From: Spartobacteria bacterium LR76
GTDB taxonomy: Bacteria; Verrucomicrobiota; Verrucomicrobiia; Chthoniobacterales; Terrimicrobiaceae
Assembly: GCA_003054655.1 (NCBI GenBank)
Contig: QAYZ01000010.1
Span: 1 to 64,000, forward strand
Direction of reading: 5' to 3'
Length of the DNA: 64,000 nt
Part shown: positions 1-64,000 of the stretch, piece after piece
How the letters are laid out: each line of letters starts with the position of its first letter
How positions within the stretch are numbered: the first letter of the stretch is position 1
Translations under genes and position numbers: made by a program
The notes under the pieces: generated by a model
Databases searched by the model: none
What the model was told of the DNA's origin: nothing
The model's input: the letters and a program-made list of their open reading frames with translations, nothing else

Positions 1-62
1 CTTCCCCACCGCAACCGCCCCTCCAAAAACACTCCCAAACAGGCCTTATCTTAATGCCATTC

Positions 63-224
63 GGGTCGGGCCTATAATTTACATGTTCGACCTCGGAGAA
101 CGCATTCTAGGCAATACTCCCATGGTTCGCGTCAGGGCAGCGAATCTCCAAATCGCGGCTCTTCTCTGAAGCATCCGATCACCGCTTACACGCTTCGCGA
201 CATGTATATTATAGGCCCGACCCC
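63..224. repeat. 163-bp palindromic-ended element, copy 1
   Basis: First of three nearly identical copies (others at 823 and 3497). The ends are imperfect inverted repeats of about 24 bp: GGGTCGGGCCTATAATTTAC on the left and its near complement on the right, ending in TATTATAGGCCCGACCCC. The interior has no plausible gene. The form fits a MITE or a REP/REPIN-like element mobilised in trans. No RAYT-type transposase is in the window. This copy has lost the first base of the GGGG end. Confidence 0.85.
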
Positions 225-317
225 TTCCCCCCACCGTCCTGTTTTTCGGCCGGCTTAGGCAAATTGAGTTGCCCAAAGCGGAGGCGCCTGTTAGCAAAAG
301 CCGCTTTACTTCCACCC

Positions 318-746
318 ATGAAAAAACTAAGCGCTCTCTTCCTGGTTCTGCTCTTCTCGGCCACGCTCGGCTCCGCCAAGACCGATGACCAGATCACCGA
401 TCTCAATGCCGCCATCAAGCAGGCCACGACTGAGAACAAGGCGCTCTTCATCATCTATGGCCGGGCGACCTGCGGCAATTGCAACGCCCTGCATGGCTAC
501 ATCGACCAGCACCAGTTGCGCCTCACGAAGACCAGCTTCCTGATTGCCAATATCGATTGCGACGACCCCGCCCAAAGCTCCAATTTTAAGGGAAAGTACC
601 GGAACAACCTCGACGGAAACACCCTGCCGTTTGTGGTGATCGCGAAGCCGGACGGCACGCTGGTCAAAGCCCGTACGGGCTACGGCACGGCGGACCAGTT
701 CAACGACTTTATCCGGGACGCGAAAAAGGATTTGAAGAAGGAGTAA
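318..746 (+). CDS. exported thioredoxin-fold protein (CGNC)
   Basis: A 142-residue protein with an N-terminal signal peptide (MKKLSALF, hydrophobic core, cleavage near SA-K at about residue 20). A thioredoxin-like fold follows, with the redox motif T-C52-G-N-C55 after a beta strand (KALFIIYGRA) and the expected cis-Pro strand further on (NTLPFVVIAKPDGT). It is probably a periplasmic thiol-disulfide or thioredoxin-like protein; its partner is unknown. I chose the ATG at 318 because the upstream in-frame extension is basic and would spoil the signal peptide. It stands alone, bracketed by repeat copies 1 and 2, so it may be accessory cargo. Confidence 0.75.
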   Translation: MKKLSALFLVLLFSATLGSAKTDDQITDLNAAIKQATTENKALFIIYGRATCGNCNALHGYIDQHQLRLTKTSFLIANIDCDDPAQSSNFKGKYRNNLDGNTLPFVVIAKPDGTLVKARTGYGTADQFNDFIRDAKKDLKKE

Positions 747-793
747 GTTCCTTTGTCCTTCAGGCGCATGTGTAGGAGGGGTCGTAGGCATGT

Positions 794-811
794 CACTACT
801 GTCCAAAATAA
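794..811. repeat. 18-bp sequence shared in inverse orientation with 57,790-57,807
   Basis: CACTACTGTCCAAAATAA here is the exact reverse complement of bases 57,790-57,807. Both sites border repeat-rich or IS-derived DNA. It looks like the end of a mobile element, but I cannot name the family. Confidence 0.5.
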
Positions 812-822
812 ATTGGGCAGGA

Positions 823-985
823 GGGGTCGGGCCTATAATTTACATGTTCGACCTCGGAGAACGCATTCTAGGCAATACTCCCATGGTTCGCGTCAGGGCA
901 GCGAATCTCCAAATCGCGGCTCTTCTCTGAAGCATCCGATCACCGCTTACACGCTTCGCGACATGTATATTATAGGCCCGACCCC
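823..985. repeat. 163-bp palindromic-ended element, copy 2
   Basis: Same element as at 63-224, with full GGGGTCGGGCC...GGCCCGACCCC ends. It is preceded by GGGCAGGAG, which also precedes copy 3, so that flank may belong to the mobile unit or to its target. Confidence 0.9.
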
Positions 986-1133
986 TTCCCCTCCGCAGTA
1001 GCCGCCCCCGTCCGCCAGCCTGTTCCTTCGTCCACCGCAGAAAAAACCAGCCCGTTCAACTCGGATCGCGCCGGGTTCTTACGTATTGACTCATTGCGCT
1101 CGCGATGAGCTGCTGTCCGGCAGCTTTCGACAA

Positions 1134-1366
1134 AGCCGAAAGCAATCGCATGCCTGACCCGCTTCGTGGGGCGTTCCGACGGTGAAACATCCCGCCACGG
1201 GAACCCCCAGGTTGCCGGGGACGAACACTGGATGAGGGAGGGCCCGTGTGTTGGCATGTTCCAGCGAATCCGAGGCAAGCCTGCAAGAACGCGGCCACTG
1301 CATCTCCAAGAAGCTGCCTCCGGCACCATTACCAAATATAGCTGGCACCCGCCTTGCTATGGTTGC
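1134..1366. repeat. 233-bp duplicated sequence, copy A
   Basis: About 97% identical to 3801-4034; I count roughly eight differences. It contains several short GC hairpins (for example TCCCGCCACGGGA). Both copies lie just past the stop codon of a minus-strand gene, and about 150 bp beyond a 163-bp element. Overlapping minus-strand ORFs exist in both copies, but they change frame and end differently, so I favour a non-coding or mobile sequence over a protein. Confidence 0.85.
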
Positions 1367-1385
1367 CGCATTAGTCGACACCGCT

Positions 1386-1748
1386 CTACTGGCAAGATTT
1401 GATGAGGGCAATGGTTTCCTTAGGTTCCATCACTTTCGTCGGGATGAAGATCGTAGTTGCCATGAAACCTCCGCCGTTCTTCATGCGTTCATTCTCGAAC
1501 TGGATATAGACCCCGTAGCTTTGCTCCGTAATGTCGAGGATCTTGTTTAGTGGATAATGATTCACCTGATCGCCAGACAATTTGAGTGCTATAAATCCTG
1601 CCAAGGGACTTTTGAATAGCTCGCCTCTCTCGGTACATTCGAATTGGTGGGCAAGTACGTTTCCGCATTGCTCATTCACCACCTCCAACGCGAGGCTTGT
1701 CGTCAGGCTGAGACAAACGGATACAATTGCAGCGAAGGATATCTTCAT
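1386..1748 (-). CDS. small exported protein of unknown function
   Basis: 120 residues starting at the ATG of MKISFAAIV; the longer in-frame start adds a charged stretch before the signal peptide. The signal peptide is clear (hydrophobic to about residue 20). The mature part has two cysteines in the N-terminal third (EQCGNV and FECTE) and one near the C-terminus (KSCQ). No family is recognised. The gene is isolated, with repeat copy A just beyond its stop, and its A+T content is higher than the chromosomal backbone, as expected for accessory DNA. Confidence 0.55.
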   Translation of the reverse strand: MKISFAAIVSVCLSLTTSLALEVVNEQCGNVLAHQFECTERGELFKSPLAGFIALKLSGDQVNHYPLNKILDITEQSYGVYIQFENERMKNGGGFMATTIFIPTKVMEPKETIALIKSCQ

Positions 1749-2304
1749 CGTCAGGTTTTCTATCCGAAATTTCGGAGATGTCACACGACTTCTGTTTTTT
1801 CGTCCCCCGGATCGGTCGGAGCCTGTAGAAAGCGTACATCTGCCGAGAATGACCCTCTCATCGGCTCGTCGGAGAAGGGTCGCAAAAAACTCAGTGCTGA
1901 CATTTGTCTCGAACTCACTGGTCTTTTGAATAGCGTCCCGCTGGGAATGACCCAGCCTGAAACAGATGACGAACGACGTGGCCGTGGCCTTCGAAAGTTG
2001 AGAGGAAGATCATTGCCTAGAAGCTATCTCATAAATAGATCGCAAGGCCGAGAGGTGGATGTTACACATCGGCCATGGATTTGACGCGATGGGCGTGAGC
2101 GGCCTTGGGCCGCTCAGCGCTCATCGGAGCGCTTTGACTCCTGTGCAGCGGAGCGCGTTGGGAAGATTTGTCCTTGCGCTACGGTTCGCCCAAAACAGTG
2201 CACCTACGTTTTCAACAGCGGGCTCGTCAGGGCGTCATCGTGCGTTTGCTTACCTAGAATTTTAAGTTGACCCAACAAAGCGTCTTCACACATTCTGATC
2301 CAGA
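1749..2304. other. gene-poor stretch with probable IS remnants
   Basis: No convincing gene in 556 bp. The open frames here are short and lack start signals. Around 2026-2060 the text CTATCTCATAAATAGATCGC resembles an IS end, and 2090-2170 has GC-rich inverted segments (GCGGCCTTGGGCCGC). I read it as decayed mobile DNA. Confidence 0.4.
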
Positions 2305-2724
2305 GTGAAATCATTCATGGTCGCGCTTGTTGCAATCCTGCTCTCGCTGTTTTGGTGCGAAGGGACTTCAGCGCAAACAAACACTTCATCTACAAACGTT
2401 ATTTCCGCCGCTGGAGTTTATAAATGCCAGACCTCGCCCGGATTTATATACCCCGGAACAGACACGATTACGCTATCCAAGAACGGCACCTTTCGGTACG
2501 ACATGAGTCTGTCTCGTGGAAAAATGGCGGCGTTTGTTGGGACATGGTCACAGTCTGGGAATGAGGTCATTGCCGTTCTGAATGAAAGATTCCTAGAAGG
2601 AAAACCTTATCCTGCCGCAGACCCGAACGGATGGAAGCCTGGCTCAAAAATGACAATGCATGTCGAGGGAGACAAGCTGTTCAAAAGCAAGGTTAGCAAC
2701 GAACCATTCACCAAAGTCGAATAA
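2305..2724 (+). CDS. small exported protein of unknown function
   Basis: 139 residues from a GTG start; an internal ATG at 2317 would remove the lysine of the signal peptide. The signal peptide runs to about residue 23 (ending TSA-QT). The mature region has beta-rich character and a repeated G-T-F/W pattern (NGTFRYDMSL, FVGTWSQSG), like small lipocalin or META-like proteins that report a value against a baseline. That comparison is only suggestive. It lies 3 bp upstream of a small membrane protein gene, so the two are probably co-transcribed. Confidence 0.6.
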   Translation: MKSFMVALVAILLSLFWCEGTSAQTNTSSTNVISAAGVYKCQTSPGFIYPGTDTITLSKNGTFRYDMSLSRGKMAAFVGTWSQSGNEVIAVLNERFLEGKPYPAADPNGWKPGSKMTMHVEGDKLFKSKVSNEPFTKVE

Positions 2725-2727
2725 CCC

Positions 2728-3045
2728 ATGACATTACTGAATTCGAAACAGACTACAACTTTCTTTATCACGACAGGGGTAACTCTTTTTCTCCTCATTA
2801 GTGCTGGCGATGTAGGGCTTCCTAAAGCTTATCGGGTGGCAAACCCTGAAATGTGGTTGTACGCTCTCGTAGAGAGTTTCGGCACATCCTTCATTTGCCA
2901 GATTGCTTACATCATCCTCGGGATAGTCGATCTTGTGAAAAAAAAGCGCCGGACACTTGGGTGGATTGCCTGCTCGATAACGTCGGTGCTAGCAATCTTC
3001 TTGGTGAAGTACTCATTCCCTGCACCTAAGAGCATTTTCGACTAG
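2728..3045 (+). CDS. small integral membrane protein
   Basis: 105 residues with three likely membrane segments (about 12-30, 47-67 and 77-95) and a basic loop (VKKKRRT) between the second and third. It follows the exported protein gene at 2305 after 3 bp. The A+T-rich codon use matches that neighbour and differs from the GC-rich backbone. Function unknown. The IS481 remnant begins directly after the stop. Confidence 0.55.
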   Translation: MTLLNSKQTTTFFITTGVTLFLLISAGDVGLPKAYRVANPEMWLYALVESFGTSFICQIAYIILGIVDLVKKKRRTLGWIACSITSVLAIFLVKYSFPAPKSIFD

Positions 3046-3105
3046 GTGTATAGTCCCAGAGAGAGGTGGAGCAGGCGAAGCAAGCGTGCCAACCTCTGCG
3101 CAATT

Positions 3106-3490
3106 ATGGGACAGATATTACACGGGAGCGCCCGAACGACGGCGGCAATGCGTCGGGCGATCCAACAGAGTCAAGAGAGCCTGAGGGCTCTGGCGCAACG
3201 CTATGACATCAATCCGAAGACGGTGGCCAAATGGCGCAAGCGGACAACAGTGCGCGATGCGCCCATGGGGCCGCAGCCTCGCTCCACAAGCCTTACAGCC
3301 GAGGAAGAAGCCATTGCGGTAGCCTTTCGTAAACACACACTTCTGCCGCTGGATGACTGCCTCTATGCCCTGCAGGCCACGATTCCGCAACTGACTCGCT
3401 CGGCGCTTCATCGCTGCTTTCAACGCCACGGCATCAGTCGATTGCCCCTGCTGGAGGGCGATTCGTCCTCGGCTAAAAAGAAGAGGTCGG
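3106..3490 (+). pseudogene. IS481-family transposase, N-terminal fragment
   Basis: The frame from MGQILHGSAR to about residue 127 matches the conserved start of IS481-type transposases as I remember them: an HTH region (SQESLRALAQRYDINPKTV), then HTLLPLDDCLYALQ and TRSALHRCFQRHGISRLP. The DDE catalytic core is absent. The reading frame runs straight into repeat copy 3 at 3497, and nothing beyond it resembles transposase. The element was therefore truncated by insertion or recombination at the repeat. The sequence TGTATAGTCCCAGAG at about 3048 may be the IS left end. Confidence 0.85.
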
Positions 3491-3496
3491 GCAGGA

Positions 3497-3659
3497 GGGG
3501 TCGGGCCTATAATTTACATGTTCGACCTCGGAGAACGCATTCTAGGCAATACTCCCATGGTTCGCGTCAGGGCAGCGAATCTCCAAATCGCGACTCTTCT
3601 CTGAAGCATCCGATCACCGCTTACACGCTTCGCGACATGTATATTATAGGCCCGACCCC
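3497..3659. repeat. 163-bp palindromic-ended element, copy 3
   Basis: Same length as copy 2, with one or a few differences (CGACTC for CGGCTC inside). It is joined to the broken IS481 transposase gene, which shows that this family inserts into, or recombines with, other mobile DNA. Confidence 0.9.
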
Positions 3660-3800
3660 TTCCCCATCAGGAGACGAACCCCGGAGGATCATTTGCCACC
3701 GCAGATCAAGCGCGAACCGCCCAGCCTAACGCGCGCCCGAGGTATCATCCCGTATTGCCTCCTCGCCGCCGCCTTGAGATGCTGCCCACCGAAACGACAG

Positions 3801-4034
3801 AGCCGAAAGCAGTCGCATGCCTAACCCGCTTCGCGGGGCGTTCCCCCGGTGAAACATCCCGCCACGGGAACCCCCAGGTTGCCGGGGACGAACACTGGAT
3901 GAGGGTGGGCCCGTGTGTTGGCATGTTCCAGCGAATCCGAGGCAAGCCTGCAAGAACGCGGCCACTGCATCTCCAAGAAGCTGCCTCCGGCACCATTACC
4001 AAAAAATAGCTGGCACCCGCCTTGCTATGGTTGC
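3801..4034. repeat. 233-bp duplicated sequence, copy B
   Basis: Second copy of 1134-1366. It ends about 30 bp from the stop codon of the zeta-like gene and so marks the right border of the prophage-associated block. It could be an attachment or recombination scar, or a 3' element carried with accessory genes. Confidence 0.85.
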
Positions 4035-4064
4035 GAAGTGCAAAGCCGCGATGTGGCGGCTCGT

Positions 4065-5042
4065 CTACTCGCTCCCGTACACTTCGCGGATCACGCTGAG
4101 CAGTCTTTCGTCTCCTCTGGCGAGGCGCTCGAGGAGTCGGCGGTCGATTTTCCCGCCTTCAATAGCTCCTCGTAATCTTGCCTGATTTTCTCGGCTGAGA
4201 GCGCCCTGTTCAAATTCGCGAGGCCGATCTCCGAGACCTTCTCGCTCCAGTGTTTTTCGTTCGTTTCCTTCATTGTCTCCGATCCAGTAACCCCATGCCC
4301 CGCCGGGCTCGATTTCCGATAACTCCGCGAGCCCCACGCCGCCAGTCGGCCCGACATGACAGGAGAAGCGCACGCGCGGTTCATTCGCAAAAGCCCGGCT
4401 CAGCGCCGCCGCGCTCCTCTGCGCATCGGCGTGCGCCTTGACGAGGTTGCGAATCGGGAACCAGCGCCCGTGCTCATGCGCGCGGAGCACCACGCCGCGA
4501 TAGACATCCTCCATTGGCCGCTGCACGTAGCACACCACGACCTCCCAGCCATGCTCCAGCGCGAGATCGATCATCCGCCGCGCCCACTCCGTCTCGCGCA
4601 GGGTCGCGTCGAAAATCAGGTCTGCCAGTTCGCACACCTCCGGGCTGAGGAAAGTCGATTTCCCCGCGCCCGGGCCGCCCGCCATCAGCACGAGCCTCGT
4701 GCGTCCACGCGGATCAGCCAATTCTCGCTCCAGCCGGTCTTTGGCATACGCGCTGGCTACGCCCGTTCCGATCGTGTGAGCCATGCGCTGCTCGCGGGTC
4801 TGGTACTCGGGCAGGATTTCCCGGGCCGTGTCGGGATTGATCACCTTGCCGCCATAAGCCTGCGGCAACTGGTCATACACTCGATCCGCCCCCGCCCGGT
4901 TCGCCACGAGTTTCCGGAACCGCTCCTCCACGGCTGCGGAGTAAGGGTCTTTCTGCGGGTCGACCTTCCGCTGCACCGCGTCGATCCATGAGGATCTTTC
5001 CATATTCTCTTCTGAGAAATTCAGCGGATCGTCAGCATTCAT
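4065..5042 (-). CDS. zeta-toxin-like P-loop kinase
   Basis: 325 residues from the ATG at 5042. A Walker A motif GGPGAGKST (122-130) follows a hydrophobic strand (TRLVLMA). Then come a conserved FDATL-type segment, WEVVVCYVQRP, and an Arg/His-rich helix, as in zeta/PezT kinases, which phosphorylate UDP-activated sugars. The roughly 110-residue N-terminal extension has no recognised family; the C-terminal part is charged and helical. The start overlaps the stop of the upstream gene by 11 bp, so the two are translationally coupled. This is unlike classic epsilon-zeta pairs, because the partner has no epsilon resemblance. It may be a phage cargo toxin or a moron. Confidence 0.7.
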   Translation of the reverse strand: MNADDPLNFSEENMERSSWIDAVQRKVDPQKDPYSAAVEERFRKLVANRAGADRVYDQLPQAYGGKVINPDTAREILPEYQTREQRMAHTIGTGVASAYAKDRLERELADPRGRTRLVLMAGGPGAGKSTFLSPEVCELADLIFDATLRETEWARRMIDLALEHGWEVVVCYVQRPMEDVYRGVVLRAHEHGRWFPIRNLVKAHADAQRSAAALSRAFANEPRVRFSCHVGPTGGVGLAELSEIEPGGAWGYWIGDNEGNERKTLEREGLGDRPREFEQGALSRENQARLRGAIEGGKIDRRLLERLARGDERLLSVIREVYGSE

Positions 5043-5412
5043 CCTTCGCTTCTTCGCACTTTCCGCCTGCCGCTGACAAGCTCCCCGGCGCATACATCTG
5101 GATGTCGTCCCATGCATCCCCTGCGCTGCCAGCAAGGGCCGGAATCGAACGCCCCTCCTGCACCCGATGTAATGCAACAGGACTCACCCGACCGTGTATC
5201 CGCGCCAGATGGCCGATACAGACGAGCGCCAGACCGGCGACCTGTTCATTGCCATGTCGTGAAGCGTCCAACATCAGCACCTCAACCCATTTACGATCCT
5301 GCTCGTAAAAGGCGACTGCCACCAGCATCCGGCAGATGCGCGCCCCATCGCCACCCGCCAGCACAGCCAGCGCCTCCGGTTTCGGCACCGGCCTTTCATT
5401 ATCAAAGATCAT
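5032..5412 (-). CDS. HEAT-like helical protein, possible immunity partner
   Basis: 126 residues. The start ATG has a good ribosome site (GGAGGGG). The middle (VAGLALVCIGHLARIHG) and the end of the core (DAWDDIQMYA) resemble a short HEAT-repeat family that I recall near toxins and kinases; this is from memory and unconfirmed. It overlaps and precedes the zeta-like kinase gene, an arrangement typical of antitoxin-toxin or immunity-toxin pairs. The C-terminal tail is low-complexity and may be only the cost of the overlap. Confidence 0.55.
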   Translation of the reverse strand: MIFDNERPVPKPEALAVLAGGDGARICRMLVAVAFYEQDRKWVEVLMLDASRHGNEQVAGLALVCIGHLARIHGRVSPVALHRVQEGRSIPALAGSAGDAWDDIQMYAPGSLSAAGGKCEEAKDEC

Positions 5413-5557
5413 AGCCCCTCCAGTACCGGGGAATAACGGGGTCGGCTGACTCCGTTTTCTCCTTCGCTTAGCTTGCTTTCACGATGAAACCACACAGCTT
5501 CTTGGTCTAAGATCTTCCGCTCCATTCTCCAAAACAAAGACCCCGGCACGTGTTTCG

Positions 5558-5794
5558 TCATGAGGCCCAGCAAGTTCGATCGGGCAATTTCCCACTTTTA
5601 AAATGGCTCACTACTTTATGTACCGCTCTTCGAAAGAAACGCTCGTCGTCACCATCAGCTAAACGCCTCAAGGTGATTTCACCAGATTCCAGATCAAGTG
5701 AAAACTCTCCATCGCGCCCGTCCAGCATTCGATACACATATATCGCAACTTGCTTATCTTGAGATACTTTCTGAATTTCAATGAAAATTGCCAT
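5558..5794 (-). CDS. small conserved-looking protein, candidate immunity gene
   Basis: 78 residues beginning MAIFIEIQKVSQDKQVAIYV and ending with the distinctive PDRTCWAS. I remember short proteins with this IFIEI start and CWAS end as a recurrent family of unknown role in other bacteria, but cannot check it. The gene is A+T-richer than the phage core. It lies downstream of the ADP-ribosyltransferase-tailed virion gene in the same orientation, which is where spare immunity genes usually collect. Confidence 0.55.
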   Translation of the reverse strand: MAIFIEIQKVSQDKQVAIYVYRMLDGRDGEFSLDLESGEITLRRLADGDDERFFRRAVHKVVSHFKSGKLPDRTCWAS

Positions 5795-5835
5795 TATTCG
5801 AATCGCGGAAACCAGGGATCAGTATGCATGTTCTT

Positions 5836-6090
5836 TCATCTAAAGGAACAACCCTGGCTGTCGACTCCTCTTCCTGAAATACCCGATGGATCGGGCGATT
5901 CCTCTTCTCGGAAAGGATCGTAGTCCGGGTCCCAAAATCTGTCGAAAGCCCGCATTCTTTCCGGACTCGGCGGCTCAAAATCGTCAGCTTCCCTCATCGC
6001 CGCCAAAAGAAGCTGCTCAAATTGTTCACTTGAGATTGGACCTTCTGGAAGGCGCTTTCGAAATTCTTCCTAGCTTTTTTTCTTTTCCAT
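5836..6090 (-). pseudogene. second copy of the 75-residue gene, broken by a TAG codon
   Basis: Reading from the ATG at 6090 gives MEKKKS, then a TAG at 6072-6070, then EEFRKRLPEGPISSEQFEQ and on to a TGA at 5836. It aligns with the intact gene at 6155-6382: MDKKKITWEEY...PKGPLSPEG. The stop sits exactly where the intact gene has Trp (TGG to TAG). The similarity continues to the C-terminus (WDPDYDPF against WDIDFNPF). It is a tandem duplicate inactivated by one base change, unless the stop is read through. Confidence 0.75.
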
Positions 6091-6154
6091 CTATTCTTTT
6101 GGAAAACAATCGCAACAAGATCGACCTTTAATTCTCCGAGATTCTTTCACTAGA

Positions 6155-6382
6155 TTATAAGTCAGCCGGATCAGCTTTATCCCCCTGCTCCTGATCAAAG
6201 GGGTTAAAGTCAATATCCCAATGACGCCGATTTTGCGCAGAATCAAAGTCCGGCATCGTACTGACGTCCAGTTCCTCGTACCGCAAACGCATCATCTCCA
6301 GAAGGCCTTCCGGGGAGAGCGGCCCTTTCGGCGTTCTTGCGCAATATTCTTCCCAAGTGATTTTTTTCTTATCCATCATCAA
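6155..6382 (-). CDS. small acidic protein, candidate immunity to the ADP-ribosyltransferase
   Basis: 75 residues, strongly acidic, helical, ending in a W-D-x-D-F-N-P-F block. Its start overlaps the stop of the toxin-tailed gene (ATGA at 6382-6379), so the two are coupled. Position directly after a C-terminal toxin domain, small size, acidity and low G+C all fit an immunity protein. No family is recognised, so this remains inference. A decayed paralogue lies just downstream. Confidence 0.6.
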   Translation of the reverse strand: MMMDKKKITWEEYCARTPKGPLSPEGLLEMMRLRYEELDVSTMPDFDSAQNRRHWDIDFNPFDQEQGDKADPADL

Positions 6383-8436
6383 TCGACCTCCTGAACCCTC
6401 ATAAGGTAAACTGTCCGACCCTTGTATTCAAGCTTCCACATTTCGATCAGCTCAAATTGCGCAGACCGAGTAAAGAGCACTTCCTTCTGATAAGCGTAGC
6501 GAGGCACCAAAAATGAGAACGGCTCAATATCACGCGCAGAATGATGTTTTACGATTTCCCAAAACACCGGAATATTTCCCGCTTCGGCAAATTCAAATGC
6601 GACCTCAGGAATTTTGGAAGCGCTCATGAATGGCGAGCGAGGACTCCACTTCCCATTCATCCATTGATCTAGAAAAACTTTGAAGTCATTTTCGTTCTTG
6701 AAACGTAGCCCTCGATACAAAACTCCCTGATCCCCGCCATAAGCTGGCAATTGCCTCAAGAATTCATTAAGAACAGACTCATAAGCTTTTAGCTCTCCCT
6801 TTTGAATTCGAATATGCGAGCTATTAAACCAAGCAGTAAGGGCTTTGGCTTCCATGCTACTCGGGTTATTTTTTATTCGCGAAACTACCAAGGCGGCATC
6901 AAAAAACTCGGTTCCAATAAAAGCAGGCTCCGTTTTTTCAACGCTTTCAGAACCAACGTTCCCGCTCCTCACGATCGATTCGGCTTGAGCATCAATCCGA
7001 TGTAAGCGCACAGATTCCGGATCTATTTCCTTCGCAATCCTCGCCCCTGCGCCGAGCACGAGGCCTGCGCCGGTGCCGACGGTGAAATCGTCCCAGCGGC
7101 GTTCCGGGTCGAAGGGGTTGCGGGTCTCGATGCCGAAGGCGGTGGCTCCGAGGTCGTTGACTCCTCCCTGCACGGCATTGACCGCTCCTGCCCCTGTGGC
7201 GCTCCGGAAGAGCTTGATCAGGTTGTCGCCCAGCAGTTCGCTCTGCCCCTTCCTCCACGGGCCGAGCACCTTGTCAAACTCCAGGAAGGTCAGCGCGGTA
7301 TTCAGCGCCGCCATCGTCGTGGCGTAGGCATAGGCACGGTTGGGGTCGAATTTCTCGCCCCGCCGCATCGCCGTATTCTCGGCATCCTCCCAGGCGTGCA
7401 GGAACGACTGCCCGCCGATTCCCACCACCGCCGCGACGGGGACGCGCATCGCGACGAGTTGCGGCACGGCTGCGCCCACGGCTCCCGCGACCTTCCCGGC
7501 GTAGCTCTCCGCAAACTCCGGGTCCACCGCGTAGTATTCCTGCGCCAGCTTTCTTTGCCCCTCAAAGAAGCCCAGCGTGGCATTCATCCACGTGTCCGCT
7601 GTCGTCCCTTCGTACCCAAGGCCGGGCTGCAGTTCCAGCCGCTTGTCCAGCCAGAAGACCGGACCCTCGGCCATGGTGAGGCTGCTCTCGGCCATCGACC
7701 CGAAGAGGGTTTTTTCCAGTTGAAACTCGTCGTAGTTCTCAAACGACTTGCGCCGTTTTTCCTCTGCCCGCTTCTCACGCCAGGCCTGCCTCCCGATCTG
7801 CTCGGCCTCCGCGTCGCTGAGCGACACTCCCGGAGGCAGCCCGCCGGGCCAGGATAGGGTGAAGACCTTGCGCCCGAGATCGCTGTAGGAAATCGCCTCC
7901 TCCAGCTCCGGCACGCGGTTGCTCAGGTAGATCGAGCGCGGCACGTAGCTCTCCAGCCGACTGAGCGGCTGCTCGCGCACGCCCGTGATGTCCTCCATGG
8001 TCAGCGTCGGCACGAGGCTGTCGCCGATGGCTCGGAACACATCCTCGTCGCTCCCGTCCATGTGGCCGAGCAGCTCCTGCGAGACAAGCATCTGCGCCAT
8101 CGGGTAGGCCGCTCCCACCGCGTCCAGCGTTTCGCCGTATTGGTCGGCGATCCAATGCGCGTTGCCCACCGACATCTTGAAGCTCTCGGGGTCGTCGACG
8201 AACGAAAGCAGAACGTCGTTCTCCGGGTTCCAGCGCCCCTGCCACGTCTCGTCGCCGTGGAAGATATTCATCCAGCGGTCGCCCGCCGGGCTGGGCGAGG
8301 TCGGCAGCAGGTTTGTCTCCGCTCCCTGTGGCTGGCCGGGCGGCGAGTCCAGTCTGGGCGGCGGGGTTTCCAGGGTGAAGGGACGCGGCAATACCTCGTC
8401 CATGGGCTCATTCGAGCCGGGTGTCTCAATCAACAT
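6379..8436 (-). CDS. phage internal virion protein with C-terminal ADP-ribosyltransferase domain
   Basis: 685 residues. Residues 1 to about 470 are GC-rich and phage-like: Ala/Gly-rich helices and a possible membrane-interacting stretch (VPVAAVVGIGGQ, VGTGAGLVLGAGA). From about 472 the base composition drops sharply. The tail carries the marks of an R-S-(Q/E)xE mono-ADP-ribosyltransferase: L-Y-R575-G, F-M-S605-A-S607, and Y-Q650-K-E652-V-L-F. The position as the last of the internal virion genes suggests a gp16-like ejected protein, so the toxin domain would enter the cell with the DNA. The gene abuts the 475-residue protein upstream and overlaps the putative immunity gene downstream. Target unknown. 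Confidence 0.75.
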   Translation of the reverse strand: MLIETPGSNEPMDEVLPRPFTLETPPPRLDSPPGQPQGAETNLLPTSPSPAGDRWMNIFHGDETWQGRWNPENDVLLSFVDDPESFKMSVGNAHWIADQYGETLDAVGAAYPMAQMLVSQELLGHMDGSDEDVFRAIGDSLVPTLTMEDITGVREQPLSRLESYVPRSIYLSNRVPELEEAISYSDLGRKVFTLSWPGGLPPGVSLSDAEAEQIGRQAWREKRAEEKRRKSFENYDEFQLEKTLFGSMAESSLTMAEGPVFWLDKRLELQPGLGYEGTTADTWMNATLGFFEGQRKLAQEYYAVDPEFAESYAGKVAGAVGAAVPQLVAMRVPVAAVVGIGGQSFLHAWEDAENTAMRRGEKFDPNRAYAYATTMAALNTALTFLEFDKVLGPWRKGQSELLGDNLIKLFRSATGAGAVNAVQGGVNDLGATAFGIETRNPFDPERRWDDFTVGTGAGLVLGAGARIAKEIDPESVRLHRIDAQAESIVRSGNVGSESVEKTEPAFIGTEFFDAALVVSRIKNNPSSMEAKALTAWFNSSHIRIQKGELKAYESVLNEFLRQLPAYGGDQGVLYRGLRFKNENDFKVFLDQWMNGKWSPRSPFMSASKIPEVAFEFAEAGNIPVFWEIVKHHSARDIEPFSFLVPRYAYQKEVLFTRSAQFELIEMWKLEYKGRTVYLMRVQEVD

Positions 8437-8438
8437 CG

Positions 8439-9866
8439 TCAGCGATTCCTTTTGAGGGTGCTTGTCATCACGTCGGGACGCAGGAAGCCCATCATCCAGC
8501 GCTTCATTTCCGCCGGGGCGGCATTAGCGTTCCTCCTTATATACTCCGGCAGCGCGGTTTTCACGGCTTGCACGCCGGACCAGAGGGTGGCGACGCGGCG
8601 CGGGTCGCTCTCGCTGCCGCCGATGTGGCGGACGACGAGGTCGAGCTGTTCGTAAAGGTTGCCGGTGATGAGGGAGGTTTCGCTGCGGCCCTTTTGGCGG
8701 CGGTCGTCGAGGCGTTGGAACCATGCCTCGCGCTCGGCCAGCGGGAGGTTTTCGCGAATGCTGCGGCGCAGGGCGGCGTAACCCGCGTCGCCCGTGTCGG
8801 CCTGCGGGTCGTAGGTTTCCAAGGCGGTGGTGAGCAGCGATTGATTCGCGAGGTAGCGGGCGCGGGCTGGCTCGGTGTCGACAGGGATGTCGCGCAGGCT
8901 GCGCTTGAGCGAGGCGACCTCTTCCTTCGGCAAATGCGCCTGGGCGGCGCGGGCGCTGAGGTCGGCGGCGTCGCGAAGCTGGCCGCTGGTGATGGCGGTG
9001 TCCAGCCCGGCAGTCGTGGTGCGCTGGCGCTCGGTGATCTGCTGGCGGGCGGCGGTGAGGTAATTGGCCCGGTCGTCGTCGGTGAGGGCGCGGTAGCTCA
9101 TGTGCTCGCGGCCGTCGGGGCGCTGGCTCAGCTTTTCATCATCCTCCAGCACGCGCTGCGCCATCCAGGGGTCGGAACCGATGAGCTGCTGCATGTTGCG
9201 GTGGTTCAGGCGCACGATGGCCTGCTGGTGGAAGCGCTCCTCCTCGTCCACCGTGATGAGCCCGCTGTCGCGCGCCTGCGTCATCAGCGTGACAGCGTCC
9301 TCGTAACGGCCCGCGTCGTTGAGCTGCTGGCTAAGCGTGATGGCGGAGTCGCGCGCGCCCTGGATGAGATCCGAGCGGCTGCGGTTCACCATGCGCTGCT
9401 GCGCCCCGATGAGCTGGCTGCGCTCGTACTGGTCGGCCCGGGCCCGCGCGGCGTCGCTCAGCGGCTGCTTCGCAGCGTAGTCGCGGGTGGACTTGGCAAA
9501 GGCGCTCATCGCGGCGGGCCACTGGCTCTCGGGCTGGGTGCGGAGCTGCTCGTCGAGGGAGGCATTGGCGTTGCGGTAGTTTAGCTCGATCTCGTTGAGC
9601 CCCTTGAAATCGCGCACCTCTCGCTCGGTCTGCTGCCAGTGCTCGATGGCGGCATAGGCTTTCATCGGGATCTTCCCCGCCTCCGCCAACCCACGCGCCA
9701 CCGCCGCCATTCCCTGCGCCGGGCCGTCAAAGGCCCCCTGCGGGATCTTGGCCTGCAACAGGCTCCCGGCCACATTGCCCGGCACCCGCACGTCGGCCCT
9801 CATCATGACCCCTCCGCCCACGCTCTGCGGGGCGTTGGGGATTTCCTGCAAATAGACTCGTGACAT
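8439..9866 (-). CDS. phage internal virion protein (helical)
   Basis: 475 residues, almost wholly alpha-helical, with many Q, A, R and D and no membrane segment or signal peptide. Length and place between the 245-residue and 685-residue proteins match the gp15-like ejection protein of T7-type phages. It ends 2 bp before the next start, so both are in one operon. No enzymatic motif is visible. Confidence 0.6.
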   Translation of the reverse strand: MSRVYLQEIPNAPQSVGGGVMMRADVRVPGNVAGSLLQAKIPQGAFDGPAQGMAAVARGLAEAGKIPMKAYAAIEHWQQTEREVRDFKGLNEIELNYRNANASLDEQLRTQPESQWPAAMSAFAKSTRDYAAKQPLSDAARARADQYERSQLIGAQQRMVNRSRSDLIQGARDSAITLSQQLNDAGRYEDAVTLMTQARDSGLITVDEEERFHQQAIVRLNHRNMQQLIGSDPWMAQRVLEDDEKLSQRPDGREHMSYRALTDDDRANYLTAARQQITERQRTTTAGLDTAITSGQLRDAADLSARAAQAHLPKEEVASLKRSLRDIPVDTEPARARYLANQSLLTTALETYDPQADTGDAGYAALRRSIRENLPLAEREAWFQRLDDRRQKGRSETSLITGNLYEQLDLVVRHIGGSESDPRRVATLWSGVQAVKTALPEYIRRNANAAPAEMKRWMMGFLRPDVMTSTLKRNR

Positions 9867-9888
9867 GATTATTTTTCTTCGGAGAGGG

Positions 9889-10626
9889 TTATTTTTTCTT
9901 CAATGACGCGATGGAATACGTACCGGAGGAGGCTGTACCTACGGCATCCGCCGCTCCGCTGAGGAGAGTGCCGTAAGACGCCATGCGGTATCCGGCAGCC
10001 TGGGCCTGCCCTGAGGCGCGGTTCAGTTCGGCAGTCTGGAGACTGATGACCTTGCCCGCCTTGGCGGCGGCGGCCTCATACCCGGCGGTCTGCTGGTCGA
10101 AGAGGCTGAATTTTGACTGATACCGGGCCTCGTCCGCCTTGCGCAGCCAGTCGCGGGACTGCACATCGCCCTCGTAGATGGCGTCCTGGGCGTTCAGCTC
10201 GATCAGCCCGGCGGAGTCGCTCAGAACCGCGAGCGGAGTGCCTTCGGTCACCACACCGGAAGCGGCATACTGCGCGCGCTGGGTGGCCAGGGTGCGAGCG
10301 CCTTCATCCCGGATACGGCGGGCTTTTTCCTCGGCCTGCATCTGGGCGGCACGCGCCTGCTGATCCATGTACTGCGCGTTGTTCTGGTCGAGCTGATACT
10401 GGACCTGCGCAGCCTGCTGGCGCCAGAGGGCCTGCTGCTGGGCCATCTTGGCCTGCACCTCGGCGTTCTGGCGCTCGATGTCGTAGTTGTAATCCGCGAT
10501 GGCGCTGGCGGTCTTGGCCTGCTCCTGCTGCGAATACATGCTGATGCCGGTGCTCGCTGCCGATGCGGCAATCGAGGTCACAGTCATCGCAATCAAATAA
10601 GGTGCCAGTTCAGCTCCCGTGCCCAT
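9889..10626 (-). CDS. phage internal virion protein, gp14-like
   Basis: 245 residues. A short hydrophobic N-terminal region (LIAMTVTSIAASAASTGIS) is followed by a long Gln/Ala-rich coiled coil (about 30-140) and an Ala/Gly-rich end. This is the usual profile of gp14-type core proteins that form the first part of the ejection channel. The start overlaps the GNAT-like gene by 17 bp. Confidence 0.65.
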   Translation of the reverse strand: MGTGAELAPYLIAMTVTSIAASAASTGISMYSQQEQAKTASAIADYNYDIERQNAEVQAKMAQQQALWRQQAAQVQYQLDQNNAQYMDQQARAAQMQAEEKARRIRDEGARTLATQRAQYAASGVVTEGTPLAVLSDSAGLIELNAQDAIYEGDVQSRDWLRKADEARYQSKFSLFDQQTAGYEAAAAKAGKVISLQTAELNRASGQAQAAGYRMASYGTLLSGAADAVGTASSGTYSIASLKKK

Positions 10627-11083
10627 CGTTTTCCTCCTCCAATAGTGTCGTGATCATGGTGATCTTTTCCGGCGGGCAGGTGGCGGCCCACCCGCGTGAT
10701 TTCAATGTGCGGGCGATGGCCGGCAGCGTGTGCACGACCATGGCCCAGTAACCCAGCGCCCTCGCCCGGCGCTTCAAAAAATCCAGCCCCGTGAGCAGCG
10801 CGGCGCGCGCCGCCTTCATTCCCAGCCCGGGCCGCGTGACGATCTGCTCGGGGAAGCAGACGCCGACGGAGTTGTCCATATAGAGCCAGATGGCTGCAAG
10901 GTCGCGGCCCGAGGGCTGCTCGTAGATGATGATGCCGAGGCGCGGGAGCATCTGGAGCGGCGGGGCGCACCTCCCATGCTCCGCGTGCCATTCCTCGATC
11001 ATGGCGTAGTCCCGCGCGGGGTCGAACTCCCGCAGTTGCAGATACGGCTTCATCGGGCGATGCGTTGCGGCCTCAGTCTCCAT
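10610..11083 (-). CDS. phage GNAT-like protein (gp13 position)
   Basis: 157 residues with a GNAT-type pattern: an N-terminal REFDPARDYAMIEEW start, central strand DLAAIWLYMDNS, a P-G-L-G-M helix in the acetyl-CoA loop position, and a terminal SRGW strand. Many T7-like phages carry a GNAT-fold protein between tail tube B and the internal proteins. Enzymatic activity is not assured. It overlaps both neighbouring genes. Confidence 0.65.
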   Translation of the reverse strand: METEAATHRPMKPYLQLREFDPARDYAMIEEWHAEHGRCAPPLQMLPRLGIIIYEQPSGRDLAAIWLYMDNSVGVCFPEQIVTRPGLGMKAARAALLTGLDFLKRRARALGYWAMVVHTLPAIARTLKSRGWAATCPPEKITMITTLLEEENDGHGS

Positions 11084-13352
11084 AGACCTCCCATTTCAGG
11101 ACGAGGTCAAGCACGGTGAGAGGCAGGGGCTGGGCCTGGCGCACGGCGATGTCGGCCGAGGTGGCGTGGCTGCCCGCGACGACGACGTTTTTGTCGCCGG
11201 TGAAGACGGGCGGGCTGTCGTCCATGAGGTCGCCGGTGGAGCGGGAATAGACTGCTCCCCAGCGCGCGCCGCCGTCGCTGGAGACCTCGCCGCCGAGGGA
11301 CTTGTGCAGGGAGAGGAGCATGCGGTGGATGCGTTTCTTGCGGCCCCGGGAGGAGCCCTGCTGGTCAGGCATCTCAAGCTTCATCGGGCGCAGGGTGGAG
11401 GTGAAGGGCAGCCCGGCGAGGACGATGCCAGCGGGGGATTGCAGGGTAACCGCGCCGCCCGAGACCTCGCGCCCGGGCGAGACCGCGCCATCGGCGAGGA
11501 TTTCCACCTCCTTGCCCTCCAGGTGATCGAGGCCGGAGACGGTGGCGGACTCGGGGGTATTGACTACGCGCCGGGCGCAGTCGAGATACCACCAGTGGAC
11601 CTTGTCCTCCTGCTCAAAGGTCTCGCGGAAGTCGGTGCGGAAGCGCTCGATGTAGCGCACGTCCTGGCCGTCGATGGTGCGGCGCACGGCGACCCAGACC
11701 TCGTCCGCGCCATTCGCGCCATAAGTGGTGGCGACGCTTTCAAACGCGCCATCGGTGGTGTGGCGGTGCCAGCCGACGACGTTTTGCAGGCGCTCGTAGG
11801 TCATGCCGACGAGCTGGCCCGCGCCGGTGATGGTCCAGTAAATGGCGTCGGGCTGCTGCTGAAAGGCGCACTCGAGCACCTCGCCGCGCGTGATGTGCTC
11901 GGAGAGGAGGGTGAGATCCTGCGCGACCCAGCCGTCTTTCTCAAAGGAGTAGACGAGCTCGCGCACCTTGCGCCCCTGGCGCTGGACGAAGAGGACGACG
12001 TCGTTGATGATGAGGGCGCGGAGGGACTTTGACCCGTAGCTGGACTGGCGGGCGGCGCGCACGTTGGTGGGCGTGAGGGCGGAGTTGCTGTCGCTGCTGC
12101 CCAGCGTCCACTCGTCGCCGGCGGTGCCGATGAGGAGCTGGTCCTGGGAGAGGAGCCACTGGATGGGATTGGACTCCTGCGCGGAGAGGGTGAAGAACAA
12201 CCCGGAGTCGTCGAGCGAGGAGACGCGGAAGTTTTCAAAGTCGTCGATGACGCTGCCCCAGAGCGACTGCGGCCGCGCGCTGGTGCCGCCAAAGTAGAGC
12301 CGCTGCTCGTGCAGGGTGACGGTGCGCGGGAAGCCCCGGCGCTGCGACCATGCGCCCTCGGCCCAGGCCCGGGTCGCCGTGGTGGCGGTGAGGGCGTTGA
12401 CCACTTCGGCCTTCGCATGGGTGGAGTCGGTAACCTCGGTGATCTTCACAAAGCCGTACTCGCGCGACTGCACGGCCTCGAGCCGCGCGGTGCCGGAGCC
12501 GGAGGAAAAGGCGACGGTGAGGCGCAGGAGGACCTCCTTGTTTTCCTTGCCTGTGGCGGAGACGTTGCGGTTGCTCTCGGAGGCGAAGGAGCGAATGGTC
12601 TCCCAGTTTGTCCCGCCATCCTCGCTGCGCTGCACCTGCAGGGTGCCCGCCCACGTGCCATAGGTGGTGATTTCCCAACTGCCGATGACGGCGAGGGAGG
12701 ACGAGGTATTACTCGCGGTGATGGAGACGGTCACGGAGGCGTTCGCGCGGGCGTGGGCGATCTGCCAGTACGCGCCGACGTGGCCGCTCTCAAAGAGGTC
12801 CGCCGACGCGGTGAGCGTGATGCCCGTGCCCGTCGTGGCGCTGGGCGTGATGGTGGTCGCGTCGGTATTGTCATCGAGGAAGGCGGGCCAGTCCCATGCG
12901 ACGGGCGCGAAGGTCCAGTCGGTATCCGCCCGGCGCGTGAGCTTGCGCGGCTCGTGCGCGGGGTGGACGAAGTACATCACGTCATTGATCTGCACGTACT
13001 GGAGGTCGCGCAGCTCGCTCTCGAGGTAGGGCGTGGCCAGCTCGAGCGGCGATCCGCCGCTGGTGGGAACCTGGACGCCATTGGACCAGAAGCGGACGTA
13101 TTGACGGCCAAACTCGAGGACGAACCGCGTGGTGATGGAGAAGTTGAACCCGATGAGGCGGCAGCGCGAGTCGGCATGCTTTGCCCGGCCGAGGTACTCG
13201 GTGCCGGGACGCCGGTAGACGCCGCCGTAGGGCAGGATGATGAAATTCTCGAGCAGGCGGCAGCCGGAGGCGTATTTCTCCAGGTCGCTGCGGGCGTCGA
13301 GATAGGGCGAGATTTCTCCCGCGTTGAAGCTGGGGATGAGCTGATAAGCCAT
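11073..13352 (-). CDS. tail tubular protein B / nozzle
   Basis: 759 residues, beta-rich. The beginning (LIPSFNAGEISPYLDARSD) and the GGVYRRPGTEY segment at about 40-50 are hallmarks of the gp12-type tail-nozzle family. It follows tube A after 5 bp and overlaps the GNAT-like gene. Full length and intact. Confidence 0.85.
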   Translation of the reverse strand: MAYQLIPSFNAGEISPYLDARSDLEKYASGCRLLENFIILPYGGVYRRPGTEYLGRAKHADSRCRLIGFNFSITTRFVLEFGRQYVRFWSNGVQVPTSGGSPLELATPYLESELRDLQYVQINDVMYFVHPAHEPRKLTRRADTDWTFAPVAWDWPAFLDDNTDATTITPSATTGTGITLTASADLFESGHVGAYWQIAHARANASVTVSITASNTSSSLAVIGSWEITTYGTWAGTLQVQRSEDGGTNWETIRSFASESNRNVSATGKENKEVLLRLTVAFSSGSGTARLEAVQSREYGFVKITEVTDSTHAKAEVVNALTATTATRAWAEGAWSQRRGFPRTVTLHEQRLYFGGTSARPQSLWGSVIDDFENFRVSSLDDSGLFFTLSAQESNPIQWLLSQDQLLIGTAGDEWTLGSSDSNSALTPTNVRAARQSSYGSKSLRALIINDVVLFVQRQGRKVRELVYSFEKDGWVAQDLTLLSEHITRGEVLECAFQQQPDAIYWTITGAGQLVGMTYERLQNVVGWHRHTTDGAFESVATTYGANGADEVWVAVRRTIDGQDVRYIERFRTDFRETFEQEDKVHWWYLDCARRVVNTPESATVSGLDHLEGKEVEILADGAVSPGREVSGGAVTLQSPAGIVLAGLPFTSTLRPMKLEMPDQQGSSRGRKKRIHRMLLSLHKSLGGEVSSDGGARWGAVYSRSTGDLMDDSPPVFTGDKNVVVAGSHATSADIAVRQAQPLPLTVLDLVLKWEVYGD

Positions 13353-13357
13353 GGTCT

Positions 13358-13954
13358 TTAGATGCCTCCGCGACGGGCGCGCACGAAATCGCTCTCGACC
13401 CAGGCCGGGCGCACGGCGGGACGGCCCTCCAGCGCATCGGCGCGCATGGCGAGGGGTTTGGTAATGCGCTCGTACTCGGTGAGCAGGCGCTCAACCTCGG
13501 ACGTGCTGCCGGTGAGGGGCTTCGCCAGGCGGGTCGCGATCTTCAGCGCTAGGGCCTCGACAAAGAGCGGCGGAAAGAGCGCGGCATCCTCCACGCGGCG
13601 CAGGTAGCGCACGGCGCACTCGTCGTCGTTCGTGAGCAGGCGGCCGCCCTCGACCTCGTAGCGGCCCTCGCGCCTGGACACATCGTGGCCGTTGAGCTGG
13701 AGGATGCGCAGGCAGTCGGCGGGGAGTTGATACTGCCAGGCCCATCCAAAGGGGGGAGCCTCCGAGAGCCGCGAAAGCACGGCGCGGCGGATGGCGAAAT
13801 TCCACGCGTGGCTTTGTATCACCTCGTCCCGCGTCTGGTCGTAGAAGCGCTTGCAGAATTGCGCCTCGCGGGAATCGTCGTCGAGGCTCATGAGTTGATC
13901 CTCGCCGAGGTGGGCCAGGGCGAGATTGCAGATGGTGGTCGGGTTTGCTGCCAT
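13358..13954 (-). CDS. tail tubular protein A / gatekeeper
   Basis: 198 residues from the ATG of MAANPTTICN; the longer in-frame start is out of keeping with the family. The start NLALAHLGEDQL, with FYDQTRDEVIQSHAWNFAI, is typical of the gp11-type head-tail adaptor. The gene directly precedes tube B, as in T7-like phages. Confidence 0.85.
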   Translation of the reverse strand: MAANPTTICNLALAHLGEDQLMSLDDDSREAQFCKRFYDQTRDEVIQSHAWNFAIRRAVLSRLSEAPPFGWAWQYQLPADCLRILQLNGHDVSRREGRYEVEGGRLLTNDDECAVRYLRRVEDAALFPPLFVEALALKIATRLAKPLTGSTSEVERLLTEYERITKPLAMRADALEGRPAVRPAWVESDFVRARRGGI

Positions 13955-14057
13955 GATGATTTTTTGATTGGGAATGCGGGAGCGAAGGCGCTCCGGGCTG
14001 ATTGCCGCACCCCGGCGCGGGGCCGGGATGCGGGGTATCAACCAGGACGCTGCGCCC

Positions 14058-14519
14058 TTACGGGAGGAGGTAGGCGATGCTGAATCGCACCACCTTGCCC
14101 GCCGTCACCGGGCCGCTGGTGAGGGCCACGGTCGCCTTCACGGTCGCCGTGTCCTTCGTCACCGGAGTGCGCACGACCACGCTGGTCGCCGCAGCCGCCG
14201 TCACCGCCGAGGAGGCGGCGGAGGCGATCGCCACGCTGGTGGCCGAGTAGCGGTCATCGTCCAGCGCGTCGCCGAGCTTGGCGATTGCCGTGCCGGTGCC
14301 GCCGGTGCCCTCGCTGGCCACCCAGCTACGCTCGGGGAACACGATCGCTCCCACGGGCAGCGTGACCACGTCGATCACGTCGTTCGCGGCCAGGGCCGTC
14401 GTGGTTGTATAGACAGCCTCCGCAATCCGGAGGTCGCCCGTCACCTTGTTGCCATCGCCGCGGTCCCGAGGATTGCTCGAGCTCTGCGCGGTCGCCACAT
14501 CAGTTTTCACTGTTGCCAT
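14058..14519 (-). CDS. phage structural protein, probably capsid decoration
   Basis: 153 residues, Thr/Ala/Val-rich and beta-rich, without cysteine. It lies 34 bp downstream of the capsid gene, where decoration or head-completion proteins usually sit. The middle (DVIDVVTLPVGAIVFPERSW) and the end (GKVVRFSIAYLLP) resemble phage beta-sandwich surface proteins. Family not named. Confidence 0.6.
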   Translation of the reverse strand: MATVKTDVATAQSSSNPRDRGDGNKVTGDLRIAEAVYTTTTALAANDVIDVVTLPVGAIVFPERSWVASEGTGGTGTAIAKLGDALDDDRYSATSVAIASAASSAVTAAAATSVVVRTPVTKDTATVKATVALTSGPVTAGKVVRFSIAYLLP

Positions 14520-14553
14520 GTTATTTTGATTTCTAAGGTTCCTCGCCGGTGGC

Positions 14554-15456
14554 TTAGACCGTCTCGTCGCAGTAGATGATGCCCACGCGGGCCTCCTCGT
14601 CGCGGGTCGCGCCGAGCACGCCCACCGAACGCACCTGGAGCGCGTGCGACTGGGTCGGCAGGATGTCCATGCGGGTCTGCTTGCCGCTGTCGGACAGGCG
14701 CAGGCCGTTCTTCGCCCAGAAGACCACCTGGCGCACACCGCCCGAGACGGGCAGCACCTTGCTCGACACACGCTTGAAGGTGAAGCCGAGGAACTTGTTC
14801 ACCTGGCCGTCGACCAGCGCCTGCACGGCGTTGTAGTCCTTGCTGCCGATCTCGACGGAGCGGAGGAGATCCTGGAGCTGCTTCGCGCAGTACGCGACGG
14901 TGCGCGGCTCCATGTCGTCGACGTCGTTGTCGTCGAGGATGTACTTTGCGCGGCGCAGCTTGCCGATGGTGAGGCCGCTGTTCGCAGCGGTGCCGCTCTC
15001 GACGTAGTTCACCGCGACCGTCTGGGTGGACGGCAGGGAAACGACGCTCGTGCCGTTTTCACCCGTGTAGGCATCGCCCACGGCGGCCTGGAGGATAATG
15101 CTGTCGGCGAGTCGCGCATAGGCGGCCGCCTGGGCCTCCATGAGCTGGCTCGACGGGAGGCTGATCTCGCCGAGGAACTTTTCGTCCCACTCGTCGAAGA
15201 CCTTCGTATCGTCGAAGGGGAACGGGCGCAGCCAGCGCTTCTCGAGGCTGAGGTCGCTCACTCGCGTGGCGCCCGCGCGCTCGGTCACCCGCTGAAACTC
15301 AACCGTGCCGATTTTGTTGTAGCTCTTCTCCTTGCCGTCGATGTTGTCGAGGATCACCTGATCCTTGAGCAGGGAGATTTTCTGCTGGGCCTTGTGGCTC
15401 CAGTTTGTCTCGTACTCCGTCACATAGTATTCCGGAATGCTCTTGATAGCTGCCAT
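14554..15456 (-). CDS. major capsid protein
   Basis: 300 residues. Features match a phage capsid family of podoviruses and related phages: the early KAQQKISLLKDQVI helix, KRWLRPFPFDDTKVFDEWDE, a central GLTIGKLRRAKYILDDNDVD block, and a DYNAVQALVDGQVNKFLGF segment. No protease or scaffold gene lies upstream, although they would be expected there. A long untranslated leader of about 200 bp holds the candidate promoter motifs. Confidence 0.8.
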   Translation of the reverse strand: MAAIKSIPEYYVTEYETNWSHKAQQKISLLKDQVILDNIDGKEKSYNKIGTVEFQRVTERAGATRVSDLSLEKRWLRPFPFDDTKVFDEWDEKFLGEISLPSSQLMEAQAAAYARLADSIILQAAVGDAYTGENGTSVVSLPSTQTVAVNYVESGTAANSGLTIGKLRRAKYILDDNDVDDMEPRTVAYCAKQLQDLLRSVEIGSKDYNAVQALVDGQVNKFLGFTFKRVSSKVLPVSGGVRQVVFWAKNGLRLSDSGKQTRMDILPTQSHALQVRSVGVLGATRDEEARVGIIYCDETV

Positions 15457-15592
15457 AGGTTTTTTCTTTTCCTTGGTTGGAATTGGTTCGCCCCTCGGCC
15501 GACTGGATTATCTGCAACCGCGCAGGTCCCAGCCTTCGGGATCGCCGTGGGCGGGCTCATCAGGAGTTCTCCGCTCGACATTCCTAATTATG

Positions 15593-15609
15593 CATATTTA
15601 AGGAGAAAC
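15593..15609 (-). promoter_or_regulatory. motif shared with the TerS start region
   Basis: On the minus strand GTTTCTCCTTAAATATG differs by one base from the copy at 18694-18710 (GTTTCTCCTTATATATG). Both lie upstream of, or at, the start of a phage operon in the same orientation. Candidate phage promoter or operator. Confidence 0.4.
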
Positions 15610-15656
15610 AGAAAGCGCAAACTAAGCGCTGCTCACTAATAATCACGAAAACCATG

Positions 15657-15677
15657 CAACCCACGCTAGGGACGCAA
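15657..15677 (-). promoter_or_regulatory. motif shared with the tail-fibre leader
   Basis: On the minus strand TTGCGTCCCTAGCGTGGGTTG matches the motif at 24169-24189 in 18 of 21 positions (core CCCTAGCGTGG). It lies about 200 bp upstream of the capsid start. With the second copy 85 bp before the tail-fibre gene, it is a candidate phage-specific promoter. Confidence 0.45.
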
Positions 15678-15751
15678 GATTGCTAGCAAAAATCCGCGCG
15701 GATTTCTGCGAGCTTGCGCAACTCCTCGCTCCCAAATGCGCCAGGTTGCCT

Positions 15752-15780
15752 TTTTGAGCACTTTTGAGCATCTTTGAGCC
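15752..15780 (+). promoter_or_regulatory. three 10-bp direct repeats before the antitoxin gene
   Basis: TTTTGAGCA occurs as three units with 10-bp period (TTTTTGAGCA, CTTTTGAGCA, TCTTTGAGCC) and runs right up to the ATG at 15781. One helical turn per unit suggests an autoregulatory operator for the antitoxin. No Shine-Dalgarno sequence is present, so the mRNA may be nearly leaderless. Confidence 0.5.
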
Positions 15781-16008
15781 ATGGCAGAAACAACGCTATT
15801 CCGCACCCGGGTTCCCACCGCACGCCTGCGCAAGGCGGAAAAGGTCTTTGCCCGCCTCGGGATGAAATCGGGCGACGCGTTTAATATCTTCCTCGCCCAG
15901 GTCGAGCTGCGCAACGACCTGCCCTTTGCCATCACCACCCAGCCCGAGCGTCTCCTGACCACCGCCGAGCAGGGCAAGGCCTGGGACAAAGCCCTCGGTG
16001 AATACTGA
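15781..16008 (+). CDS. RelB/DinJ-type antitoxin
   Basis: 75 residues. The N-terminal half is a ribbon-helix-helix as in RelB/DinJ (TLFRTRVPTARLRKAEKVFARLGMKSGDAFNIFLAQVELRNDLPF), followed by a short toxin-binding tail. It overlaps the downstream toxin frame (GTG at 15998). It is the only intact plus-strand gene within the phage structural block and sits where portal and scaffold genes would be expected. It may have been inserted together with loss of those genes. Confidence 0.75.
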   Translation: MAETTLFRTRVPTARLRKAEKVFARLGMKSGDAFNIFLAQVELRNDLPFAITTQPERLLTTAEQGKAWDKALGEY

Positions 16009-16321
16009 TCCCCGCCCCGGCGAGATCTGGACGGTCGATTTCGGCCTCGCCGCCAAGCAACGCCCCGTCCTCATCCTTGCCTACCCGCAGCCCGCCGACG
16101 CGCGGGCGCTGGTGGTGGTCGTTCCGCTCACATAGCAGTTGCGCGGTCTGCGCGGCGAGGTGGACATCGGCAAGCCGCGCTGGCTGCCGAAGCACTCCGC
16201 CGTAAACATCCAGGGCTTTGCCAGCATCGACCAGCACGCGCTGATCCGGCGGTTGGGGAAATTGCCCGATGCGCAGTTGGCAGAGATCAAGGCCGCCATC
16301 CGCGAACTACTCGGTCTTTAG
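15998..16321 (+). pseudogene. MazF/PemK-type toxin with nonsense codon
   Basis: A GTG-started frame of 107 codons overlaps the antitoxin gene. It shows the MazF/PemK start R-P-G-E-I-W-x-V-D-F and K-Q-R-P-V-L-I-L, then VVVVPLT followed by TAG at 16133-16135. The frame stays open and family-like afterwards (QLRGLRGEVDIGKPRWLPKHSAVNIQGF) to codon 107. One substitution has therefore killed a toxin whose antitoxin is intact. Read-through or sequencing error are the alternatives. Confidence 0.8.
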
Positions 16322-16680
16322 GCACGATACCGCGCCACGCGGGCCAGCGGCCAGAAGCGCAACCCGCTCTTCAGCCCCCTCTCCCACCCGATCCACGGGA
16401 GATCATAAGGAAAGAGGTGCAGCGAAGAGCGCCAATCCCCCGCCAGCGCGGCGAGGAACCACGCGTCCTGCTCCTCATGAGGGAAAACCCGCCAGGGATC
16501 GACGATTTCCTCCAGACTCGCGCGACGCGACACGGGCCGGCCCATCACGAAAAAACCGGGCGTGTTAAAGACATAGCCATGCTGCAGGTAGCCATCGAGT
16601 TCCTCGCGAAACGACAGCCGCGTGGGCTGCGTGCGGTACATCTCCGCAATTTGAAACACGGGCGGCTCGCGGCGTTCCAT
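16318..16680 (-). CDS. conserved phage protein downstream of TerL
   Basis: 120 residues, Arg/Trp-rich. The pattern FFVMGRPVSRRAS, then DPWRVFPHEEQDAWF and LPYDLPWIGWERG resembles a small protein family I recall next to terminase genes in podovirus-like prophages. Function unknown. Its stop codon overlaps the stop of the plus-strand toxin frame, so the toxin-antitoxin cassette is joined exactly to its 3' end. Confidence 0.65.
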   Translation of the reverse strand: MERREPPVFQIAEMYRTQPTRLSFREELDGYLQHGYVFNTPGFFVMGRPVSRRASLEEIVDPWRVFPHEEQDAWFLAALAGDWRSSLHLFPYDLPWIGWERGLKSGLRFWPLARVARYRA

Positions 16681-16684
16681 CAGC

Positions 16685-18229
16685 CTAATGCCGCGCGGCG
16701 AAGCGCTTCGTGCGGCCCGCCATCTTCACCGCCACGCGGCCGGAGTGCGCCGCCGCGCCGCCGGAGGAGATCATCCCCGCCATCTCCGCCTCGGCCATCA
16801 TGCGCAGCGCGTCCGCCGCGTGGCTCGACCAATCGTGCACCGGTTCGTCGCTCGCCCGACCGCCCTCGCCCTGGCTGCGTGTGTGGTAATTTGCCAGCGC
16901 CTCCAGCCCGGCCTCGCAGGCCGGAATGCGGAATGACATGCGCGGCATGAGCTGGCGCAGGCGGTTGATGCCCACCCAGATGTCCGCCGTGCGCGGGATG
17001 ATGCGGGTATTGACCAACCCGGCCGCCGCGAGCTCGCTCTGGAAGGTCCGCCCGCTGCGCTCGGTGACCGCCGCGTCGTGCGGCAGGTAGTGGGTTCCGT
17101 AAATGTAACCCTTGGCCAGCATGCGCGAGACGCGCTGCACCGGCGTGAGGTCGAGCGGCGTGTCCGCGCTGGAGAGATCGACATCGACAACGCGGATCTC
17201 GCGCCCGACGAACTGCACGTACCACACGACGGTATTGAGCGGACTACCGAGATCCCAGAATGTATGGACGAGTCCGCTGCCATCGACCGACCCGCCCGTG
17301 ATCGCACCCTGCCGCCGCAGATTGTCAATGAGCGGCGCGTAGATGGCTCCGTCGATCGGGGCGCGAAAGCACTCGTCAAACGTGGTAGGAAACTCGCGGT
17401 ACATGAAGACGCCGAGGCTTGCCCGCCGCCGCGCGTACCAGGTCTTTTGCCCGAGGTCGAAGGCCCGCCCGATCTCGGCCTCCTTTTCCGCAAAGTAGGC
17501 GTGTAGCTCCGGATCGATGCGCGACTCATCCCCCGCCTCGCGATAGGTCGGGTCGTTCCACCACGGGAAGAAAAACAGCCGCCAGTCCTGCAACGACCGC
17601 CGCCCCGCCGGAATGGCCAGGGCGTCTTTCACCAGCGTCCACAGATGGCCGTTGCGCCCGCCCTTCCATGTCGTCTCGATGATTGTTACGCCATGCTCCG
17701 CCGAGGGCAGCGCCCCGGTGAGGATCTCCTCGGAACGACCTGGATCATCCGCCTGGATCACGCCCCACTCCGAGATGTGCAGGAGCTGGTTCGTGCCACC
17801 GCGTGCGTTTTTCCCCGCATAGATCGCGCTCACCGTATCGCCGGAGCGCGTCTGGAGCTGCCACGAGCTGTCATTGTCCCGCACCACGAGGAAGCGCTCG
17901 CGGATCGCCGCGGGAAGAGATTCAAACGCCACCTTGCAGATGCCGCTCAGCTTTTTGCTCGCATCGTCCTGATTGCGATCGACGATGCTGATCTGTCGCC
18001 CGGCGTGAAATATTGCCTCGTCCGCCGCATAGACATCGATGGCCGTGCTCATGCCGAGGCGGCGGGCCTTGAGGATGATGAGCTTGCGATGACCCTCCGC
18101 GAGAGCTTGAAAGACCGCCTCCTGTTCGGGACGCGGAACGAAGGGAATCACCCGCCCGGTCTCGGCTTCCTTGATGGAGTACAGGTTGCGCAGCCGCCAG
18201 AGGCGGTCCTTGAGATGATCGACCTTCAT
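16685..18229 (-). CDS. terminase large subunit
   Basis: 514 residues from the ATG that overlaps the TerS stop (ATGA). The ATPase part has a Walker A variant K54-A-R-R-L-G-M-S-T62 and a Walker B-like strand ending VTIIETTW. The C-terminal nuclease half shows HTFWDLGS, a YLPHDAA segment and DWSSHAADALRMM, the acidic and His-Asp sites of the RNase H-like nuclease. It packages phage DNA into the prohead. It appears intact although the portal it should dock with is missing. Confidence 0.85.
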   Translation of the reverse strand: MKVDHLKDRLWRLRNLYSIKEAETGRVIPFVPRPEQEAVFQALAEGHRKLIILKARRLGMSTAIDVYAADEAIFHAGRQISIVDRNQDDASKKLSGICKVAFESLPAAIRERFLVVRDNDSSWQLQTRSGDTVSAIYAGKNARGGTNQLLHISEWGVIQADDPGRSEEILTGALPSAEHGVTIIETTWKGGRNGHLWTLVKDALAIPAGRRSLQDWRLFFFPWWNDPTYREAGDESRIDPELHAYFAEKEAEIGRAFDLGQKTWYARRRASLGVFMYREFPTTFDECFRAPIDGAIYAPLIDNLRRQGAITGGSVDGSGLVHTFWDLGSPLNTVVWYVQFVGREIRVVDVDLSSADTPLDLTPVQRVSRMLAKGYIYGTHYLPHDAAVTERSGRTFQSELAAAGLVNTRIIPRTADIWVGINRLRQLMPRMSFRIPACEAGLEALANYHTRSQGEGGRASDEPVHDWSSHAADALRMMAEAEMAGMISSGGAAAHSGRVAVKMAGRTKRFAARH

Positions 18230-18696
18230 GATTCGGCTCCCTCCCGGCGCTCGCCCGCCGCGCGGACTCCGTCGAGGAAATCCAGCAGGGTGTCGGAGGA
18301 ATCGCCCTTCGGCTCGTATTTCTCGCCGTATTTCTTCGGCGCGAGGCGAGCGATCATCCACTTCCTCGCCTCCACTCTCAATCGCGAGCGGGATATTGCC
18401 TCCTCCCGCAGCACGATCGTGCGCAGGCCCGTTTTCGATTCTTTTTCCACAAAGTCATTCGTCCCGTCATCCGCGATGTCGAGGATCTCGTCAAAAAGCG
18501 CATCCGCCTGGTGCTCGCGCGCCAGTGCATACTGCGCACGAAACGCCTCATCCGCCTGGAGCCAGCGATAGACAGACGCCAGCGACGGCATCCCGGCGTC
18601 GCCGCAGATCCGCCGCAGGCTTTCCCCGCCCGCCAGACGCTCACAGATCACTGCGCCGAGGGCCGCGCTTCGCCTCACCCGTTGATTTGCCGACAT
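18226..18696 (-). CDS. terminase small subunit
   Basis: 156 residues. The N-terminal helix-turn-helix (GGESLRRICGDAGMPSLASVYRWLQADEAFRAQY) and a coiled middle (AREHQADALFDEILDIADD) are the recurrent features of phage TerS. The C-terminal RKWMIARLAPKKYGEK segment is also common to this group. The ATG at 18696 overlaps the conserved leader motif. It is coupled to TerL by ATGA. Confidence 0.85.
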   Translation of the reverse strand: MSANQRVRRSAALGAVICERLAGGESLRRICGDAGMPSLASVYRWLQADEAFRAQYALAREHQADALFDEILDIADDGTNDFVEKESKTGLRTIVLREEAISRSRLRVEARKWMIARLAPKKYGEKYEPKGDSSDTLLDFLDGVRAAGERREGAES

Positions 18697-18710
18697 ATAT
18701 AAGGAGAAAC
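18694..18710 (-). promoter_or_regulatory. leader motif at the TerS start
   Basis: Minus strand GTTTCTCCTTATATATG includes the TerS ATG. A copy with one mismatch occurs upstream of the capsid gene (15593-15609). In the opposite sense it reads as an AAGGAG-containing sequence without a gene after it, so a simple ribosome site does not explain it. Confidence 0.4.
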
Positions 18711-18765
18711 TAACAAAGTATCGCTTTGCATCCAAGCCAAAAATCCGCCTCGCCAGTACCGGGGA

Positions 18766-19185
18766 TCAGCGCACCTTGATCGGAGCGCGCACCACCCAGA
18801 TGTCGAGGGGCTTTTCCACGCCGGGACGCTTCACTGTCACGAGCACGCGAGTCCCCGGACTGCCGCGCAGGAGCGAGGCGATGTCGTCGATGGTGAATCC
18901 CGCCACGGACGTGCCGTCGACGCGTATGATCTCGTCATTCGGGAGGATTCCGGCTGCTTTTGCCCCAGAATCAGGCAATACATGAACGATTCGGCACACG
19001 CCCGAGTCCTCGGAGATCGCCGCTCCGATGCCCGAGATGGGCGGAGCAAACGGCGTGGCGACCGGTGTCGGCTGGGGCCGGACGAAATAATCCGGATCCC
19101 TCGACGGCCCGATGGCACGGGACGCGGGAGCCCCCAGGGCCAGCGCGACCACGGCAACAAGCACGACGTTTTCCACCCGAACCAT
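18766..19185 (-). CDS. exported PDZ-domain protein
   Basis: 139 residues. A hydrophobic signal (VVLVAVVALALGAPASRA) is followed by a Pro-rich linker and one PDZ domain. The PDZ carries GIGAAISEDSGVCRIVHVLPDSGAKAAG, a DEIIRVDGTSV strand and a GSPGTRVLVTV segment. No protease domain is attached. A lone PDZ gene between endolysin and terminase is unusual; it may be a host gene captured by the phage or help lysis or protein turnover in the periplasm. It is followed by TerS after about 70 bp. Confidence 0.75.
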   Translation of the reverse strand: MVRVENVVLVAVVALALGAPASRAIGPSRDPDYFVRPQPTPVATPFAPPISGIGAAISEDSGVCRIVHVLPDSGAKAAGILPNDEIIRVDGTSVAGFTIDDIASLLRGSPGTRVLVTVKRPGVEKPLDIWVVRAPIKVR

Positions 19186-19211
19186 GGCGAGAGAGTACAC
19201 AAGGCGACGGA

Positions 19212-19745
19212 TTACGCGAACGAAAGAAACCGCACAAACCACCCCGGAAAGGAAAGCGCCCGCTGGCGGCGATGCACCCCGTCGCCCTCGCGGCTGCCGC
19301 CGTCGTCGGTATTGCCCTCGATGGTATGCAGTGTCCTCCCGGCCACCCTCTCGACAAACCCGATGTGCGAAAGGCGCGGCAGGAATACCGCAATATCGCC
19401 GGGCTGAGGGAGCCGCCTGCCGTCATTTGCCCACACCTCGACGCCATAACGGCCCCGGCACCAGTCGAGAAAATACCGCACCGCCGCCTCGCGAGGGAGG
19501 GCCTTCACCCTCGGCCGCCAGCCCTGCCGCGCCGCCTCCGCCAGACAATGGCAGACGAATGCCGCGCACCATGGCTCCCGGTTCTCAGCGCCCTGCGGGT
19601 AGATGGTATCGTTCCAGAAGAGCGCGATCTCCGGCCCCTGGTTGCGCGAGCTTTCGCGTGCGCCGATATAGCGGGCAGCGATCTCGATCGGCGTGGGTGT
19701 TAGCTTCGCCGGAGATTGGTTGATTAATGCGGAATTCGCCATCAT
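19212..19745 (-). CDS. CHAP-type endolysin
   Basis: 177 residues. The CHAP peptidase pattern is visible: a helix with catalytic Cys in REPWCAAFVCHCLAEA, then PQPGDIAVFLPRLSHIGFVE with the catalytic His, then TIEGNTDDGG. It would cleave peptidoglycan at lysis. There is no signal peptide, so export would depend on the holin-like genes just upstream. The ATG overlaps the DUF1353 stop. Another ATG lies one codon on. Confidence 0.8.
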   Translation of the reverse strand: MMANSALINQSPAKLTPTPIEIAARYIGARESSRNQGPEIALFWNDTIYPQGAENREPWCAAFVCHCLAEAARQGWRPRVKALPREAAVRYFLDWCRGRYGVEVWANDGRRLPQPGDIAVFLPRLSHIGFVERVAGRTLHTIEGNTDDGGSREGDGVHRRQRALSFPGWFVRFLSFA

Positions 19746-20146
19746 TTCGCCCAGGGTTGAGACATCGACCAAAGGCCTCCGCAAAGCCGCACCGCCGCCC
19801 AGATGATCCGCCGATGCAGCCAGCCCACCCCGACCGCCCGCATGGCCTCAAGGAAGATCGCATCGCATTCCGCACGTCTCTTTCCATGCGGCCCGCCACC
19901 ACGCAGGGAATACAGCCAGTCGTGAAGCACCGCAGGGAACTTCGCCGGGCCGTAGGGGTCGAAGCCCGGAATGTTCCAAAAGATGGACGGCACGGAGGCG
20001 TAGTCGGTGACGAATCCCGCCGGAACCTCAAAGCGTTCGCCGCCTCGTGATACATAAACCAGCGGAGCCAAAAGCACCTGCCGCCCATCCTTGTAGCTCA
20101 TCCACCGAAAACCCGGCAGAGGCTCGACAAATCCCGCCACCGTCAT
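19742..20146 (-). CDS. DUF1353 family phage protein
   Basis: 134 residues. The core VPAGFVTDYASVPSIFWNI, then AKFPAVLHDWLYS and RAECDAIFLEAMRAVGV, is the DUF1353 signature common in phage lysis regions. The Asp and His in VLHDWLY hint at a metal site. Biochemical role unknown. It is coupled by ATGA overlaps to genes on both sides. Confidence 0.85.
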   Translation of the reverse strand: MTVAGFVEPLPGFRWMSYKDGRQVLLAPLVYVSRGGERFEVPAGFVTDYASVPSIFWNIPGFDPYGPAKFPAVLHDWLYSLRGGGPHGKRRAECDAIFLEAMRAVGVGWLHRRIIWAAVRLCGGLWSMSQPWAK

Positions 20147-20373
20147 TTTATTGCCTGCTCCCGCAGCGGCGACGGGAAGAAATACGCTGCCGCGCCGAGC
20201 ACCGCTCCGGCTGCCGCCGCGCCCCCGACCGCCTGCCAGTTTTGCGTCGCGCCATGGGCCTGCACATACTGCACCGCCGCCGTCGCGCCTCCCGTCACCG
20301 CCGCACCGATCACCCCGGCCGCTGCTCCGAAGAGCACGGCCCCGACCTTGGAAATACCTGCTTTTAATTTCAT
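20143..20373 (-). CDS. holin-like small membrane protein
   Basis: 76 residues from MKLKAGISK. Two glycine/alanine-rich membrane segments (about 10-32 and 47-65) are joined by a polar loop. A short Lys start and end and the place next to DUF1353 and endolysin fit a holin. It is coupled to DUF1353 by ATGA. Confidence 0.6.
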   Translation of the reverse strand: MKLKAGISKVGAVLFGAAAGVIGAAVTGGATAAVQYVQAHGATQNWQAVGGAAAAGAVLGAAAYFFPSPLREQAIK

Positions 20374-20378
20374 AAGCC

Positions 20379-20678
20379 TCACTTCCTCCGCACCTCGGCG
20401 GTGAGTTGCTCCACCGCGCGGGCGACCTGCTGCTGGGCCTCCGCGCTTTTTTGCAAGGCGAGCGAGTTTTGCGTGATCACCTCGAGCTGCGCCTGCTTTC
20501 CATCCCGCAGCTCGGCGATCAGCACCTGGCTGGTCGTCGCCCGCTCGTCCCACACATATCTCAGCGCCACCAGCAGCGCCAGGGACAGCACGCCCCATCC
20601 GCCGAGCTTGTAAGCCAGCAGGATAATGTTAGCAAAGCGGTCGCCCGCCTGCGCCGCGGCGCGTAGTTCTTCCGTCAT
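20379..20678 (-). CDS. small membrane protein with coiled coil, lysis accessory
   Basis: 99 residues with one membrane helix (about 25-42, LGGWGVLSLALLVAL) followed by a Gln/Ala/Glu coiled coil. It could be an inner-membrane spanin-like or pinholin-type protein. No signal peptide or lipobox. It lies 5 bp upstream of the two-TM gene. Confidence 0.55.
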   Translation of the reverse strand: MTEELRAAAQAGDRFANIILLAYKLGGWGVLSLALLVALRYVWDERATTSQVLIAELRDGKQAQLEVITQNSLALQKSAEAQQQVARAVEQLTAEVRRK

Positions 20679-21058
20679 GATTCCTCCACTGTTGCCGGCC
20701 AGTCAGCCGTCGTTACCCTGCGCACCGGCATGGACAGCAAAAGCTCCCATGCTCCGCAAAATCCCTGCCCCGCGCCCGCCCAGGTGAGCAGGGAGACAGG
20801 CAGAACAGGCGTCCCATCATTAAGCCTCGCCGGAACCAGTTTATGAATCCCGGACGCGGTGTTGAAAGCAGCGATCTCCCCCTCCCTCCCCGTGGCATCG
20901 AGCACCAGGCCGTCCAGCACAGAACGCTGCTCATCGCTGAACGGACCACGGCTGAACTCCCGCTTGAGGGCTTCGATCTGACCGGAAGACAACTCGCCAA
21001 ACATCCTTAATGTGCCCGCCGCCAGATCCTCCAACAGCAGGGATGCCAGCTCACTCAT
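20675..21058 (-). CDS. phage protein of unknown function
   Basis: 127 residues. The N-terminal half is helical (DLAAGTLRMFGELSSGQIEALKREF), the rest beta-like with DGTPVLPVSLLTWAGAGQGF. It overlaps both neighbours by four bases (ATGA). It may be a fibre chaperone or assembly factor by position only. Confidence 0.5.
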   Translation of the reverse strand: MSELASLLLEDLAAGTLRMFGELSSGQIEALKREFSRGPFSDEQRSVLDGLVLDATGREGEIAAFNTASGIHKLVPARLNDGTPVLPVSLLTWAGAGQGFCGAWELLLSMPVRRVTTADWPATVEES

Positions 21059-21855
21059 GGCTTGCCTCCAAAGGCGGAAAAGACCGCATCGCAGGCCGCC
21101 CTCAGCGCGGAGAGGTCAATAGCCGTCCCAAACCCATAGAGCGCGATGCCGCTGGATGTCGGGCTGGATCCGTCCCGAGCAAATATCGTGAGGTTTGAAG
21201 ATCCCACCGCGATCGCCGCGCTGCTCGCCGAGCCGGCGCTGGCCGCGATCCGCCAGTCAGCCAGTCCCGAGGCGGCTCGATTTACCCCGACAACACCCTT
21301 TGCAAGAGCCATCGTGGTCGCAAAGGCGGCTGCAGAGGTGATGCGCGCCGAAACGAGATTCGTCGTCTCCTTAATGATGTGCGAACGGCTTGTCCCCGTG
21401 TTTGATCCGATGAGCGCCTCGAGGGCCGAATTTGCAACAGGCGTGCTGACATAAACCCAAAGCGAGGCGCTGTTTAGCAGCAGCGTGTTTTGGTTTACGC
21501 CGGTATCCAGATATTTTGTCGCTCCATCGCCCTTGATTCCCGCCGCCGCTCCAGTGGACGAATAATCTCCGCCCACAAAATTGACGTTCGTGAGGCTCGC
21601 AGGAGTTCCGGCTCCAAACTTCGCCTTTACCAGGCACGAAGGCAGGCCGGCCACCCCCAGGAAAACCCCCATTTCAGAGATCGACGACCAGAGTCCCAGG
21701 TCTTTCAGCGAAACAAAGAAATCCGAAAGCCGACGCTTTGTGCCTCGCTCGGAGTATCCGCCGTTTTGCAGTCCGCCTCCATTGGAAGCGATGCGGCTGA
21801 AGTAATCAACCGCATCCGTATCAAATCCGGCCGCACGCCGCCATGGAACCGCCAT
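21055..21855 (-). CDS. phage appendage protein, LamG-like
   Basis: 266 residues. The middle (GIKGDGATKYLDTGVNQNT) is a motif I recall from phage adhesins and concanavalin-like beta-sandwich regions. The sequence is Ser/Ala/Gly-rich without cysteine clusters (one CL near residue 73 and one near the C-terminus). It is likely part of the fibre or host-recognition assembly. Coupled to the genes on both sides. Confidence 0.6.
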   Translation of the reverse strand: MAVPWRRAAGFDTDAVDYFSRIASNGGGLQNGGYSERGTKRRLSDFFVSLKDLGLWSSISEMGVFLGVAGLPSCLVKAKFGAGTPASLTNVNFVGGDYSSTGAAAGIKGDGATKYLDTGVNQNTLLLNSASLWVYVSTPVANSALEALIGSNTGTSRSHIIKETTNLVSARITSAAAFATTMALAKGVVGVNRAASGLADWRIAASAGSASSAAIAVGSSNLTIFARDGSSPTSSGIALYGFGTAIDLSALRAACDAVFSAFGGKP

Positions 21856-22334
21856 CAGTACCCCTCCTCAAGCTCGAAAACGATGCGGAACTTCAACCCG
21901 GAATCCGAGTGCGTCGGAGCACCCTGGGTCACACCGGCAAGGTAAAGCGATTCGCCAGTGATCGCGAAGCGAATATCACAATCCGCCTGCCCATACCGGC
22001 ATCCGCCCAGGTCCTTGCTCGCCGTCGCAGTGACAAAGCCGACGATGTTCTCCGCATTTGCATCCGTGATCGACGGAGCCGCATTGGCTGTTCCCAGGCT
22101 CACATCCGCCTTGAGAAAATACAAATCCATCGCCACGCCCTGGTCGTCCTTGTCAAGCACCCCCACCGAGAGAATGCGCCCGCGGATTTTCTGCACGGCA
22201 TTCTGGCCCGGGTTCGCGTAGTTCCCGATGTCGAGCACGGTGCGATCAAACAGGACATCGCCAGCGGCATATGCAGACGTGTCGAGTGTGGGGACGAAAT
22301 CAACAATTACGGTACGGAAGTTTTCAACAATCAT
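21855..22334 (-). CDS. phage appendage protein of unknown function
   Basis: 159 residues, beta-rich, starting MIVENFRTVIVDFVPTLDTSAY. The repeated DVLFDRTVLDIGN and GRILSVGVLDKDD strands resemble phage tail-associated beta proteins. Its stop overlaps the next start by one base. Role inferred from position in the fibre block. Confidence 0.55.
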   Translation of the reverse strand: MIVENFRTVIVDFVPTLDTSAYAAGDVLFDRTVLDIGNYANPGQNAVQKIRGRILSVGVLDKDDQGVAMDLYFLKADVSLGTANAAPSITDANAENIVGFVTATASKDLGGCRYGQADCDIRFAITGESLYLAGVTQGAPTHSDSGLKFRIVFELEEGY

Positions 22335-22750
22335 AGTTTTAGTAGTGGCAAAATTTCCTCAAGAACTTCGGGAAGCCTGCAAGGAGCGTCGGGAAGAGTC
22401 TCGCCTGCTGCGTAAGCGACCTGCACGGCATTGATCCAAGCACGAGTAGCGGCGAACTTTGGAGGGAGAGGGACGCCTGCCGCCGCAAATTTCGCGGCAG
22501 TATCGAGGAGGTTCACGAGCGCAATAGCGTCGAATCCGAAAGCGGCTAGATGTTCGGAAACCGATCGGAAGCGAATAGCCTCTATGTAAGCCGCTGTCTC
22601 GTTTGACTGTGTCCAGATGGAATAAACGTCGCGCCACCCGCCGGAAATATCCTGTCCATCAAGCGGCACAAGCACGGCTCCGGACTCAAGCGTCTGCACC
22701 TCGACAACCGACCGTTCGGGATTCGCGAATTTGGCTGATACAATCGTCAT
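22331..22750 (-). CDS. phage protein next to the tail fibre
   Basis: 139 residues from the ATG of MTIVSAKFANPE. The family is not recognised. The start overlaps the tail-fibre stop (ATGA) and the end overlaps the next gene in the same way. The C-terminal half is helical and acidic. It could be a fibre assembly protein. Confidence 0.5.
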   Translation of the reverse strand: MTIVSAKFANPERSVVEVQTLESGAVLVPLDGQDISGGWRDVYSIWTQSNETAAYIEAIRFRSVSEHLAAFGFDAIALVNLLDTAAKFAAAGVPLPPKFAATRAWINAVQVAYAAGETLPDAPCRLPEVLEEILPLLKL

Positions 22751-24084
22751 CCCTTGATTTCCTGGAGAACGAGTGTTTGACCCAACGCCCCGCCTAGCAG
22801 TGTTGCATTGGACCAAAATCGATTGATATAAATGGTCAACGCTGCATTTGGTCCCATGCGGATAGAGTAGGTCTGCTCCGACGTGCTCGCCGAAGAGTCG
22901 ATGAATTCGATAGCGGTTCCAGTGCAAGCGTCGGCAGAAAACATCGCCCCATATCCAGATTGGAGAGCGTCATTTACACCGCTCTTGTGCAGCGAATAAA
23001 GAACGAGGCCCGAAGCCGAAATATTTGCAGAACCAACATACCGGCAAAGAATCTTATTCGATGTACTCGAAGGAGTTATAGATGCTGACAGAATCTGTGT
23101 ACCCTCGGATATTTGCGGCTTCGTGCTGTCCGGTGGGACGATAGCCGTCATTGAAGCTGGAGTCGTGTTTACCACGGAGACGGTTTGCAGCACCGTCCCT
23201 GACGGAGCGATGGCATTCCATAGCCCCGACGCGCACAGCCCAGAGTCCACGAATCCGGATGCAAATTTTCCCCTCCCCAAGCTGTCCGCCGTGAAGATTC
23301 CCGCGCCGATCTTCGCCAGGGTGAGGAAGTAATCAGCCATCTTCGCCCGCCCCGTCGAGTCAGCAGAAAGAATCTCACTCGCAAGCATCGCAGTGGTGAC
23401 GTGACCATCAGGAATTCCGCCGACAGGAGCCGTCCAGCTCCCAGCGCTCATTCCATTTGAAGCCCAAATTGTCGAGTCACTTAACTGCACGCCCACCTGA
23501 CCTGGAAAATCTGGAACCGCCATCGTTCGATCGGCTTCGGTCAGCCAGGCTTTCGTTCCCTCTCCGAACACCTGCTGTGTCAGATTGAGCCACACGGCGA
23601 GCTGCTCCGGCGTAAACGTCCGCGGCTGCGAATCGCCGCCGAATCCGATGACCGAGTTTGCCACTGTCGTCAGCGTTGACTTTCCCCCGTCGCTTTCCCG
23701 CACCCTCAGCGCCCGATCAAAAGCTCGCGCATTCTGCTGGTTCAGCATCGTCTGACGATCAAGGGCTCGCTCGTGCGTCTTGGCGGGGAATTCCCCATTC
23801 TCCTCGTACACCGTCGTTTGCACCGCCGCCACTTCGCGATAGATCGTCACCCGCGAGGTCGCGGGCACGGCGGAGGCAGTCAACACCGACCCCCCATTTT
23901 CATTACCCGCTCCCGCCACGGAATAGTCGCTACCTTCCGTCAGCTCCGCATCGGTTCCCGCGGTATCCGTCACCACGACCCGCAGGTCGCTCGCCTCAAA
24001 AAAATAAAACGGCACCGGGTATGCGATCCCCGTCGATCCGTTCCCCCAGTACTGCACTCGATTTGTTTCGTTCTGTACGCTCAT
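22747..24084 (-). CDS. tail fibre protein, T7-type N-terminus
   Basis: 445 residues. The first 110 residues match the T7 gp17-type adaptor: NRVQYWGNGSTGIAYPVPFYFFEASDLRVVV, TIYREVAAVQTTVYEENGEFPAKTHERALD. The rest is beta-rich, low in cysteine, and ends in a region suited to receptor contact. The gene heads the minus-strand operon, with a candidate promoter motif 85 bp upstream. The start at 24084 is the first ATG that fits the family; an upstream ATG adds a hydrophobic tract. Confidence 0.8.
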   Translation of the reverse strand: MSVQNETNRVQYWGNGSTGIAYPVPFYFFEASDLRVVVTDTAGTDAELTEGSDYSVAGAGNENGGSVLTASAVPATSRVTIYREVAAVQTTVYEENGEFPAKTHERALDRQTMLNQQNARAFDRALRVRESDGGKSTLTTVANSVIGFGGDSQPRTFTPEQLAVWLNLTQQVFGEGTKAWLTEADRTMAVPDFPGQVGVQLSDSTIWASNGMSAGSWTAPVGGIPDGHVTTAMLASEILSADSTGRAKMADYFLTLAKIGAGIFTADSLGRGKFASGFVDSGLCASGLWNAIAPSGTVLQTVSVVNTTPASMTAIVPPDSTKPQISEGTQILSASITPSSTSNKILCRYVGSANISASGLVLYSLHKSGVNDALQSGYGAMFSADACTGTAIEFIDSSASTSEQTYSIRMGPNAALTIYINRFWSNATLLGGALGQTLVLQEIKG

Positions 24085-24168
24085 GGTTATAAGTAGAAAT
24101 ACCACAAGTCGCCCCATCATAAAAGCCGAAATCCTTCAAAAACCAGCCCTGCGCGCCAAAAACCGTCT

Positions 24169-24189
24169 CAAACCACGCTAGGGTTGCAA
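24169..24189 (-). promoter_or_regulatory. candidate phage promoter motif
   Basis: Minus strand TTGCAACCCTAGCGTGGTTTG, 18 of 21 identical to the copy upstream of the capsid gene (15657-15677). It lies 85 bp from the tail-fibre start and is the first signal of the phage operon. Confidence 0.45.
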
Positions 24190-24299
24190 CACCCGCAAGT
24201 CAGCCACGAGGCCACACGTCGAAGGGGATTGGAGCTTCACCTCGCCCGTCCCGCTTTTCTTGACGCCGACCCGAGAACGTCTAGCCTCTTGCAAGCACA

Positions 24300-25082
24300 A
24301 TGTCGGAAGGCCAAACAAGCATCCCCTTGAAGGACCGGTGGCTCAGATCGGGTATCGAGCCGGGTGACACCATCCTTATTCACAGTAATATCAAGCGTAC
24401 GCTCATCGAACTACGACGCAGTGGCGTCGCTGTCACCGTTGAGGAAATCCTCCAGAGCTTTCTCGATGCGCTCGGAACTCAAGGTACTCTTTTGCTTCCC
24501 TTGTTTAGCTTCGACTTTGCAAGCGGGATTCCCTTTGACATCAGAACGAGTCCTTCACGTATGGGTGCGCTCACCGAAGCGGGCCGACTCCACAAAGACG
24601 CCGTCCGCACCGGACATCCCATATATTCGTTCGCCGTCATCGGGCATCACTCCGAAGCATTCGCAAACCTCGACAATGAAAGCGGCTACGCAGAGGATTC
24701 ACCCTTCGGCGTCCTCAGGACATTGAACGGAAAAATTGGCGTTCTCGACCTCGAAGACCAAAATAGCATGACATTTTATCATCATGTCGAGGAGGTCATG
24801 CAGGTCGACTACCGATATTACAAGACCTTCACCGCGGACTACACGGACTGGAAGGGCGTCACCACACCGCGGTCCTATAAACTCTATGTGAGAGATATCG
24901 AACGCGGGGTGAAAACTAACGTCAACCCTGCCGGGGAATTGATGTGGGAACAAGGCCTGTACAAAGGGTTTCGCCCAAAGTGCGACACGGGCATGAGGGT
25001 CATTAGGAGCCGAGAGATGTTTAGCTTCACCGCCAACCTGATCGAGGAAGGCAAGGCCCTCGGAACCCTTTACTCGCTATAG
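24300..25082 (+). CDS. AAC(3)-family N-acetyltransferase
   Basis: 260 residues. The AAC(3) fold is shown by GIEPGDTILIHSNIKRTL, GTLLLPLFSFDF, the TSPSRMGALTEA segment, RTGHPIYSFAVIGHH with the family His, SPFGVLRTLNGKIGVLDL and TFYHHVEE. Members near glycan genes acetylate amino sugars rather than antibiotics. The next gene begins 1 bp after the stop, so both probably act in surface-glycan or small-molecule modification. Its codon use is A+T-richer than nifJ. Confidence 0.8.
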   Translation: MSEGQTSIPLKDRWLRSGIEPGDTILIHSNIKRTLIELRRSGVAVTVEEILQSFLDALGTQGTLLLPLFSFDFASGIPFDIRTSPSRMGALTEAGRLHKDAVRTGHPIYSFAVIGHHSEAFANLDNESGYAEDSPFGVLRTLNGKIGVLDLEDQNSMTFYHHVEEVMQVDYRYYKTFTADYTDWKGVTTPRSYKLYVRDIERGVKTNVNPAGELMWEQGLYKGFRPKCDTGMRVIRSREMFSFTANLIEEGKALGTLYSL

Positions 25083-25083
25083 A

Positions 25084-26382
25084 ATGATCGGACACGAGAT
25101 TCACTCTCTTGCCAGACGCTTGTGGAGCATCGACAGAAGCATCACCGGCGATGGAGTCCGTGAGACTCTGGGCATCATAAAGGATATCCTTCCCTCGTTG
25201 GAGATTCATGAGATTCCGAGCGGCACACAGGTCTACGATTGGACTGTCCCGAGGGAATGGAAAGTCCTCGACGCATTCATCATTGATCCCACGGGCAAGA
25301 AAATCTGCGACTTCCAGAAAAACAACCTGCACCTTGTCGGCTACAGTACACCAGTCAATGCACGAATGAGCCTGGCCGAGTTGCAGGAGCATCTTTACTC
25401 CCTGCCGGAGCAGCCGACCGCCATACCGTACATCACCTCGTACTACAAGGAGCGCTGGGGATTTTGCATCTCCCAGCAGGAGCGGGACGCACTCATTGAT
25501 GGAGAATACAAGGTCGTCGTTGACTCCGAACTCTTCAATGGTTCTCTGACCTACGGCGAGTTGCTCATCAAAGGCAAATCGCAAAGGGAAGTCTTCCTCT
25601 CCACCTATGTTTGCCATCCATCCATGGCCAACAACGAACTTTCCGGTCCAACGGTAGCCACCTTTCTGGCGGATTGGCTAACCAGACAGAAAGGCAAAAG
25701 GTTCAGCTACCGGTTTGTATTTATCCCGGAAACGATAGGATCGATCGCCTATCTTAGTCGCAATCTCGGTGTCATAAAACCGCGGGTCTTTGCAGGATTC
25801 AACATCAGTTGCGTCGGCGATGACCGCGATTACTCCTACCTTCCCTCACGGACCGGAGACACCCTCAGCGACCGCGTCGCAAAGCATATTCTTTCTCATA
25901 TATACCCGGATTTTAAATCCTACCGCTGGACACACCGTGGGAGCGACGAGCGGCAGTATTGCGCTCCTGGGATCGATCTTCCGATCGCCTCGATCATGCG
26001 AACAAAATACGGCATGTACCCGGAGTATCACACTTCCCTCGACGATTTGGAAAACGTCGTGACACCTGAGGGTTTGGAGGGCGGCTACACCGCACTTTAC
26101 CGTGCTTTAGAAGCCATCGAGCACAACATTTACCCAAGAGTAAATGTGCTTTGCGAGCCGCAACTCGGTAAACGAGGCCTGTACCCGACACTTTCCACGA
26201 AATCGAGCGGGAACGAAGTCCGGTGCATGATGAACCTCATATCATACTCCGACGGGACAAAATCCCTTCTGGAAATCGCCGAATTGTGCGAATGCCCGGT
26301 CTGGGAACTCTATCCCCTGGTCGAAAAGTTGACAGAGCATCATGTTTTGATCTTGTCCGACGATCCTCAAGTCATGTCGTAG
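25084..26382 (+). CDS. DUF4910/aminopeptidase-like protein
   Basis: 432 residues. The M28-like core includes STYVCHPSMANNELSGPTVA (His and Asn-Asn-Glu metal-site region), FIPETIGSIAYL, and RGSDERQYCAPGIDLPIAS followed by EYHTSLDDLENV. A winged-helix-like tail (KSLLEIAELCECPVWELYPLVEKL) closes the protein. I recall such proteins paired with AAC(3)-type acetyltransferases in polysaccharide loci. Substrate unknown. A run of ten G bases shortly after the stop can form a small C5-TCC-G5 hairpin. Confidence 0.75.
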   Translation: MIGHEIHSLARRLWSIDRSITGDGVRETLGIIKDILPSLEIHEIPSGTQVYDWTVPREWKVLDAFIIDPTGKKICDFQKNNLHLVGYSTPVNARMSLAELQEHLYSLPEQPTAIPYITSYYKERWGFCISQQERDALIDGEYKVVVDSELFNGSLTYGELLIKGKSQREVFLSTYVCHPSMANNELSGPTVATFLADWLTRQKGKRFSYRFVFIPETIGSIAYLSRNLGVIKPRVFAGFNISCVGDDRDYSYLPSRTGDTLSDRVAKHILSHIYPDFKSYRWTHRGSDERQYCAPGIDLPIASIMRTKYGMYPEYHTSLDDLENVVTPEGLEGGYTALYRALEAIEHNIYPRVNVLCEPQLGKRGLYPTLSTKSSGNEVRCMMNLISYSDGTKSLLEIAELCECPVWELYPLVEKLTEHHVLILSDDPQVMS

Positions 26383-26566
26383 CTGTCACTCCCCCTCCGG
26401 GGGGGGGGAACTTGACGCATACGCTCTCGTTGCCACACTCTGGCGGCCCCTCGGCACACCACCACCGTCGTGCAACCTCCGTTGCTCCGAGTGACAATTC
26501 CCGCACAGTCTTCGCCAACACACGCAGAGTCGATTTGGGATTGATGGCGTTACGTTGGGCTCCACT

Positions 26567-30259
<3,693 letters not shown>

Positions 30260-30320
30260 CCCTCCCGGCAGCCAGCCCCGTTCCCCCCTCAACCCCTGAA
30301 AACCGCCGCACCCTAAACCC

Positions 30321-30710
30321 ATGCGCATCGAGATCCGCTCCGTCCATCATCGAGGCAAACATGGCAAGGAATACGTCTCGCTGAAGGCCAACGCCGACTG
30401 CGACGCCGGCGCGTACATCCTGGCCGATAGTACGTGCCGGAGCGACGGCGAGATCACCGGCTCCCTCCGCCGCACCTTCTGGCTGCCATCCAAACGCATC
30501 GCCAAGGGCGACTACATCCACGTCTACACCTCGGGAGGAGCCAATACCTCCTTTACCAATCGCTCCCGCACCTCGACCCACATCGTCTACTGGGGCCTCC
30601 CCGACGCGATCTGGAAGGACGACTCGAGCTGCGCCGTCCTTTTTGACATCGGCGCATGGCAGTACTGCCCCGTCCAGATGCCCTCCCTCGGCGCTCCCCT
30701 TCTGACCTGA
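30321..30710 (+). CDS. small protein of unknown function
   Basis: 129 residues with no signal peptide. A beta-rich pattern ending TSTHIVYWGLPDAIWKDDSSCAVLFDIGAW resembles the lamin-tail or small beta-sandwich type, but no family is certain. The start at 30321 is the first ATG after the nifJ hairpin. Codon use matches the backbone, which supports a real gene. Confidence 0.55.
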   Translation: MRIEIRSVHHRGKHGKEYVSLKANADCDAGAYILADSTCRSDGEITGSLRRTFWLPSKRIAKGDYIHVYTSGGANTSFTNRSRTSTHIVYWGLPDAIWKDDSSCAVLFDIGAWQYCPVQMPSLGAPLLT

Positions 30711-30860
30711 CCACACAAAGGCAGGCGGAAACAGGGCCGAGCCTCGCGAGACCAGCGAAGGAACCAGGGAAACACACAACGCAGAACCCTCGCCGCCCCG
30801 GCAGGCAGACGCGGACTCAAGGACTCCCGACCCGCCATGGCGGGCCTCCTCGGCAGCCTC

Positions 30861-31292
30861 TCAGGCTCCAGCACAAGCTCGCGAGACCGCGAGATACACC
30901 GCACCCTCGTCGACCTGCAATCCGCCTCTGCGGGAATCCAGCACCCGGTAGCGCAACTCGACCCGCCCGGCATCCGCCTTCACCTGCGACAGCACCGTAT
31001 TGACGCCATCCCTCGGGCCGAAGTTTGCGACAAAGGAATCGCCCTCCCGACGAAGCACGATCCGGTCGGAAAAGCCTGTGCTATTTTGCCCCTCGCCCTC
31101 CACGGCAAAGACCGCGCCATCCCCGCAAGGCACCACGCGACTCCCCACGAGGGACACATTCGCGATATGCGCGTGGAGATAAGCCTCCACAGCGGCCCGC
31201 CGCACCCCGCACGTCCGGATGATCTCCTCCGCGTGAAGACCCGGCAGACACATCGCCGCCAGCAGGCCAAGACAACAAAGCAAGGTTTTCAC
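30861..31292 (-). CDS. small exported protein of unknown function
   Basis: 143 residues from a GTG start at the signal peptide (KTLLCCLGLLAAMCLPGLHA). An upstream ATG would draw 43 residues from the repeat element, so I reject it. The mature part has cysteines at RTCGVRR and VVPCGDG, and a beta-rich middle (VFAVEGEG, DRIVLRREGDSFVANFG). It is separated from the membrane-protein gene by the repeat at 31293. Confidence 0.6.
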   Translation of the reverse strand: MKTLLCCLGLLAAMCLPGLHAEEIIRTCGVRRAAVEAYLHAHIANVSLVGSRVVPCGDGAVFAVEGEGQNSTGFSDRIVLRREGDSFVANFGPRDGVNTVLSQVKADAGRVELRYRVLDSRRGGLQVDEGAVYLAVSRACAGA

Positions 31293-31440
31293 AAGAGCCT
31301 GTCTGAAAAAGGACGATCGGCGGACGGCAAGGCGCGGCGACAGAGCGTATCCGCAAGCGATACCTGAGGAGCCGCAACGCAGCCGAACGCCGTTTTCCCA
31401 CCGCAAGCCGTCGATCAGCATTTTTCAGAAAGGCCCTAAG
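31293..31440. repeat. 145-bp element with inverted ends
   Basis: The ends GAGCCTGTCTGAAAAA and TTTTTCAGAAAGGCCC form an imperfect inverted repeat around a GC-rich core. It looks like a REP or MITE-type element inserted between two minus-strand genes. Only one copy is in the window. Confidence 0.55.
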
Positions 31441-31451
31441 TCCAGGGCTTC

Positions 31452-32087
31452 CTAGCGGCTCCCCCACTCGTCCCCGTCCGACCGGCTGGGTTTCTTCTTG
31501 GGAGTGACGCCCTCCGCCGCCTTGAGTTCGTGACCGAACCGGTCTTGCAGGAGATTCAGCACGCCTCCCAGCGCCAGCGACAGCATCGTACACGCCGCAG
31601 CCAGAGCCGCCACCCTTCCCCAGGGCCGCCGCGCCGGCGGATACGTCTCCGGGCAGAGCGACACAAAGGCCAGGATGCCCGTCACCACCGCGACGGCATC
31701 ATAGCTTAGCCTCTCCCAATAGCTAGGCTCCAGCCGCACCCACATGCCAAACTCGTCGCACACCAGCGCCAGCCCCACCCCGTAAAAAACCGCCGTCAAG
31801 CGCTGCCGCGCGACGCTCGACCGTCCGAAGATCACATACCCGCCCACCAGGCCCAGCAGGATGACCCCATAGACCAGATGATGCACATGCGTATCCTGAA
31901 TGTGCAGGAAAACCTTGGGGCCATGATAAAGCATATCCAGCGCCAGCCCGGCCCGCGCCGTCGTGAAGGTAACCAGAAAAGCCAGCAGCACGATCCTGCC
32001 CAGCCTCCGCCGGGTCAGCGCCCTCCCGCCCTCATCAGGAGAAACACCGCGATTCCCCTCCCCCGCAGCATCTGGAATCTCCGGCAT
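31452..32087 (-). CDS. membrane protein of unknown function
   Basis: 211 residues. Four or five membrane helices: about 30-50, 72-92, 102-120, 132-150 and 160-180. The loop KVFLHIQDTHVHHLVYGV holds a His cluster that could bind metal. The C-terminal cytoplasmic tail is charged (PKKKPSRSDGDEWGSR). The start MPEIPD was chosen over an upstream ATG because the added part is unusually Gly/Arg-rich. Family unknown. Confidence 0.6.
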   Translation of the reverse strand: MPEIPDAAGEGNRGVSPDEGGRALTRRRLGRIVLLAFLVTFTTARAGLALDMLYHGPKVFLHIQDTHVHHLVYGVILLGLVGGYVIFGRSSVARQRLTAVFYGVGLALVCDEFGMWVRLEPSYWERLSYDAVAVVTGILAFVSLCPETYPPARRPWGRVAALAAACTMLSLALGGVLNLLQDRFGHELKAAEGVTPKKKPSRSDGDEWGSR

Positions 32088-32541
32088 GGCTCTACGCGAC
32101 CCGCCGCGTCCTCCCGCACGCATGCCCGCAGTTCATCCCCGGTAGCACCGCCGCAGGAAAAGGAGCCGTCCTCAGCCAACAAAATCGCCGCACTTTCCCA
32201 CCGGCGAACCGCAGCATGGAAACCGACTCCCCCCGCCCCCCACCCTCAGGCGGCAGATGAGACCCGGCCATGCCCTGCTTATGCTCAGCAAAGCTCAATC
32301 AGCGTTTTCCTTCCGGTTAAAAATGAGTCTTCCGTCTGGGATCAGTCAGGAAGTGTTGGGGGGATACTTTCTCTCTATTACTTCGCAGCTTCCGCCGGGG
32401 GCGACTCCTTAGGGCAAGCAAAGCGCTCCCGGCTCCGCAAGCGTTAACAAACGCCGCCCGCCCTGCCAAGCGGTTTCTGGCCAGCCCAGATCACCCAAAC
32501 CATCGCGCCCAAACCATCGCGCCCAAGCCAACTGCCTCCGC

Positions 32542-32618
32542 GCCATCACGGCGCACGCCGTGAGTTCGCGGCGTCCCGTCATCACCGCGTAAGGCCACCC
32601 CTTAGCTTCCTTCGCTTC
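32542..32618. repeat. 76-bp direct repeat, copy 1
   Basis: Starts GCCATCACGGCGCACGCC and ends TAGCTTCCTTCGCTT. Copy 2 is at 32835-32910 with a handful of differences. Both are followed by pyrimidine-rich text. Confidence 0.75.
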
Positions 32619-32834
32619 CTTTTGTAAAACCCTGCCTTTCCTCCGGTACAGCCGCGCCGCGCGACCGAGCCCCACGACGCCCCGCCGCATCCCCTCGCGC
32701 CAAGTCTGAAAACTGAACCACTCAAAACTTGCAGTCTCCCCTTAGCTACCTTCTGTTATTCACCCCGCCTTTGCCGCCTCCCCCTTTGTGTCCTTTGCGA
32801 CCTTCTGTTGACTGCCTTTCCGCCTTCCGTCCGT

Positions 32835-32910
32835 GCCATCACGCCGCACGCCCTGAATTCGCCGCGTCCCGTCATCCCCGCGCAAGGCCACCCCTTAGCT
32901 TCCTTCGCTT
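32835..32910. repeat. 76-bp direct repeat, copy 2
   Basis: Second copy of the 32542 repeat. The TTAGCTTCCTTCGCTT end is identical. Unknown function; may be non-coding RNA or element debris. Confidence 0.75.
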
Positions 32911-33012
32911 CGTTGGCTTCGCCTGTCTCGCAAAGCCTCGGCTCTGTTCAACCCTGCCTTTGCGGCCTTCCCTTCGTGTCCTTTGCGCCCTTCTGTTAAA
33001 AAGTATCTTCTG

Positions 33013-34089
33013 TCAGACCTCCTCCGGCGCAGGCCAGGAGGGCTTCGGGTCACCCAGAGCCTCCGCCACCCAGGCCACCTGCCCCTCGTAGGCCATGCGG
33101 GCTGCGGCAAAGTCCTGCCACGCCCGTTCGCGATCCTCCACCAGTGGCACCCCCGCCGCCGCCAGCGCCGCGCAGGCCGCATCGTAAGCCTCGCGCTTCA
33201 CCTCCGCCAGGGCAGGATCGCGCCGCGGCACGATCGGCGTCCCATACATCGCGTGGTGAATGTTTTCCATCGTCTCGATGCCGCATTGCAGGCAAATCTC
33301 CGCCGTCCCAGCAGGCCTCGCCACCGTCGTGCGCGCCAGCGCCACCGCATCGAGGAACGCGCCGAACGCACACACCCACGAGCGATCCGGCTTCACCGGG
33401 CGCACCAGGCTCAGGATCGGCAGAAAGCTCCGCGCCTCCGCGAACTTCCGAAAAAACGCCTCCCAGTCCTCCCACACCCCGTCAAGCGAGTCGCCGCGCC
33501 CATTGCGGTAATGCCACAGCACCAGCCGCGCCCCGCAAGGATGCTCCCCCGCCCGGTCATACACCCACGCCACCCGCCGCCCGCGCTCCTGGATCACATC
33601 CATGAACGACGGTAGAAAGGTAAACAAATACACCACCACAAACAGCCCGATCGCCCCCTCCGCGATGGCCAGCAGCTCGCCCGCCTGCGTCTCCGGCGTG
33701 GAGAAACCCAGCGTGCTCAGCGCCGACCCGCTCGCGATCACCGCCCGCATCACCGACGGCTCCGCCTGCACCGCCACATTCATCAGCGTAAACCCCAGCA
33801 TCACCAGCAGGAACCACGCCGCGATGATCGCCATGAACGCGCACGGCCAATACCACGTCAGCACATCATTGCCCCGCCGCCGCGCCCCCGGCATCCGCCC
33901 GATGTAAAGCCGGAAGACAGCCAACACCATCCGCGACACCCAGAACGCCATCGGATCACGGAACTTCCGGTTCAGCACGCCGACCCGAATGATCGACTTG
34001 AAAAAATACACCACGCACCCGAGCCCGAGCAGCCCGATCACCACCCGCCCCGCCACATCCAGCCAACTCATCTCGCCAACAGCCACCAT
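33013..34089 (-). CDS. membrane protein with ion-channel-like pore region
   Basis: 358 residues. Three N-terminal membrane helices (about 15-35, 85-115 and 140-165), then a soluble domain of about 190 residues. Between helices lies a pore-like segment, SGSALSTLGFSTPETQAGE, whose T-L-G-F-S-T resembles the filter of two-TM potassium channels. The soluble part has cysteines (GEHPCGARL, EICLQCGIE). The start is uncertain: ATG at 34089 or 34071. No neighbour in an operon. A cyclic-nucleotide or RCK domain is not visible, so the channel call is tentative. Confidence 0.55.
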   Translation of the reverse strand: MVAVGEMSWLDVAGRVVIGLLGLGCVVYFFKSIIRVGVLNRKFRDPMAFWVSRMVLAVFRLYIGRMPGARRRGNDVLTWYWPCAFMAIIAAWFLLVMLGFTLMNVAVQAEPSVMRAVIASGSALSTLGFSTPETQAGELLAIAEGAIGLFVVVYLFTFLPSFMDVIQERGRRVAWVYDRAGEHPCGARLVLWHYRNGRGDSLDGVWEDWEAFFRKFAEARSFLPILSLVRPVKPDRSWVCAFGAFLDAVALARTTVARPAGTAEICLQCGIETMENIHHAMYGTPIVPRRDPALAEVKREAYDAACAALAAAGVPLVEDRERAWQDFAAARMAYEGQVAWVAEALGDPKPSWPAPEEV

Positions 34090-34340
34090 CACCCCACCCG
34101 AACTACACCCCCACAGCGCCCACCGGGAAGTTTTCTTTTTGCCCGAAGGCTCCGAAAAGGGCACCCTTCCCCTCAACTACAGATCAGGTTTAAGCAATGA
34201 CTTCCCTCGCCCATTGACCATAAGCGACAAATATCCTTACCGAGGCCTTGCGCAAGAAGTCGACTAACAAAACCAACCGAACCAAAACATAGACTTGCGG
34301 ATACCTTCTTTTGAGAAACCGTTACCCTGATTCACGACCC

Positions 34341-36947
34341 ATGGACGCTTTGAACAGAAAGATTGGCTTGGAACCGTCCGCCAGTGAACGTGACGAGGAC
34401 CTCCCGTTCGGTCACCTTCAACTCGGACGTCGTCCTCACAACACCTGCTTGAACCTTGATCTGAAAACCATCGCCGATGTCATCAGAGGTCTCGAAGCAC
34501 GTACGATTTCGGCATCTAGTGCGGGAGCAAAAACATGCCAGGAAATCGAACAAGCCATTGAAAGAATTCGTTCATTCCAATCTGAGGAAGGAGTCGATTG
34601 GGATCAGTTTTGGATCGAGCAAGGTCTGGCGAAAGACAGAGTATTCATGACCTCGCGATCCCTTGAGAGACTGCTTCCTGAGGTTCGCTCGTGCTCCCTT
34701 GGCATGATCCATCTTGGAAAGGCTTGTACCGGCTTGGAGGCGGCTGGAATTGACTCGGTGGGCAAGCTGATCGATGCCGCTCGGAGCGGCTTCGACAATC
34801 TCAAGAATTTCGGAGCGAAAGCCCATTCCGAGACAATGGATGCTTTAAAAGCCCTCTCAAGTGTCGCTCAAGCGGATGGTTCCGTGGACTGGATTGAATA
34901 CGCGGCCAGACGGGGTTTTGAGATTATCCCACAGCAATCGAGTGATACCGAAACGTTCGTGAACGACATTTTGCCCGCCGCATGCGAGCGGGTCATTAGA
35001 GCGCAGTTCGAGGACCGGGATTGGAATATATTCAAACGGCGGCTGCTAGTATCAAAAGAAGAGTCGGAGACGCTTCAAGCAATTGGCGATGTATACGGCA
35101 TTACTCGAGAGCGAGTGCGGCAAATTGAAAGCCTTTGTCTCGATGCGCTTAGGAGCCCACTCATTGAGAACGACTACCGAAAGCTGGCTTTTCGCTTCCA
35201 GCCGGAATTTGTAGAAGCGTTCCGTTCGGCTTTGGCTCATTACACCGACCTAGGGGTGCCGGCTTGGATCAAAAGCCGCTGGATTCGTGAGCTTGCCCAG
35301 CTTTGGCAGGCATCGGAGACCAAGCTCATGGATCACTATCGCCTGGTCGCGGAGATCCTTGGTTTTAAAAGCATCCCATCTTCCTGCTCCATTTTGGAGC
35401 CATTGGTTGTCGATCAGAAAACTCCAAATTCGGAATCGAATCGATGGATCACGTTGATCGAATCGATTCACGAGATATTGAGTGATGGAGCGGCGAGAGA
35501 CTCGTTCGAACTCGCCAAGGTGCTGAAAGCAAAACGCCTCCCCCTAAAAAATGTCGACGAGATTCCCTTCCTTATCGAACTTTGCTCCACGGTCGAATCC
35601 GTAAAGGAAGACCTCTACCGCCTCCGGTTCGAATATCTTCGCGGACGGGCAAATCAGGCTGTTCGAGTTCTCAATGAAGCAGGTGCACCACTACATAATA
35701 CCGCGCTGATTCGGGAGATCAACCGGCAGTTGCCTCGAGATCGCCGTCTGAAAAACGTGGAGAACCTCGTCGGTCAAATGTCTTCCGACAACCGACTGCT
35801 TCCAATCGGGAAAAGCGGAAAATGGTCGCTGGCGGAGTGGAAATTGGAAACCAGACCGATCATCGAACTGATAGAGGAAATATTCACCGACGAAGGTGAG
35901 GCGATCCATATCGACGACCTCACCGAACGAGTATTGAAGTTACGCACAGGCTCGGCGGCGTCTATTTCTCTGATTTTGAGCTGCAATCCGGACCGCTTCC
36001 GAAGGGTTGCCCCTCACATCTATGGTCTCACAGCATGGGGGAAGATAGATGAATCATCTCTGCTGGACCTCGACACGACAGCTCAATTTGTTGAGCGATA
36101 TTTCGAGCAAAGGGCTGGCAAGGAGGTCCCATTCAAAGAACTCCGCGAAGCATTTTCCAAGGAGACGGGGAGCGAGTCGCGATCCGCTGCAGGAATCTTG
36201 GCAAATAACCCGGCGGTTAAAATCGTTCGACCAAAGACGTATATTCGCCTAGCGTCGTTCAATCCAAACTGGAGGTCCGAACCGACCAAAAGAACTTACA
36301 CCCGGCGAAAGCCTCCGCAGGTCGATGTCATTGTTGCCGCAGTTACAAAAAAGCTGGAGCAAGAACCGACCGGAGAGCGTCCGCTTGTGGATATTGTCAG
36401 CGAGCTTGAGAAGGAACTGGATATTCGCAGAGCGACCATCTACCCGGCCATTGATCAATCCGAGGCGGTAGAGAAAATTACAATTAAAGGGTCAGCTTTC
36501 AAAATCTGTCGGTTGACGGGAAGGAGCCACAATCGCTTCCCAGAACTGCCGAAACTGAAAAATCCTGCATGGCGAGCCGAGTGCGAACGCGCCGTCGAGA
36601 AATTGACCCCGAAAGACGTAGACATCGCCTTATTTTTGCTCGGCCGCCAATTCGATCAAGCCATGCGTCTGCTTCTGGAGGCCGCTCGGGACCAAGGTGG
36701 TTTTCCTGTTTCGGAGGGTCACATTAACCGACTTCAGAATCGCATTGATTGGGCAGTCAGCCAGCATGTGTTCACGGACAAGGCAAACCTCGTGCTCCTC
36801 AAAAATGAACGCAACGAGCGGGGACACGAGCCTCCAGCTCCCGACGAGCAAGAGGCCACAATGAAGTATGCACCTTATCTGGCCAATCTCTACATCGATT
36901 ACCTAATCATGATCGATGATCGCATCCGCGGATTTAAGCATTCCTAA
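34341..36947 (+). CDS. multidomain RNAP-like/HEPN protein, putative defence or regulatory factor
   Basis: 868 residues from this ATG (a TTG at 34311 adds ten). Order: two HhH modules like the RNA polymerase alpha C-terminal domain (about 40-85 and 125-175), each followed by a V-D-W motif; a sigma-70 region 4-like HTH near 240-275 (LQAIGDVYGITRERVRQIESL); several winged-helix-like repeats with a HARE-HTH flavour (about 440-710); and a C-terminal helical domain with the HEPN RNase motif R-N-E-R-G-H in LLKNERNERGHEPP. It has no signal peptide. Codon use is A+T-richer than the flanks and there is no operon, which suggests transfer. Such a combination would suit a host-transcription or phage-sensing protein with RNase output; that role is inferred. 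Confidence 0.7.
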   Translation: MDALNRKIGLEPSASERDEDLPFGHLQLGRRPHNTCLNLDLKTIADVIRGLEARTISASSAGAKTCQEIEQAIERIRSFQSEEGVDWDQFWIEQGLAKDRVFMTSRSLERLLPEVRSCSLGMIHLGKACTGLEAAGIDSVGKLIDAARSGFDNLKNFGAKAHSETMDALKALSSVAQADGSVDWIEYAARRGFEIIPQQSSDTETFVNDILPAACERVIRAQFEDRDWNIFKRRLLVSKEESETLQAIGDVYGITRERVRQIESLCLDALRSPLIENDYRKLAFRFQPEFVEAFRSALAHYTDLGVPAWIKSRWIRELAQLWQASETKLMDHYRLVAEILGFKSIPSSCSILEPLVVDQKTPNSESNRWITLIESIHEILSDGAARDSFELAKVLKAKRLPLKNVDEIPFLIELCSTVESVKEDLYRLRFEYLRGRANQAVRVLNEAGAPLHNTALIREINRQLPRDRRLKNVENLVGQMSSDNRLLPIGKSGKWSLAEWKLETRPIIELIEEIFTDEGEAIHIDDLTERVLKLRTGSAASISLILSCNPDRFRRVAPHIYGLTAWGKIDESSLLDLDTTAQFVERYFEQRAGKEVPFKELREAFSKETGSESRSAAGILANNPAVKIVRPKTYIRLASFNPNWRSEPTKRTYTRRKPPQVDVIVAAVTKKLEQEPTGERPLVDIVSELEKELDIRRATIYPAIDQSEAVEKITIKGSAFKICRLTGRSHNRFPELPKLKNPAWRAECERAVEKLTPKDVDIALFLLGRQFDQAMRLLLEAARDQGGFPVSEGHINRLQNRIDWAVSQHVFTDKANLVLLKNERNERGHEPPAPDEQEATMKYAPYLANLYIDYLIMIDDRIRGFKHS

Positions 36948-37088
36948 TCATGTCAACACTTCCCACCCCAACCCAATCTGGTACGTGATTGGCAAATGGG
37001 ATCAGTCTAGGCGGTAGACAGGGTCAGCCATTTAATATTGATATTTGAAGATGGGCCTTCCGTTGAGAAGGCGGAGGCCGGAATGCGG

Positions 37089-37652
37089 TCAGGTGGCACA
37101 GGCTCGGCGGGGTTTCTTCTCTGCCAGGTAGTGCTCGATCACGCGCATGGCGTCCTCTGAGGACCCGGCCAGGCCGGTCATCTCGATGCGTAGCGCATAG
37201 GCGGGCGGGGTCATTACGCCCGGGATCGCTCTCATCGTGCCCCGGTAGCACCGGGCGAGCCAGCCGGTCGCGTATTTGTCGAGATCGATCACCTCCAGGT
37301 CGATGGGGCGCCATGTCTCGGAAAAACAAACATTCACGCCGCTGCCATCCGGGCCATTGACCGCCTCCCGGCGGGGACCGCGCGCGGCCGTGACGACAGC
37401 CTCCCAGGGGATGAGCGAATAGTAGGCGCGGTAACAGAGAATGCCCCGCTCATCGATCTCCACGGCGGGTCCGCTGGCGGCGAGGTTTGCGACGATCAGG
37501 GCGATCAGCCCGGCGAAGACCACAGCGGCAGCCACCTGTCCTCCCATGGGCAGCCGGGCAAAGGCCAGCATCCCGAAGGCACCGCCAAAGGCCAGGATAA
37601 GCACGAGCAGGCCGAGGTACCAGAGCTTGGAGGAATAAGCCACGAAGCGCAC
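37089..37652 (-). CDS. small membrane protein with cytoplasmic beta domain
   Basis: 187 residues. Two membrane helices (about 10-33 and 40-60) are followed by a PH-like beta segment: GPAVEIDERGILCYRAYYSLIPWEAVVTA is the typical start of such bacterial PH domains. The C-terminus is helical (SSEDAMRVIEHYLAEKK). Function unknown. Confidence 0.65.
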   Translation of the reverse strand: MRFVAYSSKLWYLGLLVLILAFGGAFGMLAFARLPMGGQVAAAVVFAGLIALIVANLAASGPAVEIDERGILCYRAYYSLIPWEAVVTAARGPRREAVNGPDGSGVNVCFSETWRPIDLEVIDLDKYATGWLARCYRGTMRAIPGVMTPPAYALRIEMTGLAGSSEDAMRVIEHYLAEKKPRRACAT

Positions 37653-37768
37653 GCTCCGAGCCTTACCTCAGGCAGAATGACTTAGCGATGATTTCGCGCC
37701 TTGGCCCCGGGAAAAAAGTCGTAGCGGGACAAAAATCCCTCCTGCGATATCGCCGAGCCGGTGAAAAC

Positions 37769-37786
37769 AGGGGGGGCGAGCCCCCT
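37769..37786 (-). terminator. hairpin downstream of the truncated PEP-CTERM gene
   Basis: Read on the minus strand, AGGGGGCTCGCCCCCC followed by TGTTTTC makes a GC stem with four U residues. It lies about 107 bp past the stop at 37893. Confidence 0.5.
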
Positions 37787-37892
37787 CGCCTTCGCAAGTC
37801 CTCTCGCCTTCGCCAGTCGGCGACTTTGCTTACCCCTTGGTTCTGATCGTGCGTTGATTCCCGCCCATGCCCGCTGCGGGGCGGGCGGGGAA

Positions 37893-38483
37893 TTAGGCGC
37901 GGCGGCAGCGGACGGCGAGGAGGGTGGCGGCGAGGCCGAGACCGATAAGGCCGAGGGTGCCGGGCTCGGGGACGACCTGGGCCACGTAGATGGCCTGGCT
38001 GGTGGCGGTGGCCCCGCCGGGGGCGCCCTGACCGAAGAAGAGGTTTTCGGGGAGGATGACGTTTACGGAGATGAAGGCGTCCCAGCCGTTTTGCGCGATC
38101 TGGCTGGAAAAGGCATCGTCGAGGAGGACGGTGCCCCATTCTTCGGTCCAGATGAAGGCGCGGTTGCCGAGGTTGGTCTCCCCGTCAAAAAGGGCATAGG
38201 TGCCGTAGGCGAGGCCGCTGTCGGTGAAGCCTGAGATGGAGGAGGCGCCGTAGTTGTCGGAGGCGCGCGCGGAGAAGTCGAAGGCGACCTGGGAGCCGGT
38301 GGTGAGGTTGAAGATCCAGGCGTTCTGGCCTTTGCTGTTGGAGCCGGTGTAGCGGGTGGAGGCGCCGTAGACGTAGAGGCCGTTGACGATGCCGGCGACG
38401 GCGCTGGTCTGGGAGCCGGTGCTGCTGGTGTGGAGGACGTCGGTGAGGCCGACGCGGGTGGTCGTGCCGGTGGTGGGAGATGA
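37893..38483 (-). pseudogene. PEP-CTERM exported protein, 5' end lost to a repeat
   Basis: The open frame reads into repeat DNA at 38484, so its apparent first 14 residues come from the element. The true protein part begins about SSPTTGTTTRVGL and lacks a signal peptide. The C-terminus carries a standard sorting tail: VVPEPGTLGLIGLGLAATLLAVRCRRA. The missing start is not found upstream; the glycoside hydrolase gene begins soon after. The fragment is therefore unlikely to be exported or sorted. Confidence 0.75.
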
Positions 38484-38663
38484 GGGGTCGGGCCTATAAT
38501 CTACATCTCTTGGATCGGGTTGCATGCGCGGATTGGGCGGCGGCGATGTTTTTCGGAGGCTTTCGTTCCTTGTTCATCAGCGGCCCGGGGGCTGCCTCCA
38601 TTGCCTCTCGTCTCATCGCACGCAATCCTTCCTGCCAGACAGGTAAATCATAAGCCTGCCCCT
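38484..38663. repeat. degenerate relative of the GGGGTCGGGCC element
   Basis: Left end GGGGTCGGGCCTATAATCTA; right end GGTAAATCATAAGCCTGCCCC, a decayed complement. The interior differs from copies 1-3 but shares TGCATGCGCGGATTGGGCGG with 61,057-61,283, so these two form a second subtype. It truncates the PEP-CTERM gene. Confidence 0.75.
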
Positions 38664-38764
38664 CGCTCATTCCCCGGGCGACACGCGGCACAAAAGTTCA
38701 AACGCCCGGCACACAGGCCGAAGTTGCCGGGAATCGCAGGGCGGGAGATGGTCTCTCTCCGACG

Positions 38765-41167
38765 ATGCGTTCCCTCTTCCGAATAATCCTGTCCAGCCTG
38801 ATGGCCGCGGCGGCGGCCGCAGCCTCCGGAGAAACTCCCGTTCCCCGCGACCCGGCCAGCTTTTTCATACAACCCGAGGCGGCGGCTGTCCTGGAGTGGT
38901 CGGGAACGACCAGCGCCTCCCAGGCCAGAATCTCCAACTACGAAGGGAAAGAAGTCACCACCACGCCGCTGTCCCGGGAGGATGGCCGTATTTCCACCTC
39001 GGTCCGCCTCCCCCGAGGGTATTATGAAATCGATCTGGAAGGCCGGATTTTCGGGATAGTCTCTCTCGAACCTTTTGCCGGGGCACGGGACCCGTTTTTT
39101 GGCATCGACGCCGTGCTCACCTGGCTCGATAAGCGCCACGCCAGCCGCGTCGCCATGGTAAAGTCTCTCGATCGCTGCGGGGTGGCCCTGGCCCGCGAGC
39201 GGCTCAACTGGAACGCCCTCGAACCGAAACCCGGAGAGTGGAACTGGAAGGCGGACCAAACGCTCAGCCTGCGGGAAATCTACGCACAGGCCAGAATGCC
39301 CGTTCTGGAAATGTTTCACAGCGCCGGACCGGCGAAAAACGCGGGGCAATTCCCCTTTCGCACCCTCTACCCGCAAGACCTCTCCCAGGTCGTGGCGAGC
39401 TGGCCGGAGATCCATCGGACGCTGCAAGGGACCTGGGCCGGGCTGGAGGTCTGGAATGAACCGGAGGGAAGCGCCTACGGCAGCCGGCTGCCCGCCGACC
39501 AATACACGGTGCTGGTCAAGGCCATGCGTTATGCATGGGACAAAAACCAGATCACGTCACCGCTCGGAGGAGGCGTTTTCATGGGAGGAGATCCTGGATT
39601 TTTCCACGACTTCTGCATTCGAAACGGCCTGCTCGATGCGGTGAATTTCATTAGCATCCACGACTACAAACCCGCCGCTGCCATGGAGCGCTTGATGACC
39701 ATGTACCGCGATTGGCTCCAAAGGAATGGAAAGGAGGGCATGCCGCTTTGGATCACGGAATCCGGCTGGGCCTGGCCAAAGGGAGGCTCTCGTCCGTCGC
39801 TCCAACCCGACGCAAAAAGCGCCCTGCAGATCACGATGAAAGGGGTGGAAGCCAAAGCCTGCGGGGTCGCTCGCTACATGCCCTTCTGCCTGGCCTTTTA
39901 CGAGGAGGGTGGAATCAAAAGTTTCTCCATGCTGGGGCGTGAGGTCACGCCTCTCCGCTCGATGGCCGCTTACGCGCAAAGCATTCGCGTGCTGGCCGGG
40001 AAAACTTATGTGGGGGATCTCCCGGGGCATCTCGGGCTGGCCAGGGCCCGTGTGTTCCGGGGCGGTGGCGAAACTGTGGCGGTCTTGTATTCGGAAGGCG
40101 GCAAGAAGAGCCTGGCTGGCTTCCCCGGCACACCGAAGCGCATCGAGGGCATCGATGGGCGTTCCGTGGAGCCGCTCCCCGATGGTTCCCTGCCCCTTTC
40201 CGACGGCCTCCTTTACGTCTGGTCTGACGACCTCCTGCCTGTTGCGGAAACACCGGCGATGCAGCTCCTCCGCGCCAGCCGCCTTCCGGTTTCCGGCCCT
40301 CTTCCCGCCAGCCCGATCCTTTTGCAATACATTCCCGACCCCGGAACCGTCACCCACGCCAGCACACGCTACCTGACCAAACCCTCGGATACCGGCCTGC
40401 TGACCGTGACTGTGCGCATCCATAATCTTTCGCAGGAAGCGAAAACGATTTCGCTGCGAGTGCACTATCCCACCACTCAGGAAGCGGAGGGTTCCGGGCA
40501 ATCCGTGGAAATCCCGGCCCGGTCAACCGCTGACTTTTCCTGGAAGATATCCCCCTTGGAGCATTGGAAAGTGCCGGACCCCCAGCCTCTCACGGTCACC
40601 GCTGCGGACGCCGGGGGCCGCATCCTCGACCGGCTCGCCATCCCGTTGCAGATGGAGGGTTCCGTCGAGAATTTCGCAAGTCAATACACGAAGGCCCAGG
40701 CTCTGGAAATCTCCGACCTCAGCCGGTGGTCTGGAAACACCAATCCCCAATCCTCGACCCGATTCACCCACCCGGTCGGCGGCGGAGTCTCCGCTGTGTT
40801 TGCCTTCGGCCAGGGAGACCGCTGGGCCTACCCGAAATTTCCCCTTCCCCCCGGCAGCCTCAGCGGCATGGAATCTTTTCTCATTCGCGTTCGCCTGCTC
40901 CAGCCCGGAGATGTCCGCATGGCCGTTTACGACGACCAGAAGGGGATTCGCATCACGATGGATCCGCTGATCCCCGCGGATGGAGAGTGGCACGTCGTCC
41001 GCGTTCCCTTTACCCAGTTCGAACCCAATCAGGAGGCCAAAAACCTCGCGCAGGAATGGGACCCTGCACGCATTAGCGAAATATCGATCGGTATCAATGA
41101 TCGATCCGCTGATTCGAAGAACACTCTGGAAATCAGCCATCTCCTCCTGCTCGGTCCGGAGAGGTAA
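38765..41167 (+). CDS. exported clan-A glycoside hydrolase (GH39/GH5-like)
   Basis: 800 residues. Signal peptide (MRSLFRIILSSLMAAAAAAASG). A beta-sandwich lead-in is followed by a TIM-barrel core with the two clan-A acids: LEVWNEPEG (E232, acid/base) and PLWITESGW (E332, nucleophile), with FFGIDAVLTW and ALARERLNW before them. The C-terminal third is beta-rich and resembles a carbohydrate-binding module (ENFASQYTKAQALEISDLS onward, ending TLEISHLLLLGPER). Substrate unknown, probably a polysaccharide. It heads a plus-strand cluster. Confidence 0.8.
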   Translation: MRSLFRIILSSLMAAAAAAASGETPVPRDPASFFIQPEAAAVLEWSGTTSASQARISNYEGKEVTTTPLSREDGRISTSVRLPRGYYEIDLEGRIFGIVSLEPFAGARDPFFGIDAVLTWLDKRHASRVAMVKSLDRCGVALARERLNWNALEPKPGEWNWKADQTLSLREIYAQARMPVLEMFHSAGPAKNAGQFPFRTLYPQDLSQVVASWPEIHRTLQGTWAGLEVWNEPEGSAYGSRLPADQYTVLVKAMRYAWDKNQITSPLGGGVFMGGDPGFFHDFCIRNGLLDAVNFISIHDYKPAAAMERLMTMYRDWLQRNGKEGMPLWITESGWAWPKGGSRPSLQPDAKSALQITMKGVEAKACGVARYMPFCLAFYEEGGIKSFSMLGREVTPLRSMAAYAQSIRVLAGKTYVGDLPGHLGLARARVFRGGGETVAVLYSEGGKKSLAGFPGTPKRIEGIDGRSVEPLPDGSLPLSDGLLYVWSDDLLPVAETPAMQLLRASRLPVSGPLPASPILLQYIPDPGTVTHASTRYLTKPSDTGLLTVTVRIHNLSQEAKTISLRVHYPTTQEAEGSGQSVEIPARSTADFSWKISPLEHWKVPDPQPLTVTAADAGGRILDRLAIPLQMEGSVENFASQYTKAQALEISDLSRWSGNTNPQSSTRFTHPVGGGVSAVFAFGQGDRWAYPKFPLPPGSLSGMESFLIRVRLLQPGDVRMAVYDDQKGIRITMDPLIPADGEWHVVRVPFTQFEPNQEAKNLAQEWDPARISEISIGINDRSADSKNTLEISHLLLLGPER

Positions 41168-41257
41168 TCTGTATCCGGTGCAAATCACTTCAGACGCCCG
41201 GCATATCGAGGACTATTGAGTATGGGGGCGACGCGGCGTTCAATAGGGCTTGCTCCC

Positions 41258-42001
41258 ATGAAGTTTCTCCCTCTTTGGCTCCTGCTGCTAACGGCTGCGC
41301 TCGGCGCGGCGGATGACCGGTTGTTTTTCTTCGACGACTTCCAGACGTCCGGGAAGCTCAATGGATCGGAGCCTGCCATTTCTTCGACCGGGTCCCGCTG
41401 GATCGCGCTGGAGGGAGAAGCCCGCGGCAGCTCCGACGGGACCCGGCTTATGCTTCCCACGACCCAGCCGCAAACGGCGGTGGTTGAGTTGGGACCCGGT
41501 TTCTTCGAAGCCAATCCCGGAGTCTGGAGCCTGACGCTGGAATTCACCATGCCCGAGGGAAATGATCCGGCCTGGATCGGCCTCGGGTTTGCCGCGAACC
41601 CTCAACTGGCCGGCACTCTCGCCTCCACCTCGTCCGACTCCGGCCTCGCAGGCGATGGCGCGCCCAACGGAGGGTCTCCCTGGATTCTTTTCCGCCAAAA
41701 TGGAGAGGTTCAGGTCTTTCTCGGCCCTGGCGCCCAGAAACCCTTGCTAAGCAAACAGGGAGGCTTCAACACCGCTTCCAGGCACACTTTGACTCTTAAG
41801 ATGGACACGTCGCGACGACCATGGACGCTTCAGGCCATTGCCAACGGGAGTACGCTGCCTCTGGCGGGAGCCGGCGACGATGGGGTGATCGAGATTCCCG
41901 AAAATCCCGGCAGCCCTGGCTACGCTGGATTTTCCATTCCCGGAGGAAATATCGGGCCCATCGTCCTGCACGCTTTTCGTCTCGAAAGGGAAACCAAATA
42001 A
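41258..42001 (+). CDS. exported LamG-like protein, no sorting tail
   Basis: 247 residues from MKFLPLWLLL (signal peptide to LGA-ADD). It is a paralogue of the PEP-CTERM protein at 43222: both have DDFQTSGKLNGS or DTFSTAGTLNGT, ELGPGFFEANPGVWSLTLEF or DLGAGYFASNPGIYTLSMDV, WIGLGFAANPQ or WIGLGFVVNPQ, and GGSPWIL. This copy lacks the VPE-helix-Arg tail, so it is probably soluble or periplasmic. It ends 3 bp before the esterase gene. Confidence 0.7.
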   Translation: MKFLPLWLLLLTAALGAADDRLFFFDDFQTSGKLNGSEPAISSTGSRWIALEGEARGSSDGTRLMLPTTQPQTAVVELGPGFFEANPGVWSLTLEFTMPEGNDPAWIGLGFAANPQLAGTLASTSSDSGLAGDGAPNGGSPWILFRQNGEVQVFLGPGAQKPLLSKQGGFNTASRHTLTLKMDTSRRPWTLQAIANGSTLPLAGAGDDGVIEIPENPGSPGYAGFSIPGGNIGPIVLHAFRLERETK

Positions 42002-42004
42002 CCC

Positions 42005-43159
42005 GTGTATCCCGCCACCGTGATCCTAAGAAGCACTGCCGCTGCTCTCTGTCTCCTCAGCCTTGCCCCCCTCCGGGGAGAGGAAAAATACCCCCTGCCT
42101 CAGGCTCATCTCCTGGAGCCCTTCTGGAGGCAGCCGGAGGTGTATGGCGAAGCGGTCGCCTGTCTTCGCGACCGCCCCGGCGAACCAGCCACGGGGACAT
42201 TGCTTTTTGCACCGGCAAAAATCCTCCGGGTGCAAAGCTCGTATGGCAAAACCGTCTATCAGGAGGGGGTGGACTACGAGGTGGACAAGGCGAACCGCAG
42301 GCTCATCATCCCTGCGTCATCCCGGATCGCGGTACTCGATAAAAAGGATCTCTACAAATCGGCCACCGACCAGCAGGCCATGAAGCATAAGGCAGGCGAT
42401 CCGACGACTTATCTTTTTTACGCGGAAGCATGGTTCCGCACTATCCAGGTCGAGGTCGATTATGTCCGCGATGAGGAGTGGACGGGATACCGCCCTGCCG
42501 TCGGCTCCCTGCCCGCGACCAAGGCCAGGCTCCGCGAGGGAAAGCCGCTCACCATCTGCGTCACCGGAGACAGCATTGCCGCCGGGGCCAACGCCTCCAA
42601 AACCAAAGCGCCCTTCATGCCCGCGTATCCGCGCCTGATCCAGCAGGCTCTGGAGGCAACCTGGAAGAGTCCGGTCGCTCTCCACAATCTCGCCATTCCC
42701 GGCACCACGGCCAAGGGCGGCCTGGACCGCATCCACCAGATCCTGGAGAAAAAGCCCGACCTCGTCATCATCGCTTTCGGCATGAATGATGTCGCGGAAA
42801 AGAAGCCCGGCTACTACGCCGAACGCATCACCGCGATGATCAAGGCCATCCGGGAGCAATCCCCCGGCACAGAGTGCATCATCGTGACCTCCACCCTCGC
42901 CAATCCCGAGTGGAGCTGGTCACCCGCGGAGGAATTTCCCAAATACCGCGAAGCGATCCTCCCCCTGGCAGGAGAGGGAGTCGCTCTGGCCGACATGACT
43001 CGGCTCACCTCCGATATCATACAGAAAAAATCCTATTTCGATCTGACGGGCAACGGCATTAATCATCCCAATGACTACATGCACCGTTTGTATGCCCAGG
43101 TCGTCCTCTCCCTGCTAAGCGACCAGGCCGGAGACACCTCTCCGGAATCTGCATATTGA
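42005..43159 (+). CDS. exported SGNH/GDSL esterase
   Basis: 384 residues from a GTG start that keeps the signal peptide (ILRSTAAALCLLSLAPLRG). An N-terminal beta domain of about 150 residues precedes the SGNH core: block I TICVTGDSIAAGANAS with the nucleophilic Ser, block III FGMNDVAEKK, and block V NGINHPNDYMH with the catalytic His. Likely a carbohydrate esterase acting with the glycoside hydrolase. The start is inferred from the frame and the 3-bp gap after the LamG gene. Confidence 0.8.
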   Translation: MYPATVILRSTAAALCLLSLAPLRGEEKYPLPQAHLLEPFWRQPEVYGEAVACLRDRPGEPATGTLLFAPAKILRVQSSYGKTVYQEGVDYEVDKANRRLIIPASSRIAVLDKKDLYKSATDQQAMKHKAGDPTTYLFYAEAWFRTIQVEVDYVRDEEWTGYRPAVGSLPATKARLREGKPLTICVTGDSIAAGANASKTKAPFMPAYPRLIQQALEATWKSPVALHNLAIPGTTAKGGLDRIHQILEKKPDLVIIAFGMNDVAEKKPGYYAERITAMIKAIREQSPGTECIIVTSTLANPEWSWSPAEEFPKYREAILPLAGEGVALADMTRLTSDIIQKKSYFDLTGNGINHPNDYMHRLYAQVVLSLLSDQAGDTSPESAY

Positions 43160-43221
43160 TTCAGACATTCCGCAAACAGCGGATCATTGCCCGCCTTATC
43201 CGCTCCACGCACTATGGGCTC

Positions 43222-44058
43222 ATGTCAAAGACATCCTCCCCCGCCCTTGCCCTGCTTGCCTTTTCCTGCCTCGCCCTGGCTTGTCCGACTGCCAACCTCC
43301 GCGCCACCACGCTGATCTCGGATACCTTTAGCACGGCTGGCACGCTGAATGGAACCACGCCGGACACCACGGTCGCCGGTGCCAAATGGACCGCCCTCAC
43401 CGGCGCCAGCGCGGCAACCTCCAATGGCACCAGTCTTTCCATGACCACGAACACGACACAGACCAATGTCCTGGACCTCGGGGCGGGATACTTCGCCAGC
43501 AATCCCGGCATTTACACCCTCTCCATGGATGTCACCCTGCCGAGCGGCTCCGGCACCTCCTGGATCGGACTCGGTTTTGTGGTCAACCCTCAAACGGCCG
43601 GGAGCCTTTCCACCACGACCTCCGGCACCGGACTGAACCTCTCGGGGGGCACCAATGGCGGCTCCCCCTGGATCCTGAACCGTCAAAACGGGCAGACCAA
43701 TGTGTATCGCGGAGCCGGAACAAACAGCTCTTTGCTAAGCACTGCCACCGGCACCTTTGCCAGTGGAAACACCTACACGATGACGCTGGTCCTTAACACA
43801 TCGCTTGCGAACTGGACCCTTGATAGCTACATGAACTCGACCCAGCTCGACCTGAATGGCGCGGGAGCGGGCAATACGGCTGTCTTCACCAGCAACCCGA
43901 CGGACATCCGCTACGTCGGATTCTCCACCGGCGGAGGCGGAGCATTCTCCGCGACGATTGATAACTTCACCCTTACAGCGGTCCCGGAGGCGTCGATCGT
44001 CACCCTGGCTGCCTGCGGCATCGGGTTTCTCGCCCTGCTCAGAACCTGGAGGCGCTAG
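43222..44058 (+). CDS. exported LamG-like PEP-CTERM protein
   Basis: 278 residues from MSKTSSPALALL. A signal peptide is followed by a beta-sandwich paralogous to 41258. The C-terminus is a sorting tail, VPEASIVTLAACGIGFLALLRTWRR. The first in-frame codons at 43156 overlap the esterase stop, but the extension is basic and unlikely. The protein should be sorted to the envelope or outside. Confidence 0.8.
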   Translation: MSKTSSPALALLAFSCLALACPTANLRATTLISDTFSTAGTLNGTTPDTTVAGAKWTALTGASAATSNGTSLSMTTNTTQTNVLDLGAGYFASNPGIYTLSMDVTLPSGSGTSWIGLGFVVNPQTAGSLSTTTSGTGLNLSGGTNGGSPWILNRQNGQTNVYRGAGTNSSLLSTATGTFASGNTYTMTLVLNTSLANWTLDSYMNSTQLDLNGAGAGNTAVFTSNPTDIRYVGFSTGGGGAFSATIDNFTLTAVPEASIVTLAACGIGFLALLRTWRR

Positions 44059-44061
44059 GTC

Positions 44062-44955
44062 ATGAAGTCCCTGAAAAGAGTCGTCCTCGACACCGACACC
44101 TACAATGAGGTGGACGATCAGTTTGCCCTCGCCCACCTGCTCATGGCGCCCGAGGCAGTCTCTCTCGAAGCCGCCTACGCCGCTCCGTTTTTCAACCACC
44201 GCTCGTCCAGCCCGGCCGACGGCATGGAGCGGAGTTTCCAGGAGATCCACCGCATCATCGACCTCGTCGCACCAGAGAGACAACCCGACATCTTTCGCGG
44301 CAGCACACGATACCTTCCGACGGTGAATACGCCGGTCGAGAGCGACGCCGCCCGCGATCTCGTCGCCCGGGCCCAGGCCACCCGCGACGGCGAGATGCTT
44401 TACGTGATTGCGATCGCTGCCGCCACCAATGTGGCCTCCGCCCTTCTGCTCGCACCCCACATCGCGGAAAAGATCACCGTCGTCTGGCTGGGCGGACACG
44501 GTCCGGACTGGCCGCATACGAGGGAGTTCAACCTCCAGCAGGATCCCTACGCCGCGCGCGTCTTGCTCGACTCCGGCGTCCCTCTCGTGCTCCTGCCCTG
44601 CCATCCCGTGGCATCGCACCTCATAACCACCGTCGCCGAACTGGAGTGCCACCTCGCGCCATTCAGTCCGCTGGGCCAATACCTTACCGACATCGTGAGG
44701 GAATACGAAGGCAACCCGCCCGCCTGGTCCAAGATCATCTGGGACATCATTGCCAGCGCCTGGATCATCAATCCGGAATGGGTCACCATCGAGCGCAGGC
44801 CGGCCCCGATCCTGAAGAAGAATCTGACGTGGGAAAACTCGCCCCAGCGGCGTCTCGTGCGCATCGCCCGGGAGGTGAATCGCGACGCCATCTTCGGCGA
44901 CTTCTTCGCGCGTGCCCGCCTGCAGGCCCGCCACCGCGACACACTCCTGGTCTAG
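44062..44955 (+). CDS. inosine-uridine type nucleoside hydrolase
   Basis: 297 residues. An N-terminal calcium site DTDTYNEVDDQ (D10, D12, D18, D19; two residues longer than the usual DTDxGxDD) is followed by AIAAATNVASAL, TVVWLGGHGPDWP and FNLQQDPYAARVLL, all family marks. No signal peptide, so cytoplasmic. It hydrolyses N-ribosides; a ribosylated or pentose-containing substrate would fit the cluster. It follows the PEP-CTERM gene after 3 bp. Confidence 0.85.
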   Translation: MKSLKRVVLDTDTYNEVDDQFALAHLLMAPEAVSLEAAYAAPFFNHRSSSPADGMERSFQEIHRIIDLVAPERQPDIFRGSTRYLPTVNTPVESDAARDLVARAQATRDGEMLYVIAIAAATNVASALLLAPHIAEKITVVWLGGHGPDWPHTREFNLQQDPYAARVLLDSGVPLVLLPCHPVASHLITTVAELECHLAPFSPLGQYLTDIVREYEGNPPAWSKIIWDIIASAWIINPEWVTIERRPAPILKKNLTWENSPQRRLVRIAREVNRDAIFGDFFARARLQARHRDTLLV

Positions 44956-45020
44956 CGGGGACCCCGGTTTTCTCCGCGCTGGTGCCGGCCGGCACCACCC
45001 GCTATGCTCCTCCCCAGCCG

Positions 45021-46148
45021 ATGTCATCCCCCAAACGCGTCTTAGCATATTTTCTCTGGTCCACGCCCGCCCTGTGGCATGGAGTCCGCGCTTATGCTCG
45101 GGAGGCCGGATGGATCCTCATCACACCCAACCATGTCCACGGCCCGCCCGCACGGCCGGACCGCGAGGCCTTTGACGGCGTTCTTTTGCTGGTCGGCAGC
45201 CACGAAACGTTTGAGACCCGCAGGCACTGGCCCAAGTCTGTCATCGTCGACATGCAAAACACCCCGCAGATCGACGCGGATGCCTGCGTCGAAATCGACC
45301 ACGATCAGGTGGGACGCATGGCGGCCGACTATCTCCACGATCTCGGCTACCGTCATTTCCTGGGCCTCTGCCTCGATGTGGAAATCCACACCCTGAGCCG
45401 GCGGACAGAGGGATTCGACTCCCGGCTGCGCGAGCTCGGACTCGTCCCCAGATATCTCAAACACGATTTCTGGATGCCCGCACCCACGCAAATGCTCAAG
45501 GTCGTGAAAGAGGCCATCGAGGCAGCCGGGCTGCCCCTGGCGGTTTTTTCGCCGGATGACCCTATGGCCGACCCTTTCATGCAGGCTGTCCTGGAGCTCG
45601 GGTACCGCATTCCCGAGGATGTCGCCATCCTCGGAAGCAATAACGAACGCGGGCTTTGCGACCAATGCCGCATCCCTCTCTCCAGCGTCGATGTCAATTT
45701 TTCCCGGCACGGCTACGAATCGGCGCGGCTGCTGGACCGGCTCATGGCCGGAGACCGGCAGGCTCCGCGGTTTCTCGCCTCCCCGCCGCTCCGGGTGGAG
45801 CGCCGCCGCTCCACCGAGCGCATGCAGACCGAGGATCCCGTCGTGCGGGCCATCCTCGAGTATATCGGCGAGCACTTTGCCGAAAAAATCACCGCGGAGC
45901 ATGTGATTCAGGACATTCATGTCTCCCGCTCGGTCGCCTTCGAACGTTTTCGCAAGGTTATGGGTCGTTCGATCGGCAAGGAGATCGAGCGCACCCGCCT
46001 GGAACACGCCTGCTCCCTGCTCAGGGAAACCGACTACAAGCTGGATGCCGTGGCCGGGCTGTGCGGCTACCGCAATACGTCCGCCTTCTGCCGGGCGTTC
46101 AAGGCGATCATGGGGGAAACCCCCTCCGATTTGCGCCACCGGCACTAA
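45021..46148 (+). CDS. XylR-like regulator (LacI-type sensor plus AraC HTH)
   Basis: 375 residues. A type I periplasmic-binding fold fills 1-270 (FDGVLLLVG, DHDQVGRMAADYLHDLGYRHF, DVAILGSNNERGLCD). The last 100 residues are an AraC/XylS DNA-binding domain: SRSVAFERFRKVMGRSIGKEIERTRLEHA and DAVAGLCGYRNTSAFCRAFKAIMGETP. It should sense a sugar and switch the hydrolase-esterase cluster. The start was placed at MSSPKRV because the upstream frame overlaps the nucleoside hydrolase gene. Confidence 0.85.
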   Translation: MSSPKRVLAYFLWSTPALWHGVRAYAREAGWILITPNHVHGPPARPDREAFDGVLLLVGSHETFETRRHWPKSVIVDMQNTPQIDADACVEIDHDQVGRMAADYLHDLGYRHFLGLCLDVEIHTLSRRTEGFDSRLRELGLVPRYLKHDFWMPAPTQMLKVVKEAIEAAGLPLAVFSPDDPMADPFMQAVLELGYRIPEDVAILGSNNERGLCDQCRIPLSSVDVNFSRHGYESARLLDRLMAGDRQAPRFLASPPLRVERRRSTERMQTEDPVVRAILEYIGEHFAEKITAEHVIQDIHVSRSVAFERFRKVMGRSIGKEIERTRLEHACSLLRETDYKLDAVAGLCGYRNTSAFCRAFKAIMGETPSDLRHRH

Positions 46149-46251
46149 GGGGGGCAAGACACGCGGCAAACAGATCCGTCCACAGCGCAAGGGTTCATGA
46201 TTTGCGCGGAGGGCGCTTTGTAGGGCAAATTGAAAGGAGATCGACAAAGAG

Positions 46252-46884
46252 ATGCCCCCCTCCCGCCCTCCCGGATTCACCCTTATCGAGCTGATCGCCA
46301 GCCTCGCCATTGTCACCGCTCTGGCGGTGCTGCTCCTGCCAGCCGCTTCGAACATACGAAAGTCGGCCCAGAGCGCCACCACCCTCAACAACCTGCGCCA
46401 GCTCGCCGGAGCCGCCGCCGCCCACGCCAGGGAGAACGACAACCGGTATTTCGGCAACAGCCTGGACAGTCCCAAGTACTGGCTGCGGGAATTCTGGCCC
46501 TACGCTTATCCAGATCGCGCGTATCCGGCCCCCAATTTCTCCGCAGCCGATAGCGGCGAGGTCTTTCGCGGCACCATTTTCCATACCCCGCTGCTGGAAA
46601 AAAAGCCCATCTACGGAGGCCAGCCCCGCTCCTTCGGCTACAACTACCCCCTGGAGGAAAAGAGCGGAAAAAATCTGCGCTACTCCCTGCTCATCCGCAA
46701 CGCCTCCAAAGTCGCCCTCTTCGGCGACACTCGCACCAGCGGCTCCTGGACGCCAGCCCAGGTCAACGCCCGCCACAAGAACTCCGTCCACGTCGCCTTC
46801 CTCGACCAGCATGTGGAACTCGTGCCGCTTTCCTCCATTCCGACATCGAAAGATGCGGTTTTCTGGTCAGGCGCCAGCGAGTAA
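46252..46884 (+). CDS. type IV pilin-like / pseudopilin protein
   Basis: 210 residues. N-terminal class III signal PPGFTLIELIASLAIVTALAVLLLPAA, cleaved after Gly. A globular domain of the DUF1559/prepilin kind follows (RHKNSVHVAFLDQHVE near the end is a typical mark, with the small-residue H-x-G-like turn absent). Such proteins are numerous in Planctomycetes and Verrucomicrobiota. It is last in the catabolic cluster and may be secreted with the enzymes. Confidence 0.75.
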   Translation: MPPSRPPGFTLIELIASLAIVTALAVLLLPAASNIRKSAQSATTLNNLRQLAGAAAAHARENDNRYFGNSLDSPKYWLREFWPYAYPDRAYPAPNFSAADSGEVFRGTIFHTPLLEKKPIYGGQPRSFGYNYPLEEKSGKNLRYSLLIRNASKVALFGDTRTSGSWTPAQVNARHKNSVHVAFLDQHVELVPLSSIPTSKDAVFWSGASE

Positions 46885-47035
46885 GCATCCGGGCCGTTCT
46901 CCAGCTCAGGGACCGCCTCATATTCGCGCGGAGAATGCGGAGAATTTCCTGCTCCGATCCCGGACACGTCACCATCATGGGGTCATTCCTGGAATTTTCC
47001 TGTCTCGGAAGTCCGATTTCGCGAGCCGCTTCTGT

Positions 47036-47146
47036 CTAGCGCAAGAACACGGGAGCGGATTCCGTGCGGAATCCCAGGCTTCCCCGGCAACTGGAAAGCC
47101 CGAGGCAGACGCCCACGCCGAGAAGAAGGCAAAGCAATGCACGCAT
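47036..47146 (-). CDS. possible small lipoprotein
   Basis: 36 residues: MRALLCLLLGVGVCLGLSSCRG with a lipobox-like LSSC at 17-20, then a short tail. A longer frame starts upstream but has no plausible start. It is short and lies alone, so it may be a chance frame. Confidence 0.35.
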   Translation of the reverse strand: MRALLCLLLGVGVCLGLSSCRGSLGFRTESAPVFLR

Positions 47147-47327
47147 GGCCGTCGATTTAGCATATCCCGGCATGGCGGCAAGCCTGGGAAAAGCACGGCG
47201 CGAGCCTCGTGCCTCGCCTCCCGGAGAGGCCTCTTCCGGACCTCCTGCAACTGGCGGATAGACGGGAACCATCCGCCGCAGGACTGCGCAGAGGAACAGT
47301 GAGCTCAGGGAGGAAAGAGCGCGGTTC

Positions 47328-47930
47328 CTAAAGAGCGGGCTTCCTAAGCCTGCGCAGGCCGGGGAGTAAAGCGGCGAGGCCGAGGGCGAGGAGCGCCCAT
47401 GTGGCGGGCTCGGGCACGACCTGATAGGTGCCGAGGACGGTGAGAGGACGCGAGTCGCCGGAGGCGTTGCCGGAGTTGCCGTCGGTGATCTGGCCGGTGG
47501 CTCCGGCGGTGGGGAGATAGGCGGCGTAGGCGGTGAAGTTCACCGTAGCCGTGCCGACGAAGGCGGGGTCGGAGGTGCTGAAGTGCTGGCTGGAGGGTTT
47601 CTGGCTGTAGAAATTCAGGTCCACATTGGTGCCGGAGTAGCTATCGGTATTCCAGTTCAGGTACGGGTAGCTGCTGTCGAGGTAGGTGGCAAAGGTGGAC
47701 GGCGTGACGTCGCCCAGGGCAAAGCCGCTGATGGGGGTGATGAAGAACTGGAGGAAGTCGATCCCATTGATGCCGGGGACATTCGGGCCGCTCGTCAAGG
47801 GTGCGGCGCTGGTGGCGGTGAAGACGACAGCGGCCGGGTTGGTGATGTCGATGGTGACGAGGATGTCGGCCCGGGCGGCAGGAATGCTCAGGAGCCCAAT
47901 CAGGCAGGCGATGAGAAGGATGCAGCGCAT
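47328..47930 (-). CDS. PEP-CTERM exported protein
   Basis: 200 residues from MRCILLIACLI (signal peptide ending ARA-DI). The middle is a beta-rich, low-cysteine secreted region. The tail is VVPEPATWALLALGLAALLPGLRRLRKPAL, the standard sorting signal. Function unknown. An upstream ATG adds a charged stretch and was rejected. Confidence 0.8.
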   Translation of the reverse strand: MRCILLIACLIGLLSIPAARADILVTIDITNPAAVVFTATSAAPLTSGPNVPGINGIDFLQFFITPISGFALGDVTPSTFATYLDSSYPYLNWNTDSYSGTNVDLNFYSQKPSSQHFSTSDPAFVGTATVNFTAYAAYLPTAGATGQITDGNSGNASGDSRPLTVLGTYQVVPEPATWALLALGLAALLPGLRRLRKPAL

Positions 47931-48112
47931 GAGTCGTGTTTCGTACACGTACGTAGCATGTTCCGCGCCGGAAATCACGCGGAATGAATGGCCCCGCGCC
48001 GGAGCTGCCGGGCGGAAGAAAAGCAGGCGCCGTTCAGCTCCGCCCCCCGGCTCCCTGCGGGCCGACATGGCGGAACTCACATCGCCCCCGTTTCTCCCAT
48101 CTTCCCAGCATT

Positions 48113-48418
48113 TTAACGATCTACTCTAAAAGAAAACTCTCCGCTTTTGCTGACATACAGGTCATAAACCCTCAGGCTGCCACCATCGCTGAACCGCACC
48201 GTGAGTTCGTACGCATCCACCGAAGACTGAACCTCGTCGACAAGCGAAAACACCTGGTCCTCGACAAGTTCCTCCAAGCGCTCCAGCAACTGCTGCAAAC
48301 CCAATGGAGCCGCGACGAATGCTATATCCCCCAAATATGCATTACAGACCTTATCAAAGGTCACGTGATGCAGAGTCGCCGCCACTTCACCGTCTTTGTT
48401 GAGTATCAGGTCAGGCAT
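48113..48418 (-). CDS. small protein of unknown function
   Basis: 101 residues, acidic and helical in the middle (GLQQLLERLEELVEDQVFSL), then a strand-rich end (YELTVRFSDGGSLRVYDLYVSKSGEFSF). No signal peptide. A+T-richer than neighbours. No family recognised. Confidence 0.5.
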   Translation of the reverse strand: MPDLILNKDGEVAATLHHVTFDKVCNAYLGDIAFVAAPLGLQQLLERLEELVEDQVFSLVDEVQSSVDAYELTVRFSDGGSLRVYDLYVSKSGEFSFRVDR

Positions 48419-48617
48419 ACCTCATGGGAGAACTAGAAGCGGAACACAGAACTCATTGCTTGGCGATGCTGAGAATGAGGCTCCTTCCACAGGAATCGCA
48501 ACATATTGAGGGGAGGACGGAGGCGTTCCAGCGACGAATTTGGCGAATCGGGAACTCGAGCCGGAAATGGAGAAGCAGATCACCCCCCGAAGGGACAACG
48601 ACTTATCGGCGCACTCA

Positions 48618-49325
48618 TTATTCAGGTTGGATCGTTGAGACAAAATCAAAGTTCACCCAAATCGGCTCTTCCCTCTGTCCGTCGCCGAGGTGGCGCACGC
48701 GAAACCACGGTCCGCGGCCATGCTCCAATACCTCGACCGCCGCGCCGCGGAATACGGCGTTGGAGCCGCTGGTATGAGTGGTCTCCAGCGTGATATAATA
48801 TTTCCGGCCTACCTCCACCGGCGCTAAACCGTCTTGATTTGTCAGGCCGGTCCGCTGCTGCGGATTTTTCTGTGGTGGGCGCTCCCCGGATTGCTGGAGA
48901 TCAGGTCGTTTCTCGAACTTTGGAGACACGACGGAACCATCCAGAAAAACCAGGAAGCTCACACTGCAACCCTTCGATGATCGAAGGGAGATGTTGTAAG
49001 CCGGAACATCAAAAGGCCCGCCAGCATTGACGCTTAGGGTCAAACTCTCGAAGGCGGGTTCGCCAAGATCCAACTGCTGGAATGCTGCGACCGCCTTCTT
49101 GTAGGCAGCCTCCGGTGCGAGGGGACACTCACCATCCCCGGGTTGCCACCTGGGAGCGGAATCCAATGTTTTCTGGGGAACTTCCCGCACCCATGACCAC
49201 GAACCATCACCAGCAGCCGCTCCGCGTCTCCAGTCGGGATTGTTCTCCGAGGTCTCCCCGGAAAATGCATTGGGGATAAGGAGCGAAACCGCCGCTGTGC
49301 CGATAAGAAGGATGCGCATACGCAA
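48618..49325 (-). CDS. exported protein of unknown function
   Basis: 235 residues with a signal peptide (MRMRILLIGTAAVSLLIPNAFS). The mature part holds one Cys in GECPLAPEAAYKKAV and another in SSKGCSVSF, about 60 residues apart, possibly a disulfide. Beta-rich centre. No family recognised. Confidence 0.6.
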   Translation of the reverse strand: MRMRILLIGTAAVSLLIPNAFSGETSENNPDWRRGAAAGDGSWSWVREVPQKTLDSAPRWQPGDGECPLAPEAAYKKAVAAFQQLDLGEPAFESLTLSVNAGGPFDVPAYNISLRSSKGCSVSFLVFLDGSVVSPKFEKRPDLQQSGERPPQKNPQQRTGLTNQDGLAPVEVGRKYYITLETTHTSGSNAVFRGAAVEVLEHGRGPWFRVRHLGDGQREEPIWVNFDFVSTIQPE

Positions 49326-49430
49326 AGCCAGACTTTCACCCGGAGACTAGAAAATCCAAGCCTGCCGCTCAATAACTTCCTTAGAGGTTCACGGGCGACC
49401 GTGGGCGGCGGAGGGTGCGATTCTCTGGTG

Positions 49431-50751
49431 ATGAAATCGCGACTGATCAGCATTTGGGATGCCATGCGGGCGAGCTACTGGTTCGTTCCCACCCTGATGA
49501 GCGTGGGCGCGGTCGCCCTGTCGATCGGCGCGCTCAAGGTGGATGCCCGGCTCGGGCTCACCGGAGCGCGGGAGATCGGGTGGCTCTGGGCGGGCGGCCC
49601 CGGACGGCGCCCGGAGCATCCTCTCCACCATCGCGAGCTCCATGATCACGGTGGCCGGAGTGGTCTTCTCGATCACGATCGTGGCGCTCACGCTGGCCTC
49701 GTCGCAATTCGGCCCGAGACTTTTGCGCAATTTTCTCCGCGACACCATCAACCAGGTGGTCATGGGCACCTTCGTCGCCACGTACCTGTATTGCCTGCTG
49801 GTCCTGCGCGAGGTGAAGAGCGTGGCCGAGCAGGCGCCCTTTGTCCCCTACCTCTCGGTCACCGTGGCGATCGCGCTCACGACGGCGAGCCTCGCGATGC
49901 TGATCCTGTACATCCACCACATCGCCCGGTCGATCGGGGCGGAGACGCTGGTGGCCAATGTCGCCGCCGAGCTCAAGGAATCGCTGCACTCGCTGTTTCC
50001 CGAGCAAATCGGCAAGTCGAAAAACGCCCCCGCCGCCAGGGAGGCGGAGGAGGCGGCACCGGAGGAAAGAAACCCCGTCCTCGCGCCCCGGGGCGGGTAC
50101 ATCCAGGCCATCGAGGGGGATACCCTGCTCGCCTTTGCCTCGGAAAAGGCGCTGGTCGTGCACCTGCTGCGGCGGCCGGGGGACTTCGTGCCCGAGGGCG
50201 CGCGGCTTGCGGAGGTCTGGCCGGCGCAGCGGGTGGATGACGATGTGCAGGCCCGGGTCGTCGACGCGCATCTCATCGCCTCATTCCGCACACCCCGCCA
50301 GGATGCCGAGTATTGCATCAACCAGCTCGTGGAGATCGCTCTGCGCGCCCTTTCCCCCGGCATCAACGACCCGTTCACCGCCATCTCCTGCGTCCACTGG
50401 CTCGGCGATGCGCTGGGCTTTGCCGCGCAGCTCGAAATGCCCTCGCCCCGCCGCGCCGATGAAAAGGGCGCCGTGCGCGTGATCGCCAAGGTTTCCACCT
50501 TCCAGGGCCTGGCCGATGCGGCGCTGAATGGCATCCGTCAATACGGAGCCGCCAACCCCGCCGTGGCCATCGCCATGCTCCAGGTGATCGGCGAGATCGC
50601 GCCGCGCGTGACGCGACCGAAGAACCGCCAGACGCTCCAGCGGCATGCCGAGGCGATCTTTGAGGACGCCATGGCCCGCTCGCCCAATGCCGGAGACGCC
50701 GCCGACATGCAGACCCATCGCGACCGCGTCTGCCGCCTCTACGCCGCCTAG
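49431..50751 (+). pseudogene. DUF2254 membrane protein with frameshift
   Basis: The gene begins at MKSRLISIWDAMRASYWFVPTLM in one frame and continues in another frame from about 49605 with GARSILSTIASSMITVAGVVFSITIVALTLASSQFGPRLLRNF, the family hallmark. One extra G near 49601 (CCCGGACGG for CCCGACGG) explains the change. The rest, with membrane helices then a long soluble domain, is full length to residue 402 of the second frame. It may be a real mutation, programmed shift or sequencing error; the rest of the gene is clean, which suggests the last or a recent event. Confidence 0.75.
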
Positions 50752-51003
50752 CCACAGGTCTCCGCCGGAAAGCGACGGTCCGGCAAAAACCACCCCGAAA
50801 GCTCAGGAGCTTTTTGATTTATGACGCCCGACCGCCATCACGCTGCATCGACGGGAAGGCGCCTCTCCCTGCCCGGCGAATATCCGTGGATTCAACAGTC
50901 CGCGCAGGCTCCCGGGGAATTCTCTCAAATTGTGATCCCGGGCTTTGAAAAGCGGCTTGGGCCGGGTACTCTATGCGTGGCGGGAAAAACCTGCCTTTCG
51001 AGA

Positions 51004-51960
51004 ATGAAAAGAGGCATGTCCTGGATGGCCCTTATGGCTGTGATCGCGACCACTTCGCTGATGGGGCGTCCCTTTCGAACTCCACAACCCGAGGAGCTGT
51101 TTGCGATAGCCGACGTGGTCGTGAATGGCCGGGTCACTGATATTACAGTCACCGAGAAGAGATCGGAGATCACCCTGGGGTCCAACCAGCCCGTCAAGGT
51201 GAAGCTGGCCGAGGCGCGGATCGAACCCCTCAAGGTCGGCAAGGGAGATCTCGCCGGGACGCTGCTCGTGGAATTCCCCGTCCTCGATCCCGACGGCGGA
51301 GGGATCATCAATGGCCCCATGCTGCCGCAGTTGATGCAGGGAGAGAGATTCCGGCTCTATCTGAAACGCGAAGGGGATCGCTTTGTCACCGCGCTGCATG
51401 ATGACTTCGACAGCGGCTTCGCCGTGCAGCATCTCGCCGCCGACGAGTCCGATGACAGCCCGCCGCTTTTCAAGGAAGAGGCTGAGAAAATCGCCCTGCA
51501 GGAGTTTCGCCGCTTCCGGCCGGGGCCGGACATCCGGGAGATTACGGGGAGTTTCGACGGGAGCGGCTGGAAGTTCGCCTTCTTCACCTCCAATCCGCTG
51601 ACCAACCCTGCGTTCACCTCCGATGCCGAGATCGTGGTCGACGGCTCCCGCCTGATCGACTCGTGGAGCTTCATCGGCTCGCAGGCTCCGCGCGCAGGCT
51701 CCTCCCTCTCGGAGAGCGACCTGGGGCAGCCTGTGAGAATCACCGTCGAGGGACATTTCCAAAACGACGGTTCGTTTGCGTCCAACCCGGGCGAAATAAC
51801 CATATTGTATGGCCGGATCGAGCGAATCCAGAACCGCTCGGTCTTCGGGGCGTTCCTCAGCCCCGCCTTCAGGAACGCGGAAACCAGGAAGCTGTCCTTT
51901 CCGCAGGGCAAACTGGCATCCATCCAGTCGCTCGCAGTTTCCCCCGCCCCTGCGAAGTAA
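51004..51960 (+). CDS. exported protein of unknown function
   Basis: 318 residues from MKRGMSWMALM, with a signal peptide of moderate strength. The N-terminal half is beta-rich (ADVVVNGRVTDITVTEKRSEITLGSNQPVKVKLAEARIEPLK), resembling periplasmic proteins that carry a repeated strand pattern. No cysteine. A C-terminal part ends in SFPQGKLASIQSL. Function unknown. Confidence 0.6.
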   Translation: MKRGMSWMALMAVIATTSLMGRPFRTPQPEELFAIADVVVNGRVTDITVTEKRSEITLGSNQPVKVKLAEARIEPLKVGKGDLAGTLLVEFPVLDPDGGGIINGPMLPQLMQGERFRLYLKREGDRFVTALHDDFDSGFAVQHLAADESDDSPPLFKEEAEKIALQEFRRFRPGPDIREITGSFDGSGWKFAFFTSNPLTNPAFTSDAEIVVDGSRLIDSWSFIGSQAPRAGSSLSESDLGQPVRITVEGHFQNDGSFASNPGEITILYGRIERIQNRSVFGAFLSPAFRNAETRKLSFPQGKLASIQSLAVSPAPAK

Positions 51961-52118
51961 GCCCCCGTGTCGGGCGGGCCTATCGCCCGCCCCCAGCGGG
52001 GAACGAGCTTCGAGCCCACAGGCGTGACACGGAAGGGAAAGCGTGGGACAGGAAGCTGCTTTTTCCGAGAGCTGCGAGGCTCAGCCAATACATGGTAGCC
52101 TCATCGTGAAAACGCAAA

Positions 52119-52156
52119 AAAGACACCGGCGACGCGGGGAGCGTGCAGGTGTCTTT
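52119..52156. terminator. convergent hairpin
   Basis: AAAGACACC and GGTGTCTTT form a 9-bp stem with a 20-base loop, followed by a second GTGGGGGAG / CCCCC hairpin. It lies between convergent genes 51960(+) and 52251(-) and may terminate both. Confidence 0.55.
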
Positions 52157-52250
52157 GCGGTGGGGGAGATTGTCCCCCGCCCCGGGCGCGGCTTTGCGGG
52201 ATTTGCCACCCCGGGGTGCGGGGGAGAGAGTCGTTCGCCCGAGGGGTGCC

Positions 52251-53183
52251 TCAGGCTGCGACGCCTGCACGGCGGCGGAAGACCACCGGCGCCAGAGCGC
52301 CGAGGGCGATCAGTCCATACGTCGATGGCTCGGGCACGGTCGAGGTGCTGGTGAAGTTATCCGCCGTGCTGAAGCGTGTGTAGGCGGAGGAGAAATACGC
52401 GTGCACGGCCGAGGCCCCGCCCAGCGCCGTGTTTTGATACCCGGTGAAGCTCTGGGTATCGAGGGTCGAGATGATCGCTCCCTTCGAGTCCGCCGTCTGG
52501 ATCAGGATGCTGCCGTCGAAGATATTGGCTCCGGTCTCCGTGAGCGTGAAGGTGATTTTCACCCACGTATTGAGCGGCATGTCGCCCGTCGCCCACGTCA
52601 GGTTCGCCCCCGTGCCTGTGGTCGCGGAGTTGTTGGTGAACGATCCGCCGCCGTGAACGACCGTGCCGATCGAGTTGGCCGCCGAGTATTCATTCAGGTA
52701 GCTCCCGTTCGCGGTGCTCGGATTGTTCGTCGCCCCCACGGCAAAGCCGAGGCCGCCGAAGCCGCTGTTGGTGGCATTGTAAAAGTACAGGCTCACCGAG
52801 AGTGTCGTGCCGAGCGAAAGGCTCAGGCTCTCCTTGCTCGTCCAGATCTGGCTCACGCCGCTGCTATTGACCGTCACGGAGCCCGAGTTGTTCAGGCCGC
52901 CGGAGGATGCGTTGGTGGCCGGAGCCGAGGTCGAGCCGTTGAAGTCGGCCGTCAGATCCGACGTGTTGTTAAAGTCCACAGTGTTCGCCTGGAGTGCGGC
53001 CATGGGCGTGAAAAGGATCACCCAGGCAGCCCCCAACAGTGATGATTTCGATAGCGTCGTTTTCCTCTCTCCGCCATCCCGTAGGACATTCCGTGCAAAG
53101 ATCAATCCCCCTCCATGAATCCGGCGGGAAACTCCATGAGTCCGGCCACACGCGGCGGGCTGCGGGGCTGTATTTTTCCTCAT
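52251..53183 (-). CDS. PEP-CTERM exported protein
   Basis: 310 residues in the open frame; the true start may be the TTG at 53105, which has a strong GGAGGGGG site just upstream and gives a better-looking signal peptide (LLGAAWVILFTPMAALQA). The mature part is Asn/Ser/Thr/Gly-rich with a beta-sandwich pattern. The sorting tail is VPEPSTYGLIALGALAPVVFRRR. Envelope-bound or secreted; function unknown. Confidence 0.75.
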   Translation of the reverse strand: MRKNTAPQPAACGRTHGVSRRIHGGGLIFARNVLRDGGERKTTLSKSSLLGAAWVILFTPMAALQANTVDFNNTSDLTADFNGSTSAPATNASSGGLNNSGSVTVNSSGVSQIWTSKESLSLSLGTTLSVSLYFYNATNSGFGGLGFAVGATNNPSTANGSYLNEYSAANSIGTVVHGGGSFTNNSATTGTGANLTWATGDMPLNTWVKITFTLTETGANIFDGSILIQTADSKGAIISTLDTQSFTGYQNTALGGASAVHAYFSSAYTRFSTADNFTSTSTVPEPSTYGLIALGALAPVVFRRRAGVAA

Positions 53184-53307
53184 GTTTCCTCCATCGCCAT
53201 CCGCCTCGCGCGAGCTTGCAACATTGCATTAACATTAGTCCCCCCATTTTGCTTGCCCCTTAGTATTCCGCCCTGATAGCCCCCGAGGGAAGAATGGGTA
53301 ACAGCGG

Positions 53308-55131
53308 ATGATTCCGAGGCGCATGCGAGCGGCTGTATTGACGATCCTGGCTGCGATGGCAGCCAGCGCGCCCGTCCTTGCCCTCGACAAGGTGGCGCTG
53401 CAGTTGAAGTGGCGGCATCAGTTTCAGTTCGCCGGGTACTACGCAGCGGTGAAGCAGGGGTACTACCGCGATGCGGGTTTCGACGTCGAACTGCGCGAGG
53501 CGGGGCCGGAGACCGACACGGTCGACGAGGTCCTCTCGGGCCGGGCGCAGTACGGCGTGGGCACCTCCGATCTCGTACTCGCGCGCTCGCAGGGCAAGCC
53601 CGTCGTCGTCCTCGCCGTCATCTACCAGCATTCGCCCTTTGTCCTGCTCACTCCGGCCAGCTCGGGCATCCAGGACGTGCAGTCGCTGGCGGACAAGCCC
53701 ATCATGATGGAAAAGGGCTCCGCCGAGCTGCTCGCCTTTTTCCGCAACGAGGGCGTCGATCCCGCGCGGCTGACGATCCTGCCCCACACCTTTGACGAGC
53801 ACGATCTGCTCAACGGCCACGCCGCCGCCATGTCAGCCTACTCGACCGACGAACCCTACAAGCTCAAGGCCGAGGGCGTGCCGTACCTCACCTTCAGCCC
53901 GCGCACGGCGGGTATTGACTTTTACGGCGACAATCTCTTCACCTCCGAGACCGAGCTGCGCGAGCATCCCGAGCGGGTGCGCGCCTTTCTCGATGCCTCC
54001 GTGCGCGGGTGGGTCTATGCCATGCAGCATCCCGAGGAGATCGTGAGCTACATCCTCGCCACCTACCCGCGGGGCAAGAGCCGCGACCATCTGCTCTTTG
54101 AGGCCGCCGAGACGGAGAAGCTCATCCACCCCGAGCTCATCGAGATCGGCTATGTGAACCCCGGCCGCTGGCAGGCCATCGCCGAAACCTACGCCGACCT
54201 CGGCATGATGCCCCACCACCAGCGGCTCGACGGCTTTGTCTACGAGCGCGACCCGCGCATCGACTGGCGGCGCTACGCCTGGCCCGTCGGCATCGTCGGC
54301 GCGCTCGCCCTCGTCGGCGGCGGCTGGGCGCTCGTCGCCACGCGCATGAACCGCCGCCTGCACCGCGAGGTCGGCACTCGCCGGGAGGCCGAGGTCGCCG
54401 CCACCCGCGCCAGCGAGGCCAAGACGCGCTTCCTCGCCGTCCTCGCCCACGAGGTTCGCTCACCACTCTCCGGCATCATCAGCTCGCTCCACCTCTGGCG
54501 GCAGGAGAAAGACCCCGCCACGCGCGAGGAGGTGGCAGCCATCGCCCAGACCTCCGCACACACGCTCCTGCAGACCGTCGACGAGATCCTGCACCACTCC
54601 GAGATCGAGTCGGGCAGCACCATCGCCATCCAGCTCTGCCCCGTCCAGGTGCGCGATTTTCTCGGCGAGATCATCGCCCACTTCCGCGCCTCCGCCACGC
54701 TGAAGTCCCTCGACCTCGGCCTCGAGGTCGACGCCGCCGTGCCCGACACCCTCGCGCTCGATCCTCTCCGCCTGCGCCAGATCCTCTCCAACCTCATCAC
54801 CAACGCGCTGAAATTCACCGACGAGGGCTTTGTCCGCCTCCACGCCTCCATCGAGACCGCCGCCAGCGGCGATCGCCAGCTCATCCTCGAGGTCGTCGAT
54901 TCCGGCCCCGGCCTCACCCCCGAGCAGATCGCCCGCATCTTCACCCCCTACGCCCAGGCGGATCAAACCATCGCCCACCGCTACGGCGGCACCGGCCTCG
55001 GGCTCTCCATCTCCGCCGACCTCGCCCGCCTCCTCGGCGGCGACATCTCCGTCGAGAGCGACGGGCGCACAGGCGCCACCTTCACCGTGCGCCTCCCCGT
55101 CTCCCAGGGCAACACCGTCGCCGCAGGCTGA
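53308..55131 (+). CDS. sensor histidine kinase with THI5/NMT1-type periplasmic domain
   Basis: 607 residues. Signal peptide to about residue 25. Residues 28-300 resemble the THI5/NMT1 solute-binding family (LKWRHQFQFAGYYAAVKQGYYRDAGFDV, SGRAQYGVGTSDLVLAR). A membrane helix follows at about 325-345, then HisKA with H381 in AVLAHEVRSPLSG and an HATPase with NLITNALKF, VDSGPGLT and GGTGLGLSI. It probably senses a pyrimidine-, thiamine- or similar small-molecule ligand and passes phosphate to the LytTR regulator encoded convergently. No PAS, HAMP or receiver domain is visible. Confidence 0.85.
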   Translation: MIPRRMRAAVLTILAAMAASAPVLALDKVALQLKWRHQFQFAGYYAAVKQGYYRDAGFDVELREAGPETDTVDEVLSGRAQYGVGTSDLVLARSQGKPVVVLAVIYQHSPFVLLTPASSGIQDVQSLADKPIMMEKGSAELLAFFRNEGVDPARLTILPHTFDEHDLLNGHAAAMSAYSTDEPYKLKAEGVPYLTFSPRTAGIDFYGDNLFTSETELREHPERVRAFLDASVRGWVYAMQHPEEIVSYILATYPRGKSRDHLLFEAAETEKLIHPELIEIGYVNPGRWQAIAETYADLGMMPHHQRLDGFVYERDPRIDWRRYAWPVGIVGALALVGGGWALVATRMNRRLHREVGTRREAEVAATRASEAKTRFLAVLAHEVRSPLSGIISSLHLWRQEKDPATREEVAAIAQTSAHTLLQTVDEILHHSEIESGSTIAIQLCPVQVRDFLGEIIAHFRASATLKSLDLGLEVDAAVPDTLALDPLRLRQILSNLITNALKFTDEGFVRLHASIETAASGDRQLILEVVDSGPGLTPEQIARIFTPYAQADQTIAHRYGGTGLGLSISADLARLLGGDISVESDGRTGATFTVRLPVSQGNTVAAG

Positions 55132-55594
55132 CGAAGTCGGAAGTGGGAGCGCGGAAGTCGGAAGTTTTCTTTGGGCCGCGCCTTGGTGTGTGGAGGGGAG
55201 TTTTCAGACTGTGCGGGAAGGGGGGGGCGGCGTAGCTTCGCAGGCGCGGCCTTGGCGAAGGCGGAGGCGGGATGTTTCTTCAGGGTGCAGTCAGGACATC
55301 ACTAACACATCAGGTCAGGTTCAGAACATCGGTAACACCTGATAGCATAGAGGTTACCCATTGGGGCGGGATGACCCTTGGGCGGAACAACCCGCGTTCC
55401 GGAAACTCATGGCCTCACAACCGACCCTAAGCACAGACTTTCAGACACATCCGAGCAACCTTGCCGATCTGGCACCGTTACCCCACCCCTACCCCCCGGC
55501 AGCCAGACCCCCGAAATGGCGAAAAGTCTCCTCACCCCCATCGGCAAACCCGACGCGGTACTTCCCACTTCCGCGATCCCACTTCCGACTTCGC
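55132..55594. repeat. inverted repeat pair between convergent genes
   Basis: The right end of the kinase gene is followed by GAAGTCGGAAGTGGGAGCGC; bases near 55559-55594 are its complement with three differences over 34 bases. Between them are ACATCACTAACACATCAGG and ACATCGGTAACACCT, a short IS-end-like pair. It may be transposon debris that also terminates transcription. Confidence 0.6.
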
Positions 55595-55601
55595 CGCCCC
55601 G

Positions 55602-56321
55602 TCAAGGCATCACGCTGCGCAGGCGTTCGATCGCGGTGCGCCCGATCTCGAGCGGCTGACGCAAGCCCCGCATCCACAGCCGGGCGTCATTGCGTCCCTG
55701 CCGCTCGAGGCGGTCGATGCACGGCAGGTTCACGATGAGCGAGCGGTCGAGCCGCACAAAAGGCGGCTTCGGCAGCGTCTCCTCAAAGCTCCCCAGCCTC
55801 CGGCACACCAGCACCTCGGGCGTTCCCGCCAGCAGTGCCCGCGTGAAATCCCCGTCCGCCACCAAAGCGCGTATCATCGCCATCGGCACCACCTGCGACG
55901 ACGTCGTCGAGGCCAGGCAGACCTGGTCGCCCACGCCCAGCGGCACCGCCGCGCCGCCCTCCCCATCCTGCATCCGCACCAGCCTCTGCACGGTCGCGGC
56001 GAAGCGCGCTGGCGTCACCGGCTTCAACAGATAATCCACCGCCTCCACCGCAAACGCATCGAGCGCGTAATGCGGCCACGCGCTCACAAAGACCACCCAC
56101 GGCCTCCAGTTCAACCCGCGCAACAGCCGGAAGCCGTCCGACTCGCCGATCTGCACATCCAGGAAGACCGCATCCGGCTTCAGCCGCGGGATCGCCTCCA
56201 GCGCATCCTCCACCGTCGCAGCCTCGCCGATCAGTTCCAGATCCCGGTGCACGCCGATGCAGCCGCGCAGCAACCGCCGCTCGACCTCCACGTCATCGAC
56301 CACCATCACCCGGATGCTCAT
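55602..56321 (-). CDS. LytTR response regulator
   Basis: 239 residues. Receiver domain: acidic D9-D10, phospho-acceptor D55 in AVFLDVQ, K100 in VDYLLKP. The C-terminal LytTR DNA-binding domain has FVRLDRSLIVNLPCIDRLERQGR. It is convergent with the THI5-type kinase gene, so the pair is likely a two-component system even though they are not co-transcribed. Intact. Confidence 0.85.
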   Translation of the reverse strand: MSIRVMVVDDVEVERRLLRGCIGVHRDLELIGEAATVEDALEAIPRLKPDAVFLDVQIGESDGFRLLRGLNWRPWVVFVSAWPHYALDAFAVEAVDYLLKPVTPARFAATVQRLVRMQDGEGGAAVPLGVGDQVCLASTTSSQVVPMAMIRALVADGDFTRALLAGTPEVLVCRRLGSFEETLPKPPFVRLDRSLIVNLPCIDRLERQGRNDARLWMRGLRQPLEIGRTAIERLRSVMP

Positions 56322-56649
56322 TGTGCGCGCTCGCGTTATTTATTACGAAATTTCCCGAAACGACTAGCCACCCTCCGCTCCCGGTAGCAAGGCAATATTC
56401 CATCCCGTCGCAACCGACCGCAAAAAAGCGCCCCCTCGCCGCCGCCCGCTCCGATTGAAAAATGGAGGGCAGTGTGCAAGTCCTTTCATCTTGATGCGCT
56501 CCTGAGGAGGTGAGGCACTTTTTGGTGCGTTTTGGCAGGATGTCGGAAAGCTTCTCTTCCAATCAGCGCATCTTCTTTTGTATTGCCAAATCTCGCGGTC
56601 AACCGCCTTCCGGCAAGATCTCGCTCCCTAACCCGTTTTCGCGTTGGGC
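56322..56649. other. intergenic, no gene seen
   Basis: 328 bp between minus-strand genes. It has a short A+T-rich stretch (56329-56347) that could be part of a promoter for the LytTR gene. No repeat or RNA structure was recognised. Confidence 0.4.
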
Positions 56650-57126
56650 TTATTTGTTTTTGATCGATTTGAGAACGGCATTGATCGTCTTTGTGTCGCC
56701 GGTCATCTGAAACATATATGCCTCTCCAGTCGATGAGCGAAGCACCGTCATCACGCTGTCAAAGGGTCGGCGTTCATCTCGAACGATTCGCGTCTTGAAT
56801 GTCACGTAGGGAATACCTGCATCGGTCTTTCCCTCAGAAACATCGGAAACCGATACCCAGTCTTTGCCTTGCGCCCATTGCCCGGGAACCTGCCCGAGGG
56901 GGAGGTCGGGCTTCACGTTTGGCCAGCGATACATGCTGAGTTGAAATGAAGCGGCGCTGTATCTAGGGAGAATGGAATCAGGAATATTGCCGGTCTGCGA
57001 CGATCGAGCCTGCTCTTTTGCAGTGCCGGGCAATGAAACGAGGAAAGCATCTGCAACAGCGACATCCTTGCCAAAGGCTGCCTGGAGCAGACACAGAGAA
57101 GCGACGAGAAGGACAAGAGGTTTCAT
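56650..57126 (-). CDS. small exported protein of unknown function
   Basis: 158 residues from MKPLVLLVASLCLLQAAFG. The mature sequence has alternating beta strands (ASFQLSMYRWPNVKPDLPLG, VTFKTRIVRDERRPFDSVMTVL) and resembles the periplasmic proteins predicted to be beta-barrels of the SnoaL or bactofilin-like size, without a match. No cysteine after the signal. Confidence 0.55.
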   Translation of the reverse strand: MKPLVLLVASLCLLQAAFGKDVAVADAFLVSLPGTAKEQARSSQTGNIPDSILPRYSAASFQLSMYRWPNVKPDLPLGQVPGQWAQGKDWVSVSDVSEGKTDAGIPYVTFKTRIVRDERRPFDSVMTVLRSSTGEAYMFQMTGDTKTINAVLKSIKNK

Positions 57127-57221
57127 TGAATGAAGGGCGAGGTCTGAACAAAGGCGTTTTGCCGCCCAACGCAAACTAGGCCGGATTTCGGGCCATTGCC
57201 ATCAAAGACCATCAAGGCCCG

Positions 57222-57554
57222 ATGGTTCAGGCCGGAACGGCAGGTCGAACAGCACAAACCCGGCTGCGCCGCCGCTTTGCTTCCCTGCTGGCCCGCCGCC
57301 TGCCTCGCAACAAGGCGCTAGTGGCCGTGGCCCGCGAACTTTGCAGCTTCCTTTGGGCGCTGCTACGCCCTCAACCCTGTTACCAGAGGGAGAACACGTC
57401 CCCCTCTTCTCTAAGGGGAACAGCTTTTGACAACCCGAGGACAGACATGGAGCGAAAAGGATCCACGGTGGCCAACCTTCGATGGCATTATGAGGCCGGG
57501 CTCGCTACGGCGGACCCAACCCTCGATCTTGGACAGAAGACAGGGCCGCAGTGA
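57222..57554 (+). pseudogene. IS110-family transposase, C-terminal fragment
   Basis: A frame starting ARTAQTRLRRRFASLLARRLPRNKALVAVARELCSFLWALLRPQ resembles the C-terminal transposase_20/IS116 region of IS110-type enzymes (KALVAVARELCSFLWAL). The N-terminal DEDD catalytic half is absent upstream. The tail of the frame (NPRTDMERKGSTVANLR) fits the end of such elements. It is a remnant. Confidence 0.65.
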
Positions 57555-57811
57555 AACAAAGTACTGCGAAAAGATCCCGCTCGCGGGACAACTCGCGCAT
57601 ATCAGCATACCAACCGCCGGGCATCTCACCCGCCTGACCTCTTCGCTCTCTGCCTGTTCTTGGATTCGTCTCGCTCGATTACTTAAACCTTCAAGTAATC
57701 GTTTTGCCGTGCCCGCTTGACAAAACGACAGCCATATCAATGCCATTCAGGCCTGACCCCTTCCGCCTCGCCGTCTTTCCTTCCTGCCGTTATTTTGGAC
57801 AGTAGTGTTGC
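57555..57811. other. repeat-containing stretch after the IS remnant
   Basis: No gene. It holds TCAATGCCATTCAGGCCTGACCCC at 57737, a relative of the text before element copy 1 (TTAATGCCATTCGGGTCGGGCC), and the 18-bp TTATTTTGGACAGTAGTG at 57,790 that inverts 794-811. Mobile-element debris. Confidence 0.5.
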
Positions 57812-58276
57812 TCAAGCAAAGACGGTTGCCCGTCCGCTTGGCTTGGATGCATTAAGGGCCTTGGACTTTCGGCCTTTGAAGTGCTTTTTGAGGATTCTCA
57901 TCTTCCCGGCTTTGGCGCACGGGATCTCACGGACCAAGACGGCGGCAGGGATGCGCAAATGATCGTGCAGCGCACGGATCATTGACAGGCTGAGCGGGCG
58001 TTTCCGGTTCATCACCTCAGAGACCCTGCTTTTCGTACCGATGACGCCTTCGAGATCCTTGCGCTTGAGACCGAGCTGATCCAGCCGGAAGCGTATGGCC
58101 TCGATCGGATCGGGATCTTCGATCGGGTGCTGCTTCTTCTCGTATTCTCCGATGAGCAGTGCCCACAGCTCCAACTCCTCCTCCTGCTGTGATCCCGGTT
58201 CCGCATCCATTAGGGATTCCACAAAGGCCAGAGCCTCCTCGTAGGCTTCTTCATCACGGATAATTCTTGCTTTCAT
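57812..58276 (-). CDS. HigA-type antitoxin
   Basis: 154 residues from the ATG that follows the toxin stop; an earlier in-frame ATG at 58300 overlaps the toxin gene. XRE-like HTH near 60-110: EAIRFRLDQLGLKRKDLEGVIGTKSRVSEVMNRKRPLSLSMIRALHDHLRIPAAVL. A basic C-terminal extension (RILKKHFKGRKSKALNASKPSGR) is unusual. It would neutralise HigB and repress the operon. Confidence 0.8.
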   Translation of the reverse strand: MKARIIRDEEAYEEALAFVESLMDAEPGSQQEEELELWALLIGEYEKKQHPIEDPDPIEAIRFRLDQLGLKRKDLEGVIGTKSRVSEVMNRKRPLSLSMIRALHDHLRIPAAVLVREIPCAKAGKMRILKKHFKGRKSKALNASKPSGRATVFA

Positions 58277-58283
58277 AGCGGAC

Positions 58284-58577
58284 TCAAATGGTTTCGGCAT
58301 TTATCTTGTCGTACTCGGCATGGGTTCCCGCGAAGCGGATATAGACGATGCCAGTATTGTAGTGGATCTCTACGATGACGCGGTAGGTATTGCCCTTGAT
58401 GTTAAAGACGACGCGGTTTCCCGGGAGGATATCCGCCGAAGGGTAGAGTCGCTTGATATCGTTGGGTTCTTTCCAACGCGTGTCCGTGGCTTCTTTATAC
58501 CAGGATTTGAGAGACTGTTCGGCATCAGCATGTTTTTCCCAGAATTCCCGCAATGTCCTCACTGCGATTACTCTCAT
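58284..58577 (-). CDS. HigB-type toxin
   Basis: 97 residues from MRVIAVRTL; a longer frame upstream was rejected. It has the RelE/HigB fold marks: an N-terminal LREFWEKHADAEQSLKSWYKEA helix pair, then DIKRLYPSADILPGNRVVFNIKGNTYRVIVEIHYNTGIVYIRFAGTHAEYDKI. An mRNA interferase acting at the ribosome. Toxin-first order is typical of higBA. Confidence 0.85.
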   Translation of the reverse strand: MRVIAVRTLREFWEKHADAEQSLKSWYKEATDTRWKEPNDIKRLYPSADILPGNRVVFNIKGNTYRVIVEIHYNTGIVYIRFAGTHAEYDKINAETI

Positions 58578-58732
58578 GCCACCTTCCCTCGGAGAGCGAG
58601 CAGGGTCAAGCTCCAAGTTCCCTTTTTGGGAACCTTTTTGCACCTTCGGGGCCTTTCGCTTCGCGCTCACAAATCCTCCTTCTTCTCCAGTCCCGAACGT
58701 GAAACGGGGTTAGCCATTTTGCACACTTTATT

Positions 58733-59482
58733 TTATCGGGGCTGTTCTGCGAATTCGAGGCATGCCTCGAACGTGCCTGCGTCATGAAATGAGTAATTCT
58801 CACGCTCCGAGTTTTCTTTTTCGGGATACGCCATAACTGGCAGCGCCCCTTCAAACGGGACGAAGGTTTGTTTCATTTCCGGCGCACTCGAGATGCCGAC
58901 CGCGAGGTGGTTCAGTGCGATAACTGCCTTGAAGGCTACGCCATCCCTGTGAGCACGTCGCCTCAACACCGTTCCGTGCCTAGCGTGGACGTACGGGTTA
59001 ATGATGGTACCGATGCCGGGATTTTTTAGGTGCCCGAGGCGCACGTAAAAATCAGCAGGGAGCTTACCATCCTTGAGAGCGTGAGCCATCTCATCGGATA
59101 CGATCTTTTTGGCCTTCGCTCCAGCCTTTCCGATGCAGACGAGGATTTTGAGCGCCCACTTCCCAATGAGTTCCCCATGCTCCGCGGCAAGGTAGAGCAG
59201 GGTTGTGGATAGCCTCGGCCACTGGCGCTCGACGAGCATACCAACGTTTTTTCCGAACTCCCCTTCGAGGTCAGACATCCAACCGTTGTTGCATTCTCTG
59301 CAAACGTGGCGCGTGGTGAAAGCCAGTAGCCCGTGCGGAGGTCTTTCGATTTTTTCCTCTCCCGATCTCCATGCAACGACGAACGGCATGCCGTCCGCGC
59401 CCATTCGTTCAATAAGCCACTGGGCGAATATGTGCTCCCGGCTTCCCGCTGGATCACCGCAGAAAAGACAAACTTTAGCCAC
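58733..59482 (-). CDS. HNH-like endonuclease
   Basis: 249 residues. The N-terminal treble clef is visible: C5-L-F-C8, S-R-E-H17-I-F, and C61-R-E-C64-N-N-G-W, with the active-site His and Asn. The rest is a basic helical and beta domain with no other family. Such single HNH genes are frequent in defence and mobile regions; the target is unknown. It lies directly after higBA. Confidence 0.7.
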   Translation of the reverse strand: MAKVCLFCGDPAGSREHIFAQWLIERMGADGMPFVVAWRSGEEKIERPPHGLLAFTTRHVCRECNNGWMSDLEGEFGKNVGMLVERQWPRLSTTLLYLAAEHGELIGKWALKILVCIGKAGAKAKKIVSDEMAHALKDGKLPADFYVRLGHLKNPGIGTIINPYVHARHGTVLRRRAHRDGVAFKAVIALNHLAVGISSAPEMKQTFVPFEGALPVMAYPEKENSERENYSFHDAGTFEACLEFAEQPR

Positions 59483-60310
59483 GGCTATTACAGCCCAGAT
59501 GGCGCGTTTTCCTGGTCAGCGTTTTGCCAGTGGGAAAAATGGGGGAAGAAAACGGGGGCATCCATTTAATGTTGATATTCAGCGATCTGTTTTCGCGCTC
59601 TCGCCGTTTATTCGGCCTTCCTATATTCGCCTTCACCAGTCGGCGAGCTCATGCTTCCATTCTCAATATCCCGCTGATCCGATCCAGTCTTATTGTCGTC
59701 TCGCTCTGGATCATCGCCGCCAACTGCCCCTTTCTGCAATTCCTGCCATCGACACCTCGGCAAACACCTTCAGCCCGGCCTCGATCAGCCCCACCCGGCG
59801 ACACTTGGCAGGCATCCCTCTCGGCCCTGCGATTCGTCACCCTGTCATGCAACCAGCCGCCCAGGCGTTTACTTACCTCATCCCTCCGCACCGGCCCGAC
59901 GCGGAATCTCCATGAGGAGAAACGCCCGCTCCTTTGGAAGTCCTCACGACCTGTTGCCTAGGCATTCACTTACGCCGCGCTTTACCCGCCCGCACAAGCC
60001 CACAAAAATCCGAGGGCACGCCCATCCAGACAACCGGACGCCCAGGCAAATACTTACCTCCCGACCGCGCTCCCGATCCAACTCTGCCGCGCCGCCGTCA
60101 GCCTTCCCACGCCCCTTTGTTGCAACCAAGCGCCCAGGCGTTTACTTACCACCCCACGCCTGCGAAGCCCATCCGCCCTCACTCCCCGCCCTCGCGCCAC
60201 GCTGTCTGAAAACTGAAACACTGAAAACTTGCCCCCTCCCCCGGCGAAAATAACGCTGGCAAAACGCGCCCGGCTCGCCCCTATTAGCAGGCCGCATTTT
60301 TTCCGTATCC
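59483..60310. other. gene-free stretch with spaced repeats
   Basis: 828 bp without a convincing gene. The 59850-60151 part holds four copies of one short repeat (next entry). A 29-base segment at 60204 repeats 32704 (GTCTGAAAACTGAA...). No ribosome site or signal peptide was found. Confidence 0.6.
59850..60151. repeat. four copies of a 22-28 bp spaced repeat
   Basis: Copies at 59850, 59953, 60031 and 60124: consensus CAACC..(G/A)CGCCCAGGCGTTTACTTACC. The second is more decayed (GTTGCCTAGGCATTCACTTACG). Spacing is 103, 78 and 93 bp. The spacers differ in sequence and length, so it is not a normal CRISPR. Confidence 0.75.
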
Positions 60311-61012
60311 GTGACCATTGCCCGCCACACGCAAAATATCCTCGCTGCCGCCGCGCTCGGCGTCGCCCTGCTCCTGGGAGCCGGGTGCGCCTCCGTGAGC
60401 GTGAAGGAGTCCAACTGGGTCATGGAGCCTCCGCGCCTGCCCACCCGCATCTACGTCGCCCCGTTCACCATTCGCGACGACGGCATGCGGGTCGACCGTC
60501 AGGGGCTGGAGCTCTACCAGTTTCGCCAGCAGTTTGCGCAGGACTTTGCCGCCGCGCTGGCGGAGCGGCTGACGAAAAACATCGCGCCCGCCCAGGCCGG
60601 CCCGCCGCCGCCCCGGCCCGCTCCCGGCACCTGGGTGATCACCGGGGAGTTTGTCCGCATGAACCAGGGCAGCCGCGCGCTTCGCGGCCTCGTCGGCATG
60701 GGGTTTGGCGGCACGAAGATGGAAACCCTCACGCGGGTCTGGCAGGTGGGTCCCGGCGGGCTGCCCGTCATCATCGGCGGCATCATCACCATCGGCGGGT
60801 CCGGAGCCGCGCCCGGAGCCATTCCGAGCGGCCCCTACACGGGCGGCCCCACGCTCGTGCTCACGGCATCATCGACCGGCCTGTCGTTCGACGCCAAGAG
60901 GTCGACGCGCATGATCACCGCCACCATCTCGGAAAAGCTCGCCTCCCTCGGCTACACGCTCCCCACCCGCCCCATGCGCCCGAAGCGCATCGGTTCGCTC
61001 CCCATCTTTTAG
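60311..61012 (+). CDS. DUF4410-like lipoprotein
   Basis: 233 residues from a GTG start. Signal peptide and lipobox LLGAGC. The mature part (PTRIYVAPFTIRD, AAALAERLTKNIAP, GTWVITGEFVRMNQGSRALRGLVGMGFGGTKMET) has the DUF4410/DUF3313 pattern of envelope lipoproteins. Probably attached to the outer membrane. Function unknown. Confidence 0.7.
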   Translation: MTIARHTQNILAAAALGVALLLGAGCASVSVKESNWVMEPPRLPTRIYVAPFTIRDDGMRVDRQGLELYQFRQQFAQDFAAALAERLTKNIAPAQAGPPPPRPAPGTWVITGEFVRMNQGSRALRGLVGMGFGGTKMETLTRVWQVGPGGLPVIIGGIITIGGSGAAPGAIPSGPYTGGPTLVLTASSTGLSFDAKRSTRMITATISEKLASLGYTLPTRPMRPKRIGSLPIF

Positions 61013-61056
61013 AGCGTTTCAACAAAATCCGTAACCGCATCTGAACAGCGGCACAA

Positions 61057-61283
61057 GGGGGTCGGGCCGAAAATCTCCCTGTCTCGGAGTAGATTGCATA
61101 CGCGGATTGGGCGGCCCATGGAACGATCGGGGGCGATTCAGGATTTTGCGTGCCGTTGTCGTTGAGTGAAGCGCTTTCGCGATCCCAACCTTCCACGGAG
61201 CCGACTGGCCTTCCGCAACGATGTCCTTCGTTGCGTTTCCATCACACCTCCCTGTCAAATATGTAAATTATAGGCACGACCCC
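61057..61283. repeat. degenerate GGGGTCGGGCC element, second subtype
   Basis: Starts GGGGGTCGGGCCGAAAATCT and ends ATGTAAATTATAGGCACGACCCC. It shares TGCATACGCGGATTGGGCGG with 38,484-38,663. It lies directly downstream of the lipoprotein gene. Confidence 0.75.
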
Positions 61284-61289
61284 TTGCTT

Positions 61290-61742
61290 CTAGGGTTTGC
61301 GGCCGAGGAGGACCAGGGAGTAGTCGTGGCAGAAGTGGACGAAGCCGTGGTATCGCTCGTTCAGCGTTGCGGGGTCGAGGTCGGCATCCTTTCCGTCGGT
61401 GAGCCACTTGACGATGCTCTTGTTGGCAAAGTAGATGCGCTCTTCGAGGTGCGTACCGTCTTTGTTCCAGTCGAGAAAGACGAAGGCGACCTTGTTATCG
61501 GGGCCGAGATAAAACTCGGCGGTGTTGCCGTTGTTTTCGGTGGCGATTTTGACGAATCGACCGTCGCGATTCTTCCAGCCGGTCAGCGCGATGCCGTCGT
61601 CGGTGGTGGCGGTCAGTTTTTTGTAACTGTCGAGGTGCTCCTCGATGGAGTTGTAGAGCGCCTTTTGCGTGGACAGATCCTGGGCGACGGTGGTGGCGAT
61701 CATCGCGAGAAATCCTGCCACCCACGGGAATAACCTCTTCAT
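61290..61742 (-). CDS. small exported protein, tandem paralogue A
   Basis: 150 residues. Signal peptide (MKRLFPWVAGFLAMIATTVA). Paralogue of the next gene upstream on the strand (61752): both have DxSTQKALYNSIEEHLDSYKKL or DTSAQKAVYSQIEKNLDTYKKV, then LTGW and VAFVFLDWNKDGTHLEERIYF or LAFVYREWDKGGAKVEERLYM. It lacks the C-terminal extension of its partner. Unknown function. Confidence 0.7.
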   Translation of the reverse strand: MKRLFPWVAGFLAMIATTVAQDLSTQKALYNSIEEHLDSYKKLTATTDDGIALTGWKNRDGRFVKIATENNGNTAEFYLGPDNKVAFVFLDWNKDGTHLEERIYFANKSIVKWLTDGKDADLDPATLNERYHGFVHFCHDYSLVLLGRKP

Positions 61743-61751
61743 GCAGCTCGC

Positions 61752-62522
61752 TTACTTATTAATCCAACTGACGGAGAGGATTTGCTGGACGTCCATCTTC
61801 TGCCCGGCCTCGGGGAGGAGTTCGGTGGATTCCTTCCAGGTGACGCGGCATTTTTTGCCGACGAACTTCTCCGGGTCGCTGACGACGGCCTCGACGGAGG
61901 CGTCGGGCTTGAGGATGAAGTAGCTGGCCTCCTCGCCGGTGGCGTTGTCCTCCATGACCCAGTGGAAATAATCGCCCTCGTCGATGCGGAGGAATTTTCC
62001 TTCCGTGAACCGCTGGCCGGAGCTTTTGACCTCGGTGGTCTCGGTGCGGATCTCGACGCCCCTGGCCGGGGGTTCCTCAGGAGCGAGGATCTTGGAGTAT
62101 TCCACGGCGGATTTGACGAGGGCGCGCAACATCTCGCTGTAGTCCTCGCCATGGAGGACGGGGGCGTTTTTCTCGGTGGAGACCCATTTGACGATGCTGT
62201 CGGCATCCATATAGAGGCGCTCCTCGACTTTCGCGCCGCCCTTGTCCCACTCGCGGTAGACAAAGGCGAGCTTGCCGTCGGGGCCGGTGTAGTATTCCTC
62301 GAGCAGCCCGGGGCTTTTGGCGAGGATCTTCACGGGGATGTCGCCCTGGCCGATCCAGCCGGTGAGGGAGGTGCCGTCGGGGTCGCGGGCCTTGACCTTT
62401 TTATAGGTATCGAGGTTTTTCTCGATCTGGGAATAGACCGCCTTTTGCGCGGACGTATCCTGCGCGCAGGCTGACGCGACGACGGCCAGGCAAACGGCCA
62501 CTAAGGGCAAATACCTCTTCAT
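61752..62522 (-). CDS. small exported protein, tandem paralogue B
   Basis: 256 residues with signal peptide (MKRYLPLVAVCLAVVASACA). The first 120 residues match the neighbouring gene. The extra 100 C-terminal residues are beta-rich (FTEGKFLRIDEGDYFHWVMEDNATGEEASYFILK). The stop is 9 bp before the next start; the upstream bases of both genes are also alike (AAGTAAGCG before ATGAAGAGG), so a duplication including the leader is likely. Confidence 0.7.
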   Translation of the reverse strand: MKRYLPLVAVCLAVVASACAQDTSAQKAVYSQIEKNLDTYKKVKARDPDGTSLTGWIGQGDIPVKILAKSPGLLEEYYTGPDGKLAFVYREWDKGGAKVEERLYMDADSIVKWVSTEKNAPVLHGEDYSEMLRALVKSAVEYSKILAPEEPPARGVEIRTETTEVKSSGQRFTEGKFLRIDEGDYFHWVMEDNATGEEASYFILKPDASVEAVVSDPEKFVGKKCRVTWKESTELLPEAGQKMDVQQILSVSWINK

Positions 62523-62628
62523 GCGACCCGCTTACTTCCCCGATCCGCGGAAAAACGCAAGCGGAGACTGCGGGTTTTCGACGGGTCCGCTTTCCGGCCG
62601 GGCGCGGCGGGAACCTCGGGAGCGGGGG

Positions 62629-62666
62629 AAAAAAAAGACCGGGCGGGCTTTGGGGGCCCGTCCGGT
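62629..62666 (-). terminator. intrinsic terminator
   Basis: An 11-bp stem (ACCGGGCGGGC and GCCCGTCCGGT, one G-U pair) precedes eight T residues read on the minus strand. It fits termination of the nucleotidyltransferase gene at 62794. Confidence 0.75.
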
Positions 62667-62793
62667 GGCTTTGGTCATTGCTCGATGTGTCAGTCTGGTG
62701 GCTTCACCTCCTTTCCCTGGCGCGTCTCCGTGGCGGGGCGCGCTTTGATGAGTGTCGCGGGCGGTTGTCTCCTGGTTGGGCCCGCCAATAAAT

Positions 62794-63117
62794 TCAGATC
62801 TCCTCGCCGACCTTGCTGATGCGGTCGCGCTGCTCGGGTGCGAGGTGCTCGGCCTGGACGTAGTCAATACGCTTGCGCCCCATGCTGTCGCGTTCGCCGA
62901 AGTTGCGCCGGCAGTCGGCCATGGCCGAGGCGACGAGCTCCTCGCGGACGCCTTCAAAGTAGACGTCGATGTCGGAGAAGTCCGGGTTGTAGGCTCCCAG
63001 CGTGAGAGAGCCGAAGAGCAGGACCTTGGTGGCGCCGTAACGGTCCTTCAGGTAGCGGCCGATGGAATGGGCCAACCTCCGCGCATAGGCCACAGGGATG
63101 TGATCCTTGAGTTGCAT
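62794..63117 (-). CDS. minimal nucleotidyltransferase
   Basis: 107 residues. The polymerase-beta-type core is G36-S37 ... D49-I-D51 (LLFGSLTLGAYNPDFSDIDVYF). A good Shine-Dalgarno (GGAGGAAACACC) precedes the ATG. Such small proteins are often MntA-type antitoxins paired with a HEPN toxin, but no HEPN gene lies beside this one in the window. The second one could be lost or elsewhere. Confidence 0.75.
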   Translation of the reverse strand: MQLKDHIPVAYARRLAHSIGRYLKDRYGATKVLLFGSLTLGAYNPDFSDIDVYFEGVREELVASAMADCRRNFGERDSMGRKRIDYVQAEHLAPEQRDRISKVGEEI

Positions 63118-63361
63118 AAGGTGTTTCCTCCTTCACGTGATAGCGAGCATAAGGCGGGCCAAGTTTTTCCCGCCCCGGAGACGCGGACCGGGGGAGATCG
63201 TACTGCCTTGGCGGACAGGCACATCCCAGCCGCGCCGTGCGGAGGGGCGCTGGTGGCTGATTTTCGCCAAGGGTGGAAATTTCCGGCCACCCCGGGCAGG
63301 GACGAGAGGATTTTACATGGAGCCGCTTGCGGGAGGCGGCGGGTGATGCTAGGGGAGCGTG

Positions 63362-64000
63362 ATGGTCGGGAAGGTGATGCATGGAGGGTATTGGCTGATG
63401 GCGCTCGCGGTAGCGCTGGTGCTGGCGTGCGGAGTGGCGCGCGCGGCGGATGTGGAGCAGGTCTATACGATCCAGCTCGAGAAGTTTGACCTGCCTGCGA
63501 GCGGGGGCGGGACGTACAGCAAGTACGGGATCTGGCTGTCGCTGGGCGGGTCGACGACGCCGCAGGTCTTTGAGTTCGACACGGGGGGCGAGGGTCTGTA
63601 CGCCGCGCACTCGGCGGATGCGGCCTGGTGGGGGGCGGACGTGACGGAGGAAACCACGTCGATCGACAAAAACTTCGGCAGCGGGCTGGAGTACACGGGC
63701 AAGGTGGCCAAGACGAGCGTGGCCTTTTACAATCCCCACAGCACCACGCAGGTGCTGGCCACGACGGCGGCGGATTACAAGGTGGGCAAGTCCGAGCACA
63801 TCGTGAATACGGACACGAGCACGGATCTCTGGCCGCCCGAGACGGTGGGGGGAAACCCGGCGCCGCCGGTGGATGGCAAATTTTACGGCGACTTTGGCCT
63901 GAGCCTGAAGAAGGGGGATCACGGGATCGAGAATGTCTTTGCGCAGCTATCCTATGGCGGCGGGGTGACGGCGGGCTACATCGTGTCGCTGGGCGAGCGG
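63362..64000 (+). CDS. exported protein, 3' part beyond the window
   Basis: 213 residues seen, with no stop before the window end. Signal peptide (WLMALAVALVLACGVARA). The body is beta-rich and contains VFEFDTGGEGLYAAHSADAAWWG, an F-D-T-G-G motif reminiscent of an aspartic-protease or retropepsin-like site, which is uncertain. A GGGGAG ribosome site lies just before the ATG. Confidence 0.6.
   Translation, partial: MVGKVMHGGYWLMALAVALVLACGVARAADVEQVYTIQLEKFDLPASGGGTYSKYGIWLSLGGSTTPQVFEFDTGGEGLYAAHSADAAWWGADVTEETTSIDKNFGSGLEYTGKVAKTSVAFYNPHSTTQVLATTAADYKVGKSEHIVNTDTSTDLWPPETVGGNPAPPVDGKFYGDFGLSLKKGDHGIENVFAQLSYGGGVTAGYIVSLGER

Follow-up and report, generated by a model that had tools for sequence, protein, structure and literature searches.

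RNA polymerase-type DNA-binding modules and a candidate HEPN domain on one chain in a probable defence protein of Spartobacteria bacterium LR76

The window, a stretch of 64,000 nucleotides from the genome of Spartobacteria bacterium LR76, contains a gene at 34341-36947 that a preliminary description of the DNA had singled out. The gene is real: a single open frame on the + strand, which also carries the protein features below, runs from the ATG at 34341 (868 residues), or from an in-frame TTG at 34311 that adds 10 residues, to the stop at 36947. As had been claimed, it is richer in A+T than its flanks, with a G+C content of 0.519 compared with 0.66-0.667 in three neighbouring genes; its GC3 is 0.561, against 0.644-0.904 in eight other open reading frames of the window. 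The neighbours at 33016-34176 and 37092-37652 are both encoded on the opposite strand, and the gene therefore stands alone, with no co-directional partner gene adjoining it. Scans for repeats and for promoter and terminator patterns around the gene gave no usable pattern.

Our analysis shows that residues ∼18-640 form an array of RNA polymerase (RNAP)-type modules, comprising two copies of the C-terminal domain of the alpha subunit (alpha-CTD), region 4 of sigma-70 and the HARE domain of the delta subunit, plus more winged helices. The first alpha-CTD-like module (34392-34631, residues 18-97) is diverged and has block pLDDT values of 34-55 in the model; it aligns with the second (34674-34892, residues 112-184) at Z 6.1, a score equalled by none of 300 shuffles. 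Pfam RNA_pol_A_CTD (PF03118) matches the second copy with 25.2 bits (cut-off 23.8), or 29.7 when the N-terminal piece is scanned, and this module superimposes on the alpha-CTD structure 1z3e with Z 8.5 and rmsd 1.9 over 63 aligned residues. A VDW motif follows in each case, at residues 85 and 182, and the tandem, VDW-repeating arrangement given in the preliminary description is thus present. Of the alpha subunit, only the CTD was matched by Pfam with hits accepted up to E 10; its N-terminal assembly domain had no match.

The sigma-70 region 4-like helix-turn-helix (HTH) proposed earlier is equally well founded. It lies at 35010-35153 (residues 224-271; PF04545, E 5.8e-10), scores 39 bits against the Sigma70_r4 cut-off of 24.1, and has a fold match to 3n97_A (prob 1.00, TMt 0.81, Foldseek E 0.37). 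Neither sigma region 2 (core binding, -10) nor region 3 was matched in the protein by a Pfam scan allowing E values as high as 10. Alignment places region 4 within a conserved VDW - sigma4 - RFxxxF module (34866-35393, residues 176-351) that is common to close relatives.

The winged-helix-like repeats are also borne out, at residues ∼363-430, 430-501 and 505-564 and, less surely, at 577-637 in the model. The first (35427-35630, residues 363-430) matches the winged helix of Cul1 (3tdz; Z 8.9, rmsd 1.9, 67 aligned) and the Rok DNA-binding domain (5zuz; Z 8.0, rmsd 2.1, 63 aligned). The second (35628-35843, residues 430-501) is of the HARE-HTH or RNAP delta type: PF05066 gives 24.7 bits in the full protein, below its cut-off of 25.9, and 27.6 bits with the region scanned alone, and RNAP delta (2m4k) aligns with Z 10.0 and rmsd 2.1 over 70 residues. 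The third (35853-36032, residues 505-564) resembles the Z-alpha domain 1j75 (Z 9.2, rmsd 1.0, 55 aligned), and is also aligned in loci L003 and L004, from which a region 4 match is absent. A fourth winged helix is probable at 36069-36251 (residues 577-637), from its modelled secondary structure (block pLDDT 52-76) and its alignment with the preceding unit (Z 3.3, with 3 of 300 shuffles as good). A further one is possible at 36318-36515 (residues 660-725), where the model (block pLDDT 31-59) gives no support and the alignment with residues 505-564 reaches Z 2.0, with 17 of 300 shuffles as good. We infer with high confidence that the array reads DNA.

Beyond the array, the model places an all-helical C-terminal domain, a HEPN-like candidate, at 36564-36938 (residues 742-866; block pLDDT 37-60), with helices at 742-752, 757-766, 768-784, 792-807, 810-825 and 834-866. 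The preliminary description had recognised here an RNxxxH motif of the kind found in HEPN RNases. The motif is present, as RNERGH at residues 824-829 (36810-36827), whereas the HEPN identity that it was taken to indicate was not confirmed, profile, sequence and structure tests being negative or weak. The model puts RNERGH at the end of helix 810-825 and ahead of helix 834-866, a region in which block pLDDT is 43-58 and residues 825-831 fall below 50. This position between two modelled helices is its likeness to the HEPN RNases, as treated in the available part of PMC3710099; the difference is that there is no profile match and the fold is a predicted one only. That part of the source gives the HEPN motif as Rx4-6H with a polar residue after the arginine, at the end of helix 3. 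RNERGH fits the pattern, but this is weak evidence: shuffling the whole protein yields RNxxxH itself in 4.4% of copies and shuffling the C-terminus in 2.2%, and for the looser Rx4-6H the corresponding figures are 98.6% and 72.9%. A D772-x3-R776 pair within helix 768-784 is comparable with the acidic Ex3[KR] site of HEPN helix 2, an acidic-x3-basic pair in a helix being common. The helix topology is likewise weak evidence, because pLDDT is low both in the full model (37-60) and in a separate model of residues 669-868 (39).

A HEPN assignment by sequence had to be rejected. The C-terminus has no profile match in Pfam, PADLOC or NCBIfam at E up to 10, a PDB sequence search gave two rows alone (E 1.2 and 1.4), and hhalign against DUF4145 and Swt1 HEPN stayed at decoy level, where 23 and 36 of the 42 decoys, respectively, did as well. 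The fold gave no assignment either: the model of residues 669-868 was too poor for use, and what Foldseek returned for it (globins, coiled coils and others) is meaningless. Winged-helix and sigma-like folds lead the full-model fold searches, which barely tested the C-terminus, and a HEPN protein was not seen among the best 50 rows of each. The check for a HEPN fold, by profile alignment, models and fold search, thus gave no HEPN match, on models of low confidence. Homologues of the C-terminus in plasmids were absent from one search and limited to two rows at E 4 and 5 in another; phages gave two rows alone, at E 8-9, and viral contigs none. At E up to 0.001 it is confined to this genome (1 of 387 genomes of the phylum, 1 of 384 of the class), and conservation of the motif therefore cannot be assessed; 12 other genomes of the class gave rows at E 0.003-0.09, and one of these, L095, is a P-loop ATPase by eye. 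We regard a HEPN identity for the modelled domain as plausible, an evenly balanced prospect.

The gene occupies a variable stretch (34153-37796) between genes that are orthologous in the sister species G086, the boundaries being those at which the nucleotide match to that genome stops (34153) and restarts (37796). The left flank gene has a protein identity of 94% in G086 and 87% in the other congener, G087. The right boundary is less clear than the left, and the gene at 37092-37652 is missing from the site in G086, which has a 71% relative elsewhere. About 85 nt past the left boundary, G086 carries an endonuclease gene matching Endonuc-EcoRV (E 6.5e-106) and, after it, one for a D12 methyltransferase (E 1.8e-42), whereas G087 has a third sequence, of 38% G+C. 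Each of the genus's three genomes thus has different content at the site, and the one defence system identified there is the EcoRV-type restriction-modification (R-M) pair. Among the matches listed, protein matches in both congeners are to the sigma region only. Defence genes are expected at variable sites shared with known defence genes, and the R-M pair places this gene at such a site, with the qualification that one of two congeners is a small sample. Since it lies at the site of a sister species' R-M system, the gene is probably an antiviral defence gene, and this position is the strongest new argument for that role. Horizontal acquisition of the 868-residue gene is supported.

The defence context is strengthened by two relatives outside the order, on a plasmid of Fuscovulum ytuae (WP_281470338.1) and in G249:C118, both of which lie inside R-M-like operons of the Dcm-Vsr-GHKL(MzaB-like)-HNH-SNF2-EcoRII-N type. 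These proteins share the alpha-CTD - VDW - sigma4 - RFxxxF module at 20-30% identity (tblastn to the Fuscovulum match, E 3e-16 over residues 116-351), although region 4 is weaker in them (19.3 bits in G249 and 16.3 in Fuscovulum, both below the cut-off of 24.1). They differ from the window protein in that the module is repeated within the chain, the C-terminal region has no counterpart, and the gene is part of a large operon. That of G249:C118 encodes Mrr, GHKL (MzaB, E 1.1e-46), HNH, SNF2, EcoRII-N, Dcm and Vsr; in Fuscovulum, the gene with the HNH annotation was not matched by any Pfam profile at an E threshold of 0.001. Other sigma4-bearing proteins are found in phosphorothioate islands, beside PbeA in Pontibrevibacter and beside a PbeC/DndD-like gene in G339. 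Many further matches, among those listed, are to alpha-CTD (rpoA-like) or region 4 (sigma-like) parts by coordinates; a Paenarthrobacter match, an annotated sigma factor with helicase-like sequence before it by eye, was dropped. The N-terminal modules had no match in viral contigs and, in phages, region-4-type matches alone (within residues 200-298, four phage records). A viral fold search with the full model returned two matches with E no higher than 0.001, to an uncharacterised protein of Vibrio phage VpV262 and to an unnamed protein, and a phage sigma subunit at E 0.0023; most other rows were long alignments of very low TM-score.

Several described systems bear comparison. The relatives' operons are similar to the second group of MORC/paraMORC R-M operons (PMC2292703), which, in the available part of that paper, combine a GHKL ATPase, a SWI2/SNF2 helicase and an HNH or EcoRII-like nuclease, often with a cytosine methylase and Vsr; none of those genes stands beside the window gene, and the word sigma is absent from the text available. 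MzaA of the MZA system (NF041931, PDLC02203) is a defence protein that carries a sigma4 HTH and is partnered by a GHKL protein, and the relatives' operons include an MzaB-like gene; the window protein is not a member of that family, matching it at residues 197-273 alone with 35.9 bits against the NCBIfam cut-off of 800. PglW of type 2 BREX (PMC12839542) is similarly built, with an alpha-CTD-like domain followed by three wHTH modules and with effectors on the same chain, and a weak PADLOC match to it falls within residues 1-203 (E 0.0011). Unlike PglW, however, whose chain includes a NERD nuclease, kinases and an inactive STAND domain, the window protein shows none of these in Pfam, even with hits allowed up to E 10.

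We propose that this is a horizontally acquired, single-gene defence protein whose array would read invader DNA, either promoter-like (UP/-35) or base-modified; the related protein probably reads DNA likewise, as a component of the Dcm-Vsr-GHKL-HNH-SNF2 operons. The built-in effector would be the C-terminal helical domain with its RNxxxH, most likely a HEPN RNase, which would cut RNA once the array engages its target and so bring about abortive infection. Taken as a whole, this chain is tentative, its likelihood lying somewhat short of even. A version in which a chimera of promoter-contacting RNAP parts (alpha-CTD, sigma region 4, delta/HARE) senses invading promoters or phage-altered transcription complexes and the C-terminal HEPN RNase kills in a one-gene abortive infection, seems to us doubtful.

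An alternative that is unlikely, yet survives best, is that the protein is a purely DNA-binding defence component, a specificity, targeting or regulatory subunit with no enzyme, whose partner is encoded elsewhere and whose C-terminal helices are a protein-interaction domain. Presence is patchy, in at least 5 of the order's 213 genomes, this one among them, and the four same-order relatives (among the matches listed; a first scan of genome contigs found none, a second the same four) are short proteins, standing alone, that lack the C-terminal region and end within or after the winged helices. Like the two operon relatives, which also lack it, and like the absence of an enzyme profile match, they favour this alternative. 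The window gene, however, unlike the operon members, has no co-directional partner adjoining it, the extra ∼210 residues call for explanation, and RNxxxH falls at the HEPN-site position in the low-confidence model.

The protein might instead act on transcription, its sigma4 and alpha-CTD mimics competing for the beta-flap, -35 or UP elements and thereby shutting down or redirecting phage or host transcription, as the presence of all three RNAP-type modules on one chain and the TRERVRQIE retained in its sigma4 would allow. We consider this improbable: the recognition helix varies to SRQ/TRQ...K in three of the four short relatives, and the alpha-CTD-like and sigma-HTH domains carried by BREX and Dnd proteins are read, in the available parts of PMC12839542 and PMC10853773, as DNA- or nucleic-acid-binding. 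Equally improbable is a lineage-specific regulator or chromosome-binding protein with no part in defence, at a variable site by chance, which is consistent with the neighbours, judged by eye, of the short relatives (argS/PTS-like genes in G182, an ammonium-transporter-like gene in G140, IS1-like transposase and XRE-like genes in G143) and of another branch's alpha-CTD-sigma4-HARE proteins (gatB/murC-like and mfd/pdxA-like genes; domains checked in L067); against it stand the R-M system at the same site in the sister species, the relatives in R-M-like operons and the patchy presence. Homologues that cluster with housekeeping genes and never vary had been named as an argument against defence; the four short relatives, near ordinary or mobile genes, give this some force, but the pattern does not hold, because no two of the genus's three genomes agree at the site.

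The single-gene defence reading bears on a wider pattern. RNAP-type DNA-binding modules recur in defence islands of widely differing kinds: GHKL/R-M operons and phosphorothioate islands in this analysis, and PglW, BrxL and a DndH variant in the literature. The window gene carries such an array in self-contained form, at a sister species' R-M site, and the role of sigma- and alpha-like domains in antiviral systems can thereby be tested with a single gene, its motif and a panel of phages. Should the C-terminus prove to be a HEPN RNase, the protein would connect promoter sensing directly to the cutting of RNA.

The window opens a 189,610-base contig, of which it forms the first 64,000 bases, in a 4.75 Mb genome of 16 contigs. 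The gene under study is an open frame at 34311-36947 on the forward strand, which from the ATG at 34341 encodes 868 residues. The preliminary description, which called it A+T-richer than its flanks, is borne out on this point, its G+C content being 0.519 compared with 0.66-0.667 in three adjoining genes, and its GC3 0.561 compared with 0.644-0.904 in eight other ORFs.

Orthologues of the left flank gene (33016-34176), with 94% and 87% identity, occur in the two other genomes of the genus. In one of these, G086, the left flank and a PEP-CTERM flank (window 37796-38471, 83% DNA identity) are collinear with the window, and between them, in place of the window gene, is a pair of genes of 0.506 G+C, at L119:9932-11883 of the G086 locus, which encode an endonuclease of the EcoRV family (Pfam E 6.5e-106) and an adenine methyltransferase of the D12 type (E 1.8e-42). 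The nucleotide match to G086 stops at window 34153, which is intergenic, and the endonuclease frame starts ∼85 nt further on. In the other, G087, the contig ends 383 bases beyond the left flank gene; these bases (0.384 G+C) match neither the window nor the G086 contents of the site; one stretch of 25 bases among them has a 92% counterpart at another place in the window (E 2e-4). One site has three different A+T-rich contents in three genomes. Judged from these three genomes, with an identified defence system in one of the two others, it appears to be a defence hotspot. Repeated segments of ∼50-260 nt, ∼67-86% alike, lie beside the variable site at 32535-33013, with many copies in G086 (L119:13125-15541), and may be a factor in its variability. 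Elsewhere in the window, a run of genes at 4000-24100, mostly on the minus strand, looks phage-like by eye and may be a prophage, at a distance of 10 kb from the window gene; it includes a tail-like gene (11076-13352), a tail-fibre-like gene (22750-24120) with no Pfam match, both recognised by eye, and a weak Terminase_6C match below cut-off (16688-18361, E 0.0012). A protein of the Antibiotic_NAT (aminoglycoside N3-acetyltransferase) family (E 1e-26) is encoded at 24300-25079.

Pfam places an RNAP alpha-CTD at residues 131-170 (E 1.4e-5), a sigma-70 region 4 at 224-271 (E 5.8e-10) and a HARE-HTH at 438-500 (E 3.1e-5), the last slightly below cut-off in the full protein and above it in a scan of the region by itself. 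Over the HARE stretch NCBIfam gives an RNAP delta match, below its cut-off. A diverged second alpha-CTD and VDW module occupies the first ∼100 residues, and the two copies align at Z 6.1, better than all 300 of 300 shuffles. An AlphaFold2 model built from eight sequences has block pLDDT values of 71-93 across about residues 111-570, with lower values on both sides. Its alpha-CTD matches 1z3e (Z 8.5, rmsd 1.9, 63 residues), its delta-like winged helix matches 2m4k (Z 10.0, rmsd 2.1, 70 residues), and further winged helices are modelled at 363-430 and 505-564 (Z ∼8-9). Foldseek pairs the sigma region 4 with that of 3n97_A (probability 1.00, TMt 0.81, E 0.37) and gave no row at E 0.001 or better for the full model. 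Delta is thus a third RNAP-type element beyond alpha and sigma and, given these profile and fold matches, the earlier wording 'RNAP-mimic' holds. The sigma region 4 is weaker in relatives outside the order (19.3 bits in G249 and 16.3 in the Fuscovulum ytuae plasmid protein, both below the Pfam cut-off of 24.1) and is not reported for the short same-order relatives L003 and L004. In the alpha-CTD alignment, L003 and L004 keep RASNAL, compared with RAANCL in the RpoA-like protein L042, the R and N of this pattern corresponding to R265 and N268, which contact DNA in E. coli; at this position the window protein carries KACTGL. Its second alpha-CTD loop is largely kept (NFGAKAHSE, compared with NFGKKSLNE).

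Within the order, the alpha-CTD-sigma4-winged-helix part is matched at E < 1e-20 in five of 213 genomes, including this one; the reading frames of the four other relatives measure 450-509 codons from stop to stop and lack the C-terminus. A profile of the five, run against a class sample of 384 genomes, found one further long match, G249, among the matches listed, the others being short and fitting rpoA or winged-helix parts. Across 387 phylum genomes the module profile matched 59 at E up to 1e-7, with G249 and this genome at no more than 6e-53 compared with at least 1.9e-10 for the rest. Six plasmid records also matched, the longest that of Fuscovulum (27% of the query).

The G249 relative lies in a run of Mrr, GHKL, HNH, SNF2, EcoRII-N, relative, Dcm and Vsr (Vsr on the other strand), the GHKL protein matching MzaB (E 1.1e-46). 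The Fuscovulum annotation reads, consecutively, dcm, vsr, an MzaB-like ATP-binding protein (E 7.4e-44), HNH, helicase, EcoRII-N and the relative. The Dcm-Vsr-GHKL-HNH-SNF2/helicase-EcoRII-N-alphaCTD/sigma4 set is common to two distant hosts (L022, an Alphaproteobacteria plasmid, and L066, a contig of the window's class); for its last member, the alphaCTD/sigma4 protein, PADLOC gave no match at the thresholds applied. Both operons resemble MORC/paraMORC R-M systems, as described in PMC2292703. Two further sigma4-bearing proteins, related chiefly over sigma4, lie within phosphorothioate islands: that of Pontibrevibacter adjoins PbeA, and that of G339 (1014 aa, one sigma4 HTH) lies between a DndB-like gene, scoring below the Pfam cut-off, and a PbeC/DndD-like gene (L121:1-7395). 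The neighbourhoods are nevertheless divided, since the short same-order relatives lie among ordinary genes (neighbour names by eye), and second-branch alpha-CTD-sigma4-HARE proteins (L067:6844-8733, domains by search; L030:8492-10409, split over two frames, from locus L007/L030) stand alone among genes also named by eye as ordinary. These surroundings count against a uniform defence reading.

What, then, of the C-terminal region? Residues 657-868 have no counterpart among the relatives found. The RNERGH motif, at 824-829, had been read as the mark of a HEPN-like RNase. Shuffling the whole protein produced RNxxxH in 4.4% of copies, and shuffling the C-terminus by itself in 2.2%; for R[NDH]xxxH the figures are 13.6% and 6.8%. 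The presence of the motif is suggestive only. A low-confidence model has helices at 742-752, 757-766, 768-784, 792-807, 810-825 and 834-866, with D772-x3-R776 in the third. In this model RNERGH closes helix 810-825, which would agree with a HEPN survey (PMC3710099) that locates the motif where helix 3 ends and the loop to helix 4 begins, but residues 825-831 are at pLDDT < 50. Modelling residues 669-868 on their own gave a pLDDT of 39, too poor for use. Several results count against a HEPN assignment: the C-terminus has no family match in Pfam, PADLOC or NCBIfam, the PDB returned two rows at E 1.2 and 1.4, and hhalign against the HEPN sets DUF4145 (14 domains) and Swt1 (2 domains) gave decoy-level scores, 23 and 36 of the 42 decoys, respectively, doing as well. 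It is classed here as a HEPN-like candidate and not as a HEPN member.

To these observed features, the modules of the protein, its site and the company of its relatives, we would add a mechanism in which the module array binds DNA and serves as sensor and the C-terminus is the effector; this whole chain is put forward tentatively, at a little under an even chance. That the protein is solely DNA-binding is a somewhat less likely alternative. For the array joined to an effector there are parallels in two accounts: PglW of type 2 BREX unites an alpha-CTD-like domain, three wHTH units and effectors in one chain, BrxL carries a sigma-HTH (PMC12839542), a DndH variant carries a sigma-related HTH (PMC10853773), and a role as backup suicide effectors is put forward for HEPN domains (PMC12839542, PMC10853773). 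The literature searched, with partial subscription coverage, gave no description of this architecture in the titles, abstract openings and passages covered; a HARE-HTH survey could describe relatives. As far as those accounts go, the parts of these proteins differ from those of the window gene and the grammar is common, and given this shared grammar, 'array plus effector' would be the most economical reading of the window gene.
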